Assembly: GCF_013410875.1 (NCBI RefSeq)
Contig: NZ_JACCCU010000001.1
Location: forward strand, 2,728,001-2,792,000
Length of the DNA stretch: 64,000 nucleotides
Source: Tunturiibacter empetritectus
GTDB taxonomy: Bacteria; Acidobacteriota; Terriglobia; Terriglobales; Acidobacteriaceae
Direction: 5' to 3'
Part shown: positions 1 to 64,000 of the stretch, piece by piece
Layout: every line of letters starts with the position of its first letter
How positions within the stretch are numbered: the stretch's first letter is position 1
Translations under genes and position numbers: made by a program
The notes under the pieces: model-generated
Databases searched by the model: none
Seen by the model: only the letters and a program-made list of their open reading frames with translations
What the model was told of the DNA's origin: nothing

Positions 1-899
1 GAGGTAATGTTTGTGTTTGGTCTGAGCTCAGAATAGAAACGGAGGGCAGCATCGGATGACGCGAGCGTCTCCCAGCAACCCCGCTTTCCGCAACCACAAA
101 GAGGCCCAGCAGGATCAACCGGAATATGCCCAAACTCGCCCGCGAGGCCGTTGAGACCAGAGACAATCTGCCCATTGGCAAAGATTGCAGTGCCAAGTCC
201 CTCCGAAAGGCTGATAAGAACGGCATTCCGTGTCTTGTCCATGCGTCCAAACCAGAGTTCGGAGAGGAGACAAGCCGTTGCATCGTTGTCAAGCTCGACC
301 TGGAGGTGAAGCTTCTTCTGGATCGCTCCCTTAATGTCGTAGTCCGCCCATTTCAAGTTGGGGGCGTGAATCAGATGGTTTGTCTTTGGGTGGACGCGGC
401 CAGGCACGCTGATTCCAACCCCTTCAAAGGTTTTGTGGGGAAAGCGATCACGCATCGCCTGCATAGCTTCGATCATTCCCGCCACAGATCGCTCAGGGTC
501 CGAGAAGATACTGATCTCTTCATGCGCGAGCATGCGCCCGTTGAGATCAATGATGGCAAGGATTGCTCTTCGCGGCCGAAGGTCGGCTACCAACATGACG
601 AGATTGTCGTTGAGCGATAGCATCGTCGGGCGGCGGCCGCGTGGCCTCCGGGCCACCGCCCCTTCAACAATCCAGGTCTCCTGAAGCAGCTGCTCGACGA
701 TATTAGAGACGGTGCTGGGCTGCAAGCCTGAGACGCGTGACAGATCCGCACGCGAGATCGGTTGCTTGGACCGAACAATCTCCAACACGATGTCGCGGTT
801 GATGTCGCGGGCGATCTCGCTTGATGCGAGCTCGACGTAAGCGAGATCGATCCGCCTGAAGCCTTTCTCGACGCGCTCCGTTATTTCTTTAGCAAACAT
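1..899 (-). CDS. ROK-family transcriptional repressor, C-terminus beyond the left edge
   Basis: A minus-strand frame with ATG at 897-899 stays open to base 1 (299 codons seen). Residues about 30-85 form a winged helix-turn-helix (PISRADLSRVSGLQPSTVS) followed by a basic GRRP wing. A ROK fold follows, with the zinc-binding signature of the family near the edge (GHIPV, then CGCGKRGCWE). The first phosphate loop of ROK sugar kinases (DxGGT) is not present where expected (ADLRPRRAIL), so this reads as a DNA-binding repressor and not a kinase. XylR/NagC-type members bind DNA and are released by a sugar. It is divergent from the symporter relic, small membrane protein and xylose isomerase, so control of a xylose/xyloside locus is the natural inference. 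Ligand and operator are not shown by the sequence. Confidence 0.88.
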   Translation of the reverse strand, partial: MFAKEITERVEKGFRRIDLAYVELASSEIARDINRDIVLEIVRSKQPISRADLSRVSGLQPSTVSNIVEQLLQETWIVEGAVARRPRGRRPTMLSLNDNLVMLVADLRPRRAILAIIDLNGRMLAHEEISIFSDPERSVAGMIEAMQAMRDRFPHKTFEGVGISVPGRVHPKTNHLIHAPNLKWADYDIKGAIQKKLHLQVELDNDATACLLSELWFGRMDKTRNAVLISLSEGLGTAIFANGQIVSGLNGLAGEFGHIPVDPAGPLCGCGKRGCWETLASSDAALRFYSELRPNTNIT

Positions 900-1254
900 G
901 GCGTGCTCGCATAAGCTGAAAGCTCATTAGTTATCGATAGTCGAAGAAGTAGGCCTCTCGTAAATTAGTCAACCTTTAGTTTGCAAAGGGGATGTGTCTC
1001 TCGCCGAGTTAATAAAATCGCAAGAACTATTTCGTCAAGGCCTAGTATAACGGTGCCTTACCGCAATTTATAGAGAGAAGTAAAGCAACCTCAGGGGAAG
1101 GTATGAATAGCCTGTAAACATCTATTCTGCGCGGGTGGCACGAGGATGTCTATTTGCAGTCCAAGCAATACCCATTGACAACTTAGTCGCATGGTCGATA
1201 TAGTTCGGGTCGCGAGTAAAATAACGTTTTTTTGATCATCCCGACGATCACCAA
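900..1254. other. Intergenic region between ROK regulator and symporter relic
   Basis: About 355 bases without a coding frame I would defend. It should carry the promoter of the minus-strand ROK gene and the rightward promoter of the sugar locus (listed separately). The first half is AT-rich for this window. No clear operator palindrome stood out. Confidence 0.5.
1175..1204 (+). promoter_or_regulatory. Candidate sigma-70 promoter for the xylose locus
   Basis: A perfect -35 hexamer TTGACA (1175-1180) is followed after 18 bases by TATAGT (1199-1204), a one-mismatch -10. It points into the symporter relic, small membrane protein and xylA. Spacing and hexamers fit a housekeeping promoter; no transcript evidence exists here. 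Confidence 0.5.
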
Positions 1255-1930
1255 CCTTTTTGGGAAATTTTTATGAGCGACATGGCGGGCAATATCAGCG
1301 CGTTCTCCACTGTCTGGACCTACTACATCTATGGCGCGTTCATCACTGTCTGGACCTACTACATCTACGGCGCGTTCATCAACAAAAAGCATCGGTCAAG
1401 CACTACGTCACTATGGGACGATGGTCAACGGCTATTGGGATGCTCGTGTCGATTGCGACAGCATAATCTCGGGATGAATGCGGCCTCGATCACGGACTAC
1501 GTGCAAGCGCTATACAGCTTTTTCATTGCGCCGCTCTTCGGGACTGTGATCTTGGGCATGCTGTGGAAGAGGGCTACGAAAGCCGGAGGATTCGGGGGCT
1601 ATTGCCGGAACCGCCGCTTCAATAGGAATGTTTGTCTGGGTGCGTATGAATGGTGAGGGTCTGCGATATATCGCAATGAGTCCCGACGCACGTCCGATGG
1701 CGAAGAACCTTTATCATGTGTTGTGGAGCTGGCTGATCTGCGTTGGCGTGACGGTCGCCGTAAGCCCGATGACGAAAGCTACACCCACCGCCCAACTTGC
1801 TGGATTGGTCTACGGAGTAACTCCGCTACGCAGCGACGGCGCAGAAAGTCTCTGCAGAAACCAGCCTTCTGGCAGCAGTAGTGATCGTTGTGTTCTTCGT
1901 TCTGAACATAGTTTTTAAACAGAGCTGAAG
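1255..1930 (+). pseudogene. Sodium:solute symporter (SSS family), 5'-truncated and frameshifted
   Basis: Fragments in three reading frames, read in order, rebuild the C-terminal third of an SSS-family sugar/sodium symporter: MSDMAGNISAFSTVWTY (from 1273), then KHYVTMGRWSTAIGMLVS (frame of 1260), then DYVQALYSFFIAPLFGTVI with GMLWKRATKAGGF (frame of 1273 again), then FVWVRMNGEGLRYIA to about 1860 (frame of 1628), then a last hydrophobic stretch VVIVVFFVLNIVF in yet another frame. At least four indels are needed, and the N-terminal two thirds (family length about 500-600 residues) are missing upstream. A 36-base tandem duplication lies inside the first fragment. The gene cannot make a working carrier. 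Its position before xylA suggests it was the pentose transporter of the locus. Confidence 0.85.
1308..1379 (+). repeat. 36-bp in-frame tandem duplication
   Basis: Bases 1308-1343 and 1344-1379 are the same 36-mer with one mismatch (TAT versus TAC). It encodes the 12 residues TVWTYYIYGAFI twice, in the segment that in SSS carriers reads TVWTYDIY once. A recent slippage or duplication in an already decaying gene is likely. Confidence 0.95.
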
Positions 1931-1938
1931 GAGAAACG

Positions 1939-2193
1939 ATGAGGGACAATCACTCGCAAGAACAAGGAGGTCAAACTCGCAAAGCAAAGCTCTCGATATG
2001 GTTTTTCTACCGTATCTTGATGCTTGCCGATGGTCTGGTTCTGTTAGGCCAAGGCACCTTTGAGCACTTCGGTCACGAACCGTCCACAGTTTTGGCGAAT
2101 TTGCAACCGACACTCTGGTGGGGCGTTCTACTGACCCTCTTCGGCGGTTTCTACACTGTGCGGTTTCGTCCAGCGGAGCACTCGATCGAGTAA
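1939..2193 (+). CDS. Small two-helix membrane protein of the xylose locus
   Basis: An 84-residue protein, ATG preceded by GGAG at good distance (gaaggagaaacg). It has a charged N-terminus, then two hydrophobic segments (about 20-38 and 58-75), with a conserved-looking [10 protein letters not shown] between them. I do not recognise a named family. It sits between the symporter relic and xylA in the same direction, so it may be a small partner of the symporter; that role is inference only. The frame is intact, unlike its upstream neighbour. Confidence 0.6.
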
Positions 2194-2239
2194 GTTCTCT
2201 ATAAGACAAAGGCACAAAGCAAATTTTATTGGGGGATAT

Positions 2240-3556
2240 ATGGGGCAATCGATTTTCAGTGACTTTACGACAGTCCGATACGAGGGATCAGCCAGCACAT
2301 CCGGTCTGGCGTACCGTTGGTACGACGCCGACCGATCGGTACTAGGAAAGCCGCTACGCGATCATCTGCGATTTGCAGTCGCTTATTGGCATAGTTTAGT
2401 GATGAACGGTAGCGATCCGTTTGGCGCACCGACAATAAATCGTCCTTGGATGAACCGCGATGATGCGATGCAAGCCGCCCATGATAAAGCTGACGCTGCA
2501 TTCGATCTTTTTCGCGTTCTCGATCTCCCGTTCTATACATTCCATGATCGCGATATCACGCCTGAGGGCGCAACTCTACGTGAATCCATTGCGAATCTTC
2601 TCAGCATGTCGGACTACCTGGCGAAGAAGATGGAGTCGTCAAAGACTCGGTTGTTGTGGGGTACGGCAAACCTTTTCAGCCATCCGCGGTTCATGTCAGG
2701 CGCCGCAACTAACCCTGACCCCGAGGTGTTTGCCTACAGTGCAACGACGATCAAACACTGCATGGACGTCACGAAACGATTAAGCGGTGCAAACTATGTG
2801 TTGTGGGGAGGCCGCGAGGGCTACGAGACACTCCTGAACACAAGTCTGAAGCGTGAGCTTGAACAGATGGGTCGCATGCTCTCATTGGTGGTGGAGTATA
2901 AGCACAAAATCGGATTCAGTGGGCAAATCCTTCTTGAACCTAAACCGAAAGAACCCACTGTGCATCAGTACGATTTCGATACCGCAACAGTCTTTGGATT
3001 TCTGAAGAGGTTTGGCCTCGAGAGCGAGGTGAAGGTGAATTTGGAAGCGAATCATGCGTTGCTGGCAGGGCACACCTTCGAACATGAGATTGCGACCGCT
3101 GCTGACCTCGGAATTCTCGGTTCTCTCGACATCAATCGCGGCGATCCACTGCTCGGTTGGGACACGGATCAATTTCCCGCAGATCTGTACTCGATGACGC
3201 TGGCAATGTACCAGGTAATCCAGGCCGGCGGTCTGGGGATGGGCGGTATGAATTTCGATGCAAAGGTGCGGCGACAGTCTACGGAGCCGGAAGATCTGCT
3301 GCACGCACACATTGGCGGTGTGGATATGTGTGCACGCGCGTTCCTGATCGCGGCGAAGGTCCAGGAGGAAGGGCGTCTCGCTGAGATTGTTTCGACACGC
3401 TATGCCGGTTGGAATCTACCGGAGAACCAGGCGATTCTTGCGGGCAAAGAGTCATTGGATGAGATCGCTGCCCGAAGCGAGGAGCGCAATATCAACCCGC
3501 AACCTCGATCGGGACGGCAAGAGCAACTGGAAAACTTGATCAATCGTTACCTGTAG
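2240..3556 (+). CDS. xylA: Xylose isomerase
   Basis: 438 residues, the usual length of the long (class II) xylose isomerases. It interconverts D-xylose and D-xylulose in the cytoplasm using two divalent metals. Visible signatures: the N-terminal [13 protein letters not shown], the catalytic-histidine segment FYTFHDRDI, the family signature [12 protein letters not shown], the metal-binding glutamate region [17 protein letters not shown], and the C-terminal metal site [27 protein letters not shown] ribosome site precedes the ATG. The frame is complete. No xylulokinase is adjacent; it is expected elsewhere. The divergent ROK regulator fits xylose-responsive control. Confidence 0.97.
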
Positions 3557-3614
3557 TCAAGGAAAGACCGCACCGGGCCGCGAACGTCGGTGAGGAGAAC
3601 ATGAAGGAGTTACG

Positions 3615-5690
3615 ATGATTTTGCGGAACCGGATTGCACTGTCTGCGTTGGTCTCATTGGCATTAATCTTCCCTGCCCTTTCGCAGGCACCGTTGCCCTC
3701 AGATGCGCGCCGCTCCGCATTGGGCCTTGGCGCGGCGTGGTATCCCGAGCAGTGGCCGGAGAGTCGTTGGGATGCAGATCTCACGCTGATGGAACAGGCG
3801 CACATAAATTTTGTGCGTGTGGGTGAGTTTGCATGGAGCACTATCGAGCCTCACGAAGGTGATTTTCATCTGGAGTGGTTGAAGCATGCGGTACGTGCAG
3901 CAGAGCGGCATCACATTGCGGTTGTCATAGGCACGCCATCCGCCGCACCGCCAGCATGGCTCACGCAGAAATATCCAGAGACTCTCCGCACCATGGAGAA
4001 CGGTCGGAAAGACGGGCACGGAAGCCGCCAGCAGTTTGACTGGAGCGATCCAAAGTATCGCGAGCTCAGCCGGAGAGTCGCGGAGAAGATGTCCGAGGCC
4101 TTCGGTCACGATGCGAATGTGGTCGGCTGGCAGATTGACAACGAATACGCCAACGAAAGCTTCGGACCTTCAACCCAGACGCAATTTCAGAACTGGCTTC
4201 ACGCGAAGTACGGCACGCTTGAGAATCTAAATAATCGGTGGACCACCGCCTACTGGAGTGAGACGTATCAGGATTGGAACCAGATCCCGATTGCCAATCA
4301 CGGGGGCAACCCGGGTCTGATGCTGAACTGGAAAGAGTTTGTCTCCGACACTTGGCGGAGTTATCAGAAGAACCAATTAGATGCGATCCGTGCTCATGCT
4401 GAGCCTCGGCAGATGATCACCACGAATATGATGGGATGGTTCGACGCTTACGATCACTACACGGTAGCGCAGGACCTCGACTTTGCCTCGTGGGACGATT
4501 ATGTGGGCACTGGGCATCTCGACCCAGTGCGCAACGGGGCGACTCACGATCTGACCCGCGGATTCTTGCACAAGAACTTCTGGGTGATGGAGACGCAGCC
4601 TGGATCTGTGAACTGGCAAACGGACAACAATGCGCTCGACAAGGGCGAGGTTCGAGCCATGGCGTGGAATGCGATAGGGCATGGCTCGGAAGCTGTGGAG
4701 TACTGGCAATGGCGAAGTGCCCTGAATGGACAGGAGCAGTATCACGGCACGCTGGTTGGAGCAGATGGGACCCCTGTTCCGCTATATAACGAGGTAAAAC
4801 AAATTGGGGCAGAGTTTGAGAAAGCTGCTCCATCGTTGGCGGAAACAACCATACAGTCTCAGGTTGCTGTGCTGCAAGACTACTCGAGTCGTTGGGCTAT
4901 CAACTGGCAGAGACACAACAAAGCCTTCGACCCTATCGATGCACTGTTGAGCTATTACGCTCCACTACATCAGTTGGCCCGTTCAGTTGATGTGATTAGC
5001 GATACCGCACCTATTGCGCAGTACAAACTGGTTGTCGCTCCAGCGCTCAACGTTTTGACCCCGGAGGCCACCAAAAATTTACAGGCTTACGTCCTCGCGG
5101 GTGGCAATTTGGTGCTCGGACAGCGAAGCGCTATGAAGAACGAAGACAATAGTCTCTTTTCAGAACGGCAACCCGGGCCACTAGCCGCGATGTTGGGAGC
5201 AAGAGTCGAACAATTCTATGCGTTGGATCAAGCCATCCCTGTGAGTGGCGTGTGGGGCGACGCGCAGAATAATATCTGGGCCGAACAATTAAGCGTAACG
5301 GAACAGACGACCCAGGTTTTGATGCGCTACGGCGCAAGCAATGGCTGGCTGGACGGGCAGCCTGCAGCCGTGACGAGGAAAGTTGGACGGGGAACGGTCA
5401 CATACATAGGTGCGGCGCTCAATGAGCCTGCGATGAAACACGCGGCAGAGTGGATGCTCAAGCAGAGCGGAGTCGCGACGGTATTGCCTGAGATCCCAAC
5501 AGATGTGGATGTGACGATAAGGTCAAACACAAAGACCAGGATTCTCATCCTGACGAACTACGGGTCTGAGATGCACCTCATCCAGCTGCCTCATGCAATG
5601 CAGGATGTGCTCAAGGGTGGCGATACAACCAGCGTTTCCCTTCCCCGATTTGGTGTCGCAGTGCTTAAGGAGTTGGCCGGTACTGAGTAG
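3615..5690 (+). CDS. Secreted beta-galactosidase, glycoside hydrolase family 42
   Basis: 691 residues with an N-terminal signal peptide (hydrophobic core ALVSLALIFPALS, cleavage near SQA). The catalytic (beta/alpha)8 barrel begins at LGAAWYPEQWP. The acid/base glutamate is in DNEY (E177) and the nucleophile in VMETQPGSVNW (E326), both at GH42 positions. A beta-galactosidase trimerisation-like domain (about 410-620) and a small C-terminal beta domain follow. AAGGAG lies six bases before the ATG. GH42 enzymes release terminal beta-galactose; some act on arabino-galacto-oligosaccharides. Being downstream of xylA it may process plant-derived oligosaccharides outside the cytoplasm. Substrate is not shown by sequence. 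Confidence 0.95.
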   Translation: MILRNRIALSALVSLALIFPALSQAPLPSDARRSALGLGAAWYPEQWPESRWDADLTLMEQAHINFVRVGEFAWSTIEPHEGDFHLEWLKHAVRAAERHHIAVVIGTPSAAPPAWLTQKYPETLRTMENGRKDGHGSRQQFDWSDPKYRELSRRVAEKMSEAFGHDANVVGWQIDNEYANESFGPSTQTQFQNWLHAKYGTLENLNNRWTTAYWSETYQDWNQIPIANHGGNPGLMLNWKEFVSDTWRSYQKNQLDAIRAHAEPRQMITTNMMGWFDAYDHYTVAQDLDFASWDDYVGTGHLDPVRNGATHDLTRGFLHKNFWVMETQPGSVNWQTDNNALDKGEVRAMAWNAIGHGSEAVEYWQWRSALNGQEQYHGTLVGADGTPVPLYNEVKQIGAEFEKAAPSLAETTIQSQVAVLQDYSSRWAINWQRHNKAFDPIDALLSYYAPLHQLARSVDVISDTAPIAQYKLVVAPALNVLTPEATKNLQAYVLAGGNLVLGQRSAMKNEDNSLFSERQPGPLAAMLGARVEQFYALDQAIPVSGVWGDAQNNIWAEQLSVTEQTTQVLMRYGASNGWLDGQPAAVTRKVGRGTVTYIGAALNEPAMKHAAEWMLKQSGVATVLPEIPTDVDVTIRSNTKTRILILTNYGSEMHLIQLPHAMQDVLKGGDTTSVSLPRFGVAVLKELAGTE

Positions 5691-5718
5691 GAGGATCGCT
5701 TTGTCTCGTGCAGCGAAA

Positions 5719-5850
5719 ATGGAACGATACTGCACGCTCATCTTAGTGTTGGGCCTCAGTTCAATGCTGGCAGCCCAAAGTTTCGTGCCTTCACGTGACC
5801 TCTTGGTGCGCTTCGATGTATCAGCACACGTTTTCGTCAAACTGATTTGA
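5719..5850 (+). CDS. Short secreted ORF, possibly a truncated gene start
   Basis: A 43-codon frame (or 49 codons from TTG at 5701, which has GGAGG eight bases before it) that begins just after the GH42 gene. It encodes a signal-peptide-like start (LILVLGLSSMLAAQS) and about 25 more residues. It may be the stub of a longer secreted enzyme whose body was lost, as the following DNA is degenerate. No family recognised. Confidence 0.3.
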   Translation: MERYCTLILVLGLSSMLAAQSFVPSRDLLVRFDVSAHVFVKLI

Positions 5851-5886
5851 TGATAACCGGCGCCTTCGACTTGAGCGTGCCTAACC

Positions 5887-6339
5887 TTGCCAGCTTTCTG
5901 TTTGCCGCGCGGGTACGCGCGTTCTCAAGGCGGCACAATAAGACCAGTCAACGGCAACTCGCGCTTTTTAATCTCCAACGCCGACGAAACGTGTTGTCTT
6001 GTCGTTGATGATGAATTTGTGATAGCCCAGACCCCTAGCAATCACCTTGAATCAATTAGGCTTCGAGGCAAGCACATTCGATCACCTGAAATGGCAATCG
6101 CCGCAAGAGCCGCGCGACTTCCTGCCCTCCTCATCACCGACGTGATGATGCCCGGCATGACCGGGGTTGAATTAGCAATCTATTTTCGACAGGCTCACCC
6201 TGAATGCAAAAGCTTGCTTCTCTCGGGACAGGCCGCAACCGTCGATTTGCTTGAAGATGCTGGGGCTCAGGGATATGACTTCGACTTGCTGCCGAAACCA
6301 GTACATCCTGCGGATCTACTGGCGAAGCTGCGATACTGA
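5887..6339 (+). pseudogene. Single-domain response regulator with two compensating indels
   Basis: The open frame encodes a CheY-like receiver: acidic pocket VVDDEF, phospho-acceptor LLITDVMMPGMTG, then LLLSGQAA and the conserved lysine in LLPKPVHP. Between about 6031 and 6082 the frame gives an unlikely peptide, while the +1 frame gives the expected receiver helix and strand (LAITLNQLGFEASTF). An extra C in the CCCC run near 6032-6035 and a missing base near 6080 explain this. The real start is unclear; the first 35 residues look non-native. Either an old paired mutation or sequence error. It has no neighbouring kinase. Confidence 0.6.
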
Positions 6340-6624
6340 CTTTGTTCGCAGCACCGTTGGCGAGCGAGGCCGGGGAAACACTTCACTGCTCCGTGTTAAA
6401 GTGACCTGCGTATTCCGGACTGCGCATTTTCCATCAATCCGCAAGAACACGAATACACCTGAACCCTCAGAGTACATCCTGCCTTAGCCGATCATGCCAC
6501 GCATAAACGAATGGGTCCGTAGCGATGATTTTCTTGTAACCTTTTGAAGCCTAGCCGCTCTAATCGAGACTGTCGTTCGTGTTTTTTAGATAATGGCGAT
6601 CATTTAAACAAGTTGCGCGTAGAG

Positions 6625-8406
6625 ATGACAAAGACACGGGAGCTGTCGGCCCCAATGCGGATTGACCGAAAGCATCCGCTCGCCATTCGGTGGATGCATT
6701 GGATTAACTTTCCCGTGCTCTTCCTGATGATCTGGAGCGGACTGCTGATTTATTGGAACGACACGGACAATGCCTACCAGCATCCGCATGAGATATATCG
6801 CATTGGAATCGGAAAATTCACATTATTCCACCTGTTTCCGAATTGGTTTTGGAAGGCGATGAACGCACCGTATCACGTCACCCAGGGACTGGGACATCAC
6901 TTCTTTTTTATGTGGATCTTTGCCGCAAATGGCATTGCCTATGGGTCGTTTCTGGCGATCTCAGGCGAGTGGCACTTTCTAGTTCCGGAGCGGACGAGCC
7001 TGCAGGAGGCGATTCAGGTGACACTAGTGGACTTGCACTTGCGAAAAGGGCTACCACCGCAGACAAAATACAACGGGGCCCAGCGCATCGCTTATTCAGG
7101 CGTGATCGTCATGGGATTTGGGATGCTGGTGAGTGGACTGGCGATCTACAAGCCGACGCAGCTTCACTGGATGACGACGATCCTCGGCGGCTACGAGATG
7201 GCGCGCTGGGAGCACTTCTGGATCACAATGGGTTTCCTTGCCGCTTCAAGCGAGGACGAGCCCTCCGCGGTTCCCGTCGAGCCAGAAGAAGCTCCTTCAT
7301 CGCCAGCGGTCGAAGGTGCTCCGACGCCTTCTGCGAAAGACGAGAATCCGTCTGTGTCGCCGAAACCCGAGTTCGTCGAAGCCGCTGAGGATAGCCTGGA
7401 GGAGTCCGTTGCTGCGCATCTGGCTGAGCAGAACGCCGCCGTTCTAGCTGACTCGCGCAAGCACACGCGCCGCTCGTTTGCCGTCGCGGCTGTTGCAGCC
7501 ATTGCAGGCTACAATCTGTACGACTGGATTACCGATCGCTCTCGGCTGGAGATGCAGCCCTCTCCGTTTCGACGAGCGTTCAATGCCAACGCGTCACTGT
7601 CACGGACGATTTTCGATGATCGGGCATTAGCTCCGACGTATTCACTCCGCAAGGCCGAGAATTTGCGGGTTAACGGGGTCTATGGTCTGAAAATGGAGTT
7701 GGTTCCGGAGAACTATCGCCTGCAGCTTGTCGGTCGCGATGATGCAGACCATCCGCGATTCAGCCGCGATGTAACTGCCTGGGAGTACAAGTACGTCGCC
7801 GCCGCATCGCATGAGGATCAAGGCCACGATAACAAGACGCCACCGCCCGGTACGGCAAAAAAGATGGCCCCAGCGGAGATGGTTGATCAAGAAGTGAAGC
7901 GCGAGAGCCGAAGCGGTCACATGCCGCGGGGTCGAAAGGAGGCTGGGCAGAGCCATTCGACGCTCGCGCCGGGCACGCCAGGCCTGCTTCTCACGCTGCA
8001 GGATGTCCTGCGCCTCCCCAGGCACGAACTGGTCACGCAATTCAAATGCATCGAAGGTTGGAGCCAGATCGTCTATTGGGCGGGGCGTACAGATGGTGGA
8101 CTTTCTGGACGCGTACCCTCCCGCGCTCATCGATGGTCAGGAGCCGAGGTACGTCTACATGGAGACGTCCGGCGGCGACTACTACACCGGATACGATATG
8201 CAAGTATGTCGTCATCCCCAGACATTACTTGTCACGGAGCTGATGGGCGCTCCACTCACCCAATTTCATGGAGCGCCCCTGAGGCTCCACATGCCGACGA
8301 AGTACGGCTACAAGCAGATCAAACGCATAGGTCTGATCAGCTATACGAATATGAACCGGATGACTACTGGACCAAACTAGGGTATGACTGGTATGCGGGG
8401 CTGTAA
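6625..8406 (+). pseudogene. Cytochrome b561-like / molybdopterin oxidoreductase fusion, frameshifted
   Basis: From ATG 6625 the frame encodes a b-type cytochrome: HPLAIRWMHWINF with a first helix, GLGHHFFFMW and two further helices, ending at RWEHFWITMGFL where the last helix should follow but an acidic Ala/Pro/Glu linker starts. After the linker comes a twin-arginine-like segment (HTRRSFAVAAVAAIAG) and a sulfite-oxidase-fold molybdenum-cofactor domain with the candidate metal cysteine in FKCIEGWS. At the GGGG run near 8082-8085 the reading moves one frame (VQMVDFLDAYPP, YTGYDMQVCRHPQ, MPTKYGYKQIKRIG), then returns near 8350 (DDYWTKLGYDWYAGL). Likely role when intact: membrane-anchored periplasmic molybdoenzyme fed by quinol. 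Two frameshifts and a probable deletion of the final cytochrome helix argue for a pseudogene. Confidence 0.75.
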
Positions 8407-8437
8407 TATTGGCTGGGGGCGATGGGACTGACGCACA

Positions 8438-9208
8438 ATGAAACCAATTGACTGTAGTCCACCCTGCTCAGTGATTCGAGACCATAGTGACAATCTGTTT
8501 GAGCAGTGCGCGTGGTTCTATGCGATCTGTCGCGAGTACCTGTTTCGCGATCATACCGCGGAGATTACTGAGGCTCTCTTTCCCGAAGATGGCCCATTGA
8601 GTGGAACCTATGTCCTTGAGGTCGGCTGTGGTCCGGGGTTTTATTCGCGGCGGTTGGCGCAACGCTATCCCACCATTCGCACGATGGGCATCGATATGTC
8701 GGCACGTCTGCTGGAGTGGGCGAAGGTGCGTGCCTCCAATCTGCGTCTACAGAACTGCAGCTTCCGCGAAGGCGACGCTCAGGCGCTACCGGAACTAAAC
8801 GCTCCGGTAGATGCAGTGATCTGCTCGCGACTCCTGCTGATCGTCCCAGACAGAGAGGCGGTGCTGGCTGAAGTCTTTCGCATTTTGAGACCCGGTGGCC
8901 GATGTTTTTTCGCGGAACCAACATCCGCATTTAAGACGCGCATTCCCCTGCTGGGGATGCATCTTGCGGCAAACATCATCAGTCGCTCCGGACGATGGAG
9001 CGGCAAGCCGCATAAAGCGGAAGTGCTCTGCCACAAAGCCTTCTGCGACCTGATCCACACACAACCTTGGAAGTCGGTAAGCATCCAGAGCACCACTGGA
9101 TATCAGTATGCCGTCTGTCAAAAGCCGTATGCAGAGGAAGATCTAACCTTAGAGGGAGTGTGTGAGAGGGTGGAGGAGCACACGTTGAAGAACTGGAGTG
9201 TTGCCTGA
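8438..9208 (+). CDS. Class I SAM-dependent methyltransferase
   Basis: 256 residues with a Rossmann methyltransferase core: motif I VLEVGCGPGFYS (about 55-66), the acidic motif II region MGIDMSARLLEWA, motif III EGDAQALP, and the post-motif FRILRPGGRCFFAEP. The C-terminal part (HLAANIISRSGRW onward) is a substrate cap I do not recognise. It lacks the paired cysteines of ArsM arsenite methyltransferases, so despite the arsenosugar-type neighbour it is probably not one. First gene of a four-gene rightward operon; the next gene starts at the stop codon (TGAGTG). Substrate unknown. Confidence 0.85.
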   Translation: MKPIDCSPPCSVIRDHSDNLFEQCAWFYAICREYLFRDHTAEITEALFPEDGPLSGTYVLEVGCGPGFYSRRLAQRYPTIRTMGIDMSARLLEWAKVRASNLRLQNCSFREGDAQALPELNAPVDAVICSRLLLIVPDREAVLAEVFRILRPGGRCFFAEPTSAFKTRIPLLGMHLAANIISRSGRWSGKPHKAEVLCHKAFCDLIHTQPWKSVSIQSTTGYQYAVCQKPYAEEDLTLEGVCERVEEHTLKNWSVA

Positions 9209-9964
9209 GTGCTGTATCCGATCCTGAACCCTACAATGAAAGATGCCACTTTGGCTTCGGTCTGCGCGTTGGCCGTAATGGCGAAGGCTCCGAGGCCGGG
9301 CAAGGTAAAGACTCGGCTGGCACCGCCTCTGACATTGGAGCAGTCGGCTGCCATCAATACCTGTTTTTTGAAGGACACAACGGCGAACATCGCAGCATTA
9401 CAGCCTAAGGGACACAGTGCCGGAGTTATCTCGTATACGCCCATCGGGGATGAGGCTCTCTTCGATGGTTTGCTGCCGCCGGAGTTCTCGCTGATTCCAC
9501 AGCGTGGCGACAGCTTTGGCGAGCGGCTGTTGGCATCGGCGGAGGACCTGCTTGCCTGCGGATTCGGAGCGGTGTGCCTGATCGACTCGGACTCGCCGAC
9601 AGTGCCGGCGGCAGCATTCTCGCAGGCGGTCGAGGCGTTGTTACAGTCGGGCGATCGTATCGTGCTGGGCCCATCGAACGACGGAGGCTACTATCTGATC
9701 GGCCTGAAGCAGCCGCATCCACGGCCCTTCACGAACATTACGTGGAGTACCTCAGTCGTGTACGAAGAAACCGTTGCGGCGGTCTGCGCTGCAGGCATCG
9801 AGCTTGTCGAATTACCCATGTGGTACGACGTCGACGATGGCGCAACGCTTGAGATCCTTCGCGCGGAACTGCTTGATGGAACAAGACCGTCGTTCGCAAC
9901 GTTGAAGGGATACGCGGCAGAGCACAGCAGAAAGTTTTTGCTGGACCTGGAGACGCAGCCATGA
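9209..9964 (+). CDS. DUF2064/TIGR04282-type glycosyltransferase (GT-A, CofC-like fold)
   Basis: 251 residues from GTG 9209 (ATG 9236 is an alternative and starts closer to the domain). The nucleotide-binding start AVMAKAPRPGKVKTRLAPPL, the LIDSDSPTVP acidic motif and LGPSNDGGYYLIGL are hallmarks of the family annotated as arsenosugar-biosynthesis glycosyltransferase, related to 2-phospholactate guanylyltransferase. The C-terminal MWYDVDDGATL is also typical. It may make or transfer a nucleotide-activated sugar. It touches the methyltransferase gene and overlaps the next gene by four bases, so the three are translationally coupled. The arsenosugar label comes from family naming; nothing here proves arsenic chemistry. 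Confidence 0.85.
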   Translation: MLYPILNPTMKDATLASVCALAVMAKAPRPGKVKTRLAPPLTLEQSAAINTCFLKDTTANIAALQPKGHSAGVISYTPIGDEALFDGLLPPEFSLIPQRGDSFGERLLASAEDLLACGFGAVCLIDSDSPTVPAAAFSQAVEALLQSGDRIVLGPSNDGGYYLIGLKQPHPRPFTNITWSTSVVYEETVAAVCAAGIELVELPMWYDVDDGATLEILRAELLDGTRPSFATLKGYAAEHSRKFLLDLETQP

Positions 9965-11388
9965 GCCAGGAAAGAATACAACTACGCCACGCGGGGGTAA
10001 GGGCATGGCTGACGAACATCGTGTTGAGCGTGCTTGGATTCATCCTGCTCGACCTGACACGTCAGCTCATCAAGGAGTTCCATCACTTTACTATTGGCTT
10101 TTCCGGCGTTAGCGGCTGGTCTGTTTTGGTCTATCTCGCGGCCATGGCCCTCATTCTGACACAGCCGGTCAACCGCTATACCTTTGCGATCATTCTGACC
10201 ATAGCGATCGCGTGTCGTCTGGTAACACTGCTGCCGGAACCCTTCATGTCTTCGGATATCTATCGCTACGCGTGGGATGGAGTAGTGCAACATGCACACA
10301 TCTCGCCGTATCGCTATGTGCCGGGTGATCCTGCGCTTACTGCTCTGCGTGCTCCGAATCAGGACCTCTTCGATCACATCAACCGGCGCGACTACGCGCA
10401 CACGATTTATCCTCCGGTCTCGCAGTTTCTGTTCTTCCTCATCACCTTTCTCAATCCCACCGTCACGTTTATGAAGCTGGCGATGATCCTGATGGAGGGG
10501 CTGACCATGTACTCCTTGGTCCACCTGCTTACAGGCATGGGCTTCGCGCGGGAGAGAGTCTTGCTCTACGCCTGGTGCCCGCTGCTCATCTGGGAGATCG
10601 GCAGCTCCGGGCACCTGGACTCCGCCGCGATGGCGTTCATCGCTCTCGCTCTGTTGGCGCGCTATCGCGGAAGGCCACTTGCTACAGGGGTTTTTCTCGG
10701 TGCGGCCATCTTCATCAAGTTCTATCCTCTGATACTCTTTCCCGCGCTCTTCCGCCGTGGTGATTACAAAATGCCCGCGATTCTGGCGGCACTCGGCGCG
10801 TTCTCCTATGCCTGCTACGCTACCGTAGGCATGCGCGTCTTCGGATTTCTCGGCGGCTACATTCAAGAAGAAGGCATGCGCTCCGGCGCACGCTATTTCT
10901 TGCTGGAGCTGACGCAGCATATTCCGGGATTGCACGTTTTGCCCGTACCAGCGTATATGGTGTTCGTAGCCTGTGTCTTCGCTGCAATTCTGGTGTGGTG
11001 CTGGAAGACGGCGAGCAGCCTCGCTCCCGGCGAGGTGCGCGGTTCACTTTGGACCGAAGCCCTCAACCTTCCTGCTACCGCAAACTTTCTTCCCCCCGCG
11101 ATGGTGCTGGCCTTTGCCATGATGCTGCTCTTCTCGCCGCACTATCCATGGTACGTCGCATGGCTGGTGCCGTTCTTCACCCTGATGCCGAGCCTTCCGC
11201 TGTTGGCATACACCAGCGGCCTGTTCTATCTCTGCGCGACGCAGTTGGGCGCGGGTACGGCGGAGTCCGAATTCTTGCTGAACCGCATCCTCTACACCGG
11301 CGTGCTCGTTGCGCTGGGAATAGATGTCGTATGGCGACAATGGACGATGCGCCACAGCGTCGCGCAGAGGCGCTCGCCTCATGAGTAA
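9961..11388 (+). CDS. Polytopic GT-C glycosyltransferase (mannosyltransferase-like, DUF2029/GT87 type)
   Basis: 475 residues with about 10-12 hydrophobic segments. The first large loop carries SSDIYRYAWDG, the acidic site typical of polyprenol-phosphate-sugar-dependent GT-C enzymes such as MptB-like mannosyltransferases, then SPYRYVPGDP and TIYPPVSQ, which recur in the family. It should move a sugar from a lipid-phosphate donor to an acceptor on the outer face of the inner membrane. It overlaps the DUF2064 gene (ATGA) and the next family 2 glycosyltransferase by eight bases. A family 2 polyprenyl-phosphate sugar synthase next door is the expected supplier of donor. Confidence 0.82.
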   Translation: MSQERIQLRHAGVRAWLTNIVLSVLGFILLDLTRQLIKEFHHFTIGFSGVSGWSVLVYLAAMALILTQPVNRYTFAIILTIAIACRLVTLLPEPFMSSDIYRYAWDGVVQHAHISPYRYVPGDPALTALRAPNQDLFDHINRRDYAHTIYPPVSQFLFFLITFLNPTVTFMKLAMILMEGLTMYSLVHLLTGMGFARERVLLYAWCPLLIWEIGSSGHLDSAAMAFIALALLARYRGRPLATGVFLGAAIFIKFYPLILFPALFRRGDYKMPAILAALGAFSYACYATVGMRVFGFLGGYIQEEGMRSGARYFLLELTQHIPGLHVLPVPAYMVFVACVFAAILVWCWKTASSLAPGEVRGSLWTEALNLPATANFLPPAMVLAFAMMLLFSPHYPWYVAWLVPFFTLMPSLPLLAYTSGLFYLCATQLGAGTAESEFLLNRILYTGVLVALGIDVVWRQWTMRHSVAQRRSPHE

Positions 11389-12079
11389 GTCGCAGATATC
11401 CGTCATCATCCCCACCCTGAACGAGTGCGAGTCCATCGGCCACGTCGTCGCCTCGATGCCATGGGATCGTATCGCGGAGTGCATCGTTGTGGATAACGGC
11501 TCGACTGACGGCACCGGAGAGGTTGCCGCTGCCGCAGGCGCGCGTGTAGTTCAGGCTTCTCGCGGATATGGCTCAGCGTGCAAGGCTGGATCGGAGGCGG
11601 CGTTGGCGAGCAGCGTCATCCTTGTCTACCTCGACGGCGATGGCAGCGACACCATTGAAGACCTGCCGCGACTAATCGAACCCATCGAGCGCGATGAGGC
11701 CGATTTCGTGATCGGCTCCCGCATTCGCGGACACGTCGAGCCAGGCTCGATGCTCGGCAGTCAGATCTTTGCAGCGCACCTCGTCGGCTTTCTTGTGCGC
11801 ATGCTGCAGGGCGTCCATTACACCGACATGGGAGCCTTCCGCGCGATTCGTCGCACCAGCTTCGAGCGGCTGCAGATGTCGGAGATGACCTACGGATGGA
11901 ACCTGGAGATGCAGATCAAGGCGGCGCAGCACAAGCTGCGCATTCTCGAGCTGCCTGTGAACTATCGGCGCAGAATCGGCGGCGTCAGTAAGGTCTCCGG
12001 CGATCTGCGCACCTCCTTCAAGGCAGGCGTCCGCATCCTCGTCGTCGCCTTCCGGGTTGGCATGTCGCGCAAATCTTAG
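11381..12079 (+). CDS. Family 2 glycosyltransferase, polyprenyl-phosphate sugar synthase-like
   Basis: 232 residues from ATG 11381, inside the end of the preceding gene; longer upstream in-frame starts would add a non-conserved tail. GT-A signatures: SVIIPTLNECESIG, VVDNGSTDGTG, the metal-binding YLDGDGSD, and the acceptor-side MGAFRAIRR with YGWNLEMQIKAA. The short C-terminus without membrane helices matches dolichol-phosphate-mannose synthase-like enzymes that charge a lipid carrier with a sugar at the cytoplasmic face. This fits the GT-C gene just upstream. Ends convergently with the epimerase gene with a few bases of overlap. Confidence 0.87.
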   Translation: MSKSQISVIIPTLNECESIGHVVASMPWDRIAECIVVDNGSTDGTGEVAAAAGARVVQASRGYGSACKAGSEAALASSVILVYLDGDGSDTIEDLPRLIEPIERDEADFVIGSRIRGHVEPGSMLGSQIFAAHLVGFLVRMLQGVHYTDMGAFRAIRRTSFERLQMSEMTYGWNLEMQIKAAQHKLRILELPVNYRRRIGGVSKVSGDLRTSFKAGVRILVVAFRVGMSRKS

Positions 12080-13203
12080 ACAGCAATGCTCTGGACGATA
12101 CCCTTCTCGCGCAATCCTGTCTCAGCCTTTGAAAAGTAGTCCTCTACCGCACCCTGTGTCTTGATCCACGCGACATACTTCGCGATGCCTTGTTCGAGCG
12201 TAGTCTGCGGCTCATAGCCAATGCTGCGGATACGGCTGATGTCGGAGATCAACGAGCGAATCTCACCGGGACGGAACTCGCCGCGTGCCAGCGGTGCGAG
12301 AGGAATACTGAGCTGTTCGGCGATGATACCCGCAAGGTCGCGTACGCTGGTGGCATGTCCACTGCCGACGTTGACCGGCTGACCGTCCAGCTTGTCGGTC
12401 GTCGCCACCAGAAGATTGGCACGGGCAATATCTTCAACGAAGCAGAGGTCGCGCGTCTGTCCGCCGTCCTCATACAGAATCGGCGGCTGGTTGTTCAGCA
12501 GCCGAGTGCAGAAGATCGCGATGACGCCGGTATACGGATTGAACAGCGACTGGCGCGGCCCATAAGTGCAGGAGTAGCGTAACGCCACCGTGGGGATGCC
12601 GGTCTGCTTGCCCCATAAAAGCACAAGCCGCTCCTGATCCACCTTGGTCAGCGCGTAGACTGTCTCGCCGCCGCCCGGCGTCCCCTCCGGCGTAGGGATC
12701 GAGATCGTATGTCTGCCGCAAATTGGACAGTGCACGCTGAAGTCGCCTGCGCGTAACTGCTCCGCGGGGCGAAGCAGCGGAACAACATGACCGTGCTCCA
12801 CGCACAGCGCCGCACCCTCGCTGTAGACGGCCTGCGAGCTAGCGACGACAACCTTCTGGATCGGCAGCTTATGATCGCGAATGATCTCCAGCATCTGTGC
12901 CGTGCCGAAGCTGTTGACGAGCACATACTTCGCCATCTCAGGCATGTAGCCGCCATAGGCCGCTTCGTGAAAGACGACGTCGATGTCGAGTAGTGCTTCG
13001 TGCATGGTCTTATAGTCCTGCACGTCGCCTTGGCGGAACTCCGCCGCGAGGTTCATCCACATCGGCCTTCCGTTCTTGTGCGTCTGCGGTTCGAGGTTGT
13101 CGAGTATACGAACGCTCCAGCCCTCACGAATGAGGAGATCGACGACGTGAGAACCGATCAGGCCAGCGCCGCCTGTGACCAATGCGCGTTTTGGATGTGA
13201 CAT
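12076..13203 (-). CDS. NAD-dependent sugar-nucleotide epimerase/dehydratase with cysteine/histidine insert
   Basis: 375 residues, extended short-chain dehydrogenase. NAD-binding GGAGLIGSHV at 11-20, catalytic tyrosine and lysine in VYALTKVDQ (Y183, K187), and the sugar-nucleotide half RYSCTYGPRQS. It resembles UDP-glucose 4-epimerase and, more closely by its insert, WbiB-like dTDP-rhamnose 4-epimerases. The insert between the beta-sheet and the catalytic tyrosine holds C134, H137, C159, C162 and H165 (CVEH, CPICGRH), a plausible zinc knuckle. It is convergent with the four-gene glycosyltransferase operon and probably supplies its sugar nucleotide. Exact substrate cannot be read from sequence. 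Confidence 0.85.
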   Translation of the reverse strand: MSHPKRALVTGGAGLIGSHVVDLLIREGWSVRILDNLEPQTHKNGRPMWMNLAAEFRQGDVQDYKTMHEALLDIDVVFHEAAYGGYMPEMAKYVLVNSFGTAQMLEIIRDHKLPIQKVVVASSQAVYSEGAALCVEHGHVVPLLRPAEQLRAGDFSVHCPICGRHTISIPTPEGTPGGGETVYALTKVDQERLVLLWGKQTGIPTVALRYSCTYGPRQSLFNPYTGVIAIFCTRLLNNQPPILYEDGGQTRDLCFVEDIARANLLVATTDKLDGQPVNVGSGHATSVRDLAGIIAEQLSIPLAPLARGEFRPGEIRSLISDISRIRSIGYEPQTTLEQGIAKYVAWIKTQGAVEDYFSKAETGLREKGIVQSIAV

Positions 13204-13623
13204 TACCTCTATCTTAACCTAGCGATCTTTCCTTTGCTGGATCCTTCGATTGCAAATATATCGATGTTGAAGGCGCTATTCTGAAGGAACTGCGCCATCC
13301 GTGCTGCCTGCTCATCAAACCCATAGAAGGGTCAACTGGCGTCGCAACCGTTGGCTCGGAACAAACACACACGAATTCCGAAGACCTACAGAGGGATGCG
13401 TCACAATGGCATTCGTAATTGCCCTATTTACCCACCAACTGATGAGGTGTTCCGTCTCGAGCCAGCTGCTTTGACATAACTTAAGGGCATGAAAGTCCGA
13501 CATCAGGCGTTCCGCCCGGCGCTAGAAGCGATAGGCTTTCAAAGTGAAAAACAGGTTGAGAACGCATGTTAAACAAAGGGGTGCCCCGCTGAGAGCAACT
13601 CAGCGAAGCGCCGTCCAGTCTAT
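13204..13623. other. Intergenic region; weak hairpin after the TonB receptor gene
   Basis: 420 bases with no believable gene. It carries the promoter of the minus-strand epimerase and the end of the minus-strand TonB receptor gene. A GCTGAG/CTCAGC hairpin (13588-13604) sits 20 bases past the receptor stop on its 3' side, followed by only a weak T-rich stretch, so a terminator is possible but not convincing. Confidence 0.4.
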
Positions 13624-16600
13624 TTAGAACACAAACTTACCGCTAATTTGAAGCTGACGGGAAGAGCCGCCATCGCTGGTGGCGAAGCGGGTCGAGGAGA
13701 TCTGGCCGAAGGTCGAAGACTGCGTGTTACCAGACGGTTGACCGAAGTTGGGATGGTTGAGAATGTCGAAGGCATCCACACGCAGTCTAAAGTTAAACCC
13801 TTCAAATAGCTTCGTGTCCTTCTCTCCGGAAAGATCGACGTCCGCAAATCCAGGTCCAGTCACTGCGTTCCGCTGAATATTGCCGATGCCGGTGTAGACG
13901 ATGGCTGCAGTCGGAGTCGCCTGCGTTCCCTGAATCTGCAGACTGCATCCGTCCGGAACGGCCAAAGTCGGTTCAATGGCGCAAACATTCGAGTGCGGAA
14001 TGAAGGTTACATTGGCAATCGCAGTCTGCGATTTATGCGTTGTGATTGAACCAACCTTGTTGGGGCGTACAGCACCCGTAAGGCCGTTGTAGTTTGAGCT
14101 GCTTGAGAGTATGTTGATGGGGTTTCCCGTCTGGTATTGAACGATCGTCGAAAGCTGATAACCCGAGACCAGGCGGTTGCCCTTGAAGGGCAGGTTATAG
14201 ATCGCGGTTCCGGCGAAATGATTGCGCGTGTCGAAATCCGACAGCCCGTAGTTGCCGCTGAGATGGTTGCTGTCCTGCGGAGCACCACCTGCCGCAGTAA
14301 GGCCTCCCTGTGACCCGAGCGAGTTGAGATCCATCGACTTCGTCCACTCGTAGTTCACATTAAACTCAAGTCCGCGTCTCATGGTCTTACTGAGCGTCGC
14401 CCACATCCCGTTGTAATTCGAGATGCCGATGCTGTTTACCTCCGGAATGTTCGAAGCAATGGAGACGTTGGCATCGATGGGGCTATTGGGTGAGAGCTTC
14501 TGATACAGATGCGGGGATCCAACTGGCCCGGATGCCTGGTTCTCGTTGGTTGTAATGCGCAGATGGCGTCCAACCGATCCGTAGTACCCGATCGAGGCAA
14601 CCATGCCGGCGGCAAGCGCCTGCTGCACGTTCAGATTAAAGCTTTCGATGTACCCGTTCCTGAGGTTAGGGTTGACCGAACTGATCCCGATGGCCGAAGC
14701 CTTCGCCGATGCATACAGCGTCGAGACAGGAATGGGAGCTCCGTTATAAGAGACTGCCGTGCTGAAGGGGGGATTGGTGTACAGTCCGCCCACTACGTTC
14801 GAAACCGGTTGGTCGACCAGGTACGCATAGCCTCCACGCACCACGGTCCTCCCGGTGCCGAAGACATCGGCCGCAAATCCCAGCCGGGGCTCGATGTTGT
14901 AGTTCTGCGAGTAGGCGCCGTTGGCAGAAATTCCATTGGTGCCCACCTGCGTCAGCGTTGGCCCCCCATTTCCATTCGGATTAAAGAGCACAAATCTGTT
15001 CGCACCCTCGACCGGCGTACCATTCCACTCGAAGCGCAAGCCATACTCCAGTGTCAGCTTCGGTGTGAGCTTGAAGTTGTCCTGTACAAACCCTCCGACT
15101 GCGGTGTCGTAGACCCGGCTGGTGACGGTATTCGGTTGAATACTAAAGACCGTGGCGTTGTCCATCTCGAAGTTGTTGGCTGTGCTCACATAGGTAAGCG
15201 TCCCGATGTTCCCGGCAAAGCTGGCACTCAGATAGCGGCGATACTCACCACCGAATTTGATGCTATGCCTACCGCGCAGCAATGTCGCCGTATCCGAAAG
15301 AATACCAAGCGTGTCGTTGCGTCCTTGCGGGAATCCCGCGGGCCCACCAAAGACCAGACCAATATCGGAGAGCGTGATCTGCGGCAGACCAACATTGCCC
15401 TGAAGGCCATCGCCAAGGCCTACATCATTCGGATTAGTAAGATTGGCCGGGTTGAAGGCGATGGAGATGCGGTTGAAGCCGAGACGCACTTCATTCACGA
15501 AGTTCGGGTTGAAGACATGCGTCTCGTTGAAGGTGAGTATCTGCCGATGCGCGTTGCGGTGATCGCCCCATCCTGGAATCGTATCCCCCTGCAACGCAGG
15601 CTCCGTACGAACGTCTTTCTGAAAGGCATAGAAACCATGCGCCGAATCCGAGGTGCTGAACTGGTGCATGATGTCGACGGTGAACTGATCAATGTTGACC
15701 GGGCCAGGCGTGAACGCGACATAATTACTTCCGCTGTTCGGGAGCGGAAGCAGCGCCGCCAGCTTTGCAGCAGCGGGAAACTGTGCCGCGTTCGCCGCGA
15801 TCTGCGCCTGCTGAGCGGCCGTAAGCACCGTGCTGTTCTGCAGAATGCCCTGTTTCTGCCTCAGGCCTTCATAGCTGCCGAAGAAGAAGGTGTGTTCTCT
15901 CCAGATGGGACCGCCCACCGATCCGCCGAAGTTGTTGCGCTTGAGCGGCGCCTTCTCGCCCGGTAGGCCAGGAATTGGTAATCCGGTTGCAGGGCTGAAA
16001 TTGCGGTTGAAGTAGTTGCGCGCGTCGAGCGCGTCGTTGCGGAAGTAGTCAAACGCCTCGCCATGAAACTGGTTTGTGCCGGAGCGCGTGGCAACGTTCA
16101 CAATCGAGCCCGAGCTGCGGCCATACTCTGCGCTGAACGTCGAGTTATCGATCTTGAACTCGGAGGTGGTGCTGATCGACGGTTGAAAGGTGATCTGGTT
16201 CTGGCTGATATCGTTCAGGTTCACGCCGTTGATCTGGAAGTTTACCGAGTCTTCGCGATTGCCTGCTGAGTCAAAGGAGTTGGCACCCAGGCCGCGGCTC
16301 GCGGACGTCAGACTTCCGGCTGTCGGAGCAACCACGCCGCCGGGCGTCAGCACCGTCAGATCCAGAAAGTGCCGCCCGTTCAGTGGAATCTGCTGCACCG
16401 TTGTCCTGTCGATGACCTGCCCGACCGTCATGGTCTGTGTCTCGATCTGCGGTGCGCCGCTGTCCACCTGCACCGTCTCGCCGGCCGATATTAGAGCAAG
16501 CTGCGCATTCACCGCAACCGTCTGATTCACTTCCAGCGTCAACTTCTTTACGGTATATAGGCTGAAGCCCGCACCAGAAATCTGTATTTCATATTCGCCT

Positions 16601-16830
16601 GGTTGCAACGACGGAACGCCATAAACTCCCGCCCCATCGGTAACGACCTCGCGATCAAGGCCCGTGGCAAGCGAATGCACTCTAACGTGCGCGCCTGGAA
16701 CCACCGCACCGCTTGGGTCTATCACGGTGCCCGACAGATTCGCCGTCGACTGTGCAAGGCACACGCCAACGCTCTGTAACAACAGAACAAAACCTAAGAA
16801 TCCGCTTGAGAACAATTTAGAAATTTTCAC
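13624..16830 (-). CDS. TonB-dependent receptor, Oar-like, with carboxypeptidase-regulatory domain
   Basis: 1068 residues from GTG at 16828-16830, preceded by AGGAGGCC; the open frame extends upstream but that part has no signal peptide, while this start gives one (FLGFVLLLQSVGVCLAQS). Order: carboxypeptidase-regulatory beta sandwich (about 28-115, SGTVIDPSGAVVPGA), plug (QQIPLNGRHFLDLTVLTPGG to about 245), then a large outer-membrane beta barrel ending in a phenylalanine (KFVF). Such Oar-like receptors are greatly expanded in acidobacteria and import or bind polymers or large ligands using TonB energy. Ligand unknown. Neighbours do not define a substrate. Confidence 0.93.
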   Translation of the reverse strand: MKISKLFSSGFLGFVLLLQSVGVCLAQSTANLSGTVIDPSGAVVPGAHVRVHSLATGLDREVVTDGAGVYGVPSLQPGEYEIQISGAGFSLYTVKKLTLEVNQTVAVNAQLALISAGETVQVDSGAPQIETQTMTVGQVIDRTTVQQIPLNGRHFLDLTVLTPGGVVAPTAGSLTSASRGLGANSFDSAGNREDSVNFQINGVNLNDISQNQITFQPSISTTSEFKIDNSTFSAEYGRSSGSIVNVATRSGTNQFHGEAFDYFRNDALDARNYFNRNFSPATGLPIPGLPGEKAPLKRNNFGGSVGGPIWREHTFFFGSYEGLRQKQGILQNSTVLTAAQQAQIAANAAQFPAAAKLAALLPLPNSGSNYVAFTPGPVNIDQFTVDIMHQFSTSDSAHGFYAFQKDVRTEPALQGDTIPGWGDHRNAHRQILTFNETHVFNPNFVNEVRLGFNRISIAFNPANLTNPNDVGLGDGLQGNVGLPQITLSDIGLVFGGPAGFPQGRNDTLGILSDTATLLRGRHSIKFGGEYRRYLSASFAGNIGTLTYVSTANNFEMDNATVFSIQPNTVTSRVYDTAVGGFVQDNFKLTPKLTLEYGLRFEWNGTPVEGANRFVLFNPNGNGGPTLTQVGTNGISANGAYSQNYNIEPRLGFAADVFGTGRTVVRGGYAYLVDQPVSNVVGGLYTNPPFSTAVSYNGAPIPVSTLYASAKASAIGISSVNPNLRNGYIESFNLNVQQALAAGMVASIGYYGSVGRHLRITTNENQASGPVGSPHLYQKLSPNSPIDANVSIASNIPEVNSIGISNYNGMWATLSKTMRRGLEFNVNYEWTKSMDLNSLGSQGGLTAAGGAPQDSNHLSGNYGLSDFDTRNHFAGTAIYNLPFKGNRLVSGYQLSTIVQYQTGNPINILSSSSNYNGLTGAVRPNKVGSITTHKSQTAIANVTFIPHSNVCAIEPTLAVPDGCSLQIQGTQATPTAAIVYTGIGNIQRNAVTGPGFADVDLSGEKDTKLFEGFNFRLRVDAFDILNHPNFGQPSGNTQSSTFGQISSTRFATSDGGSSRQLQISGKFVF

Positions 16831-17385
16831 TTCAGGCCTCCTGCAAATCAAGTTGCACCTACGACTTCTATGTGGAAGAACTGCGGCCCGAAAAAGGACT
16901 TCGAACGTACGTATTGCAATTAGATCTGATGGGCCCAAATAACGCCGGTGGACCGGTCTTGTCGGCCTCGATTTACTATCTGAAGCGGACCGCGACCCGT
17001 TCCACAATAAACTTTTTTGTGATGATATCTAAAATTTCACCTATTTCCAGCGATGTCAATATGCCGAGTCATTACTAGCGGATTTATTTTTCGCCAATCT
17101 ATCGACAAATTAATGAGTGCAAACGGTTATTGGAATCAACTAGTTCTGTCAGTTTTTTGAGCTTATTTCGCCATTCACGATGCGAGCATCGACTCAACGC
17201 TAACGGCAAGCAAAGAGGAAGCCGTAGCGGAGCGTGTCAAGAAGATCGGATAAAAACAAAGTACAAGGGCGCTCAAAAGCTGCCGAAGACATCACTCCAG
17301 TTAGACGACGATTCCCCAAAACAGTAACGATCATCCAAAATGGGCCGCGCGTATTAAGTCAGGCAAGGATGGATCTCAGGCCACG
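16831..17385. other. Intergenic region upstream of the TonB receptor
   Basis: About 555 bases with low GC in the middle. It should hold the leftward promoter of the receptor. I see no gene, repeat or clear operator. It ends in the gamma-glutamyltransferase relic. Confidence 0.4.
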
Positions 17386-17640
17386 TTAGTAGGCGAGGAC
17401 GCGGCCGTTTGCGCGCATCTCTAAGGCTAATGAGACGACCTTGGCGAGCTTTGGATCCCAGATCATTGTGTAGCAGTCGCCACCGATGCCGGAGCTTGTC
17501 GGCTCGAGGAAGCCAAGGCAGGCGTTGGCGGCGATTGCGGAGCCGCCTCGCTTCAGAGTTTCGATTGCAGTCAAGGTCGCGATGGGGTGGCTGTGCCGGC
17601 GGCTCCAGAGCATCCCATAGCGGCGGAACGGCTGGCGAAG
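17386..17640 (-). pseudogene. Gamma-glutamyltransferase, N-terminal relic
   Basis: On the minus strand the peptide HPIATLTAIETLKRGGSA followed by IAANACLGFLEPTSSGIGGD and CYTMIWDPKLAKVV matches the start of the large subunit of gamma-glutamyltranspeptidases (consensus HPLAT, G-N-A-x-DAA, EP-SSGIGG). A three- to four-residue gap follows RGGSA where DAA should be, the start region is out of frame, and the rest of the protein (normally over 500 residues) is absent. A short dead fragment. Confidence 0.8.
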
Positions 17641-18370
17641 CTGGCACCTGAGACCCGGTCGCCGGCATGCACGTCTGGTCGCACAAAGCGTTCGGCGCTT
17701 GAGGGCTGGAAGTTCGGCAGGGATGTGTCCGATGAGCCTGATTTCGGGTCGCCACTCTGGCGATGGCGACGGATGGCTGAAGCTACGCGATGGCAAGCGG
17801 GAGTGCGGCGATGAATGAGCGACGGCGCAATGTTGTTCTCCTGGTCGAATGTTCGCAGACAAAAAAATGAGGTGCGATCAAAGCCGTACGTTTAGAGTTT
17901 CACTCCGATATATCAAGGCGTTCTTGCCTTGCTTCTCTACCCAAGCGGACTGTCTCCGCCCGAGCAATGAGTTTCGTAGTAGTGTCGCAAGTTTAGAGGG
18001 GTTCCGCAGCGCGAAGACGATTTACTGCTTCTCCTCAGCTAATGAGGAGCCTGGGCCAGCATTGTCTCTTCAGGACATCCCGGGAGTCGTCAGTTTTCCA
18101 TAGAGCCAAGAGTTTGTCGTGCTGGTCTGTGTTTCCGCTCACGGTCATGTTGGCCGACGCCTTAAGAGCCTGCCCTGTTGGACTATCGACGAAGGAGATG
18201 CTGTCGTTGCAGCCGAGCCTCTGCTCAGGTCGCCGAGGCTTCGGGGAGTAGGACGGTGGCGTATTTGGCAACGGCGCTTTCTTATGCCTACAACCAACTA
18301 ACTCCTACCGTAACGCAAGTCTCAAATTCGGTACTTCTCCGACTTCTTGTAGGACGGGCGGCCGATATCG
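17641..18370. other. Gene-poor stretch between relic and second TonB receptor
   Basis: About 730 bases. A 78-codon minus-strand frame (18035-18271) has a plausible internal peptide (NDSISFVDSPTGQALKA) but no recognisable family and no clear ribosome site, so it may be another fragment. Otherwise nothing convincing. Confidence 0.35.
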
Positions 18371-20707
18371 CTAGAAAAACGAATTCAGGCGCAATGCCCA
18401 GCTGCGTCCAGGCGCGATTGCGTTCCCGGAGAAAAGACCTCCAAAATCGATAATATTCAAGCGATTATTCAGATTGTCGCCGTCGAGCTGTAAGCGAGAG
18501 TTAAACTTGTCGCCCTGGTATAGATCAATACCAAGGGATGCGGTGACTGCCAGCGTTGGGAGAATTCGCCCCCGCTCGAAGTTCAATCGATCTACGATCT
18601 GGAGACCGTACTCATCGACTGCCTGTTGATACGTGCCCTGGTACTCGAAAGGCAAGCCCGAGCCGTACGAAGCGCCTGCCGCCAACCACAGTCGCGGCAT
18701 CAGCTGATACTGAAAGCGGGTGCGCGCCGTGTTTCGCTGGTCTTGCGAGTCGGGAAAATGTCCACTCAACTGCGACAATGCGTTATCCGCGTCATCGCCA
18801 AGAAACAGGCCGCCGGTCACGGGGAGCCAGACACGGCCGACCATATAGGAGTAGCTGATGAACCCAGTAAGCGGACCCATCCTGACGACCTGCAACTTAC
18901 CTTCGGCACCATAAATGACCGCGTGATCGAAGGCTATCGGATAGCTGACGCCGGTGTTGAGGAGTTGGTCGTCGTCTGCATAGTTACTCACGTCGCGTCG
19001 ATAGACGTTCACATCCAGCCGTATCCGGTCGCCAAAGGCTTTAGTTCCACCTCCCTCGTAGTAGTTACCCCTCGACGGCTTTACTGGTAGACGAAGGAAG
19101 TCGCTGCTGAGCGCATCAATCTGAGTTGAGCTCGAAATCAGGATATTTTCAAAGGAAGGAGTCTGAAAGACTCGGTCGTACGAGGCATGCAGCACCATCT
19201 TCCAAGACGGAACATAGTAGCCGACCGAAACTCTTGGGCTAATTCCAATTTCATTCAGAATGAGTTGATAGTGGTCCCAACGGAGCCCGGCGCTTACCGT
19301 CCAACTCCCCAAACGGATGAGGTCCTCGACGAACGTAGACTGTTCTAAGTCGGGACGGCTGGCGGCGAAATTCAGCGCCGGGGGAGTATCGGGATCGAAC
19401 TGTGTTGGATCAGTAATGGAGTAGTTGAACTTCTCATGCAGGAAGCTGTTATCTGACTCGACCCCGGCTTTGAGCTCCTGATTGTGATAGTGCCTGGAGT
19501 AGGTTCCCTTGAAGTAGCCTTCCTTGAAGTAGTTTTTCTGGAAAGCGATGATAGGTGTCGAGAAGACGTCGGAGTAGAGGTCATTGGCATTCTTGCGAAC
19601 AAATCCCTCCAGCGTTCCCAGGCTGTCAGACGAAAATATGTGCTGATAAGTCACCGACCCTATGGTTTCAAAGTTGTCGCCGGTCTGGAGCTGACCCGCC
19701 GCTTGCTGCAACTGTTCATTGGGAATTTCGAATCGCGAAAACTCGTGTCGGGCGACCACGATCAGTCGGTCTTTTTCATTGAAATCCCGTTCATACCTCA
19801 GGGAAAAGTCGCCGACAGTCCCACGGTTGGTGAAGTTCTCCGGCACCACGGGGTTGAGATAGTGCGCTGACATACCGCCCGACGCGGTTGCCGAAAACGT
19901 ATTTTTGCCCGACGTCTCCTGCACTCTTGCATAGGAGCCTAACGTGTCATATGTCCCGCCTGTCAGGATCCACTGCCCGTGCAGGCCTGCGTCGGGGTTG
20001 CGCTTGGTGTTGAGCTCTATCACACCGCCCATCTTCCTACCGTACTCCGCAGGGAAGCCGGCGGTATAGATGCTCATTGATTCCAGATCGTCAGCCTCAA
20101 TCTCCGGTCCGAAGCTGGGCGAACGATTGTCGGTAAGCGGAAGCCCATCGACCACGAACTGGGTCTGGTATTCAGAACCCCTCGGATGCAATACCGCATT
20201 GCCCTCGTAGAGCCAGCCAGGTTGCGAGACCACGAGGTCTTGTATCGATCTGCCGGGTAGAGACTGGACGCGGTCCTGAATCTGTCTCGAGCCTATCTGC
20301 ATGATGGAGGAGGGTCGGTCCGGATCGATGAGCGTCTCCTCGGTATTCACAGCTACGACCGTGTTCACCGGGGCAACCTGGAGTTGAACCACCGATTCGA
20401 TGGGGATGGATGACCCCATTTGCAGAGTGCTGGAGACTGACGAAAAACCCTGTTTCTCGGCGGTGATCGAGTAAACCCCATATGGAAGCCGACGGATAAC
20501 AGCGTTTCCCTTTTCATCGGTTATAAGGACGGTTCTATATTGGTTCCCCTGACTTATTACGGTCACGGATGCTTCGAGTCCTGCTCCAGTGGAATCGGTC
20601 GCTTTTAGAAGTAACTCTCCCGTATTCGCCTGACCCATTGCGGAACAGACGCAAAGTAGCAGGCATCTTGTGACCCCGAAAGGTAGGCGTAAATTCAAAT
20701 CCTTCAC
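18371..20707 (-). CDS. TonB-dependent receptor with carboxypeptidase-regulatory N-terminus
   Basis: 778 residues. Signal peptide (GVTRCLLLCVCSAMGQA), then a short regulatory-like beta sandwich (LLLKATDSTGAGLEASVTV, about 27-110), a plug domain (SSIMQIGSRQIQDRVQSLPGRS, VVDGLPLTDNRSP, GFPAEYGRKMGGVIEL), and a barrel ending in LNSFF with the terminal phenylalanine of outer-membrane proteins. It is shorter than the Oar-like receptor at 13.6-16.8 kb and closer to classical receptors. It diverges from the lectin/propeller mosaic gene across a 500-base gap; joint regulation and a shared polymer substrate are possible but unproven. Confidence 0.92.
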   Translation of the reverse strand: MKDLNLRLPFGVTRCLLLCVCSAMGQANTGELLLKATDSTGAGLEASVTVISQGNQYRTVLITDEKGNAVIRRLPYGVYSITAEKQGFSSVSSTLQMGSSIPIESVVQLQVAPVNTVVAVNTEETLIDPDRPSSIMQIGSRQIQDRVQSLPGRSIQDLVVSQPGWLYEGNAVLHPRGSEYQTQFVVDGLPLTDNRSPSFGPEIEADDLESMSIYTAGFPAEYGRKMGGVIELNTKRNPDAGLHGQWILTGGTYDTLGSYARVQETSGKNTFSATASGGMSAHYLNPVVPENFTNRGTVGDFSLRYERDFNEKDRLIVVARHEFSRFEIPNEQLQQAAGQLQTGDNFETIGSVTYQHIFSSDSLGTLEGFVRKNANDLYSDVFSTPIIAFQKNYFKEGYFKGTYSRHYHNQELKAGVESDNSFLHEKFNYSITDPTQFDPDTPPALNFAASRPDLEQSTFVEDLIRLGSWTVSAGLRWDHYQLILNEIGISPRVSVGYYVPSWKMVLHASYDRVFQTPSFENILISSSTQIDALSSDFLRLPVKPSRGNYYEGGGTKAFGDRIRLDVNVYRRDVSNYADDDQLLNTGVSYPIAFDHAVIYGAEGKLQVVRMGPLTGFISYSYMVGRVWLPVTGGLFLGDDADNALSQLSGHFPDSQDQRNTARTRFQYQLMPRLWLAAGASYGSGLPFEYQGTYQQAVDEYGLQIVDRLNFERGRILPTLAVTASLGIDLYQGDKFNSRLQLDGDNLNNRLNIIDFGGLFSGNAIAPGRSWALRLNSFF

Positions 20708-21209
20708 CGTTTGTTAGACGTTTTAGGCCTGCGGGATTGGGTGTGGAGCAGTTTACATCCCATCCTTCGGGGAAGGAGCCGAGGATGGGCACACTTATGT
20801 TTTCGTGCTGACATCTCCAATCGCAGGTCATCAAGGGAAAATTCGACAGCTTAGATGTCATGAACAACATTGTTGATTGAATGAACGGACTTTGTCTGCG
20901 TGGCCAAGGGCTGCGAGTAGGTTGGTGTTTCAACTATCCCCATTAAAAGAAGTTGCGATTGGCGCTCGTACGACGCGGCAAAGTAACCAGCTTTCATTAC
21001 TACTGTGCATACACGTGTTCGGCTCAGATGCATTACATTTTGCGTTTAATGTGCTGCATGAGTCGGCACGTTTGTTGGCCTCCTGCCGCGGGAGCGAAAG
21101 ATCCTGCTGCAGTTCTGTCGTTCGATTCGGCCCTTGGTTGGAAACTCGTTAGGAATTTGATTCATCCTCCCCTCTCAACGAAACAACCTTGGGACGCTGG
21201 AGGGGAGTC
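20708..21209. other. Divergent promoter region, TonB receptor / lectin-propeller gene
   Basis: About 500 bases between two outward-reading secreted-protein genes. It must contain both promoters. No gene-like frame, long repeat or clean palindrome was seen. Confidence 0.4.
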
Positions 21210-24200
21210 ATGTCGCTGGTTAAATTTGTGCCTATTGGTCTGGCCATCTCAGGTCTTCCACCTTACATTTCAAGCAGGTTTGAAGCAGCTGCGAGGTCCT
21301 TGTTAAGAGCAACGCTTTTTTTCTGCGTATTCACTGCTATGACTGAGGCAGCGTTGGGCCAAGTCGCGACTTCGGTAAATGTGCCTACCTGGCGATACGA
21401 CAATACTGAGGCGGGAGCAAATATTCAGGAGACACTACTGACTCCAACTAATGTTACTGGCTCATCGTTCGGTCTGCTTTTTTCGAGATCCGTAGATGGT
21501 TATGTCTATGCCCAGCCTCTCTACATCAACGGCCTTACGATGACCGATGGGCTCGTACACAACGTTGTTTTTGTAGCAACCGAGCATGACTCCGTTTACG
21601 CTTTCGATGCTGATTCGAATGCTGGCACAAATGCGCAGCCACTGTGGCAGATAAGCCTGCTCAACTCAGCTTATGGCGCTGCGCCTGGCGCAACCACGGT
21701 TCCCAGCGCGGATGTTGACTCAAATGACATTGTTCCTGAAATAGGAATCACTAGTACCCCTGCGATCAACGTCACTGGCAACACGATGTACGTCATCGGC
21801 AAGACGAAGGAAGGTGGAGGATATGTACAGCGGCTGCATGCGATCAACATACTCACCGGAGCAGAGCAGCCAAACAGCCCAACAGTAATTCAAGCGACGG
21901 CGTTGGGCACAGGAGCTGGCAGCTCAGGCGGCCAAATCGCGTTTAGTCCGTTATGGCAGCTGAACCGCGCGGCCTTAAGTTACTACAACGGCATAGTGTA
22001 TGCCGGGTTTGGTTCTCACGGTGATAACGGCCCATGGCATGGCTGGTTGTTGGCATTTGATGGCACAACACTTGCCCAGACTGGGGCTATCTGTTTGTCT
22101 CCCAGCGGTTCTGGAGCTGGTGTCTGGGAGTCCGGTGCCGGAATGCCAATCGACAATGGAGGGACCAGCGGGCGAATGTTCTTTTCAACGGGTAATGGCT
22201 TGAACACTCCTTTCCCTCCTTTCAATCCGAGTGTCAATCTCGGGGACAGCGTTGTGGAAGTTAGTCTGTCAGGTGGCAGTCTTGCTGTGACTGATGCCTT
22301 CACTACCTTCAATCAGGCTGCGTTATCCGCAGCTGATCACGATCTGGGCTCCGGCGGGGTCCTTCTGTTGCCCGATCGAACAGGTCCCAATCCTCACCTC
22401 CTAATACAGGCGGGAAAAGAAGGACGCATCGTGGTTTTAGATCGAGATAATCTCGGTGGCTATTTACCCGGAGGCACTTCGAACACAAACGCTTTGCAGG
22501 ATATTCTGGGCGCAACGACAGGCATCTTCAGCACTCCCGCCTACTGGAATGGAAGTGTTTATATATGGGGTACTGGAGACTACCCTAAAGCGTTTAGCCT
22601 CAATAATGGTGTACTCGCATCTACCTCTTCCAGCCGGGGCACTATTACCTCCGGCTTCCCGGGGGCTAGTTTCGTTATATCTTCAAACGGGACACAGAAC
22701 GGTATAGCGTGGGCTGTGCGGCAAACCGGGGGCACTGCTCCCGAGGTTCTCTACGCTTTCGATGCCACCGACTTGTCGAAGGTTTTGTATGAAAGCGATA
22801 AGCAGCCGCGCGACAATCCTGGTCTGTCCAACAAATTTGTTGTACCTATTGTCACGAATGGCAACGTGTACGTCGGAGCGCAGCATCAGCTTGATGTATT
22901 TGGCTTACTCAACGGCGAACCAGTTGCTGCGGTGCCAACCTTCATACCCAACGGGGGTGTCTTCGATTCGCCCCAACAGATATGGCTCAGTACGGCAACG
23001 CCCTCGACGAATATTTTTTATACGTTGGATGGAACAGCTCCTACCACTGGTTCCAATCTCTATACTTCGCCAATCTGGCTAACGGCCGCTACAACGGTCA
23101 AAGCGATGGCGAGTGGAACCAACTACCTTCAGAGCTCGATAACCTCCGCAGCTTTCACTCCGTCACCATTGACGCCGTTGCCGGTATTCACCCCAGCCGG
23201 AGGCACCTATAACTCAGCGCAGCAGGTTGTATTGTCCGACAGGGACAGCTCCGCCACGATCTACTACACGCTGGATGGTTCCACGCCCACGACCTCATCT
23301 GCTGTCTATTCGAGTCCCATAGCGGTGGGAGCAAATACAACCATAAGCGCCTTAGCAGTAGATCCGGCGCGGCTGACAAATCACGCTGTCGCGGGCGCTT
23401 ATGTTATACAGCCCGGCAGTTCGAGCATAAATTTTGGCAGCGGCTTTTCAACCGCTACTGGAATCACCTTTAACGGTTCAGCTACTACCAGTAGTGACGC
23501 GTGCCTTCTACTCACGAGCGGAGGCGTTAGCCAGGCGGGGAGCGCCTTCTATAACGTACCCATTGATATTCGCGCCTTTACGGCAGACTTTGCATTCCAG
23601 CTTATTAATCCGCAAGCGGACGGCTTCACGTTCACAATACAGAATGCAAAGGCCACTGCACTTGGAAGCAACGGCTCGGCGTTAGGTTATGCAAGCACGA
23701 AAGCCATGCCCACCAGCGTTGCTGTTAAGTTTGACTTCCACAACAACTCGGGAGAGGGCGACGACTCTACTGGTTTTTATATAGATGGAGCAATGCCCAC
23801 GATTCCTGCCGTCGATATGACGTCAAGCGGGGTCATTTTGAAGAGTGGCAACATCATGCAGGCTCATCTGTCTTATGACGGCACCACTCTAACGTTAACT
23901 CTGACCGACATCATCGCAGCTAAGACATTTATCTACAGTCAGGCGATTAATATTCCCCAGATTGTCGGAGCCAATACGGCATATGTAGGCTTCACAGGCG
24001 GATCCGGCGGAAGCACAGCAATCCAGAAGATCCTAACCTGGACCTACAGCGCCTCGGTGGCCGCAGTTCCTCCTGCATCTCCGACCTTCAGTCCCCCGAG
24101 TGGCAGCTATACGACGACGCAAAACATTGCGCTCAGTGATACCACTTCGGGTGCCGCGATTTATTACACGATGGACGGCACGACTCCGACAACATCCTCT

Positions 24201-25226
24201 TCGGTGTACAGCAACCCTATTGCGGTTAATGCAGGAACGACGACAACATTCGAAGCGCTAGGTGTTGCGCCATCTGGCTTGCAAAGCGCTGTCACGACTG
24301 CAACCTATGTGATTTCGGCTGCGGTACCTGGTGTTACCGCCGTGCCGACGTTCTCCCCCGCGCCAGGCACATATGCGAGTGCGCAAAGCATTACGCTCTC
24401 CGACTCCACAGCGGGCAGTGTCATCTACTACACGGTGGACGGCACAACACCCAGCACCAGTTCTTCGGTGTATTCCAGCCCCATTCTGGTTGGATCAACT
24501 GAGACTATTCAAGCGGTGGCTATTGCTCCAGGTCTTTCGGCAAGCTCTGTGTCAAGTGGCGGGTACACGATCAGTCCGACGACTGAAGTAATCAATTTCC
24601 CAAACGGTTTCGCGGGTGCCGCAAGCAGTTTCATCTTTAACGGAGTTGGGATTCTGAGCGGTTCGACGCTGCAGATGATGACTGCAAGCCAGACTTCTTC
24701 CAGAAGTTCGATATGGTTTACACCGGCTGTCAACATTGCTACATTTACGACCGACTTTGATTTTCAGATTCTCAACGGGGTGGCAGATGGTTTTACCTTC
24801 GCCATTCAAACTAAAGGACCCTTGGCCATTGGATCGACAGGAAACGCGCTGGGATACGGAGGCGGAATTTCTGGAATAGGAAAAAGTCTGGCAATCAAGT
24901 TCGATATTCACAACAACTCCGGTGAAGGATCAGACTCTACCGGGTTCTATACAGATGGAGCACAGCCAACGATACCTTCCATGAATCTGACTCCTTCCAA
25001 TGTAATCTTGACTAGCGGACACATCTTGCATGCGCACGTCACTTACGACGGTACGAACCTTACATTGACGCTTACCGACACTACAACATCTGCGAGCTTT
25101 ACCGCGACCGAAGCTGTGAATTTAGCCAGCGTACTTGGTGGCACAACTGCCTATTTGGGCTTCACAGCGGGAAGTGGCGGCTCAAGCATGAACGCTAACA
25201 TTCTTGACTGGACATATCACAATTAG
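21210..25226 (+). CDS. Secreted mosaic: quinoprotein-like propeller, chitobiase-C-like modules and two L-type lectin domains
   Basis: 1338 residues from ATG 21210 with GAGGGGAG just upstream (an in-frame TTG 21 bases earlier lacks a site). A hydrophobic segment ending near ALGQ looks like a signal peptide with a long N-region. Order: beta propeller (about 55-570; WRYDNTEAGANIQETLL, VFVATEHDSVYAFDAD, EIGITSTPA, STGNG); chitobiase/hexosaminidase C-like module (577-650, YTLDGTAPTTGS); a second (657-735, YTLDGSTPTTSS); legume-type lectin domain (740-948, KFDFHNNSGEGDDSTGFY); third and fourth chitobiase-C-like modules (955-1035, 1043-1122); second lectin domain (1125-1338). Probably binds extracellular carbohydrate. 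No hydrolase domain is visible, so it is a binder or scaffold, not a clear enzyme. Confidence 0.85.
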   Translation: MSLVKFVPIGLAISGLPPYISSRFEAAARSLLRATLFFCVFTAMTEAALGQVATSVNVPTWRYDNTEAGANIQETLLTPTNVTGSSFGLLFSRSVDGYVYAQPLYINGLTMTDGLVHNVVFVATEHDSVYAFDADSNAGTNAQPLWQISLLNSAYGAAPGATTVPSADVDSNDIVPEIGITSTPAINVTGNTMYVIGKTKEGGGYVQRLHAINILTGAEQPNSPTVIQATALGTGAGSSGGQIAFSPLWQLNRAALSYYNGIVYAGFGSHGDNGPWHGWLLAFDGTTLAQTGAICLSPSGSGAGVWESGAGMPIDNGGTSGRMFFSTGNGLNTPFPPFNPSVNLGDSVVEVSLSGGSLAVTDAFTTFNQAALSAADHDLGSGGVLLLPDRTGPNPHLLIQAGKEGRIVVLDRDNLGGYLPGGTSNTNALQDILGATTGIFSTPAYWNGSVYIWGTGDYPKAFSLNNGVLASTSSSRGTITSGFPGASFVISSNGTQNGIAWAVRQTGGTAPEVLYAFDATDLSKVLYESDKQPRDNPGLSNKFVVPIVTNGNVYVGAQHQLDVFGLLNGEPVAAVPTFIPNGGVFDSPQQIWLSTATPSTNIFYTLDGTAPTTGSNLYTSPIWLTAATTVKAMASGTNYLQSSITSAAFTPSPLTPLPVFTPAGGTYNSAQQVVLSDRDSSATIYYTLDGSTPTTSSAVYSSPIAVGANTTISALAVDPARLTNHAVAGAYVIQPGSSSINFGSGFSTATGITFNGSATTSSDACLLLTSGGVSQAGSAFYNVPIDIRAFTADFAFQLINPQADGFTFTIQNAKATALGSNGSALGYASTKAMPTSVAVKFDFHNNSGEGDDSTGFYIDGAMPTIPAVDMTSSGVILKSGNIMQAHLSYDGTTLTLTLTDIIAAKTFIYSQAINIPQIVGANTAYVGFTGGSGGSTAIQKILTWTYSASVAAVPPASPTFSPPSGSYTTTQNIALSDTTSGAAIYYTMDGTTPTTSSSVYSNPIAVNAGTTTTFEALGVAPSGLQSAVTTATYVISAAVPGVTAVPTFSPAPGTYASAQSITLSDSTAGSVIYYTVDGTTPSTSSSVYSSPILVGSTETIQAVAIAPGLSASSVSSGGYTISPTTEVINFPNGFAGAASSFIFNGVGILSGSTLQMMTASQTSSRSSIWFTPAVNIATFTTDFDFQILNGVADGFTFAIQTKGPLAIGSTGNALGYGGGISGIGKSLAIKFDIHNNSGEGSDSTGFYTDGAQPTIPSMNLTPSNVILTSGHILHAHVTYDGTNLTLTLTDTTTSASFTATEAVNLASVLGGTTAYLGFTAGSGGSSMNANILDWTYHN

Positions 25227-25556
25227 CAAACGCAAATGCTGCATGGATCCGGTTTTTGGTTACGGATCGTCAAATTGAATCGACAACACTCAATTTCGCA
25301 CAGACATACGATTTTTCTGCATCTGTCTATCGCGGATTGGCCGTCGGTCAGCAAACTCTCATTTGACGTGGTCGCAGTCCAAGTCGCCCCCGGGCGCGTA
25401 GTCTAAGTCTACCCGCTTCTCAACTCGGGTTGAGAGCGCGGACCAGAGTTATACATTTTGGTGACAGCTGGCGGAGCGGATGGATGTAGTTTTGGTTTGT
25501 CTTGAATGGACAGGTGCGGGTAGTCCAGGTTAAGTGTTCAGTCTCGGAGGGTGGTT
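25227..25556. other. Intergenic region between the two propeller genes
   Basis: 330 bases without a gene. The same-direction downstream gene likely has its own promoter here. A strong ribosome site (GGAGG at 25546-25550) marks the downstream start. Confidence 0.4.
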
Positions 25557-27881
25557 ATGGGACCTGTCTCGAAGGCGATGAGTGGGTGTCTTGGTAACGG
25601 ACCAGGTGCAGGATTGCGTAGTGGGCTTAGAGCTGGAATCGGTTTGATTGTGTTCTCCGTTGCCTTGACGTCTTGCGGAGGGAAAAGTGCGCCGGCACCG
25701 GCTCCAGCGGACTTCTCTCTCGCGTCTATGCCTGCGGCGATCACGCTTATGCCGGGCGCTGGGGGACAGCAGGTGAATGTGACTGCGACAGCGGCGAACG
25801 GCTTTACTGGAATGGTTGCAGTTGCAATTACTGGACTGCCGGCTGGGGTGACCGCGCAGCCGGCGACGCTTATGCTGACTCCTGGCACGGGACAGAGTGT
25901 GACCGTAACTGCGGCGGCGAGCGCGATGGTGGGGAACGCTACGCTGACGCTGACGGGGAATTCCGGGGCATTGACGCACAGCTCCACGGTAGCAGCGACC
26001 ATCTCCGCGCCTCCGCCCGACTTTACGCTGACGCTGGCGCCCACATCGCTGACGTTGGTCGGCGGAGCAGCTGGTGTGCCGGTGAGTGTGACTGGAGGCG
26101 CAATGAACGGGTTCAGCGGCACGGTGGCGGTTACGATTGCGGGACTGCCTGTGGGAGTGACGGCGAATCCTGCGACACTGAGTCTTGTTCCGGGGAAGGC
26201 GCAGAGCACGATTCTGTCGGCGGCGCTCAGTGTGGCGTCGGCATCGGCCACAGTGACGATCACGGGTACGTCAGGAGGCATCGTCCATACTGCGTCGCTG
26301 GTTTTGACGGTGCAGTCGGTGGCGATGACGAACGCGCCGGATGTGACGACGTTCCACTACGACCTCGCGCGTGATGGGCTGAATGCGCAGGAGACGATTC
26401 TTACGCCGAGCAATGTGAACTCGACGCAGTTTGGCAAGATCGCGTTTGATGCGGCCGACGGCAAGGTGGATGCGCAGCCGCTCTATCTGGCGAATGTACC
26501 AATACTCGGACAGTCGAGCAGCCGGCTGCACAATGTCTTGTATGTGGCGACGGAGCATGACAGCGTGTATGCGTTCGACGCGGATACGGGCGTACAGCTG
26601 TGGGTGAAGTCGCTCCTGGGCAGCGGCGAGACGACGAGCGACGATCATGGATGCTCGCAGATTACGCCGGAGATCGGGATCACCTCGACTCCGGTAATCG
26701 ATCGCAAGCAGGGGACAAATGGGACTCTGTTTACTATCGGGATGACCAAGGATACAAGTGGGGGATATCACCATCGGTTGCATGCGCTGGACTTGACGAC
26801 AGGCGCGGATCTGTCCACACCCACGGAGATTGCGGCCAGCTATCCGGGAACGGGAGACAATAGCCAGAACGGCAGCGTGGTCTTTGATCCTGCGCAATAT
26901 GCGGAGCGGGCGGGGCTTCTTTTGGTGAACGGCACGATCTACACAGGCTGGACTTCTCACTGCGATGCGGGTTTGTACACGGGTTGGGTGATGGGGTATA
27001 GCGAGTCGACGCTACAGCAGACGCAGCTGCTGAACTTGACGCCGGATGGGGACGAGGGTTCGATCTGGATGAGCGGGGATGGAATGGCTGCAGACAGCAG
27101 CGGATTCATCTATCTGCTGGATGCGAATGGGACGTTTGATACGACGCTGACGACGGCGGGATTTCCGGCGCAGGGCGATTACGGAAATGCGATGGTGAAA
27201 CTTTCGACAGCGAGTGGGAAGCTGGCGGTGGTGGACTACTTTGAGACGTATAACGGGAGCGCGGAGTCGAGCGAGGATCTGGATTTGGGATCGGGTGGAG
27301 CGATGCTGCTGCCGGATCAGAAGGATGCCAGCGGCGGGGTGCATCACCTGATTGTGGCCGCGGGCAAAGATAAGAATATCTATCTGGCCGATCGGGACAA
27401 CATGGGTAAGTTCAATCCGGCGAGCGATCCGATGGACAGCAATATCTACCAGGAGATTCCAGGGGCGATGGCGGGGATGGTGTACTCGACGCCAGCGTAC
27501 TTCAACGGGGTGGTGTACTACGCGGCTGACGGGGATGTGCTGAAGGCGTTTCCATTGACGAATGCGGTGATGGCTACGAATCCTTCGAACAAGACGTCGG
27601 TGACGTTCCAGCATCCGGGGCCAACGCCAACGATTTCGGCGAATGGGACGCAGAATGGGATCGTGTGGGCGTTAGAGTCTGGCTTGACGATGCCGGGGGT
27701 ATTGCACGCGTACGATCCGGCGAATTTGTCGCATGAGTTGTACAACAGCGGCCAAGCTGCGAATGGACGCGACAACTTTGGGAACGGCAACAAGTTTATT
27801 GCACCGGTGATCGTGAACGGAAAGGTGTACGTCGGCACGCAAAACGGGGTGACAGTGTTTGGGCTGCTACCGACCCAATGA
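25557..27881 (+). CDS. Lipoprotein with two Ig-like repeats and a quinoprotein-like propeller
   Basis: 774 residues from ATG 25557 (GGAGG six bases upstream; the GTG at 25551 is too close to it). Lipobox LTSC places the lipidated cysteine at C40. Two related beta-sandwich repeats follow (about 50-145 and 150-245, GLPAGVTAQPATL / GLPVGVTANPATL), then a propeller (about 255-774) closely like that of the preceding gene: YDLARDGLNAQETILTPSN, VATEHDSVYAFDAD, EIGITSTPV, ISANGTQNGIVWAL. No PQQ-dehydrogenase catalytic disulfide or heme site was noticed, so enzymatic activity is doubtful. It is a paralogue of its neighbour with different accessory modules. Confidence 0.85.
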   Translation: MGPVSKAMSGCLGNGPGAGLRSGLRAGIGLIVFSVALTSCGGKSAPAPAPADFSLASMPAAITLMPGAGGQQVNVTATAANGFTGMVAVAITGLPAGVTAQPATLMLTPGTGQSVTVTAAASAMVGNATLTLTGNSGALTHSSTVAATISAPPPDFTLTLAPTSLTLVGGAAGVPVSVTGGAMNGFSGTVAVTIAGLPVGVTANPATLSLVPGKAQSTILSAALSVASASATVTITGTSGGIVHTASLVLTVQSVAMTNAPDVTTFHYDLARDGLNAQETILTPSNVNSTQFGKIAFDAADGKVDAQPLYLANVPILGQSSSRLHNVLYVATEHDSVYAFDADTGVQLWVKSLLGSGETTSDDHGCSQITPEIGITSTPVIDRKQGTNGTLFTIGMTKDTSGGYHHRLHALDLTTGADLSTPTEIAASYPGTGDNSQNGSVVFDPAQYAERAGLLLVNGTIYTGWTSHCDAGLYTGWVMGYSESTLQQTQLLNLTPDGDEGSIWMSGDGMAADSSGFIYLLDANGTFDTTLTTAGFPAQGDYGNAMVKLSTASGKLAVVDYFETYNGSAESSEDLDLGSGGAMLLPDQKDASGGVHHLIVAAGKDKNIYLADRDNMGKFNPASDPMDSNIYQEIPGAMAGMVYSTPAYFNGVVYYAADGDVLKAFPLTNAVMATNPSNKTSVTFQHPGPTPTISANGTQNGIVWALESGLTMPGVLHAYDPANLSHELYNSGQAANGRDNFGNGNKFIAPVIVNGKVYVGTQNGVTVFGLLPTQ

Positions 27882-28255
27882 GTTAGTGTGTGTGGCAGAT
27901 TCTATTTTGCCCTCAAAACACCGGTCTTCGTGCACTGCTACAACTGGCCATTCGAACTAGCCCGAACCAGACAGCTCCGGGCAGTTCGCAGTCGATCAGG
28001 AACTCACAAGGCTCTCGGCACAGAACTCAATGAGTGCATTGACCTGAAGTCAACAGTTGAGGTTGGAGCTACTTGCAGATCTCTCGACACTTGCCGACTT
28101 TTCGTTAGAAATCAAACTCGCCGCTTCAATAAACAATGTTCCGGCGTTTCCCGACGGCTCTTCTGGGTTTGTCGGCAAAAGTTAATATTTCCTGTTGCTT
28201 TCCAAAAGGAAGCATGCCATATTATTCCTGTTGGAAACCTAAAGGTTGATTTGTC
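27882..28255. other. Intergenic region with the padR promoter
   Basis: 374 bases. Frames here lack ribosome sites and family features. The last 70 bases are AT-rich and contain a possible promoter: TTGCTT (28195-28200), 17 bases, CATATT (28218-28223), plus the paired palindromes listed separately. Confidence 0.4.
28200..28236 (+). promoter_or_regulatory. Paired TTCC-N4-GGAA palindromes upstream of padR
   Basis: TTCC-AAAA-GGAA at 28200-28211 and TTCC-TGTT-GGAA at 28225-28236, centres 25 bases apart, end 20 bases before the padR start. The first lies in the promoter spacer and the second near the expected transcript start. This layout would suit autorepression by a dimeric regulator. It does not match the ATGT-N8-ACAT motif of classic PadR sites. 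Confidence 0.35.
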
Positions 28256-28603
28256 ATGAAGGAAAAGCCCGACGTCTTGCAAGGTACGCTCGCACTGATG
28301 GTCCTCAAGACACTCGATGTCCTGGGACCGCAGCACGGCTGGGGAATAGCCCGGCGCATCGAGCAGATTAGCGGAGACCTTCTGGCTGTCAACCAGGGTA
28401 CGCTTTATCCCTTGCTGCTCAGGCTGGAGCATGAAGACTCGATTGCCTCCGAGTGGGGCGCATCGGAGAACAACCGCCGCGCGCGCTTCTATCGGCTTAC
28501 CGCGGCCGGCCGCAAGCAACTCCAGGCGGAGACCCGCGAATGGGAGCAAACAGCAGCGATCATCGCGCGCTTTTTCAAACTCAAGGCGGAGGATTTAACA
28601 TGA
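28256..28603 (+). CDS. PadR-family transcriptional regulator
   Basis: 115 residues. The PadR winged helix is complete: LQGTLALMVLKTLDVLGPQHGWGIARRI, then VNQGTLYPLLLRLEHEDSI and the wing ENNRRARFYRLTAAGRKQL, and a short C-terminal dimerisation helix. Typical of the short PadR class (100-115 residues). Its stop overlaps the permease start (ATGA), the standard acidobacterial PadR-ADOP pair, so it very likely controls the permease and itself. Inducer unknown. Confidence 0.94.
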   Translation: MKEKPDVLQGTLALMVLKTLDVLGPQHGWGIARRIEQISGDLLAVNQGTLYPLLLRLEHEDSIASEWGASENNRRARFYRLTAAGRKQLQAETREWEQTAAIIARFFKLKAEDLT

Positions 28604-31320
28604 AATTCCTGCGACGCTCGCTTATACGCTTGTCGAATCTCGTCACATCACGGACTGCCGACCAACGCCTGCAGGATGAGATCGCCGAACATCTCGCGTT
28701 CCAGACAGAGGAGAATCTCCGCGGCGGAATGTCGCCCGCCGAGGCACGGCGGCAGGCGACGCTTAAACTAGGCGCGGCCCAGGCGATTCGGGAGGGCCAT
28801 CACGCCGAGCACAGCATTCCCTTTATTGAGAATTTGTTCTTCGACCTGCGATACGCGGTTCGCATGCTCCTGAAATCTCCTGGATTCTCTTTCATTGCGA
28901 TCGCCACTATGGCGCTGGGCATCGGAGCCACCACCGCGATCTATAGCGTAATCGACGCCACGCTGCTGCACCCTTTGCCGTATCCAAACCCATCCGAGCT
29001 GGTGCGCGTTCAGGACGACCTTCCGGGCGTAGGCGCGCAAAATGTCGGCATCTCCGTCCCTGAGTGGAGAGACCTCGAGAGTTCCGGGATATTCCAGTCC
29101 GTGTCGGTCTCCGGCACCGGCGCAGACGTGAACCTGACCGGCAGTGCACAGCCCGAGCGTCTCAGCTACAAGCACGCTACGCCGAATTACTTCACGGTCC
29201 TCGGTGTAGACGCGCAGTTGGGTCGTACATTCGATCCAAACGATGCGACTCCCGGCTTCAACCTAGAGGCCGTGATCAGCGATGGGCTCTGGAGGAGAGA
29301 ATTCGGAGCCGACCCGCACATTGTCGGCAAAGCGCTGCGCCTGGACAACGACGTTTATCACGTCGTGGGCGTCATGCCGCGCGGCTTTCGCGATCTGGGC
29401 TCAACCAGCGAGGAGCGGAATACGGAAGTATGGCTGGGAGCCGGCATGGCCGGTCTGCCGTTTCCGCCCCCACGGCGCGGTTTACGTCTGCAGAGTCGAG
29501 CGGTCGCGCGCTTGAAGCCCGGTCTCTCGATTGCGGCCGCGCAGGAGCACCTCGATGCGCTGGTTGAATCGCTGAAAAAGCAATATCCGGAGGAATATCC
29601 GCCACAGGCCGCGTGGACCGTGCGCCTGACTCCGCTGAGCGAAAGCGTGGTCGGCAGCGTTCGACAATCTCTCATTTTGCTGTTCGGCGCCGTAGGATTG
29701 GTCCTCCTGATCAGTTGCGTCAACGTCGCCAATCTCCTGCTCGCCAGGGCCAGTGTGCGAGGCCGTGAGCTCGCGGTTCGCCAGGCTCTGGGAGCGCAAA
29801 GAACGCGTCTCATCCGTCAACTTCTGACCGAGAGTCTGCTGCTCTTCCTGCTTGGCGGGATCGCCGGTTGTGCGATTCTCTTCTTCACGAGGAAGTTCCT
29901 GCTGCAGTTGGTTCCGGAGAGCCTCCCGCACATGAGCGACATATCGATCAACTGGGGCGTGCTGGTATTCGCTCTCGCAGTCTCCGTCGCAGCCGGAACC
30001 ATCTTCGGGCTTGCTCCCGCCTGGCTTATGAGCGGTGTCGATTTGATCGGTACGCTCAGGCAGGAAGGCCGCGGGTCTGTAGGTTCACATGGACGCTCGC
30101 GCGCCCGCCAGATTCTGGTCATCAGTGAATTGGCGCTCTCGCTGGTGCTCATGGTCGCCGCAGGTCTTCTGCTGCGCAGCTTTTGGGACTTGTTCAAGGT
30201 ACAGCCCGGCTTCAATCCTGACCGCGTTATGGCCATTCAAAGCTGGCTTCCGGGGCCTAACGATCCCAATCAGGATATCTACCGAACCGCGACCCAGGAG
30301 TCGGTCTTGCTGCGCGAGGTTCTTCGCCGCAGCCGAATCCTGCCGGGTGTAGAAGAGGCGGCCATCGGCGACGTGGACGCTCTTCCCCTGGGCCATAGCA
30401 ATCCAAGCCCACTGCCATTGATCCGCGAAGGTATCGAGACGATGGACAATCAGGCACCTGTGATCGATAGCCCCATCGTTTCGCCCGAATACTTTCACCT
30501 GTTAAGCATGCCGCTGTTGAAAGGACGCCTCTTCAGCAACCAGGACCTTGAGGACACGCCCCAGGTTGCGGTCATCAATCAGGCTGCGGCTCGCACCTAT
30601 TGGCCAAACCAGGACCCGCTTGGCAAACGTGTCCGCTTGCACTTGGATGCCCGCGAACTGTTGAACTCGGCCAAGCCAGCCTGGACCACGATCGTCGGCG
30701 TGATTGCGGATGCTCGCACGGAATCGTTGGCCAACGTGGCGACGCCGCAGATCTACCGCAGCATATACCAGCACCCCGCCAAAAGCCTGGCCATCTTTCT
30801 TCGCGGACAACTCGATCCCAGCACCATCCTCGAACAGGAGCGAAGCCAGGTCCAGGCTGTCGATCCGGAACTTCCGGTCTTCCGTGCGGAGGCGCTGGGT
30901 GACGTTCTCTCCTCCTCGCTCTCCGTTAGGCGATTCTCCATGGAAATGGTGGCGTTTTTTGCGGCCACTGCCTTGCTGCTTGCCGGACTTGGAATCTACG
31001 GGACGATCTCCTATGTTGTGAATGAACAAAGACGTGAGATCGCCGTTCGTCTCGCGCTGGGAGCTCAAAGAGGCAATATTCTCAAGATGGTCCTGCGCCG
31101 GGGACTCGGACTGGCGGTCGCTGGTGCCGGCCTCGGTGTAGTGGGTGCGCTCATTGTCTCTCACCTCATGGCTGGACTGCTCTACGGCGTGTCGTCGACC
31201 GATCTGCCCACATTCGCTGGCGTCACCCTTGCACTGACCACTGTCGCGCTCGCCGCCAGCTACATCCCAGCGCTGCGCGCCATGCGCTTGGATCCAATCA
31301 CTACACTTCACTCCGAATGA
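28600..31320 (+). CDS. ADOP-type ABC transporter permease (MacB/FtsX-like)
   Basis: 906 residues from ATG 28600, overlapping padR by four bases. The N-terminal cytoplasmic helix pair (DQRLQDEIAEHLAFQTEENL, MSPAEARRQATLKLG) is the mark of acidobacterial duplicated orphan permeases. Then helix 1 (FSFIAIATMALGIGATTAI), a periplasmic MacB-type core domain, an FtsX three-helix block (LFGAVGLVLLISCVNVANLL), a second helix and core domain, and a final FtsX block (ATALLLAGLGIYGTISYVV). No ATPase gene is adjacent, hence orphan. MacB-like proteins move substrates mechanically across the periplasm; the cargo here is unknown. Frame intact. Confidence 0.94.
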   Translation: MKFLRRSLIRLSNLVTSRTADQRLQDEIAEHLAFQTEENLRGGMSPAEARRQATLKLGAAQAIREGHHAEHSIPFIENLFFDLRYAVRMLLKSPGFSFIAIATMALGIGATTAIYSVIDATLLHPLPYPNPSELVRVQDDLPGVGAQNVGISVPEWRDLESSGIFQSVSVSGTGADVNLTGSAQPERLSYKHATPNYFTVLGVDAQLGRTFDPNDATPGFNLEAVISDGLWRREFGADPHIVGKALRLDNDVYHVVGVMPRGFRDLGSTSEERNTEVWLGAGMAGLPFPPPRRGLRLQSRAVARLKPGLSIAAAQEHLDALVESLKKQYPEEYPPQAAWTVRLTPLSESVVGSVRQSLILLFGAVGLVLLISCVNVANLLLARASVRGRELAVRQALGAQRTRLIRQLLTESLLLFLLGGIAGCAILFFTRKFLLQLVPESLPHMSDISINWGVLVFALAVSVAAGTIFGLAPAWLMSGVDLIGTLRQEGRGSVGSHGRSRARQILVISELALSLVLMVAAGLLLRSFWDLFKVQPGFNPDRVMAIQSWLPGPNDPNQDIYRTATQESVLLREVLRRSRILPGVEEAAIGDVDALPLGHSNPSPLPLIREGIETMDNQAPVIDSPIVSPEYFHLLSMPLLKGRLFSNQDLEDTPQVAVINQAAARTYWPNQDPLGKRVRLHLDARELLNSAKPAWTTIVGVIADARTESLANVATPQIYRSIYQHPAKSLAIFLRGQLDPSTILEQERSQVQAVDPELPVFRAEALGDVLSSSLSVRRFSMEMVAFFAATALLLAGLGIYGTISYVVNEQRREIAVRLALGAQRGNILKMVLRRGLGLAVAGAGLGVVGALIVSHLMAGLLYGVSSTDLPTFAGVTLALTTVALAASYIPALRAMRLDPITTLHSE

Positions 31321-31749
31321 CTTCCTGGCGCTCCTCGAGATTTGTCTTCGCAGGTTGTGGCCATCCCGATGACCATCTTTGGGATGCTGATGAATTCACC
31401 CCACTCGGGGTTCCAGAGGATGTGTCCCAAAACGCCGTACTCCCACGATTCCCGCAGGTCGTCAACGAACGCATTATCGCCAAGTCACTTAACAAACGCT
31501 CCAGACAAGAGAAATCTTTGGTTTCTGAGTCGAGGGTAGGTAACGGACTATTCGAAAGTGAACCTCTATAACCGGACAAATTCCTGTTTGCCGACCATCC
31601 GAGAATTTATGGGCAATAGAGCTCCTCAGGAATGATGCACGATGAGCTTGGCGTTAGCGCTTATACACTTCACAAACTACGAACGTTTCCGCCACAAAGC
31701 GCGTAGACTCACTTCACAGATGATTTCGCAATCGTAAGTGCTGAAAACG
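31321..31749. other. Gene-free stretch after the permease
   Basis: About 430 bases. Short frames are present on both strands but none has a family feature or ribosome site. Nothing further seen. Confidence 0.35.
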
Positions 31750-31983
31750 CCGTAAAAAGTACGCGATTCCCGCTCTTGATCCTGCACATTCTCGGTGGCA
31801 CAATTGGCTTGCTGTCTGGCACCTTCGCCATTGCGGTCCGCAAAGGAAGCTGCCTCCAACGAGCCTCGGGAATGTTCTCACCGTTGCGATGCTGAACTTA
31901 GCGTCGAGCGGTCTCTGTCTCGCTATACTCAAATCGCAGCGGGGCAACATCATCGGCAGCATTAACACCATTTACATTTGACT
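31750..31983 (+). pseudogene. Relic of a small multi-helix membrane protein (DUF2306-like)
   Basis: Two consecutive frames give one continuous membrane-protein sequence: FPLLILHILGGTIGLLSGTF then AIAVRKGSCLQRASG, and after a one-base loss in a GGG run (near 31868-31871) NVLTVAMLNLASSGLCLAI and LKSQRGNIIGSINT. The helix, RKG-x3-HR-x-G, helix pattern resembles DUF2306-type and related proteins, with HR replaced by QR. Start and end are missing. A dead fragment. Confidence 0.6.
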
Positions 31984-32241
31984 AGGGGCGGAGTGACACC
32001 TCAAGAAAATCTCTCCCTCGTGGGTGCAAACTACCGGTTTACTTGGAGGCCGAACTACCGGCTCGGACAAGATTTTCCGACGCGCCTTGCAATCGTCGAT
32101 ATTCGTTCTAACGTCAGTATCCTTCTAATGCGATATTAGAAATCGGAAAGAGAAAGCATAAAGGACACAGCACCGAATAGGGAGACGCTTTTTACCAAGG
32201 CGGGGGGCCGTAGTAAACCAGCCGGCAGACTGCACAAGGAC

Positions 32242-33057
32242 CTAGCGGACTTCCGCGCTGCTGACCTTGGCCACCTGCTCCACTTGAGGAGTCACCATTG
32301 CGCTGGTGTCCTTCATGGCGGCGATGGCTTTGTCATATCGGCCGGCCACGAAGTTACCTCGAATGCGCGCCATGTCTTCCAGCATCTTGATGCCGTCTTT
32401 CAGGTAGCTCATACGGCTGCGTTCGTCGTGACCCCAGGTGACCGGGACCTCGCGAATGACATACTTCAGCTTGCGAGCGATGAAGAGGATCTCGGGGTCG
32501 AAGCCCCAGCGTTCGATGGTCTGCAGGCGAAAGATGACCTGAGCGGCGGAGCGCTTGAATGCCTTGAAACCGCACTGGGTATCTTTAAACGGCAGGCCCA
32601 TGACAGTTCGAGTGACCCAGTTGAAGCAGCGACCGAAGAACTGCCGATAGAGCGGCTGGTGGATCGTCTGACGAGTCCGGTCCATCCAGCGGGAGCCGAT
32701 CGCCACGTCTGCCCCATCGTTCAGGGCCGCGATTAGGCGTTCCGCCTCTTCCATCGGAGCCGAAAGGTCTGCATCGGTGAACATGACAATCTCGCCTGCG
32801 GCCTGAAGAAGGCCGTTGCGCACCGAGTAGCCTTTGCCGCGGTTACCGGGGTTTTGCACAAGATGAAGACGCGGGTGCTGCGTCATCCAACGTTGTACGA
32901 TCACAGCGGTATCGTCGGTGGAGCCGTCGTCGACGACCAGAACCTCGGCATCCCAGCCCTGTTCCGCGACACACGACAACACCCTGTCCAGAGCATTCTC
33001 GATACGAGCGCTCTCGTTGTAGGCTGGAATTACGATACTTAGCTGCGGATGTGCCAT
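32242..33057 (-). CDS. Family 2 glycosyltransferase, dolichyl-phosphate beta-glucosyltransferase-like
   Basis: 271 residues from ATG 33057 (an in-frame GTG at 33096 would add 13 residues; no strong ribosome site at either). Sequence: LSIVIPAYNESARIENAL, VLVVDDGSTDDT, GNRGKGYSVRNGLL, then the metal-binding FTDADLSAP, VAIGSRW, and DTQCGFKAFKR with the ERWGFDPEIL acceptor segment. This is the pattern of ALG5-like enzymes that load glucose or another sugar on a polyprenyl phosphate. No C-terminal membrane helix. Isolated in the minus strand; target glycan unknown. Confidence 0.87.
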   Translation of the reverse strand: MAHPQLSIVIPAYNESARIENALDRVLSCVAEQGWDAEVLVVDDGSTDDTAVIVQRWMTQHPRLHLVQNPGNRGKGYSVRNGLLQAAGEIVMFTDADLSAPMEEAERLIAALNDGADVAIGSRWMDRTRQTIHQPLYRQFFGRCFNWVTRTVMGLPFKDTQCGFKAFKRSAAQVIFRLQTIERWGFDPEILFIARKLKYVIREVPVTWGHDERSRMSYLKDGIKMLEDMARIRGNFVAGRYDKAIAAMKDTSAMVTPQVEQVAKVSSAEVR

Positions 33058-33245
33058 AACGTCAGACTTTCTTTCAACGATTCCAGAGAGATACACGGAG
33101 CGTGTCGCGATTTATCATACTGCAATGTTTGACGCAAAAACCGCATCAATTGGCTCTATTTTTCACTTTGCCTGCATCTCTCCCCGGCTAGCTGCTCAAC
33201 CCGCGACTGCGCACCGCAATCAAGACGCCTGCTAAACTCCACAAC

Positions 33246-34259
33246 ATGCCGGAAGACTACTCAACACCGCCGCCACCGCCACCGCCGCCATCGTTTTCCT
33301 ACACGCAAACGCCTGCTTATCCTTATCCACCACGGCAAGGCTTCCCTCCCCCGCGCCAACGTTCCGCGTGGTTTTATATAGGGATCATCGCCGGTTCCCT
33401 GGCCGCTGTGTTTCTGCTGGTCACGTTTATGGTCTGGGTCACGGCGCGTTCGGTCAGCGGACGTTCGGCTGGGCTGGGTTTAAGTTCGGACAGCATCGCG
33501 GTAATCGACATCTCCGGGGCGATTCTCTCTCCTGAAGCCATCGACACGCAGCTGCGCAAGTTTGGGGATGACTCGTCGGTCAAGGCGATTCTTCTTCACA
33601 TCAACTCGCCTGGCGGCGGGGCTGCTGCCTCTCAGGAGATCTACCACGAGGTGCTGCGGGTGCGGCAGGAGAGCCATAAGAAGGTTGTCGCCTCCATCGA
33701 GTCGGTGGGCGCATCCGGAGCGTATTACATCGCCAGCGCCTGCGACAGGATCTATGCGAACGATGCCTCCGTTGTCGGGTCAATTGGAGTGATCATGGAG
33801 TGGACCAACTATGGCGACCTGTTGCGCTGGGCCAAGTTGAAGAACGTGGTCATCCACGCCGGAGAATTCAAGGATGCGGGCGATCCCAGCCGTGATCTGA
33901 CCCCCAAAGAAGAGGCTTACTTTCAGTCACTGGTCGATAACATGTACACGCAATTTGTTCATGACGTCGCGACTGGGCGCCATACCACGGACGAGAAGAT
34001 CAAACCTCTGGCGACCGGCCAGGTATGGACGGGGCAGCAATCCCTTCCCCTAGGCTTGATCGATAAGGTAGGCGGCTATCGGATGGCTTTGATGGAGACT
34101 GCCAGGGAGGCAGGAATCTCCGGCGAACCAAATGTGGTGCGCCCTTCAAAAAATAAGCGCGGGCTGTTTGCTCTGCTCGCCGACGACGGCGAAGACCTGT
34201 TCCCGAACCCCAGCCAGTTGCTGAACCGTGCCCCGGGTTTTTATTTTATGTGGAAGTAA
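33246..34259 (+). CDS. sppA: Signal peptide peptidase SppA (short form)
   Basis: 337 residues: a proline- and tyrosine-rich cytoplasmic tail (about 1-40), one transmembrane helix (42-66), then a single peptidase S49 domain. The serine nucleophile is S157 (SVGASGAYY) and the general-base lysine K209 (GEFKDAGDPSRDLT), 52 residues apart as in the Bacillus short SppA. INSPGGGAA is the oxyanion-side motif. It degrades cleaved signal peptides in the membrane. The 40-residue proline-rich tail before the helix is longer than usual. A clear terminator follows. Confidence 0.95.
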   Translation: MPEDYSTPPPPPPPPSFSYTQTPAYPYPPRQGFPPPRQRSAWFYIGIIAGSLAAVFLLVTFMVWVTARSVSGRSAGLGLSSDSIAVIDISGAILSPEAIDTQLRKFGDDSSVKAILLHINSPGGGAAASQEIYHEVLRVRQESHKKVVASIESVGASGAYYIASACDRIYANDASVVGSIGVIMEWTNYGDLLRWAKLKNVVIHAGEFKDAGDPSRDLTPKEEAYFQSLVDNMYTQFVHDVATGRHTTDEKIKPLATGQVWTGQQSLPLGLIDKVGGYRMALMETAREAGISGEPNVVRPSKNKRGLFALLADDGEDLFPNPSQLLNRAPGFYFMWK

Positions 34260-34308
34260 GATACGGTCCTTCAGTCTTTACCTCGCTAAACCCTGCAAGA
34301 ACAGAACG

Positions 34309-34336
34309 GAGCCCCGAAGGAATGGGGCTCTTTTTT
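34309..34336 (+). terminator. Rho-independent terminator after sppA
   Basis: GAGCCCC (34309-34315) pairs with GGGGCTC (34324-34330), eight-base loop, then six T (34331-34336). It lies 50 bases past the sppA stop. Confidence 0.9.
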
Positions 34337-34508
34337 ATTGATCTTCCGACCGATAGGCCGGATTTTGCATCCTATGACGCAATACCTGGTCGACTGATTC
34401 TTTTGACTTCTTGCACAACCTTTTAGCCTCCATCCCGTCTACAATCAACAACAACGGATTGCTTTGCCGGGCCCGATCGCCCTCCCCCTAGTACGAAAGG
34501 AACCCACT

Positions 34509-34868
34509 ATGACTAAAGCCGACCTTGTTGATAAAGTGACCTCTCTTGGAGACCTGACCCGCCGTGACGGGGAGGTTATCGTCGATACGCTCTTCGATGC
34601 TGTCATCGGAGCTCTGAAGACCGGTGACAAGATCGAGATTCGCGGCTTCGGAAGCTTCCGGACCCGCCAGCGAAATGCCCGGACGGGCCGAAACCCAAAG
34701 ACTGGAGCCAAGGTCGATGTTCCAGCTAAGCGGGTTCCCTTCTTCAAGCCGTCGAAGGAACTTCGTGACTCGGTGAATCCGAACGGCGCTGTGAAATCTC
34801 GACCTGCAGCTGCGAAAAAAGCGGTTGACAAAGAGCACATCGACCCACATCATCCCCCGGCAATGTAA
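34509..34868 (+). CDS. HU/IHF-family nucleoid DNA-binding protein
   Basis: 119 residues from ATG 34509; a longer frame reaches 34464 but adds a non-family tail. HU fold: MTKADLVDKVTSL, a helix ending in IGALKTGDKIEI, the family signature GFGSFRTRQRNARTGRNPKTG with the DNA-intercalating arm, and VPFFKPSKELRDSVN. An extra C-terminal tail of about 28 residues with AAAKKA and a histidine/proline-rich end exceeds the usual 90 residues. It bends DNA and shapes the nucleoid. Single-gene unit between two terminators. Confidence 0.94.
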   Translation: MTKADLVDKVTSLGDLTRRDGEVIVDTLFDAVIGALKTGDKIEIRGFGSFRTRQRNARTGRNPKTGAKVDVPAKRVPFFKPSKELRDSVNPNGAVKSRPAAAKKAVDKEHIDPHHPPAM

Positions 34869-34894
34869 CCACGGCGATGCCCATCTCCAAGCTG

Positions 34895-34920
34895 GCGGGT
34901 GCTTCGGCACCTGCTCTTTG
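34895..34920 (+). terminator. Probable terminator after the HU gene
   Basis: GCGGGTGC (34895-34902), TTCG tetraloop, GCACCTGC (34907-34914), one mismatch, then TCTTTG. The stem with UUCG loop is strong; the T tract is weak. It lies between convergent genes. Confidence 0.55.
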
Positions 34921-34939
34921 CTTCGGAGTTTAGTGTCCG

Positions 34940-36331
34940 TCACTCGGCCATTCCTTCTAAAACCACCGCCGAGATCGGCTCCGTGCCGAACTCTCCCTCC
35001 CACTTGGCTACAACAACGCTGGCGAGGCAGTTTCCCACAACATTGACCGATGTGCGCGCCATATCAGCGAGCGCGTCGATGCCGAGGATGACGAAGATCG
35101 GCTCGGTAGGCAGGCGGAAGGTGGCCGCCGTCGCTAGCAGGACGACTAGCGTTGCACGGGGAACCCCCGCGACTCCTTTGCTGGTCAGCATGAGAGTCAC
35201 CATCATCAGGAGTTGCTGGCCAAGCGATAGATGAACTCCCGCTGCCTGCGCCACGAAGATACTGGCAACCGCAAGATAGAGCGTCGAGCCGTCCAAGTTA
35301 AAACTGTAGCCCGCAGGAATAACGAACGCGACGATCCGGCGCGGGACGCCGAGGGCCTCCATCGACTCCATCGCGCGTGGAAGAGCTGCCTCACTGGTCG
35401 ACGTGGCAAAGGCAATCGTCGCAGGCTCGGCAACAGCCGCGAGGAATCGCCGAACCGGCACACGAAAAAGCAGCGCAGCCGGCAGCAAAACGAGAAGGCC
35501 GAAGCCCACTAAGGCACCATACAAAGTCAGAAGAAGTTTGCCTAGATTCACCAGAACTCCAAGACCCATCTGGCCGACGGTGAAGGCCATCGCGGCCCCC
35601 ACCCCGACCGGAGCGAAGTACATGACAACATTGGTGAACTTGAACATGACCTCGCTCAGGCTCTCGAACAGGTGCAGAACCGGAGTCCGTCTTTTTTCAT
35701 CGAGGCTGGCCAGGGCGATCCCGAAAAAGACCGCGAAGACGGCCACTTGGAGAATCTGACCTTCGGCGATGGACTTGGCGATATTTTCCGGGAAGACGTG
35801 GAGTAGAAAATCCTGCCAGTGAGTTGGGGGCTGCGATGCGATCGTCTCGCCGGAGGTAGCCGGGGGCAGAGAGAGGCCAACTCCAGCATGGCTCAGGTTG
35901 ATGGCTGCGAGACCGATGACCAACGCCAACGTCGTAACCACTTCGAAGTAGATCAGACTCTTGATTCCCATCCGGCCGACGCTCTTGAGGTCGCCATGAC
36001 CAGCGATGCCGGTCACCAGTGTGGCGAGGATCAGTGGCGCGACGATGGTCTTGATCAGCCGCAAAAAGATGTCGCTGAAGACACGGAGGCTGATCGCCAA
36101 CACGGGCGCATCGAAGCCAAGCTCGGCCCCGGTTACCATTGCAACGAATATCCAAGGCGTTAGGGAGCGGCGCTGGAGCGCAAACAGAGCCAAGAGCACG
36201 ATGGCGACACATCGCAGGGCGACTCCCGCATAGCGAACCGCGGGGCCATGGATCAACCCCTGCAAGATTCCAGCTGAGAGGAAAATCGCAGCCGCAAGCA
36301 ACAGAAAGCGCTGAAAGTTCGTCTTTAACAT
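34940..36331 (-). CDS. Dicarboxylate/amino acid:cation symporter (DAACS family)
   Basis: 463 residues from ATG 36331 (a frame-open extension to 36406 is not membrane-like). Eight helices and two re-entrant hairpins are readable. The first hairpin carries the serine motif (ATSTSEAALPRAM), followed by GYSFNLDGSTLYL, the second hairpin MLTSKGVAGVPRA and the substrate helix DMARTSVNVVGNCLA. This is the glutamate/aspartate (GltP) or C4-dicarboxylate carrier fold, driven by protons or sodium. The DMARTSVNVVGN helix leans to glutamate/aspartate, but substrate is uncertain. Divergent from the next gene with under 80 bases between. Confidence 0.9.
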   Translation of the reverse strand: MLKTNFQRFLLLAAAIFLSAGILQGLIHGPAVRYAGVALRCVAIVLLALFALQRRSLTPWIFVAMVTGAELGFDAPVLAISLRVFSDIFLRLIKTIVAPLILATLVTGIAGHGDLKSVGRMGIKSLIYFEVVTTLALVIGLAAINLSHAGVGLSLPPATSGETIASQPPTHWQDFLLHVFPENIAKSIAEGQILQVAVFAVFFGIALASLDEKRRTPVLHLFESLSEVMFKFTNVVMYFAPVGVGAAMAFTVGQMGLGVLVNLGKLLLTLYGALVGFGLLVLLPAALLFRVPVRRFLAAVAEPATIAFATSTSEAALPRAMESMEALGVPRRIVAFVIPAGYSFNLDGSTLYLAVASIFVAQAAGVHLSLGQQLLMMVTLMLTSKGVAGVPRATLVVLLATAATFRLPTEPIFVILGIDALADMARTSVNVVGNCLASVVVAKWEGEFGTEPISAVVLEGMAE

Positions 36332-36409
36332 CAGGTGCGAAGAATACCAGTCTTCAACAGAAAGCAGATGCTCTCCAAACCCTTTTCGAGCGCTGATAGC
36401 ATACACACT

Positions 36410-37000
36410 ATGCTACGCGTAACCCTCAACAGCATCATGTTTTGCGCTATTGCATCTTCTCCCTTGATCGCTCAAACGATCGCTCAGAGCGGTGCCGGGT
36501 CGGGGATCATTGCCACCTCCGGTTTCGACTCCCTAGCACAGAGTCCTGGGATCGTCTCCAACCCGCTATCCCAACCGACTCTTACACCCGGTGCCCTGGT
36601 GTTGCTCGAACTGGAAGGGCGCTTTTCGCAGGCGGTTGCCGAAGGCGGGGGAAAAGCCTTTGGCAGCTGGTTCGCAGAAGATGGAGTTACTCTCAACAAC
36701 GGTAAGCCTGCGATTCTTGGCCGCACCGCCATCGCCGCACAGGCTCAGTGGGATCCAAAGACTTATCAGCTTACCTGGACTCCGCAGGGCGCCCAGATGG
36801 GCCCTTCCAACGACATGGGATTCACCTGGGGGCACTATGAAGGCCATAGTAAAGATAAAAATGGCGAGCCCGTGGTGATCTCGGGACGCTACTTCACCAT
36901 ATGGAAGAAGTTACCCAACGGCACTTGGAAGGTCGCCCTGGACGCGAGCGCAGAAGAGCCTCCTCCAACGAAGGAGTGCTGCACCCTTCCAAAGCCGTAA
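36410..37000 (+). CDS. Secreted NTF2-like (DUF4440/SnoaL fold) protein
   Basis: 196 residues from ATG 36410. A signal peptide (LNSIMFCAIASSPLIAQT) is followed by a linker and a cone-shaped NTF2 domain (about 65-180): LELEGRFSQAVAEGGGKAFGSW, FAEDGVTLNNGKPAILGR, WTPQGAQMGPSNDMGFTWG, GRYFTIWKKLPNGTWKVALD. These proteins often bind small ligands or act as partners; no catalytic residues can be assigned. Divergent from the symporter gene, and 24 or more bases before a sensor kinase gene, so possibly co-transcribed with it. Confidence 0.8.
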   Translation: MLRVTLNSIMFCAIASSPLIAQTIAQSGAGSGIIATSGFDSLAQSPGIVSNPLSQPTLTPGALVLLELEGRFSQAVAEGGGKAFGSWFAEDGVTLNNGKPAILGRTAIAAQAQWDPKTYQLTWTPQGAQMGPSNDMGFTWGHYEGHSKDKNGEPVVISGRYFTIWKKLPNGTWKVALDASAEEPPPTKECCTLPKP

Positions 37001-37066
37001 ATCATTGCTGCAACAAAAGTAGGAGTGCGCAATCCTTTGCACATCCCCTACGATCGAACTGTTGAA

Positions 37067-39463
37067 ATGAATGCTCTCCTGGTCAAAGACGAAGCGTTGC
37101 GAATCGAGGCCCTCAACCAATATGAGGTACTCAACAGTGCGCCCGATCCCATCCTGGATGACCTGACGAACCTGGCTGCGCAGATCTGTGACACGCCGGT
37201 CGCAGCTATCTCGCTGATCGGTTCGGACCGCATCTGGCTACGCTCCCGTTTTGGGATCGACTCACAAGACGTTGCGCTCGGTAGCCTTCCCTGCGAGACC
37301 ACTATTCTGGGCGACACGGTCTACGAGATCTCCGACGCACGCAACGACCCCGACTACGCTCCCGATGGCATTCTTATCGATGGTCGTCTCTACCGGTTTT
37401 ACGCGGGCGCGCCGCTGACAACTCCCGGCGGAGTAAGCATTGGAGCATTGCTGGTACTGGACCGGCATCCCCGCACGCTGACTCCGGCTCAATCCTCGGC
37501 TCTCAGCGTCCTCAGCCGCCAGGTCATCACGCGTCTGGAGCTCAATGGTCGCATCCGTCAGATGGACCGTGCCGCTCGTTCACGCCAGCGTGTAGAGTCT
37601 GCCCTTACCGTGGAGCGAAACTTCGTCTCGGCCGTTCTCGATACCGTGGGCGCACTAGTCGCCGTATTCGATCCGGCCGGTCGAATCGTTCGTTTCAATC
37701 GCGCGTGCGAGAACGCATCGGGTTACGACTTCCCCACCCTTGTCGGCCGCTACGCGTGGGACAAGCTGATCCCACGTCAGGAGATTCCCGAAGCCATTGA
37801 GACCTTCGAACGTCTCCGCTCTGGCCACTTCCCTGCCGCTTACGAGAATCAATGGCTCAACCGTGACGGCAGCATACGACGCATCGCGTGGTCCGCGACT
37901 GCGCTGACCGATACGCAGGGTCAGGTTGCATTCATCATTGCAACCGGCATTGATGTGACAACTCAACGCGCTGCCGAAGCGACCTTGCGCGAGAGCGAAG
38001 CGCGTTACCGCCAGCTCGTCGAAGGATCGCTGGGCATGGTCTGCACCCACGACCTGCGCGGAACACTTCTGTCGATCAACACTCACGGCGCCGAAACCCT
38101 GGGGCGCACGATCGAGGAGATGACCGGGCATAATCTCGAGGAGTTCATCGTGCCCGACAGGAAGGCCGCTCTGCCTGTTTACCTGAAAAAGATAGGCGAG
38201 ACCGGCGAAGCGCAAGGCCTCCTACACCTCTCTCACAGCGATGGAGATATGCGCGTAGTCGCCTACCGGAACAAGCTGATCGTCGTGCCCGGACGCGCAC
38301 CGTACGTTCTCGGCTTCGGTGTTGATATCAGCGAGCAGGTTCGCGCGGAAGGCAGACTCCGCACTCTCACGCGGCAATCCGACTCTATCCTCGAGTCTGT
38401 CGGCGACGGTATCTACGGTATCGATCTCGAAGGCAAGGTAACGGTCGTCAACTCCGCCGCGGCTCAGATGCTCGGCTACAAGCAGGAGGAGATGCTGGGC
38501 CGCAACATGCATCAACTGATCCACCACACACGCGCCGACGGTACACCTTACGCCTCCGCCGACTCACCGATCCGCAAGAGCCTTACCAACTTCGCGACGG
38601 TCCGCATCTCGAATGAGATCTTCTGGCGCAAAGATGGCAGCTGCTTCCCGGTGGAGTATGTCGCGAGGCCGCAGATCGACTCGCAGTCGCCTGATTCGAG
38701 CGCACCCAAAGCGCTTGGTGTCGTTGTGGCATTCACCGATAGGACCGAACGCCGCGCCCTCGACCGCATGAAAGACGAGTTCATCTCCACCGTCTCCCAC
38801 GAGCTTCGCACGCCGCTTACTTCACTTCGTGGAGCGCTTGGCCTGCTCGCCGGCGGCGCACTCACCAATCGCCCGGAGAAGACTCAGCAGATGCTTGAGA
38901 TTGCCATCAGTAACTCCGATCGGCTGGTGCGTTTGGTGAACGACATTCTCGACCTTGAGCGCATCAGCAGCGGCAAGACAGAGCTCCATTCGATGATGTG
39001 CAGCGCAGAAGATCTGCTGCGAAGAGCGGCGAGCGTTCAACAGACGCGCACTCCGCGGCCGAATATCCGCATCTTCTTCGCCGCTCATGGTGTCAACGTC
39101 TGGGCCGACCCTGACCGCATTCTGCAGACGCTGAACAATCTCATCTCAAACGCGATCAAGTTCTCTCCCGAAGGCAGCGAGATCCACCTTACAGCGCGCA
39201 ATCTTGACGAGAATGAAGCGCTAATCGAGGTTCGCGATCAGGGCCGAGGCATCCCTGCTGATAAGCTCGAACACATCTTCGACCGCTTTCAGCAAGGCGA
39301 TGCCTCGGACTCACGCGCGATGGGCGGCACAGGCCTCGGCCTGGCAATATGTCGTAGCATCATCAATCAACACCGCGGACGCATCTGGGCCACCAGCGCG
39401 CCCGACCAGGGCACCATCTTCCACTTCACTCTCCCCACCAAACCCAGCACCAACCTACGCTAG
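37067..39463 (+). CDS. GAF-PAS-PAS-PAS sensor histidine kinase
   Basis: 798 residues from ATG 37067 (GTG 37025 or TTG 37037 are alternatives; AGGAG at 37021-37025 is near both). Order: GAF (about 25-165, LGSLPCETTILGD), three PAS domains (about 190-305, 315-435, 440-560), HisKA with phospho-acceptor H578 (FISTVSHELRTPL), and HATPase with N box (NNLISNAIKFSPEG), G1 (VRDQGRGIP), F and G2 boxes (FQQGDASDSRAMGGTGLGL). No transmembrane helix: a cytoplasmic kinase. No response regulator is adjacent, so it is an orphan. The stimulus may be redox or light via GAF/PAS, but no cofactor residue can be assigned. Confidence 0.92.
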   Translation: MNALLVKDEALRIEALNQYEVLNSAPDPILDDLTNLAAQICDTPVAAISLIGSDRIWLRSRFGIDSQDVALGSLPCETTILGDTVYEISDARNDPDYAPDGILIDGRLYRFYAGAPLTTPGGVSIGALLVLDRHPRTLTPAQSSALSVLSRQVITRLELNGRIRQMDRAARSRQRVESALTVERNFVSAVLDTVGALVAVFDPAGRIVRFNRACENASGYDFPTLVGRYAWDKLIPRQEIPEAIETFERLRSGHFPAAYENQWLNRDGSIRRIAWSATALTDTQGQVAFIIATGIDVTTQRAAEATLRESEARYRQLVEGSLGMVCTHDLRGTLLSINTHGAETLGRTIEEMTGHNLEEFIVPDRKAALPVYLKKIGETGEAQGLLHLSHSDGDMRVVAYRNKLIVVPGRAPYVLGFGVDISEQVRAEGRLRTLTRQSDSILESVGDGIYGIDLEGKVTVVNSAAAQMLGYKQEEMLGRNMHQLIHHTRADGTPYASADSPIRKSLTNFATVRISNEIFWRKDGSCFPVEYVARPQIDSQSPDSSAPKALGVVVAFTDRTERRALDRMKDEFISTVSHELRTPLTSLRGALGLLAGGALTNRPEKTQQMLEIAISNSDRLVRLVNDILDLERISSGKTELHSMMCSAEDLLRRAASVQQTRTPRPNIRIFFAAHGVNVWADPDRILQTLNNLISNAIKFSPEGSEIHLTARNLDENEALIEVRDQGRGIPADKLEHIFDRFQQGDASDSRAMGGTGLGLAICRSIINQHRGRIWATSAPDQGTIFHFTLPTKPSTNLR

Positions 39464-39471
39464 AGGTCCCA

Positions 39472-41427
39472 TCACTCCTCGCCCTCGCGCAGCTTTGCGA
39501 TCACGGTGAAGTCTTCAAGCGTAGTGGTATCGCCCTTCACCTCACCGGTGGTTGCGAGTTCGCGCAGAAGTCGCCGCATAATCTTTCCGCTGCGTGTCTT
39601 CGGCAGAGCCTGGGTGAAAGTCAGATCGTCCGGCCGGGCAAGCGCGCCGATCTCTTTCGCGACCCATTGCCGCAACTCCTGACGCAGCTCCTCACTAGGC
39701 TCGTGACCACCTTCCAGCGTGACAAATACGGCAATCGCCTGCCCTTTCATCTCGTGGGGCCTGCCGACTGCAGCCGCCTCCGCCACCTTCGGATGGGCAA
39801 CAAGCGCCGACTCTACCTCCATCGTGCCTAGTCGATGGCCGCTGACATTGATGACATCATCGACGCGTCCCATCAACCAGAAGTACCCATCGGCATCGCG
39901 GCGCGCGCCGTCGCCGGTAAAGTAGCTGCCGGGAACCTCGCTCCAGTAAGCCGCCTCGTAACGGGCCTGATCGCCATAGATGGTTCGAGCCATGGAAGGC
40001 CAGGGCTTGCGTACAACAAGAAGCCCCCCATGGCCATCGGGAACGGGCTTGCCCTCTTTCGTAACCACCTCGGGAACAATTCCAAAAAACGGTCTTGTAG
40101 CCGAGCCCGGCTTGGTTGCCACAGCGCCAGGGACTGGAGCAATCATGATGGCCCCAGTCTCGGTCTGCCAGTAGGTGTCAACAATTGGGCAACGCTCCTT
40201 GCCGATCATGCGGTGGTACCACATCCACGACTCGGGATTGATAGGCTCGCCTACCGTACCCAACAGCCGCAGAGAGTCGAGCGAGTGCTTCTTCACCCAC
40301 TCGGTTCCCCACTTTGTGAAGGCTCGGATCGCTGTCGGAGCAGTGTAGAAGATGGTCACCTTGTGGTCGTCGATGATCTTCCAGAAGCGGTCGCACTCAG
40401 GCCAGTTAGGCGCGCCCTCATACATTACTACCGTCGCACCGTTCTGCAAAGGGCCATAAACAACATAGCTATGCCCTGTCACCCAGCCGATGTCTGCGGT
40501 GCACCAGTACACGTCCTCATCGCGCAGATCGAAGATGTACTTGCTGGTGAGATAGGTCTGCACAGCGTAGCCGCCGGTGGTATGCAGCAGACCCTTCGGC
40601 TTGCCGGTAGTCCCGGAAGTGTACAGCAGATACAGCGGATCTTCTGCGTCCATCCATTCCGCAGCGCACTCCGCCGAGGCTTTTTCCATCTCCTCATGCC
40701 ACCACAGATCGCGGCCAGGCTGCATCATTACCGGAGAGCCCGAGCGCCGGAAGACGACGACATGCTTGACCGTGGAACACTTCTCCATCGCCTCATCGAC
40801 GATTGCTTTCAACTGCACCTCGGAACCACGACGGTAGCTCGTGTCCTGCGTGAGGATGGCGACGCAGCTGGAGTCATTAACGCGGTCCGAGATGGCATGA
40901 GCTGCAAAACCGCCAAAGATCACAGAGTGCACCGCACCAATTCGTGCGCAGGCGAGCAAAGCAATCGCAAGCTCCGGCGCCATGCCCATGTAGATCGCAA
41001 CTCGGTCGCCACGGCGGATTCCCAGCGACTTCAACACATTCGCGAAGCGCTGCACCTGCTCATGCAACTCCCCAAATGTTACCTTGCGGACCTCACCCGG
41101 CTCACCTTCCCACAACAGAGCGACTTTATCCTTGCGGTCTCCCAGAGCATGACGATCGACACAGTTATGCGAGAGATTAAGTTTGCCCCCGATAAACCAT
41201 CTTGCATGTGCTCCTTCGCCGTCCATCACCTTCGTCCACGGCGCGAACCAATCAAGTTCGTGAGCGGCCTCGGCCCAGAACTCCTCCGGGTGATCCACGC
41301 TGTGCCTGTACATAGCCTCATACTGCTCAAGACTCTTCACGTGAGCCTGCGCGGCAAACGCCGGCGGCGGCGGAAATACGCGGTTCTCCCGCAGACTCGA
41401 ATCCAGATCCGTACTCTGTTCAGACAT
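39472..41427 (-). CDS. acsA: Acetyl-CoA synthetase
   Basis: 651 residues from ATG 41427, the usual length of AMP-forming acetyl-CoA synthetase. Motifs: phosphate loop [11 protein letters not shown], acetate-pocket region [12 protein letters not shown], adenine motif [10 protein letters not shown], hinge [13 protein letters not shown], and the catalytic, acetylation-controlled lysine in [11 protein letters not shown]. It activates acetate to acetyl-CoA via acetyl-AMP in the cytoplasm. Convergent with the kinase (only eight bases between stops) and divergent from a MFS carrier of the OFA group across a 208-base gap; this pairing suggests that the carrier moves a small organic acid. Confidence 0.96.
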
Positions 41428-41635
41428 CTCCCGCACAACCCTCCATGGTTTCATCCCGCAAGGTGAAGGTACTCTATACAACTCTAACCGGGCAACCTGT
41501 GCGCGTTGCATTTTGATGACACGGGTGCTGTCCGAATCATGTATGGTGGTTTTCGCATCTGACTGTCAGAGAAATCAACTGTTTTATGTGCCTTCCGCTC
41601 GACGATGAACGACCTACCAACTCCTGAGGTTCTCA

Positions 41636-43012
41636 ATGGCCCTGGCTTTTCTCGACCGTGACCGCTCTATAGCCCCTGCAGGATACAGCCGTTGGCTGGT
41701 CCCACCCGCAGCCCTTGCAATCCATCTCTCCATCGGGCAGGTTTATTCCTTCTCCGTCTTCAAAAATCCTCTATTGGCTCTGCATGCAGCTGATGGTTCC
41801 GCCTGGAACCTCAAAGAGGTCGGTTACATCTTCTCGATTGCGATCGCAGTCCTCGGCTTATCAGCCGCACTCTTTGGAGCGTGGCTGGAGAAAGCAGGTC
41901 CGCGCCGCGCGATGTTCTACGCCGCAATCTGCTTCGGCGCAGGCTTCGTGATTGCCTCGCTTGGAGCCAGCACGCATCAACTAGCTCTTATCTACCTCGG
42001 TTATGGAGTGATTGGCGGGGTCGGCCTGGGACTGGGATATATCTCCCCGGTGTCGACCCTCATCAAGTGGTTTCCCGACCGTCCAGGCCTGGCTACCGGC
42101 CTCGCCATCATGGGCTTTGGCGGTGGCGCAATGATCGGCGGACCGCTTGCCAGCAACCTGATGGCTCACTTCAAAGCCGCCGGCCAGCCCTCAATTCCTT
42201 ACACCATGGTCACCATGGGCGTCCTTTACTTCATCTTCATGATGTTCGGCGTCTTCACCATACGCGTCCCGCCAACGGGCTGGAAACCGGAGGGATGGGT
42301 TCCATCGGTCAACCACTCCGCGCTGATATCGAGCCATAACGTCGCCGTCACCGAGGCCTGGAAGACGCCACAGTTCTGGCTGCTCTGGGTCATGCTGTTC
42401 GTCAACGTCACAGCAGGCATCGGAATCCTGGAGCAGGCAGCGCCGATGATTCAGGACCTCTTCAAGGGCCAGATCAGCCCCGCAGCCGCTGTCGGTTTCG
42501 TAGGGATTCTGAGCATCTTCAATATGGCCGGCCGGTTTCTCTGGGCCTCGGTCTCGGACTTCATCGGGCGCAAGGGAACATACTTCACCTTCTTCACGCT
42601 CGGTGCCATTCTCTACTTCTTTCTTCCCTTCTCGCGCCAGGACAAGATCGACTCGATTCCGCTCTTCGTCGCTATCGCCGCGCTGGTAATTTCGATGTAC
42701 GGCGGAGGCTTTGCCACCATTCCCGCCTACTTGAAGGATCTCTTCGGCGGCTTCAACGTCTCTGCCATCCACGGCCGCCTGCTCACCGCATGGTCGGCTG
42801 CCGGAATTATCGGCCCGCTCATCGTCAACGGCATCCTCGACCACTACGTCGCAAATCACATGAGTAAGCAGGAAGCCTATCCGCTCATCCTGCACATCAT
42901 GTGCGGTCTGCTGATCGTCGGCTTTGTGGCAAACCTGATGGTGCGGCCGGTTGCTGAAAAGTATTGGCTGAAAGACCAGAACGTCGCCGTCGCCGCTGGG
43001 CCAGCCCACTAA
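41636..43012 (+). CDS. MFS transporter of the oxalate/formate antiporter (OFA) group
   Basis: 458 residues with 12 helices. OFA-type features: IHLSIGQVYSFSVFKNPL in helix 1, GAWLEKAGPRR in the first cytoplasmic loop, GYGVIGGVGLGLGYISPVSTLIKWFPDRPGLATGLAIMGFG in helices 4-5, and SDFIGRKGTYF in the second half. Family members carry oxalate, formate, lactate, pyruvate or acetate. Divergent from acsA, followed after 58 bases by a small single-helix protein that appears to be its partner. Substrate inferred only from context. Confidence 0.88.
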   Translation: MALAFLDRDRSIAPAGYSRWLVPPAALAIHLSIGQVYSFSVFKNPLLALHAADGSAWNLKEVGYIFSIAIAVLGLSAALFGAWLEKAGPRRAMFYAAICFGAGFVIASLGASTHQLALIYLGYGVIGGVGLGLGYISPVSTLIKWFPDRPGLATGLAIMGFGGGAMIGGPLASNLMAHFKAAGQPSIPYTMVTMGVLYFIFMMFGVFTIRVPPTGWKPEGWVPSVNHSALISSHNVAVTEAWKTPQFWLLWVMLFVNVTAGIGILEQAAPMIQDLFKGQISPAAAVGFVGILSIFNMAGRFLWASVSDFIGRKGTYFTFFTLGAILYFFLPFSRQDKIDSIPLFVAIAALVISMYGGGFATIPAYLKDLFGGFNVSAIHGRLLTAWSAAGIIGPLIVNGILDHYVANHMSKQEAYPLILHIMCGLLIVGFVANLMVRPVAEKYWLKDQNVAVAAGPAH

Positions 43013-43070
43013 CCTAACCCGGCGGAGTGCCTTTTACCTCCGCCCGTATCCCAGACTCAGGAGTGCTCTC

Positions 43071-43232
43071 ATGGCAGATTCCACAAACGTCAAAAAATCC
43101 TCTCCACTTCTAGTCGCGGCGGCCTGGATCATCGTCATCATCCCCACCGCCTGGGGGCTTGACTACACCGTAAAAAACGCCCTGAAGATCTTTGCTGCCT
43201 CCACGCCCACGCCCACGGCTCCAGCGAAGTGA
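43071..43232 (+). CDS. MFS transporter small subunit-like single-helix protein
   Basis: A 53-residue protein: MADSTNVKKSS, one transmembrane helix (LLVAAAWIIVIIPTAWG), then DYTVKNALKIFA and a Thr/Pro tail. An ATG with GGAG nine bases upstream (caggagtgctctc). Short proteins of exactly this layout (W near helix end, TVxxALKIF after it) follow OFA-type carriers and are annotated as MFS transporter small subunits. It probably binds the carrier in the inner membrane. A terminator follows. Confidence 0.8.
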   Translation: MADSTNVKKSSPLLVAAAWIIVIIPTAWGLDYTVKNALKIFAASTPTPTAPAK

Positions 43233-43298
43233 GTCGAGCATAACTTCACCATCCCCTAGTGAACTAAGCCTCATGTATGGAAAGAAGTCCCATAGGTT

Positions 43299-43331
43299 GA
43301 CGCCGAGACCACTCAATCGGTGTCAGTTTTT
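43299..43331 (+). terminator. Terminator after the OFA carrier operon
   Basis: GACGCCGA (43299-43306) pairs with TCGGTGTC (43317-43324) with one G-T pair, ten-base loop, then AG and five T. It overlaps the last codons of the convergent amidohydrolase gene. Confidence 0.75.
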
Positions 43332-44670
43332 ATTGCAGCAATGAGACTGCTGCATCAGTCATCGCCGTGACGCCGGTACGTATGGTCGGCTCCGGCAGCG
43401 GAGCAAAGAAGGGAGAGTGTGGTGAAGGCAGCACGGAGCCGGTGCGTTCACTCTCCGCCACCTTCGCAGGGTCATAGGCGCCGAGCCAGAAGATGACTGC
43501 CGGAATCTTGTGATCGAGGCTGAATATTCCAAAGTCTTCACTGCCCATGACGGGCTTTCTCTCGACTACGTTTTCGACACCAAGCTTCTCAACAAATATC
43601 TTCTGCAGCCGTGCCGCAAGCACCGCATCGTTTATCGTGGCCGGCGTCGATTCGCCCTCAAGCACCGTCACGAGTGGCATCCTGTCCTCTGGGACGCCGG
43701 CCGCAATGGCGATTCCTTTAGCTGTGCGCCGTACACCCTCGATGATCGCCTGTCGTACCGCCTCGCTGTAGCAGCGGGTTGTCAGCTCCATCTTCACTTC
43801 GTCTGGAATGATGTTGCGCTTCGTACCGCCATGAATGTCGCCCACGGTCACAACGGCCGGCTGGTCGGGAGCAATAGACCGGCTCACGATCGTCTGTGCC
43901 GCTACCACAAACTCGCTCGCCATCACGATCGGATCTTTGCCCGCCTCCGGTGCCGCACCGTGGCTGCCGACGCCTCGCATCACCACATCGATTGAGGTAG
44001 AACTAGCCAGCGCCGGACCTGACACCACCGAGACCTTGCCCGCCGCGAAGTTCGCATCATGGAGCGCAATCGCCAAGTCCGGCTGACCGAAGCGCTCATA
44101 CAGATGATCAGCCAACATCGCCTTCGCCCCATCGATCGTCTCTTCGCTCGGCTGCCCGATCAACATCAGCGTCCCGTGCCATTGGCTCATCAGTGCAGCC
44201 ATATTGCGCGCTACCCCGATTATGGTGGTGATATGAACATCATGCCCGCAGGCATGCATAACGCCGACGTCCTGTCCCGCAGGGTTTTTCGATCGCACAG
44301 AGCTTGCATAAGGCAACGACGTCTTCTCGGTCACCGGGAGAGCGTCAAGGTCGGTCCTGATTAGTAAGGTTGGACCTGCGCCATTCTTGAGAATCGCGAC
44401 CACGCCATACGCCTGCGAGCCGTCAGGATACTTTCCCACGCGCTCTGTAACGGAGTAACCCGCCTTGCGTAGTTCGCCTGCCAGCAAGGCCGAGGTCTGA
44501 GCCTCATGATGAGAGAGTTCGGGCGCAGCATGAATACTCTTGTAGGTCGTCAAAAAGTCCGGAAGCTGCTTCTCGACCAGCGCCGAGACCTCTTGCGCGC
44601 GTGATGGAATTGCCATGCCAACCGCTGTCGCAGTGATCCAGCATACCGCTATTCGCTGCCATGTCTGCAT
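43330..44670 (-). CDS. Secreted M20 amidohydrolase (hippurate/IAA-amino acid hydrolase type)
   Basis: 446 residues with a signal peptide (CWITATAVGMAIPSRAQ). M20D metal motifs: HAAPELSHHEAQT, LLIRTDLDALPV, VMHACGHDVHIT with the metal-binding Cys and His, GQPSEETIDGAKAM with the catalytic glutamate pair, and the C-terminal MGSEDFGIFS. The dimerisation domain (about 205-320) is present. Family members cleave N-acyl amino acids. Periplasmic location is less common than cytoplasmic. One oddity: GQPSEE takes the place of the usual FQPAEE. Confidence 0.92.
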   Translation of the reverse strand: MQTWQRIAVCWITATAVGMAIPSRAQEVSALVEKQLPDFLTTYKSIHAAPELSHHEAQTSALLAGELRKAGYSVTERVGKYPDGSQAYGVVAILKNGAGPTLLIRTDLDALPVTEKTSLPYASSVRSKNPAGQDVGVMHACGHDVHITTIIGVARNMAALMSQWHGTLMLIGQPSEETIDGAKAMLADHLYERFGQPDLAIALHDANFAAGKVSVVSGPALASSTSIDVVMRGVGSHGAAPEAGKDPIVMASEFVVAAQTIVSRSIAPDQPAVVTVGDIHGGTKRNIIPDEVKMELTTRCYSEAVRQAIIEGVRRTAKGIAIAAGVPEDRMPLVTVLEGESTPATINDAVLAARLQKIFVEKLGVENVVERKPVMGSEDFGIFSLDHKIPAVIFWLGAYDPAKVAESERTGSVLPSPHSPFFAPLPEPTIRTGVTAMTDAAVSLLQ

Positions 44671-44743
44671 CGCAACTCTCCCGGATCGAACGTTATTTTG
44701 TACTAGAACTCTAAATGGCTGGCCGCGGTAGACTCCAACTATC

Positions 44744-44929
44744 GTGAATTTTTACTGGCCATCGTTGATTGGCGTCTTTCTTGGCTTCGCCTTCGGGGTG
44801 GGTTGTGCGCTGGCGGTGATGTACTCGATTTATATGGGAGGATATCGCGCCGCCGTACGCGATTCCCAACTTCCAGCCCCGCCGGAACGCTACACAAAAG
44901 CGCTCGAGAAGAACTCAGCAAACTCTTAG
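44744..44929 (+). CDS. Small single-helix membrane protein, unknown
   Basis: 61 residues from GTG 44744 with no good ribosome site. One helix (SLIGVFLGFAFGVGCALAVMYSIY) then a short polar tail. It lies between the divergent start of the amidohydrolase gene and the convergent DUF421 gene. No family recognised; could be spurious. Confidence 0.4.
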   Translation: MNFYWPSLIGVFLGFAFGVGCALAVMYSIYMGGYRAAVRDSQLPAPPERYTKALEKNSANS

Positions 44930-44963
44930 CTGCCTCAGATCACTTACTCACAAGGCCTCTCAT

Positions 44964-45551
44964 TCAAATCGGTAACGCTCCTCGGGAAGCCAGTTCAATA
45001 CGCATCTGTCTCACCTCGAGATGCAGCTCCTCGATCGCTTTTCTCAACTCCGCCCGTTGCGCGTCATCACTCATCGACTTGATCCCTTCGAGATAGAAGT
45101 TTCCATTCGGCTCGAGAACGCACTTCTCAACCTCGCTGAAGTCGTCGAATCCCTGCTTGTGGAGCACAGATCGCAGCTCAATCTCCGTGAGCGCTTCACG
45201 CTTGGCCTCCTCCCAATCGACAATCCCATGACGAATCAAAACCGAAGATGATCCTTCGAAGGCCTGGTTGAGCTTTGGCATATTGAAGAGTAGGCGCGAC
45301 AGCAGCCAATTGATCGTCAGCAGAGATAGCGCGCCGATGATCCCCCCGGATACAGAGTTGTCATCGCCAATCATGGCGTTCTGCACGGTGTTTGAGAGGC
45401 TCAACAGAACCACCAAATCGAATGGATTCAACTGCGCAAGCTCTCGCTTACCGAACAACCGCAAAAATCCAATCAGAAAAAGGTAGACGATAACCGGCCG
45501 GAGAATCTTCTCCAGCAGCGGCAGATGCAGATGAAACATGCTCTCGATCAA
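44964..45551 (-). CDS. DUF421 membrane protein (YetF-like)
   Basis: 195 residues from TTG at 45549-45551, chosen because AGGAGG lies four bases upstream, while the internal ATG is 12 bases further. Three helices (about 15-32, 38-55, 66-88) including KRELAQLNPFDLVVLLSLSNTVQNAM, the core DUF421 motif, then a soluble alpha/beta domain (SSVLIRHGIVDWEEAKREALTEIEL) and a short C-terminal coiled-coil-like helix (IEELHLEVRQMRIEL). DUF421 proteins such as YetF and YrbG-like relatives have been linked to spore membranes in Bacillus; role here unknown. It follows galE on the same strand after 83 bases. Confidence 0.88.
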   Translation of the reverse strand: MIESMFHLHLPLLEKILRPVIVYLFLIGFLRLFGKRELAQLNPFDLVVLLSLSNTVQNAMIGDDNSVSGGIIGALSLLTINWLLSRLLFNMPKLNQAFEGSSSVLIRHGIVDWEEAKREALTEIELRSVLHKQGFDDFSEVEKCVLEPNGNFYLEGIKSMSDDAQRAELRKAIEELHLEVRQMRIELASRGALPI

Positions 45552-45634
45552 AATGCCTCCTTCTACCTCATCGCAACATCAGCGCCGGGACGGCAGCGCG
45601 CCACTCCACGCTCGCCGCCCAGTTCGAAACGCTG

Positions 45635-46606
45635 CTACGCATATCGCTTCTGATGCCACTCCCATGCGCTGGCCATAATCTGATCCAACTCCGCATACTT
45701 AGGCGACCACCCCAACTCAGCCTTGATCTTCGCCGAACTCGCCACAAGAACCGCCGGATCGCCCGGCCTGCGATCGCACTCCTCCACAGCAATGGTCCTG
45801 CCCGTCACGCGGCGCGCCGACTCAATGACCTCAAGAACGCTGAACCCCTGTCCATTACCAATGTTGTAGATCAGCCGGCTGTTTGAGTCGCTAAGCGCTT
45901 GTAGAGCCAAAAGGTGGGCCTCAGCCAGATCACGCACGTGAATGTAGTCGCGGACGCAAGTTCCATCTTTGGTCGGGTAGTCGCGGCCGAAGATTTTAAT
46001 ATTCGCCCGCCTCCCTAGCGCTACATCGAGGATCAGCGGAATCAGGTGAGACTCGGGTTCATGCGCCTCCCCGTACCCCTCAACAGCTCCAGCGACATTG
46101 AAGTAGCGCAGGCTCGCATACTTAAACCCATGAATGAGGTTCATCCATCGAAGCATATGCTCAACAAGCAGCTTGCTCTCACCATAGGGATTGGTAGGCT
46201 GCAGTTTCGCGTCCTCGAGAATCGGCGTTTTCTCAGGCTCCCCATAGCAGGCAGCAGTGGAACTGAAGACCAGCCGGTCGTGTCCAGTAGCCAGCATTGC
46301 CTCCAGAAGAGTCAGGGTTGCCGCAGTATTGTTTCTGAAATAGACCTCTGGATGCTTCATGCTTTCGCCAGCTTCGATTAGGGCCGCGAAGTTCATCACG
46401 CCATCAAAACACCCTTCGCGAAGAGTCTTTTCGATCAGAGGACGATCCGCTATATCGCCCTCGATAAACTTGGTGTTTTCAGCGACCGCCGAGCGCTTGC
46501 TGTGGCAAAGGTTATCGAACACCGTGATGGCATGACCTTGAGTCAGCAATATCCGCGCTACCGTACCGCCGATATACCCTGCTCCACCTGTTATCAGAAT
46601 CTTCAT
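45635..46606 (-). CDS. galE: UDP-glucose 4-epimerase
   Basis: 323 residues, full family length. NAD loop GGAGYIGGTVAR at the N-terminus, then VFDNLCHS, the catalytic serine/threonine region FSSTAACYG, and the tyrosine-lysine pair in NPYGESKLLVEHML. The C-terminal part has TKDGTCVRDYIHVRDLAEAH and RRPGDPAVLVASS, both GalE hallmarks. It interconverts UDP-glucose and UDP-galactose for the envelope and for galactose use (the GH42 enzyme in this window releases galactose, far away). First gene of a minus-strand pair with the DUF421 gene. Confidence 0.96.
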   Translation of the reverse strand: MKILITGGAGYIGGTVARILLTQGHAITVFDNLCHSKRSAVAENTKFIEGDIADRPLIEKTLREGCFDGVMNFAALIEAGESMKHPEVYFRNNTAATLTLLEAMLATGHDRLVFSSTAACYGEPEKTPILEDAKLQPTNPYGESKLLVEHMLRWMNLIHGFKYASLRYFNVAGAVEGYGEAHEPESHLIPLILDVALGRRANIKIFGRDYPTKDGTCVRDYIHVRDLAEAHLLALQALSDSNSRLIYNIGNGQGFSVLEVIESARRVTGRTIAVEECDRRPGDPAVLVASSAKIKAELGWSPKYAELDQIMASAWEWHQKRYA

Positions 46607-46987
46607 TCATCGTCTCCTAGTACCCTTCTTGGATACCACAAAAGTGCCAGTGTCAATCACTTACGCTTACGGCACTATACTTGCAGTAGTAGTAAACAAA
46701 GAGAAAAGCAGAGCCCCGGCCCTGAAAGAAAAAGACACCTCCCTAAAGCATGGAGCCTGCTACAACCTTTTCCTTCCTCGCTTGCGTCTCTTAAGTCGGG
46801 CCGACACAGCGTTCCACCCCCCCGGTGATGTGACAAGTTGCATTGAGTCAAAGACGACGGGCTCGAATCACCCTATGGCGCTCCGGCATAGCACCTCGGA
46901 GTTATTCCTCCTTCGCATCGGTTCTGTTTTCATAACAGTACTGGTGTAACTCTCCCGCCCTCGGTACGAGGCACTTCAAGGACTTTT
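46607..46987. other. Divergent promoter region, galE / TonB-family gene
   Basis: 381 bases without a gene. It carries the leftward galE promoter and the rightward promoter of the TonB-family gene. A leftward TTGACA (complement of 46650-46655) could be a -35; no well-spaced -10 was clear. AAGGA six bases before 46988 is the ribosome site of the TonB gene. Confidence 0.4.
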
Positions 46988-48085
46988 ATGGCAAAGCCGC
47001 TTCGCAGTGATGATCCCGCACCGCAGAATATGCAATTCGCACACTTCGGCGTCCTGAACGACGGCAACCAGAGCAAGTCCTCGCTCTTCACCTCTATCGC
47101 TCTGAACGTTGTGCTTGCGCTTTGCGCTATTATCATCGGCGCCGCTGCGAAGAAGACGATTGACACTAGGCACAAGCTTACTGAGCTGACTGAGCCGATT
47201 CCGATGAAGAAGCCCGACGAGCCGCCGCCAATCAAGATCAAGCCGCCAAAACTTCCGCCTACACCAGTGGTTAAGGTCGAGCCGCCGAAAATTAAGCTGC
47301 CTGACGTAAAGCTGCCTGACGTTCCGAAGCCGCCTGAGATTAAGATGGTGCAGCAGATGCCGGTTGTTCTTCCGGCACCTCCCAAGCTCGTTCAACCTCC
47401 ACCGGCGCCCAAGGTCGTCAGCCTTGCACAAGCTCAGCCGGCTGCGCTGATCAACAACTCTCCCCATCCAACTGCTGTCGCCCTCGGCTCACAGACCAAC
47501 CCAATCGCACCCTCGAACCGTCCTTCGACAACTTCCATCAATCTTGGCAACAAAGGAATGTCGGGGATGCCGGCTTCCAATAACGGCATGGGCGCGCAGT
47601 CAACTATTGTCAATCTTGGTTCCGGTTCAGCTGGCAGTCAGAATATGCATGGTAGAGATAACGCCTCAGCTGGCGTTGTCGGCGTCAAGCTTGGAGTCAC
47701 TGGTGGCACTGGACCGATGAATGCCCCAGGTCGCACCGCCGGCGTCGTCAATCTCGGCCAAAACGCTCCTCCTCCGATGCCAAAGCCAGCCGGGCCTTCT
47801 GCGGCAATGGCGAAGACCGCACCGAAGGTTCTCTTCAAACCCAAGCCAGAGTACACCGCGGAGGCTCGCAACCTTCATATTGAGGGCGTCGTATCTGTCC
47901 GCCTTCGGGTCTCCTCTTCTGGTGCTGTCCAGGTTCTGGGCGTAACCAGCGATCTCGGCCACGGCCTTGGCGACTCTGCCATTCACGCCGTACAGGCCAC
48001 ACGCTTTCAACCCGCAACAGACGCATCGGGTCATCCGATCGATTGGGAAGGTGTTGTCAATGTAGCTTTCCAACTCGCCGGATAA
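46988..48085 (+). CDS. TonB-family energy transducer
   Basis: 365 residues: short cytoplasmic start, one membrane helix (SIALNVVLALCAIIIGAA, about 38-57), a proline/lysine-rich periplasmic stretch (about 72-150, repeated PPKIKLPDVKLPD), a glycine/asparagine-rich linker (about 150-270), and a C-terminal TonB domain (about 275-365; PEYTAEARNLHIEGVVSVRLRVSSSGAV). It links the inner-membrane motor to outer-membrane receptors such as the two in this window. No exbB/exbD nearby. AAGGA ribosome site fits the ATG. Confidence 0.9.
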   Translation: MAKPLRSDDPAPQNMQFAHFGVLNDGNQSKSSLFTSIALNVVLALCAIIIGAAAKKTIDTRHKLTELTEPIPMKKPDEPPPIKIKPPKLPPTPVVKVEPPKIKLPDVKLPDVPKPPEIKMVQQMPVVLPAPPKLVQPPPAPKVVSLAQAQPAALINNSPHPTAVALGSQTNPIAPSNRPSTTSINLGNKGMSGMPASNNGMGAQSTIVNLGSGSAGSQNMHGRDNASAGVVGVKLGVTGGTGPMNAPGRTAGVVNLGQNAPPPMPKPAGPSAAMAKTAPKVLFKPKPEYTAEARNLHIEGVVSVRLRVSSSGAVQVLGVTSDLGHGLGDSAIHAVQATRFQPATDASGHPIDWEGVVNVAFQLAG

Positions 48086-48176
48086 GAAACTTTTTTTGTT
48101 CCGTTGTTGCAGCATGAAATAGCATCTAGTCCATAATCAGGCTGACCCCAGGGGGTCACCGTAGGAGCCGTAAATC

Positions 48177-50048
48177 ATGATTCTCGGGAAACAGTCTACC
48201 GCCGGTCTGCTGCTGGCACTTCTAGTCGCAACCACTCTCCCCGCGGGAGCAGGCATCCTACATCCTGGCAAAAAGAAGAAGATGGATGATGATCTCTCCT
48301 CAACGCGCAAACCGACGGCCGCGCAGAACGCACTGATTGACAAGGCGATCGCCCGCGAAAAGGTGATCGTCAAGACCGTCAAGGAGCGGGCTCCTCTTGT
48401 GGAGACCTACATCCAGACCATGAAGCCGGATCCTCTTCTAGGTCAGGTTCCGGAGTCTGACGAGCACTTCCTCAGCCGCGTCGACTTCAAGAGCGTCATC
48501 GGCGACAACTCATATGTGGTCAACAAAGAGACCTCAAAGGGCACTAGCAATGACGGCAAACTCGGATTCTTTAAGCACTCCGTCTCTTTCGTCGGCGGTC
48601 TCGGCAATAGTCTCCATCTGAACTTCCACGAATCCGGCTTTGTGCAGATGCTACTGATGGATTCCAACAGCTTCGATCGTCAGCACTATACCTTTGGCTA
48701 CGTGCGCAACGACTTCCTCGGCAACACTCCGACGGCCGTCTTTGACGTAACCCCGATTGAAGGTAAGAAATCCTTCGGTCGCTTCTTCGGCCGTATCTGG
48801 ATCGAGGCGCGCAGCGGCAACGTTGTTCGCTTCAACGGTGACTTCGCCGGGACCCAGGAAGACCAGAAGGAGTTCTATCACTTTGACAGCTGGCGGACCA
48901 ACGTCCAGCCCGACCTCTGGCTGCCGACCTCCTTTTACGTGGAAGAGAGCGACCCCAGGAGCGTCTCACGCACTCTGAAGTTCAAAGCGATTAATCATAT
49001 CTGGGGTTATGTTCTGAAGGTCCCGCCGCCAGAGAGCGAAAACACCTCAATGGACGTTGTCGGCGCAACCGACGTCAGCAACGACGCTCAGGATGTCAGC
49101 CCTCTGGGAGCACAGCGCGCCTGGGTCCAGCAGGCAGAAGACAATATCGTCGAGCGCCTCTTCCAGGCTGGTCTACTCGATGCGCCAAGCGAGTTCGACA
49201 AAACTCTTGAAGCACTCGCTGGCAACATTCTTGCGTACAACAACATCACACTTTCCAGGCCGATACGATGCCGAACGCTGCTGACAGAACCGCTGGAGTC
49301 TCTCGCAATTGGCAATACCATCGTCATCTCAAAGAGCTTGCTTGATACCACTGGCGTTGTCACTCAAGACGGCGCGCAACAGATGGGCAACCTCAATGCA
49401 ATTCTGGCTTTCCAGATTGCACACATCATTCTCGCTCACCGCCTCGACACCAAGTACGCCTTCAACGACCGTCTGCTCTTTCCTTCCACGACAGTCTTCA
49501 ACCGCATCCCCATGCATCACACCGATGCTGACAACGCTGCAGCAGCAAAGAAAGCAATGGAATTGCTCAATGCGAAGGAACTCGAGGGCGGACAGCAGTA
49601 TTTCAGCCTCTACCTCCAGCAACTACAGCAGCGAGTTAAGAGTTTGAAAGCGCTCAACGAGCCGATGATTGGCGACGGCCTCGTCAAGAGCGACACAGAT
49701 CCTACCTTCTGGATGCAGGCCATCACGACAAAGGGCCCGAAGCTGGATATGAAGGACCTGAAACAACAGGCAGCGATGCCACTGGCCAGCTTCCTCCGCT
49801 TCGATCCCTGGACCGATCAGGTATTCGTCCTGCACTCGGCCTTCGAGCCTCTCCTAACAGCAGCCGACAAAATGCCCTTTGAGGTTGAGCCGGTCTACTT
49901 GAAACTTAGCTACTACAAAGCACCCGCAGAACCTGCAGCGGCCCCAGCCGCACAACCGTTGACCGCAGCTCCTGCAGACAATACAGCAGCACCAGCCGCA
50001 GCAGCACCGGCTGCCACTCCCCCACCAACCAACGCACAACAAAACTAA
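48177..50048 (+). CDS. Secreted protein with an M48-like region lacking the HExxH motif
   Basis: 623 residues with a signal peptide (GLLLALLVATTLPAGAG). The first 290 residues (after a lysine-rich KKKK patch) form an unassigned beta-rich domain (HLNFHESGFVQMLLM, FGRIWIEARSGNVVRFNG). Residues about 320-470 follow the layout of M48 peptidases (GNTIVISKSLLDTTG, LNAILAFQIAHIILAHRL), but the first zinc histidine and catalytic glutamate of HExxH are replaced (FQIAH). The tail is Ala/Pro-rich low complexity. Likely a non-catalytic relative of periplasmic M48 proteins. TAGGAG lies eight bases upstream; a terminator follows. Confidence 0.7.
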   Translation: MILGKQSTAGLLLALLVATTLPAGAGILHPGKKKKMDDDLSSTRKPTAAQNALIDKAIAREKVIVKTVKERAPLVETYIQTMKPDPLLGQVPESDEHFLSRVDFKSVIGDNSYVVNKETSKGTSNDGKLGFFKHSVSFVGGLGNSLHLNFHESGFVQMLLMDSNSFDRQHYTFGYVRNDFLGNTPTAVFDVTPIEGKKSFGRFFGRIWIEARSGNVVRFNGDFAGTQEDQKEFYHFDSWRTNVQPDLWLPTSFYVEESDPRSVSRTLKFKAINHIWGYVLKVPPPESENTSMDVVGATDVSNDAQDVSPLGAQRAWVQQAEDNIVERLFQAGLLDAPSEFDKTLEALAGNILAYNNITLSRPIRCRTLLTEPLESLAIGNTIVISKSLLDTTGVVTQDGAQQMGNLNAILAFQIAHIILAHRLDTKYAFNDRLLFPSTTVFNRIPMHHTDADNAAAAKKAMELLNAKELEGGQQYFSLYLQQLQQRVKSLKALNEPMIGDGLVKSDTDPTFWMQAITTKGPKLDMKDLKQQAAMPLASFLRFDPWTDQVFVLHSAFEPLLTAADKMPFEVEPVYLKLSYYKAPAEPAAAPAAQPLTAAPADNTAAPAAAAPAATPPPTNAQQN

Positions 50049-50057
50049 AACCTAAGA

Positions 50058-50097
50058 GCGTGGATGGACCTGCTCATTCAGACCGTCCACGCCTTTT
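50058..50097 (+). terminator. Terminator after the M48-like gene
   Basis: GCGTGGATGG (50058-50067) pairs with CCGTCCACGC (50083-50092) with one wobble, 15-base loop, then CTTTT. It lies inside the open extension of the next frame, supporting the later TTG start of that gene. Confidence 0.75.
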
Positions 50098-50165
50098 ATT
50101 GTCTGGGTCCCGCTCCCTCGACACAACGTATGCATCAATTTTTGTTTGATAAGGAGGCACAACTG

Positions 50166-50708
50166 TTGAAGCGGCATATTCTCATCGGCTGTTTCGCCTG
50201 CGTCCTTAGTCTGACTCACTGGTCGCATGCGCAAGCCGTTCCAACCGCCACTCGCACAGCTTCGATACAGATCGGTGCCGCAGGAACGTTCATCAGTCCC
50301 GACTATACGCAGCCATATATTAAGGGCATCACCATCTACGGCAACTACGATATCGGTCAACATTTGGGAGCCGAAGGCGACATTCACATCTCCGTCATCA
50401 CGCCCGGCGATATCAGCGAGAACTCTTACCTCTTGGGCCCGCGCTACAAATGGCATTACAAGCGCTTTGAGCCCTATGTCAAAGTCCTCTTCGGTATTGG
50501 CCGCTTCGGTTTCCAGTCTGGCAGCTTCAACACGCCGGCAACATTTACATATTTCCAGTATGCGGGCGGCGGCGGCCTGGATGTGCGAGCAACTCGGCAT
50601 ATCAATGTACGGGCTTTCGATGTGGAGCTCCAGAAGTGGCCCGGCCTTGCACCCAATGGCCTTTCCCCAATTGCCTACACGATTGGTGCTGCTTATACTT
50701 GGCGCTAG
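50166..50708 (+). CDS. Outer-membrane beta-barrel protein (OmpA-like barrel only)
   Basis: 180 residues from TTG 50166, chosen because AAGGAGG lies eight bases upstream and a signal peptide follows (ILIGCFACVLSLTHWSHAQA). The mature part is about eight amphipathic strands with aromatic ends (GITIYGNYDIGQHLGAEGDIH, YLLGPRYKWHYKRFEPYVKVL, LSPIAYTIGAAYTWR). No peptidoglycan-binding domain. It shares the mature N-terminal motif PTATRT and overall layout with the next gene, so the two are tandem paralogues. Function unknown. Confidence 0.75.
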   Translation: MKRHILIGCFACVLSLTHWSHAQAVPTATRTASIQIGAAGTFISPDYTQPYIKGITIYGNYDIGQHLGAEGDIHISVITPGDISENSYLLGPRYKWHYKRFEPYVKVLFGIGRFGFQSGSFNTPATFTYFQYAGGGGLDVRATRHINVRAFDVELQKWPGLAPNGLSPIAYTIGAAYTWR

Positions 50709-50810
50709 CCGGAGAGTCTGACTCATGATGAAGTTATTGCTTCACCTCAATGTCCTGTCGTTGCGCTCTTCAGCCTGCGGTAAGGAATACGCTGTTCGAC
50801 AGGAGTGCAC

Positions 50811-51338
50811 GTGCTGACAAAGACTGTTCTTTTTCTGGGTCTGTTGGGGACCGCATCGATGCTAAGCGCGCAGGCCAATCCAACGGCCACTCGCACAGGA
50901 GATCTCAAGATTGGTGGCGGCTTCTCCACCGCAAACTCCGACTACGGAGATCGGTTCAATGGCGGCGCTGCCTACTTTGACTTCGATTTTCTCTCTCACA
51001 TCGGGGTCACGGGCGAATTCCATTTCGTCAAAGATCAGAATGATCTCTACGAGAAGACCTATGAGGTGGGCGGCCGCTACTTTCGCGAATATCGCCGCTT
51101 CGTCCCTTATGGCAAGGTTCTCTACGGACGCGGCGTCTTCAACTTCCCTGTCAACCCGGACGGATTCCGCCCGAATCTCGCGTATAACCTTATAGCTGCC
51201 GGTATTGGCACCGACTACAAGGTGAAACCGTACCTCTACATACGCGCCGACTGGGAGTACCAGCAATGGTTTAGCTTCGCCGGCTCCAGTCTTACCCCGA
51301 ACATCCTCACGCTGGGTGCGGCCTATCGCTTCCGATAG
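50811..51338 (+). CDS. Outer-membrane beta-barrel protein, paralogue of the preceding one
   Basis: 175 residues from GTG 50811 (AGGAG five bases upstream; the GTG at 50805 overlaps that site). Signal peptide (VLFLGLLGTASMLSAQA), then NPTATRTGDLKIGGGFS and about eight beta strands ending AAYRFR, with a terminal arginine after the aromatic. The pair lies in tandem with 100 bases between and ends at a strong bidirectional terminator. Confidence 0.78.
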   Translation: MLTKTVLFLGLLGTASMLSAQANPTATRTGDLKIGGGFSTANSDYGDRFNGGAAYFDFDFLSHIGVTGEFHFVKDQNDLYEKTYEVGGRYFREYRRFVPYGKVLYGRGVFNFPVNPDGFRPNLAYNLIAAGIGTDYKVKPYLYIRADWEYQQWFSFAGSSLTPNILTLGAAYRFR

Positions 51339-51376
51339 AAGACTGTTTGTCAGGTACTCGTAATTCAGAACATGAG

Positions 51377-51404
51377 AAAGCCCCGGTTCACGCCGGGGCT
51401 TTTC
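51377..51404. terminator. Bidirectional terminator between convergent barrel genes
   Basis: AAAGCCCCGG (51377-51386) pairs with CCGGGGCTTTT (51393-51403), six-base loop. Flanking A and T runs let it act on both strands, ending the rightward pair and the leftward barrel gene. Confidence 0.9.
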
Positions 51405-51424
51405 CTGTTTAAAGCTGCAGACCG

Positions 51425-52030
51425 TTAGAAGTGATAAGCAATACCGATCGAAGGAGTCGAGATAATCTCATAGCGATTGGTATTGAAGATATTGCCCGGA
51501 AGGCTGAAGGTCGGAGTCTTCACCAGGAACGCACGGTACTCCGCTCGAATGTCGAAGCTTGGACTTAGCTCATACGCGACACCGCCGCCAAAGAGAGCGC
51601 CAATGTTTGTATTCCGCTTCGCGTCCAGGTTGGTCGATCCCGCATCCTTGAACGGCGAGAAGAACATTACCCCCGGACCAGCTTCAAGGAACGGGTTAAA
51701 GTGCTTGAAGTTCAGGTTGAAGACGTAGGCAGCGCTAACCTCCTGCTGCAGAGTATGAATGCCGCCGTTAGCCTTGCCAAAGACCTGATAGTACTGCGTG
51801 TTCTGTTGGTATCCGTAGTTAACTTCAAGTCCGCTCCGCGGCGTCAGCAGATAGCGGTAGCTCGCAACCAGTCCAATAGTCGTGCTTGTGTTTTTCTGCA
51901 CGCTGTTTCCGGTAATCTGTGGGGCAAACGCCGCGCTTCCGCTTACGCTCACGTCCTGCCGGCTCTCCTGCGCATAACCGGCGGCCGCAGATAACGTCAG
52001 CGCGCCCAACAACAACATCGTCTTCTTCAT
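51425..52030 (-). CDS. Outer-membrane beta-barrel protein
   Basis: 201 residues from ATG 52030 (signal peptide MLLLGALTLSAAAGYAQ begins there; a ten-codon upstream extension is less likely). Eight-stranded barrel pattern: TTIGLVASYRYLLTPRSGLEVNYGYQ, FNPFLEAGPGVMFFSP, FGGGVAYELSPSFDIRAEYRAFL, and a terminal phenylalanine (SIGIAYHF). Related in type, not obviously in sequence, to the two barrels it faces. Function unknown. Confidence 0.8.
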   Translation of the reverse strand: MKKTMLLLGALTLSAAAGYAQESRQDVSVSGSAAFAPQITGNSVQKNTSTTIGLVASYRYLLTPRSGLEVNYGYQQNTQYYQVFGKANGGIHTLQQEVSAAYVFNLNFKHFNPFLEAGPGVMFFSPFKDAGSTNLDAKRNTNIGALFGGGVAYELSPSFDIRAEYRAFLVKTPTFSLPGNIFNTNRYEIISTPSIGIAYHF

Positions 52031-52224
52031 TCTTCGCTGGATCCCTTCGAATTCGCCCATAACTTCCTACGCTGTCCCGCAGGCAACGCGCTTCAAAAGT
52101 TATGGCACGCCGTATTCACTGTTCTTCATTGTAACCGCACCGCTGCCCGAAGTTGTACTACCGACGCAAGAAGGGCCGGAGATCTGCATCTCTCCAGCCC
52201 CTGCGACCATCTTTTCCTAACGCA

Positions 52225-52692
52225 TTATTGCGGCGGAGGAGAAGAAGGCGCTCCCTGCCCACCCTCGCGACTCTCTCGACGCTCCTTCATCTGAGCCTGC
52301 AGAGCGTCATACTTCGTCTTCTGATCGTCGGTCAGCACGGCACGTATCTTATCCTGCGAGGCTTTGTGGATGTCCATCATCTTCGCCCGCTTGTCAGCCT
52401 GGGGAGTTGTGGTGTCCTGCCGCAAAGCCATCATCTGAGTTCGTGAATCGTCGTCAATCGCCTTCACCTGGGTCACCTGATCAGGAGTCAGGTTGAGCTT
52501 CTTCGTCAGGAATTCAACCTGATGCTCCTCCCTTTGAGCGCCACTCCGGTGGCCGCCATTTGGGGGGCCTGCCTGATCCTGCGCCGGCGGAGGAGATGGG
52601 TCTTGTGCCATTGCGGGAAGTGCACTCAGCGCGGTCGTACAGAGCGCCAAAAGAGCTGCTTGTAATACTGGTTTGCGAAATAGTGTCATCAT
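52225..52692 (-). CDS. Spy/CpxP-like periplasmic protein with LTxxQ motifs
   Basis: 155 residues from the first of two adjacent ATG codons (52690-52692). A signal peptide (LLALCTTALSALPAMAQ) and a proline-rich linker lead to a helical domain with LNLTPDQVTQVKAI and VLTDDQKTKYDAL, the paired LTxxQ motifs of Spy/CpxP. It ends in a charged, Pro/Gly-rich tail. Such proteins act as ATP-free chaperones or metal-stress proteins in the periplasm. Downstream of lysR on the same strand, separated by 117 bases. Confidence 0.82.
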   Translation of the reverse strand: MMTLFRKPVLQAALLALCTTALSALPAMAQDPSPPPAQDQAGPPNGGHRSGAQREEHQVEFLTKKLNLTPDQVTQVKAIDDDSRTQMMALRQDTTTPQADKRAKMMDIHKASQDKIRAVLTDDQKTKYDALQAQMKERRESREGGQGAPSSPPPQ

Positions 52693-52809
52693 CGGATTCT
52701 CACTCTCATGCTGCATCTGCCGGAAGAGTTTCTCCGGCGGTCAAGTCTATTCGTACAGACGCCCTTTTTTCGCAAATGTTCCGCTTTCTTGCAAAATTCA
52801 CAGCGGTCT

Positions 52810-53733
52810 TCACATCCCCCGTTCGGCCTGGAAACAGTACGGATCGCCATGCGCTGCCGCATAGGCCTCCACAACATTGAGAAAGGCCAGCGCCGCATGC
52901 GACAGGCTAGCTTGCCTCCGATAAACCAGCCGCAGCTTGCGCTCAATCTGCAGCTCCGGCACCTGAACCCGCACCAACGCCCCGCTCTCAAGCTCGGTCC
53001 GTACCGTCAGCCCCGGCACCAGAGCCACACCATTCCCCATCTCAACAAACCGCTTGATCGCTTCCAGCGACGGCAGCTCGACCCCCATCTGCAGCGGAGT
53101 CTTATGCCGTTTGAACGCCTGAATAACCTTTTGTCGCTGCGGCGATGGAATGTTATGAGCAATAAAGTTTTGCCCACCCAACTGCCGGATCGACACCTTC
53201 CCTGCCCCAGCCAGGGGATGTCGCGGATTCACCACAAAAGCCAACTCATCCCGGTACACAACCATCGACTTTACTTGGGCATCGTCCGGGCGAAAGGAGA
53301 GTACCCCCAGCTCCACAGAGTGCATTAGTACCTCGTCCGAGATCCTGCTGGCCAGCGTTCGCTGCACCGCCAGTTTAATCCTGGGGTTCTGCCTCCGAAA
53401 CTCATCAAGCAATGGCAACAGATAAAGGCAGGTGTACTCGTTCGCTGCCAGGTTCAGCCTGCCCCTGTGAAGCTCGCGCAACTCCGTCAGCGCCCCCGCC
53501 GCCTCATTCCGCAGATTCAGCAACTTAGAGGCATACTCCCGCAAAACCTCCCCCGCGTCGGTCAGCGTTCCATCCCTCGATGAGCGCTCAAACAGAACCT
53601 CTCCCAACTCCCCCTCCAGTTTGGCGATTGCCTGACTCACCGCTGGCTGAGTACGATGGAGGCGTGCTGCCGCTCGCGAGAAACTACGCTCTTCTGCCAC
53701 CGCCAGAAACGTCTCCATCTGGACTAAGTCCAA
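52810..53733 (-). CDS. LysR-type transcriptional regulator, likely controlling the leu operon
   Basis: 307 residues from TTG at 53731-53733, supported by GGAGGTAAGGA just upstream. N-terminal helix-turn-helix (METFLAVAEERSFSRAAARLHRTQPAVSQAIAKLE), linker, then a periplasmic-binding-like effector domain (about 90-300; GRLNLAANEYTCLYLLPLL, VELGVLSFRPDDAQ, NGVALVPGLTV). Divergent from leuA with about 120 bases between, which hold a strong dyad. LysR regulators commonly sit divergent to their target and respond to a pathway intermediate. Ligand could be a branched-chain intermediate such as 2-isopropylmalate; not shown. Confidence 0.92.
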   Translation of the reverse strand: MDLVQMETFLAVAEERSFSRAAARLHRTQPAVSQAIAKLEGELGEVLFERSSRDGTLTDAGEVLREYASKLLNLRNEAAGALTELRELHRGRLNLAANEYTCLYLLPLLDEFRRQNPRIKLAVQRTLASRISDEVLMHSVELGVLSFRPDDAQVKSMVVYRDELAFVVNPRHPLAGAGKVSIRQLGGQNFIAHNIPSPQRQKVIQAFKRHKTPLQMGVELPSLEAIKRFVEMGNGVALVPGLTVRTELESGALVRVQVPELQIERKLRLVYRRQASLSHAALAFLNVVEAYAAAHGDPYCFQAERGM

Positions 53734-53804
53734 TCCTTACCTCCGTGCAGCCGAGATCTACCGCTTGAATGTCGCAATTAGAATTTCTGATATACCTGCA
53801 AGCC

Positions 53805-53825
53805 ATCATAAGCATGCATTATGAT
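53805..53825. promoter_or_regulatory. LysR-type operator candidate in the leuA promoter
   Basis: A perfect 7-7-7 dyad: ATCATAA, GCATGCA, TTATGAT. The core ATAA-N7-TTAT fits the T-N11-A rule of LysR-family sites. It lies between the divergent lysR and leuA starts, 29 bases before the leuA ATG. Upstream TTGAAT (53765-53770) and GATATA (53789-53794), 18 apart, could be the leuA promoter, which would put the dyad at or just past the transcript start. Confidence 0.6.
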
Positions 53826-53853
53826 AACGTCCAGATCGAGAGTGCTAAATCTA

Positions 53854-55047
53854 ATGTCCTCGCCCAATCAAATCGTCTTCTTCGACACCACCCTCCGCGA
53901 CGGCGAACAGTCCCCCGGTTGCACGATGCATCACGACGAAAAGTTGCGCATGGCCCACCAGCTGGCAGACCTCGGAGTCGACGTCCTCGAGGCCGGCTTC
54001 GCCATCGCCAGCCAGGGCGACTCCGACTCCATCCGCATGATCGCCCGCGAAGTTCGTGGCCCCCGCATCGCCTCCCTCGCCCGTTGCAAACGCGAGGACA
54101 TTGAAGCCGCCGCCCGTTCTATCGAGCCAGCTGAGAAGGCGCGCATCCACACCTTCTTGGCCTCCTCCGACCTCCACCTCGAAGCCAAGCTGAAGATCAC
54201 TCGCCCCGAGGCACTCCATCAAGCCGCGGAGTCCGTCCGTCTCGCCCGCACCTTCGCCGACGACGTCGAGTTCTCCGCCGAGGATGCCACGCGCACCGAC
54301 CCTGACTTTCTCGTCGAGATCGTGACCGTCGCGGTTCAGGCCGGAGCCACCACCATCAACATCCCCGACACCGTCGGCTACACAACGCCTGACGAGTACG
54401 CCGCCACCTTCCGCATGCTCTTCGCAAAGGTTCCCGGCATCGTTGGTCCTAATGGCAGAGACAACGTCATTCTCTCCACCCACTGCCATAACGACCTGGG
54501 CATGGCCGTCGCCAACACCCTCGCAGGCATTCAGGCTGGAGCCCGCCAGGCCGAGTGCACCATCAACGGCGTCGGCGAACGCGCCGGCAACGCCGCACTC
54601 GAAGAGATCGCCGCGGCCCTTATGGTGCGCCGAGACAAGCTGCCCTACACCAACAACATCAAACTCAATCAGCTCTTCCCCACCAGCCAGATGCTTGCTG
54701 AGTTCATCAGCTTCGGCTGCTCGCCCAACAAGGCCGTCGTAGGTGCCAACGCCTTTGCCCATGAGTCCGGCATTCATCAGCACGGCATGATGGCCAACCC
54801 GCTCACCTACGAGATCATGACACCCGAGTCCGTCGGCGTCCCCGCAACCAACATGGTGCTCGGCAAACACAGCGGGCGCCGCCTCCTCGAGCAACGCCTC
54901 ACCGAACTCGGACACTCGCTCACACGCACGCAACTTGACGACGTCTATCACCGCTTCACCGAACTCGCCGACCGCAAAAAATCCATCTACGACCAGGATC
55001 TGCTCGGTCTTCTGCAATCGGACAAGTCCTCCGTTACCACGCACTAG
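53854..55047 (+). CDS. leuA: 2-isopropylmalate synthase, short form without the C-terminal regulatory domain
   Basis: 397 residues from ATG 53854 (ATG 53821 also in frame). First step of leucine synthesis: acetyl-CoA plus 2-oxoisovalerate. Visible: FFDTTLRDGEQSPGCTMH (metal-binding Asp), the barrel, STHCHNDLGMAVAN, ECTINGVGERAGNAALEEI, AFAHESGIHQHGM. The protein ends soon after the linker subdomain (LADRKKSIYDQDLLGLL); the roughly 120-residue LeuA-dimer domain that binds leucine in full-length enzymes is absent. leuB follows after 23 bases, so this is not a frameshift. A short 2-isopropylmalate synthase or homocitrate-like synthase is the main alternative; context supports LeuA. Confidence 0.92.
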   Translation: MSSPNQIVFFDTTLRDGEQSPGCTMHHDEKLRMAHQLADLGVDVLEAGFAIASQGDSDSIRMIAREVRGPRIASLARCKREDIEAAARSIEPAEKARIHTFLASSDLHLEAKLKITRPEALHQAAESVRLARTFADDVEFSAEDATRTDPDFLVEIVTVAVQAGATTINIPDTVGYTTPDEYAATFRMLFAKVPGIVGPNGRDNVILSTHCHNDLGMAVANTLAGIQAGARQAECTINGVGERAGNAALEEIAAALMVRRDKLPYTNNIKLNQLFPTSQMLAEFISFGCSPNKAVVGANAFAHESGIHQHGMMANPLTYEIMTPESVGVPATNMVLGKHSGRRLLEQRLTELGHSLTRTQLDDVYHRFTELADRKKSIYDQDLLGLLQSDKSSVTTH

Positions 55048-55070
55048 ATCCACGCAAAGGAAAGAGCGTC

Positions 55071-56180
55071 ATGCGACTCAAAATTGCAGTTCTCGCCGGC
55101 GACGGCATCGGCCCCGAAGTAACCCATCAGGCCACAAATATTCTTTGCGCTGTAGCTGAGCTGGGCGGGCACGAGTTCACCTTCGTCGAAGGCCTCATCG
55201 GCGGCATAGCCATCACTGAGACCGGCTCTCCCCTGCCCACGGCCACGCTCGATGCTGCTCTGGAATGCGATGCTGTCCTCCTCGGTGCTGTTGGCGACAA
55301 CAAGTTCAACGCGCTCCCTCCCGACAAACGTCCCGAAGCTGGCCTTCTGCAAATCCGCCAGGCTCTCGGAGGCTTTGCCAATCTGCGCCCGTCCATCGCC
55401 TACACCGCGCTCAGCGAGAGCTCCCCGCTACGGCCCGAAGTCACCAAAGACGTCGACATCCTCTTCGTGCGCGAACTCCTCGGCGGACTCTACTTCGGCG
55501 CGCCACGCTGGTGGGACCGCGAGAGCAACGAGGCCATCAACACCATGCGTTACACTCGCGACGAGGTCGTGCGCGTAGCCCGCGTGGCCTTCGAGCTCGC
55601 CAGCAACCGCCGCCAAAAGGTCACCTCTGTCGACAAGGCCAACGTCCTCGAGGTATCTCAACTTTGGCGAGCCACCGTCACCGAAGTCGCAAAGGAATAT
55701 CCCTCCGTGACGCTTGAGCACCAACTCGTCGACTCGATGGCGATGCACATCATGAACATCCCTCGGAACTTCGACGTCGTCCTCACCGAAAATCTCTTTG
55801 GGGACATCCTCTCCGACGAAGCGGGAGTCATCACCGGCTCCCTCGGCATGCTGCCCTCGGCGACTATCGGCGGCGCTGTCAATCTCTACGAGCCCGTTCA
55901 CGGCAGCGCACCCGACATCGCCGGCACCGGCAAAGCCAATCCACTCGGCGCGATCTTAACCGCCGCGATGGTCCTCCGCCATTCAGCGAATCTCGAGCAG
56001 GATGCCAGGGCCGTCGAAGCAGCGGTCAACAAAGTTCTCGACGCTGGCTACCGCACCGCCGACATCGCTCGCGGGCAGCAACCCGGCCAAACCCCAGTCA
56101 GCACGCAGGAGATGGGCAAGCTCGTACACCAGGCCCTGGCCGAGTCCATCGACCGCCGCCAGGCCATGCACGCCGTCTAA
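55071..56180 (+). CDS. leuB: 3-isopropylmalate dehydrogenase
   Basis: 369 residues. Oxidative decarboxylation of 3-isopropylmalate with NAD. LKIAVLAGDGIGPEV at the start, the substrate-binding arginines in LLQIRQALGGFANLRP, VRELLGGLYFG, the catalytic tyrosine in NTMRYTRDEV, lysine in SVDKANVLE, and the metal-binding DSMAMHI plus NLFGDILSDEAGVITGSLGM. The NAD-specific GSAPDIAGTGKANP follows. AAGGAAAGAG gives a good ribosome site. Operon gene between leuA and two small unknown proteins. Confidence 0.97.
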   Translation: MRLKIAVLAGDGIGPEVTHQATNILCAVAELGGHEFTFVEGLIGGIAITETGSPLPTATLDAALECDAVLLGAVGDNKFNALPPDKRPEAGLLQIRQALGGFANLRPSIAYTALSESSPLRPEVTKDVDILFVRELLGGLYFGAPRWWDRESNEAINTMRYTRDEVVRVARVAFELASNRRQKVTSVDKANVLEVSQLWRATVTEVAKEYPSVTLEHQLVDSMAMHIMNIPRNFDVVLTENLFGDILSDEAGVITGSLGMLPSATIGGAVNLYEPVHGSAPDIAGTGKANPLGAILTAAMVLRHSANLEQDARAVEAAVNKVLDAGYRTADIARGQQPGQTPVSTQEMGKLVHQALAESIDRRQAMHAV

Positions 56181-56185
56181 AGGAC

Positions 56186-56368
56186 ATGAGTTTGAGATTC
56201 AAGACGGCCCTGGCAAACCTCGCAATCACCGTAGCGTTGGTCTATCGCTGGCTGCGGGGTGCGCCGCCGATGGCGCTCCTCATCACGGCGATCATCATGT
56301 TTCCTCTGGTCAACGGCCTGCTGTGGTTCAGTCAAAGAAAGTTCAATCAACCTAGACGCAGTCGCTAA
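56186..56368 (+). CDS. Small two-helix membrane protein between leuB and leuC
   Basis: 60 residues, AAAGGA directly before the ATG. A short polar start, a hydrophobic region with an internal arginine (LANLAITVALVYRWL) and a second helix (MALLITAIIMFPLVNGLLWF), then a basic tail (RKFNQPRRSR). No family recognised. Five bases after leuB and five before the next gene, so clearly within the operon. Could be a membrane anchor or regulatory microprotein; that is speculation. Confidence 0.6.
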   Translation: MSLRFKTALANLAITVALVYRWLRGAPPMALLITAIIMFPLVNGLLWFSQRKFNQPRRSR

Positions 56369-56373
56369 CCAAA

Positions 56374-57087
56374 ATGAAGATGCGCCATGCCATCCAATTC
56401 GCCGCCACTCTGCTGCTCTTCGCAACTCCGGCCGCGCACGCACAAATCTCTTCGCCACAAATCAAGAAAGACAAGAAGCAGCCAAAAGAAAACGTCGAGT
56501 GGCTATGGCAATACGGCCCCCCGCCGGCCGACGGCCGCGAGACCCAACTGGTTCTCGATACCCGCTTCCGGCCATTCCTGGCCCAATACCTCACTGCTCC
56601 GCAAACTTTCTGGGGCAGTCCCAAGACCGGCTACAAACCACTCGACGAGACCGCGCTCGACTTCCTGTCAGTCCCCGATAAAGTTCGCGCCGACGACAAT
56701 CGTTATCTCTCAATCACCGGCTGTGTCTTCCGCTTTAATCCGGCGCGCGGCCTACTCTGGGTCGACCTCGGACTTCCCCATCCTTTCATCATCTTCGCCG
56801 CCATCGACTGGATCAAGGACAGCAGAACCCCCAGCGAACCCGGCGCCGAATACACTCTCTGGATCTTCGCCAACCATCCCATCGACCCAGACCACATCCC
56901 CCTGGCGCTGACTCACAGCGTCGCCCGCTGGACCGCCCAACCGCCCTCCGGCAGCACCGTCATTCAACAGATCACTCGCGCCATTCTCGTCGACCCCGAT
57001 GGTACGCCTCATCAGATTCAACCGGCAGCCATCGGAGCCAATACATTCACCCTCCCTCCATCAACCGAGCAAAAGGCACAACCATGA
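56374..57087 (+). CDS. Secreted protein of unknown function in the leu operon
   Basis: 237 residues with a signal peptide ([19 protein letters not shown]). The mature part has a conserved-looking [17 protein letters not shown] near the start, [29 protein letters not shown], then [20 protein letters not shown] and a proline-rich C-terminus. No known catalytic motif. It overlaps leuC by four bases (ATGA), so it is translated with the leucine enzymes although it is exported. I do not know a family. Confidence 0.7.
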
Positions 57088-58541
57088 ACACTCCCCAGAC
57101 GAAGCCCCAGACACTCTTCGAAAAAGTATGGCAGCAGCACCTCGTCGTCGAACCCCAGGGTGAACCCAGCATCCTCTACATCGACCTGCATCTGGTCCAC
57201 GAGGTCACCAGCCCCCAGGCCTTCGACGGTCTCCGCATGACCGGCCGCAAGCTGCGTCGCCCCGACCGCACCGTCGCCACCGTAGACCACAACGTCCCCA
57301 CCAGCAGCATCGAGGACCGCCTTCATATCGTCGACCAGATCGCCTCCAAACAGATCGAGGCGTTACGCAAAAACTGCGCTGACTTCGGAGTCGAACTGTA
57401 CGACGTCCAGTCACCCGAGCAAGGCATCGTCCATATCATCGGCCCAGAGCTTGGCCTCACCAAGCCTGGAATGACCATCGTCTGCGGTGACTCCCACACC
57501 AGCACTCACGGGGCGTTTGGCGCTTTAGCTTTTGGGATAGGGACAAGCGAAGTCGAACACGTCATGGCTACGCAGACGCTCCCACAGGACAAGCCAAAGA
57601 CCTTCCGCATCAACGTCGAAGGCACGCTTCCCGTCGGTGTCACCGCAAAAGACATCGTCCTCCACATTATCGGCGAGATCGGCACCGCCGGCGCTACAGG
57701 CTACGTCGTCGAATACGCCGGCTCCGCCATTCGCGCCCTCTCGATGGAAGGCCGCATGACCGTTTGTAATATGAGCATCGAGGCCGGAGCCCGCGCCGGA
57801 ATGATCGCCCCCGACGCCACCACCTTCGCGTATCTGAAAGGCCGCCGCTTCTCCCCGTCCAGCACTGCATGGGACGGAGCCATAGCCCATTGGTCCGAAC
57901 TTGTAACTGACGAAGGAGCAATCTTCGACCGCGAACTCACCCTCAACGCGGCCGACATTACCCCAACCGTCAGCTGGGGCACCTCACCCGGCATGGTCAC
58001 CGGCGTCAAGAGCACCGTTCCCCTGGCAGATCCCACCGCCAGCGAGGCAGATCAAAAGGCCTTCGAGCGCGCCCTCGAGTACATGGGACTTCACGCCGGC
58101 GAACCCATCGAAGAGATCAAGATCGACCGAGTCTTCCTTGGCTCCTGCACCAACGCCCGCCTTGAAGACCTGCGCGCCGCAGCCTCTGTCGTTCGCGGCT
58201 ACCACGTCGCCACCTCGGTTCGAGCGATGGTCGTACCCGGATCACAGTCCGTCAAAGCGCAAGCAGAAAAAGAAGGCCTCGACAGAGTCTTCACCGAAGC
58301 AGGCTTCGACTGGCGAGAGCCAGGCTGCAGCATGTGCCTTGGCATGAACCCCGACATCCTCGCTCCCGGCGAGCGCTGCGCCTCCACATCCAACCGTAAC
58401 TTCGAAGGCCGTCAGGGTCGTGGTGGCCGCACTCATCTCGTCAGCCCGCAGATGGCCGCTGCAGCCGCCATCACCGGCCACTTCACCGACATCCGCACCT
58501 GGCAGTTCAAAGATCAGCCTATACAGAAAGAGGCGAACTAA
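57084..58541 (+). CDS. leuC: 3-isopropylmalate dehydratase large subunit
   Basis: 485 residues. Isomerises 2- to 3-isopropylmalate with an iron-sulfur cluster. Sequence: [32 protein letters not shown], the active-site histidine region [30 protein letters not shown], and the cluster cysteines in [13 protein letters not shown] and [12 protein letters not shown]. Ends [21 protein letters not shown]. Overlaps the secreted unknown upstream and leuD downstream (TAATG). Cytoplasmic, works as LeuCD. Confidence 0.97.
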
Positions 58542-59191
58542 TGCATCCCATCAACGTTCTTACCAGCCATGCCGCCCCTCTCGACCGCCCCAACGTCGAT
58601 ACCGACCAGATCATCCCCAAGCAGTTCCTCAAGCGCATCGAACGCACCGGCTACGGCGACTTCCTCTTCTACGACTGGCGCCGCATCCAGGACGGCCCCG
58701 ACGCTGGCCAGCCCGACCGGACCTTCGTCCTCAACAAGCACCATCACAAGGGAGCGAAGATCCTCATCGCCGGAAAAAACTTTGGATGCGGCAGCTCCCG
58801 TGAGCACGCCGCCTGGGCTCTCACCGACTTCGGCTTCCTTAGCGTCATCGCACCGAGCTTCGCAGACATCTTCTTCTCCAACGCAGGAAAGAACGGAATG
58901 GTCCTCGTCCGCCTCTCCGAAGCCGACGTGCAAACCCTGATGCAGCGTTCAGAAAAAAATCCCGCCCACAAGATCACCATCAACCTCGAAGCCCAGACCG
59001 TCACCGACGACGAAGGCTTCAGCGCGCACTTCGACATCGACCCCTTCCGCAAATACTGCCTCCTGAACGGCCTCGACGACATAGGCCTAACCCTGCGCCA
59101 CGGATCAGCGCTAGACACCTACGAAACAAAACACGACACCGAATTCTGGCTGAAGCCGAAGTCCGCTTCAATAAGCGGAGCTACTTCGTGA
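58541..59191 (+). CDS. leuD: 3-isopropylmalate dehydratase small subunit
   Basis: 216 residues, starting in the leuC stop codon. Small-subunit swivel domain: LTSHAAPLDRPNVDTDQIIPKQFLK at the start, then GKNFGCGSSREHAAWAL and FFSNAGKNGMVLVRL. Binds LeuC to form the isomerase. The last codons overlap the GTG start of the next gene. The C-terminus (FWLKPKSASISGATS) runs a little past the usual end. Confidence 0.97.
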   Translation: MHPINVLTSHAAPLDRPNVDTDQIIPKQFLKRIERTGYGDFLFYDWRRIQDGPDAGQPDRTFVLNKHHHKGAKILIAGKNFGCGSSREHAAWALTDFGFLSVIAPSFADIFFSNAGKNGMVLVRLSEADVQTLMQRSEKNPAHKITINLEAQTVTDDEGFSAHFDIDPFRKYCLLNGLDDIGLTLRHGSALDTYETKHDTEFWLKPKSASISGATS

Positions 59192-59700
59192 AAAATCAAA
59201 TTGTAGCCATATTCGCGCTGGCTATTGTTACCGCTGCCGGGTCTGCTAGCGCCAGTGCGAACAAAAACCCACCTGCAGCTTCGTACGCTCCGATCCCTCC
59301 ACAGATCGCCGCCGCCAAAACAATCTTCCTCTCAAATCGATGTGAGGAAGACTACAAGACCTGCGCGGAGGTCTACAACGGTCTCTACACCGCATTGTCT
59401 TCCTTCGGAAAGTATCAACTTGTTTCCTCGCCAGCTACCGCAGACCTCATCTTCGAAATCCACATGGTGGCCAGAACCGGCACTATGGACGTTCTGAACG
59501 GAGAGGGCCACTCAAACGCTTACTCGAACCTTACCTTGGCAATACTGGATACCCAGACCCACATAGGTCTCTGGACCATCACCGAACCGTTCGCGAAAAA
59601 TACTGCCGTGAAGGCTGTCATGTTTGATCTGCAGATCATCACGCAACCAAACGCCACCGCTGCACCACCACAACACGTTCCCGGCTACACCAAAGATTAG
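59188..59700 (+). CDS. Secreted protein of unknown function between leuD and ilvD
   Basis: 170 residues from GTG 59188 (GGAG seven bases upstream, overlapping the leuD stop). A signal peptide (VAIFALAIVTAAGSASA) then a small alpha/beta domain: AAKTIFLSNRCEEDYKTCAEVYN, LSSFGKYQLVSSPATADLIFE, YSNLTLAILDTQTHIGLWTIT. The ADLIFEI and LDTQTHIGLWTI pattern looks like small periplasmic proteins of the DUF4136-like kind, but I am not sure. Two cysteines near the start could form a disulfide. Operon member by overlap. Confidence 0.65.
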   Translation: MKNQIVAIFALAIVTAAGSASASANKNPPAASYAPIPPQIAAAKTIFLSNRCEEDYKTCAEVYNGLYTALSSFGKYQLVSSPATADLIFEIHMVARTGTMDVLNGEGHSNAYSNLTLAILDTQTHIGLWTITEPFAKNTAVKAVMFDLQIITQPNATAAPPQHVPGYTKD

Positions 59701-59730
59701 TAGAGATCAAAACGGAAACAGGAGAGATAC

Positions 59731-61419
59731 TTGGCCGACGCAAAGAAGTATTCCAGAGTCCTCACAGAAGGCCCATCCCGCGCTGCGGCTCGCTCTTATC
59801 TGCGCAGTGTAGGCTTCACCAAAGAAGACCTGCACAAGCCCATCATCGGCATCGCCAACACCTGGACCGAGGTCGGTCCCTGCAACTTCCATCTCCGCGA
59901 CGTCGCCGCCGCCGTCAAGCAAGGCATTCGCGACGCCGGCGGCACCCCCATGGAGTTCAACACTATCACCGTCCACGACGGCATCACCATGGGCACCCAG
60001 GGTATGAAGGCCTCGCTCGTCTCCCGCGAGGTCATCGCCGACTCCATCGAACTCATCACCCGCGCCAACTCCTTCGACGGCCTCGTCTGTATCGCCGGCT
60101 GCGACAAGAATATGCCTGCCGCCATCATGGCCCTCGCCCGCCTCGACATCCCCGGCCTCATGCTCTACGGCGGCTCCATCGCCCCCGGCAAGCTTCCCCA
60201 GCCCGACGGCACCACCAAGGAGATCACCATCCTCCAGGTCTTCGAAGGCATGGGCTCACACGCCGCCGGCAAGATCACCGATGACGAACTCGAAGCCCTC
60301 GAAGCTGCCGCCTGTCCTGGCCCCGGAGCCTGCGGCGGACAGTTCACCGCCAACACCATGGCCATGGCTGGCGAGTTCCTCGGCATCTCCCCCATCCAGA
60401 TCACCGGCGTCCCCGCCATGTCTCCCGAGAAAGCCGCAGCCAGCCGTGAAGCAGGACGTCTCGTCATGGAACTAGCCAAGAACGACCTTCGCCCGTCGAA
60501 GATCGTCACCCGCAAAGCTATCGAGAACGCCTACGTCTCCGCCTGCGCTTCGGGTGGCAGCACCAACGCAGTCCTTCATCTGCTTGCCATCGCGCGCGAA
60601 TTCAACATTCCCTTCACCATCGACGACTTCAACGCTATCAGCGACCGCACCCCGCACATCTGCGATCTCTCCCCCGGTGGCAAGTACGCGGCCACGGACT
60701 ATCAAAACGCAGGCGGCAGCCGCCTTCTCGCTAAACGACTCCTCGACGCTGGTCTCATCGACGGCGGTCAGATCACCGTCACCGGCAAGACCCTCGCCGA
60801 AGAAGCCGCCGCGGCTGTCGAGACGCCCAACCAGAAGGTCATCTATACCACCGACCACCCACTCAAGGCCACCGGCGGCCTCGTCATCCTCAAGGGCAAT
60901 CTCGCGCCCGATGGCTGCGTCGTCAAAGTAGCCGGACACGAGCGCCTCAATCACACTGGCCCCGCCCGCGTGTTTGAGTCCGAAGACGAGTGCCACGCCG
61001 CAGTGGAGGCCGGTAAGATCAACCCCAACGACGTCTGCGTCATCCGTTACGAAGGCCCACGTGGAGGCCCAGGCATGCGCGAGATGCTCGCCGTCACCGC
61101 CGCCATCAAGGGCATCCCGGAGCTCAGCGAAACCGTAGCTCTCCTCACCGACGGACGTTTCTCCGGTGCCACACGTGGATTGATGGTCGGCCACGTCGCA
61201 CCCGAAGCCCAGCTTGGAGGCCCCATCGCCGCCGTCCACGAAGGCGACACCATCACCTTCGACATCCCCAACCGCAAACTAACCCTCAACATCCCCGAAG
61301 CCGAGATCGCCAAACGCCTCGCCACATGGAAGGCCCCCGAACCCCGATTCAAACGCGGCGTCTTCGCCAAGTACGTTAACACCGTAAGCAGCGCCAGCGA
61401 AGGAGCCGTCACCACCTAA
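59731..61419 (+). CDS. ilvD: Dihydroxy-acid dehydratase
   Basis: 562 residues from TTG 59731 with GGAGAG just upstream. Converts dihydroxy-isovalerate and dihydroxy-methylvalerate to the 2-oxo acids. Features: SRAAARSYLRSVGFTKEDL, IANTWTEVGPCNFHL (cluster cysteine), IAGCDKNMPA, PGPGACGGQFTANTMAM and the C-terminal GRFSGATRGLMVGHVAPEA. Fe-S enzyme of the cytoplasm. Supplies 2-oxoisovalerate to LeuA. Six bases before a small membrane protein gene. Confidence 0.97.
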   Translation: MADAKKYSRVLTEGPSRAAARSYLRSVGFTKEDLHKPIIGIANTWTEVGPCNFHLRDVAAAVKQGIRDAGGTPMEFNTITVHDGITMGTQGMKASLVSREVIADSIELITRANSFDGLVCIAGCDKNMPAAIMALARLDIPGLMLYGGSIAPGKLPQPDGTTKEITILQVFEGMGSHAAGKITDDELEALEAAACPGPGACGGQFTANTMAMAGEFLGISPIQITGVPAMSPEKAAASREAGRLVMELAKNDLRPSKIVTRKAIENAYVSACASGGSTNAVLHLLAIAREFNIPFTIDDFNAISDRTPHICDLSPGGKYAATDYQNAGGSRLLAKRLLDAGLIDGGQITVTGKTLAEEAAAAVETPNQKVIYTTDHPLKATGGLVILKGNLAPDGCVVKVAGHERLNHTGPARVFESEDECHAAVEAGKINPNDVCVIRYEGPRGGPGMREMLAVTAAIKGIPELSETVALLTDGRFSGATRGLMVGHVAPEAQLGGPIAAVHEGDTITFDIPNRKLTLNIPEAEIAKRLATWKAPEPRFKRGVFAKYVNTVSSASEGAVTT

Positions 61420-61425
61420 CCAATC

Positions 61426-61665
61426 ATGATCGAAGGCATAACAATTCTTCTTACGATCTACGCCTTGCTCATTGGAACGTCCCTGATGATCAAGCCCTCC
61501 TTGGCTATCCACCTAATAGCCAGAAGCGGATCAAAGGAAGCGTGGGAGATGCGGAGTAGCCTTCACAGCAGAAAGAAACAACAGCAGTACCGCGTGCTGG
61601 GAGCTGTCATTACCATCGTCGACATTGTTTTTATCTTCACTGTAATTCGACCCTTCGGGAGCTAA
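61426..61665 (+). CDS. Small two-helix membrane protein between ilvD and ilvB
   Basis: 79 residues with two helices (ITILLTIYALLIGTSLMI, about 4-22; VLGAVITIVDIVFIFTVI, about 56-74) and a polar, lysine/glutamine-rich loop between them. No clear ribosome site. It fits exactly between ilvD and ilvB (6 and 2 base gaps), which supports a real gene. Family unknown. Confidence 0.6.
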   Translation: MIEGITILLTIYALLIGTSLMIKPSLAIHLIARSGSKEAWEMRSSLHSRKKQQQYRVLGAVITIVDIVFIFTVIRPFGS

Positions 61666-61667
61666 CC

Positions 61668-63413
61668 ATGACCACTTACAACCCCCAACTCACCGGAGCG
61701 GAAATCATCTGGGCCACACTCGTCGGCGAAGGCGTGGACAAGGTCTTCGGCTACCCAGGCGGAGCCATCCTCCCTGCCTATGACGCACTGCGCAAGTTTC
61801 CCATCCATCACATCCTGGTGCGCCACGAGCAGGGCGCATCGCACATGGCCGATGGCTACGCCCGCGCATCGGGCAAGGTTGGCGTCTGCATCGCCACCAG
61901 CGGACCCGGCGCTACGAACCTCGTTACCGGCATTGCGACGGCCATGCTCGACTCCATCCCCATCGTCTGCATCACCGGCCAGGTTGGCAGCAAGGTTCTC
62001 GGCTCCGATGCGTTCCAGGAGGTCGACATCACTGGCATCACGCTGCCCATCACCAAGCACAACTACCTCGTCACGCGTGCTGATGACATCGCACCAGCAC
62101 TGCGCGAAGCCTTTCAGGTTGCGACCAATGGCCGCCCCGGCCCTGTGCTGGTCGACATCACGAAGGATGCACAGCAGAACACCGCCGCCTTCAACTTTGA
62201 AGCTGCTGCTCCCGCGCCCTACCGCCCTCACCCGATGCTGCAGGCGGAGTCCTCTTCCATCCAACAGGCGATAGAACTCATCCAGCAGGCGAAACGCCCC
62301 GTCATCCTCGCCGGTCATGGCATCACGCACTCCGGCGCTGAAGCACAGGTTCTCACTTTCGCAGAACGTCAACAGATCCCCGTCGCGAGCACGCTGCTCG
62401 GCCTCGGAGCCTTCCCGACGTATCACCCGCTGTCGCTCGGCATGATGGGAATGCACGGCGAATCGTGGGTCAACAACGCGATCCAGCAGGCCGACCTGCT
62501 ACTAGCCTTCGGGATGCGCTTCGACGATCGCGTTACCGGCAACCTTGCGCACTATGCGCCGAATGCGAAGAAGATTCACATCGAGATCGATCCGTCCGAG
62601 ATCAACAAGAATGTGAAAGCTGACGTGGCTCTTATAGGCGATCTTCGCGAGACTCTTGAACTTCTTCTACCCTTGCTGGCGAAGAAGACAGATACAACCT
62701 GGATCGGTGAGGTCAATGCGATGAAGGGCGATGCAGCCGTTCGCGACATCATCAATCTGCCCGACAATGGCCATCTTTATGCAGCCCATGTCATCAACGA
62801 CATCTGGCGCGAAGCACACGCAGCGGGCCGCGCCGATCGAACCATCATCGTTACAGATGTCGGGCAGCACCAGATGTGGGAGGCGCAGTACTATAAGCAC
62901 GATGTGCCTCGTTCGCTGATCACCAGCGGAGGCCTTGGCACCATGGGTTTTGCGCTTCCGGCGGCGATTGGCGCGAAGGTCGCTTGTCCTGACAAAGATG
63001 TGTGGGTGATCGCAGGAGATGGTGGATTTCAGATGACTGCTGCTGAGCTTTCGACCATTGTTCAGGAGGGTTTGGCGATCAATATCGCCGTGATTAACAA
63101 TGGGTTTCTGGGCATGGTTCGGCAGTGGCAGGAGGCGTTTTACGAGAAGAACTACGCAGCATCGCCGATTCTGTCGCCTGACTTCGTGAAGCTGGCGGGA
63201 GCGCATGGTATTGATGGGGCGCATGTTAGCGAACGAAAGCATGTGACCCCCACGGTTACAAAGGCGCGGACCAGCGGTAAGGCGTTTCTGATCAACTTTC
63301 AGGTTGAGAAAGAGGATGGGGTCTATCCGATGATCGCTCCCGGGGCGGCGCTCCATGAGATGGTGCGGCGGCCGGCGAACGATCCGCTTCTGGAGACGGC
63401 GGAGGACGAATAA
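61668..63413 (+). CDS. ilvB: Acetolactate synthase, catalytic subunit
   Basis: 581 residues. Condenses pyruvate to acetolactate using thiamine diphosphate and FAD. Features: TGAEIIWATLVGEGVDKVFGYPGGAILP, ThDP-activating glutamate in RHEQGASHMADGYAR, GPGATNLVTGIATAMLDSIP, the FAD-binding middle domain, and the ThDP motif GDGGFQMT to INNGFLGMVRQWQ. Ends the operon. GGGAG precedes the ATG. The regulatory subunit (ilvN/ilvH) is not adjacent; it must lie elsewhere or be absent. Confidence 0.97.
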   Translation: MTTYNPQLTGAEIIWATLVGEGVDKVFGYPGGAILPAYDALRKFPIHHILVRHEQGASHMADGYARASGKVGVCIATSGPGATNLVTGIATAMLDSIPIVCITGQVGSKVLGSDAFQEVDITGITLPITKHNYLVTRADDIAPALREAFQVATNGRPGPVLVDITKDAQQNTAAFNFEAAAPAPYRPHPMLQAESSSIQQAIELIQQAKRPVILAGHGITHSGAEAQVLTFAERQQIPVASTLLGLGAFPTYHPLSLGMMGMHGESWVNNAIQQADLLLAFGMRFDDRVTGNLAHYAPNAKKIHIEIDPSEINKNVKADVALIGDLRETLELLLPLLAKKTDTTWIGEVNAMKGDAAVRDIINLPDNGHLYAAHVINDIWREAHAAGRADRTIIVTDVGQHQMWEAQYYKHDVPRSLITSGGLGTMGFALPAAIGAKVACPDKDVWVIAGDGGFQMTAAELSTIVQEGLAINIAVINNGFLGMVRQWQEAFYEKNYAASPILSPDFVKLAGAHGIDGAHVSERKHVTPTVTKARTSGKAFLINFQVEKEDGVYPMIAPGAALHEMVRRPANDPLLETAEDE

Positions 63414-63664
63414 TCTTTAGGTTTCTCCAGAAAAATTCTGGCTGTGGTGCTGGAGCTAAGATCATTGTTTTTCCCTTGGGTTTGAGGGGTGTTTTAGAAA
63501 AAACGGTGTTCTGGATGTGGTTTTTTGATGGTGAGAACGTGGTGAAATGCGTGGCAAACGTGGTGCGTTAGCAGCGTGCTTTTGATCGCCGAAAAATACG
63601 CCAGATTTTTGAAGTTTATTTTTACCTGCTGCACAATTGTGATCTTTTGAGAGAGGGGCTACAG

Positions 63665-64000
63665 ATGCTGAGTCGATTCGGAGCTGGAGCGAGTAGAAAA
63701 CTCGGAGTTCTCGCACGCGTTGTCTGTCCGCTTCTCGCCGTCTCGGCGTCTGTGGCTGCTTCGGCTCAAGCTGCTGCTGCGCCGGCACAGGCTGCTGCGC
63801 CGGTTCAGGCTGCTGCATCGGCTCAAACTGTTGCCGAAGCCCCGCCTCCGCCGGGTCAGGTTCGCATCCGGGTGATCAACGCGCTCACCAACGCGCCTGT
63901 CCACGATGAGAGGTTGAATGTGGCTCTTCGCGAGGATCAGATCGGATCGGTCGCTATGGGGACCGACAAGAACGGATTTATCCTGGTGGATCCGAAGAAG
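63665..64000 (+). CDS. Secreted protein with alanine-rich N-terminus, cut by the right edge
   Basis: ATG 63665 with GAGAGGGG just upstream; frame open to the last base (112 codons seen). Signal peptide (VCPLLAVSASVAASA) then an Ala/Gln/Pro low-complexity run with repeated AQAAA-P units (about 30-55), then the start of a beta sandwich (GQVRIRVINALTNAPVHDE, LNVALREDQIGSVAMGTDKNGF) like a carboxypeptidase-regulatory or similar Ig-like domain. Identity needs the downstream sequence. Confidence 0.6.
   Translation, partial: MLSRFGAGASRKLGVLARVVCPLLAVSASVAASAQAAAAPAQAAAPVQAAASAQTVAEAPPPPGQVRIRVINALTNAPVHDERLNVALREDQIGSVAMGTDKNGFILVDPKK

What the first reader, a model, noticed from the sequence alone, without database searches (positions are those of the whole stretch)
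8438..13203. Coupled methyltransferase, DUF2064, GT-C, GT2 and epimerase set: candidate uncharacterised glycolipid pathway
Seen: four rightward genes with stop-start overlaps (TGAGTG, 4 bp, 8 bp) and a convergent epimerase. Known: DUF2064/TIGR04282 proteins belong to a GT-A/CofC-like superfamily; the GT2 resembles polyprenyl-phosphate sugar synthases; the GT-C carries an SSDIYRYAWDG acidic loop. Inference: a nucleotide sugar is shaped by the epimerase, loaded on a lipid carrier by the GT2, and transferred outside by the GT-C, with methylation of product or lipid. The (broken) membrane molybdoenzyme just upstream may be a fifth part. I recall similar gene company in actinobacteria and proteobacteria but could not check.
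Basis: partly seen in the sequence, partly recalled or inferred. Interest (0 to 1): 0.68.

Follow-up and report, generated by a model that had tools for sequence, protein, structure and literature searches.

The report
Lipid-linked sugar operon, methylthioxylose-like
These genes are a partly decayed copy of a widely conserved bacterial operon that probably makes an unusual sugar, loads it on a membrane lipid and attaches it outside the cell, much like a pathway known from mycobacteria, with a radical enzyme and an ordinary epimerase apparently swapping for one another in the same step.

Summary
In detail: methyltransferase (MT), DUF2064, GT-C and GT2 overlap as described, a convergent epimerase follows, and a broken cytochrome b/molybdoenzyme pair precedes. 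The company is conserved. In the window's family two genomes carry one same-strand operon cytb-moco-MT-DUF2064-GTC-GT2-epimerase. In Methylobacterium and Acetobacteraceae it is typically cytb-moco-DUF2064-GT87-radical SAM-GT2 (DUF2064 within 5 kb of 60, GT87 57, GT2 60 of 63 well-flanked radical SAM loci). An Arthrobacter plasmid carries the window's set plus an MTA-phosphorylase-like gene; a Streptomyces plasmid fuses epimerase to GT2. Within the family, radical SAM and the epimerase orthologue exclude each other (epimerase in 5 of 5 cluster genomes without, 0 of 8 with); the tree suggests two switches. DUF2064 folds most like CofC-type nucleotidyltransferases. Best reading: sugar-1-phosphate activation (DUF2064), epimerisation (SDR or radical SAM), transfer to polyprenyl phosphate (GT2), outside transfer (GT-C), periplasmic redox (cytb-moco), as in the mycobacterial methylthioxylose cap of lipoarabinomannan. 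The sugar's identity is inferred and no mycobacterial MTX gene could be compared. The window genome lacks the radical SAM gene and its molybdoenzyme is broken.

The parts
6544..7245 (+). cytochrome b561-type membrane subunit, C-terminus missing, running on into the next remnant
   Evidence: PF01292 38.6 bits; 67% identical (160 of 238) to the intact G289 protein up to 7242, where the alignment ends
7246..8406 (+). remnant of the exported molybdopterin oxidoreductase (MsrP/YedY-like); reading frame disrupted, part of the domain in another frame at 8003-8380
   Evidence: PF00174 52.4 bits in the 8003-8380 ORF; 45% match to the intact G289 protein with a scrambled stretch; same state in G060
8438..9208 (+). 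class I SAM-dependent methyltransferase
   Evidence: PF13847 83.6 bits; homologue beside DUF2064 in 12 of 13 family genomes with the DUF2064-GTC cluster, window included (not G083)
9209..9964 (+). DUF2064/TIGR04282 protein, predicted nucleotidyltransferase that activates a sugar 1-phosphate
   Evidence: TIGR04282 159.3 bits; AlphaFold model pLDDT 93, nearest folds 3cgx, then CofC/FbiD-type guanylyltransferases
9961..11388 (+). GT-C (GT87-like) integral membrane glycosyltransferase
   Evidence: PF09594 25.5 bits; orthologues 50-61% identical; 40% identical to Methylobacterium GT87
11381..12079 (+). GT2, predicted polyprenyl-phosphate sugar synthase
   Evidence: PF00535 75.2 bits; best PDB profile match dolichol-phosphate mannose synthase 5mlz; orthologues 65-73%
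12076..13203 (-). SDR nucleotide-sugar epimerase with a CPxCG insert
   Evidence: PF01370 134.4 bits; 89% and 86% orthologues directly downstream of GT2 on the same strand in G289 and G323

Best explanation
The stretch is a reduced copy of a conserved operon for adding one unusual sugar outside the cytoplasm. DUF2064 couples a sugar 1-phosphate to a nucleotide; an epimerase inverts one centre (here an SDR, in most relatives a radical SAM/SPASM enzyme); GT2 moves the sugar to polyprenyl phosphate; GT-C transfers it to an acceptor outside; a quinone-linked cytochrome b/molybdopterin oxidoreductase carries out a redox step on the exported product, here lost. By analogy with the mycobacterial methylthioxylose (MTX) cap, the sugar is most likely a 5-methylthiopentose derived from 5'-methylthioadenosine (MTA), the epimerisation is ribo to xylo at C3, and the molybdoenzyme interconverts thioether and sulfoxide. 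Shown: gene set, order, families, exclusivity of radical SAM and epimerase in one family, nucleotidyltransferase-like fold. Inferred: every reaction, the sugar, the acceptor and the MT's role.
For: Full operon in G289 and G323. Radical SAM loci: DUF2064 60, GT87 57, GT2 60, moco 49 of 63 well-flanked loci, order DUF2064-GT87-rSAM-GT2 in 51 of the 52 with all three. Methylobacterium plasmids. Arthrobacter GT2-DUF2064-MT-GT87-MTA-phosphorylase-like-epimerase with moco convergent. Rhodococcus moco-hyp-MT-hyp-MTA phosphorylase-epimerase-GT2-DUF2064, a GtrA-family gene beside it; the phosphorylase scores 443 over the NF005876 cut-off 306. Epimerase-GT2 fusion in Streptomyces. Fold of DUF2064. Radical SAM model nearest to DesII, which I recall as acting on a TDP-sugar. 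Exclusivity 5 of 5 versus 0 of 8, two switches on the tree. MtxS Rv0539 makes MTX-P-C50 and MtxT Rv0541c transfers it (legend in PMC8780516); a five-gene MTX cluster exists (passage of PMC5911930); its donor comes from MTA (passage of PMC11127046).
Against: No mycobacterial Rv0535-Rv0541c sequence could be compared, so the MTX link rests on actinobacterial clusters, published passages and recall. No MTA phosphorylase in the acidobacterial or alphaproteobacterial clusters: no hit in the 87 loci or the 10 family loci; all 26 family genomes tested have one outside the cluster, whether or not they have the cluster. The Arthrobacter phosphorylase falls just under the MTA cut-offs (265.1 of 274.85; 283.7 of 306). 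The Rhodococcus protein in the GT-C's place matches neither GT87 nor the window GT-C profile. The actinobacterial MTs match the window MT over 45 residues at best. GT-C has no PDB match. Glycosyltransferase chains also appear lower in the DUF2064 fold list (ranks 25, 32). The radical SAM model is of moderate confidence (pLDDT 72). In 14 of 63 well-flanked loci no molybdoenzyme was seen within 5 kb.
Confidence: 0.5

Rival explanations
1. Same cassette design, but the sugar is an ordinary or O-methylated pentose or hexose rather than a methylthio sugar; the MT methylates it and the molybdoenzyme does general periplasmic sulfoxide repair.
For: No MTA phosphorylase in the acidobacterial or proteobacterial clusters; an MT sits beside DUF2064 in 12 of 13 family clusters; GT2 matches hexose-type polyprenyl synthases.
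Against: A clear MTA phosphorylase lies inside the Rhodococcus cluster and a close relative of one inside the Arthrobacter cluster; the molybdoenzyme is near the radical SAM gene in 49 of 63 well-flanked loci, which general repair would not explain.
Confidence: 0.3
2. Arsenosugar biosynthesis, as the library name of TIGR04282 suggests.
For: DUF2064 passes TIGR04282, named arsenosugar biosynthesis glycosyltransferase.
Against: MT far below the arsenite methyltransferase cut-offs (63.5 of 263; 70.1 of 510); GT2 53.4 of 182 for TIGR04283; ArsS is not among the 25 families shown (of 43 and 49) for two of the operon's radical SAM proteins, whose best is 152 and 155 of 380 for another family; DUF2064 fold nearest to nucleotidyltransferases.
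Confidence: 0.04
3. In this genome the cluster is decaying and has no present function.
For: Molybdoenzyme broken and radical SAM not found at E 1e-40 in the genome.
Against: MT, DUF2064, GT-C, GT2 and epimerase are open and keep tight overlaps; non-synonymous differences lie well below synonymous ones against G289 (pN 0.08-0.28, pS 0.68-0.77), though synonymous sites are near saturation; G000 and G060 differ by 2 bases in 6660, so recent relaxation cannot be excluded.
Confidence: 0.15

Closest known systems
Methylthioxylose (MTX) capping pathway of mycobacterial lipoarabinomannan (MtxS Rv0539, MtxT Rv0541c)
   Same: A synthase of polyprenyl-phosphate-linked sugar plus a transferase acting on it (legend), the transferase a GT-C (passage); five dedicated genes (passage). 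MTA phosphorylase, epimerase and DUF2064 as further members are recalled for M. tuberculosis and seen here in Rhodococcus in the order MTA phosphorylase-epimerase-GT2-DUF2064.
   Different: Here in other phyla; no MTA phosphorylase in the cluster; extra cytochrome b/molybdoenzyme and MT; radical SAM in place of the epimerase in most relatives. Direct sequence comparison not done.
Three-component pentofuranose addition systems (PPPRS, MATE flippase, GT136; PMC11127046)
   Same: Lipid-linked pentofuranose donor, epimerase gain or loss changing the sugar, GT-C outside (passages and Discussion part 1 of 2 read).
   Different: Donor made from PRPP by a UbiA-like enzyme, not by a nucleotidyltransferase plus GT2; no radical SAM or molybdoenzyme in what I read.
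MsrPQ-type methionine sulfoxide reductase / YedY
   Same: Molybdopterin domain next to a cytochrome b membrane subunit; a Cys that I take for the Mo ligand invariant in 15 of 15; PDB match 1xdq.
   Different: Below the MsrP cut-off (98 of 207 bits for the intact G083 protein); tied to a glycosylation operon.
DesII, BtrN: radical SAM enzymes of sugar metabolism (functions recalled)
   Same: Radical SAM fold; DesII is the best structural match; BtrN is recalled as doing a dehydrogenation done elsewhere by an NAD-dependent enzyme.
   Different: About 17% identity; activity here untested; SPASM C-terminus.

Membership tests
MTX capping pathway | GT2-type polyprenyl-phosphate sugar synthase and GT-C transferase encoded together | tested here: met
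   at family level only:
MTX capping pathway | sequence orthology to Rv0539 and Rv0541c | not testable with these tools
MTX capping pathway | MTA phosphorylase in the gene cluster (recalled as a member in M. tuberculosis) | tested here: not met
   the genome's two matches lie outside the window; none in the 87 plus 10 loci; present in the Rhodococcus cluster, just under the cut-offs in the Arthrobacter one
MTX capping pathway | 5-methylthioxylose in the product | not testable with these tools
   needs lipid or glycan analysis
TIGR04282 (arsenosugar glycosyltransferase by name) | score over the curated cut-off | tested here: met
   159.3 over 134
TIGR04282 (arsenosugar glycosyltransferase by name) | glycosyltransferase rather than nucleotidyltransferase | tested here: inconclusive
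   after the same-family 3cgx the nearest folds are guanylyl- and cytidylyltransferases; glycosyltransferase chains appear at ranks 25 and 32; no activity tested
Arsenosugar biosynthesis cluster | ArsS radical SAM and ArsM neighbours | tested here: not met
MsrP | NF003767 cut-off 207 bits | tested here: not met
   intact G083 relative 98 bits; window fragment 45.5
MsrP-like molybdoenzymes (fold) | Oxidored_molyb domain with conserved Cys and a cytochrome b partner | tested here: met
   in relatives; the window copy is broken
SDR nucleotide-sugar epimerases | TGxxGxxG and YxxxK motifs | tested here: met
   both visible in the translation; PF01370

The most novel reading that the evidence does not exclude
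Methylthio-sugar capping of surface glycans, which in what I read is described only from mycobacterial lipoarabinomannan, is an old trait spread over Acidobacteriota, Alphaproteobacteria and Actinomycetota. It is coupled to a dedicated periplasmic molybdoenzyme that switches the sugar between thioether and sulfoxide, and its sugar epimerase exists in two unrelated forms, an SDR and a radical SAM/SPASM sugar epimerase, that have replaced one another at least twice within one family.
Probability: 0.28. Interest if true: 0.8.

Novelty: new variant of a known kind. Interest (0 to 1): 0.6.

Why it matters
PMC11127046 says of methylthioxylose addition that it is unclear whether it exists outside lipoarabinomannan assembly (passage). 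These operons give a direct, testable candidate in soil and plant bacteria. They also give DUF2064, a name found in no paper of the held library, a concrete predicted activity (nucleotidyltransferase), link a molybdoenzyme family to glycan chemistry, and predict a radical SAM sugar epimerase from its apparent replacement by an ordinary one.

Tried and rejected
Arsenosugar reading: rejected on cut-offs. Hopanoid reading, considered because some Acetobacteraceae loci carry a nucleoside phosphorylase: the one tested scores 19.1 of 187.1 for HpnG; dropped. DUF2064 as a glycosyltransferase: disfavoured by the fold ranking, not excluded. GT-C alone as a marker: 79 of 151 class genomes have a hit, but outside the window's family these are mostly about 30% identical; comparing the coordinates by eye, GT-C and DUF2064 are adjacent in 12 genomes (7 of the window's family, 5 of one other genus; the latter confirmed). 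Promoter/terminator scan: no promoter-like site (3.5 expected by chance) and 15 terminator-like sites (6.0 expected), none taken as evidence. Paper searches for DUF2064, TIGR04282, the Rv numbers and this gene company found no description of the operon. PMC13118837 was looked at by passages and is unrelated; PMC7502851 only lists the MTX reference. Loose ends against a strictly fixed set: the G083 epimerase (81%) lies elsewhere in its genome without cluster genes nearby; G187 carries cytb-moco-epimerase without DUF2064, GT-C, GT2 or MT in the stretch read; the Rhodococcus, M. abscessus and Streptomyces clusters have, in the GT-C's place, a protein not matched to GT87 (the M. abscessus one reaches only 21.8 of 26.1 for PMT_2).
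Full report
What is there. The window (contig 1 of a 5.07 Mb genome) holds MT 8438-9208, DUF2064 9209-9964, GT-C 9961-11388, GT2 11381-12079 and, convergent, an SDR epimerase 12076-13203. Upstream, 6544-8406 is a cytochrome b561 piece run together with a molybdopterin oxidoreductase whose domain is split over two frames. The same state is in a second genome of the species (99.97% over 6660 bp, no gaps).

Conservation close by. Of 151 genomes of the class, 79 have some GT-C match and 70 some DUF2064 match, but only 7 have close orthologues, all in the window's family (f1 in the tool). Of 200 genomes of that family, 10 have the GT-C at E 1e-80, 5 the radical SAM protein and 6 the window's epimerase orthologue at 81% or more, the rest being 47% or less. 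G289 and G323 carry cytb-moco-MT-DUF2064-GTC-GT2-epimerase on one strand, with cytb and moco as intact ORFs. G200 carries cytb-moco-MT-DUF2064-GTC-radical SAM up to a contig end; G212 carries MT-DUF2064-GTC-radical SAM-GT2 with cytb-moco on the other strand beside it; G269 and the same-genus G066, G095, G127 and G135 carry MT-DUF2064-GTC-radical SAM-GT2 with no molybdoenzyme in the stretch read (a cytochrome-like piece at the edge of the G095 stretch); G237 has the radical SAM gene elsewhere. G083 has DUF2064-GTC-GT2 without the MT, cytb-moco divergent, and the epimerase elsewhere. G187 has cytb-moco-epimerase only. An MT homologue is beside DUF2064 in 12 of 13 such clusters.

Radical SAM and epimerase exclude each other. 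Among 13 family genomes with the GT-C (10 plus G095, G127 and G135), the 5 without the radical SAM all have the epimerase orthologue; the 8 with it have none. The probability is 0.0008 with all 13, 0.002 if the two genomes of one species count once; relatedness is not corrected for in these numbers. More distant epimerases (38-44%) do occur in G212, G237 and G269. A tree of DUF2064 plus GT-C places the epimerase form in two separate spots, G000 with G289 and G323, and G083 apart from them; the branches between have local supports of 0.918 and 0.955 (one method, the alternative of a single clade was not tested formally). The simplest reading is that the two proteins do the same step.

Conservation far off. 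A scan with the radical SAM profile found 219 relatives, of which the best 80 loci were kept, mostly Acetobacteraceae, other Rhodospirillales and Methylobacterium, with one record named Acidobacteria. In the 63 loci with enough flank, DUF2064 lies within 5 kb in 60, GT87 in 57, GT2 in 60, the molybdoenzyme in 49 and the cytochrome in 46; all three of DUF2064, GT87 and GT2 in 52, in the same order and strand in 51 of these 52; the window's epimerase within 5 kb in 0 of all 80. These loci were picked by the radical SAM gene, so the counts say how constant its company is, not how common the pathway is. M. radiotolerans and M. aquaticum carry the operon on plasmids with an aminotransferase at the end. 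The radical SAM protein is 62-64% identical between Methylobacterium and the same-genus relatives.

Actinobacteria. Arthrobacter U41: GT2-DUF2064-MT-GT87-MTAP-family phosphorylase-epimerase, molybdoenzyme convergent; its phosphorylase falls just under the MTA cut-offs. Rhodococcus AQ5-07: molybdoenzyme-hypothetical-MT-hypothetical-MTA phosphorylase-epimerase-GT2-DUF2064, a GtrA-family gene near; its 453-residue hypothetical matches neither GT87 nor the window GT-C profile, so the GT-C of that cluster is not shown. Mycobacteroides abscessus plasmid: GT2-DUF2064-MT-molybdoenzyme-hypothetical, then on the other strand a gene 60% like that Rhodococcus protein with a sub-threshold PMT_2 match, and 6 kb on a second molybdoenzyme with the epimerase. 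Streptomyces BHT-5-2: epimerase fused to GT2, then DUF2064, then a 55% relative of the Rhodococcus protein, with a molybdoenzyme near. Kitasatospora: epimerase, and 2.7 kb further DUF2064-MT with cytb-moco convergent, no GT2 or GT87 annotated in the stretch. The window's GT-C, GT2, DUF2064 and epimerase match the Arthrobacter ones at 29, 38, 29 and 34%; the MTs match only locally.

How it works. DUF2064 is modelled with pLDDT 93; after the same-family structure 3cgx the nearest folds are CofC/FbiD-type guanylyltransferases, then KdsB, GlmU and IspD, with glycosyltransferase chains at ranks 25 and 32, and the CofC family model matches weakly (28.6 and 40 of 105 bits). GT2's best PDB match is dolichol-phosphate mannose synthase. 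The radical SAM model (pLDDT 72) is nearest to DesII, then PqqE and BlsE. The molybdoenzymes keep one cysteine, which I take for the Mo ligand, in 15 of 15; lipobox-like and twin-arginine-like N-termini I read as export. Taken together: activation, epimerisation, lipid loading, outside transfer, outside redox. This is the plan of the mycobacterial MTX cap: MtxS (Rv0539) makes MTX-P-C50 and MtxT (Rv0541c) transfers it (figure legend of PMC8780516), from a five-gene cluster (passage of PMC5911930), starting from 5'-methylthioadenosine and with a GT-C outside (passage of PMC11127046). That the five genes are Rv0535, Rv0536, Rv0539, Rv0540 and Rv0541c, and that Rv0540 is DUF2064, I recall and could not check. 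The title of a 2009 paper names a natural carbohydrate substrate of methionine sulfoxide reductase A of M. tuberculosis (reference seen, paper not read); an MsrP-like enzyme in these operons would fit a thioether/sulfoxide step on such a sugar.

Limits. The sugar, the acceptor and the MT's role are unknown. The MTA phosphorylase is not in the acidobacterial or proteobacterial clusters. All 26 family genomes tested have one elsewhere, in G212 about 20 kb away, with or without the cluster, so its presence does not discriminate. The window genome has lost the redox pair and uses the SDR form; whether the rest still works is open. Synonymous sites against relatives are near saturation, so the selection argument is weak.

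Noticed in passing
L077-L081 (one other genus of the class): GT2-DUF2064-GTC in tandem with a DoxX/DoxD-like gene (Pfam-tested in L077 and L078) and radical SAM genes of other families nearby (Pfam-tested in L077, L078, L079); the one in L077 passes the Rv1681-family cut-off (480 of 380 bits). A parallel cassette with a different radical SAM enzyme.
   Followed up: partly
L107:2321-3064 and 14 further loci: An ORF cluster in 15 of 87 loci, upstream of the cytochrome gene in L107; the one member tested is a periplasmic solute-binding protein (SBP_bac_11). Role unknown.
   Followed up: no
L152:6961-7836 and 8 further loci: An ORF cluster in 9 of 87 loci; the one member tested is nucleoside-phosphorylase-like (PNP_UDP_1, no MTA phosphorylase match) and lies between molybdoenzyme and DUF2064.
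   Followed up: partly
L229 (G187): cytb-moco directly followed by the epimerase, without MT, DUF2064 or transferases in the 10 kb read: either a remnant or a sign that epimerase and molybdoenzyme have a link of their own.
   Followed up: no
window 3615-5690: GH42 beta-galactosidase upstream of the cluster; no link seen.
   Followed up: no
library name of TIGR04282: The name 'arsenosugar biosynthesis glycosyltransferase' is carried onto proteins with a nucleotidyltransferase-like fold and no arsenic gene company seen here; probably misleading.
   Followed up: partly
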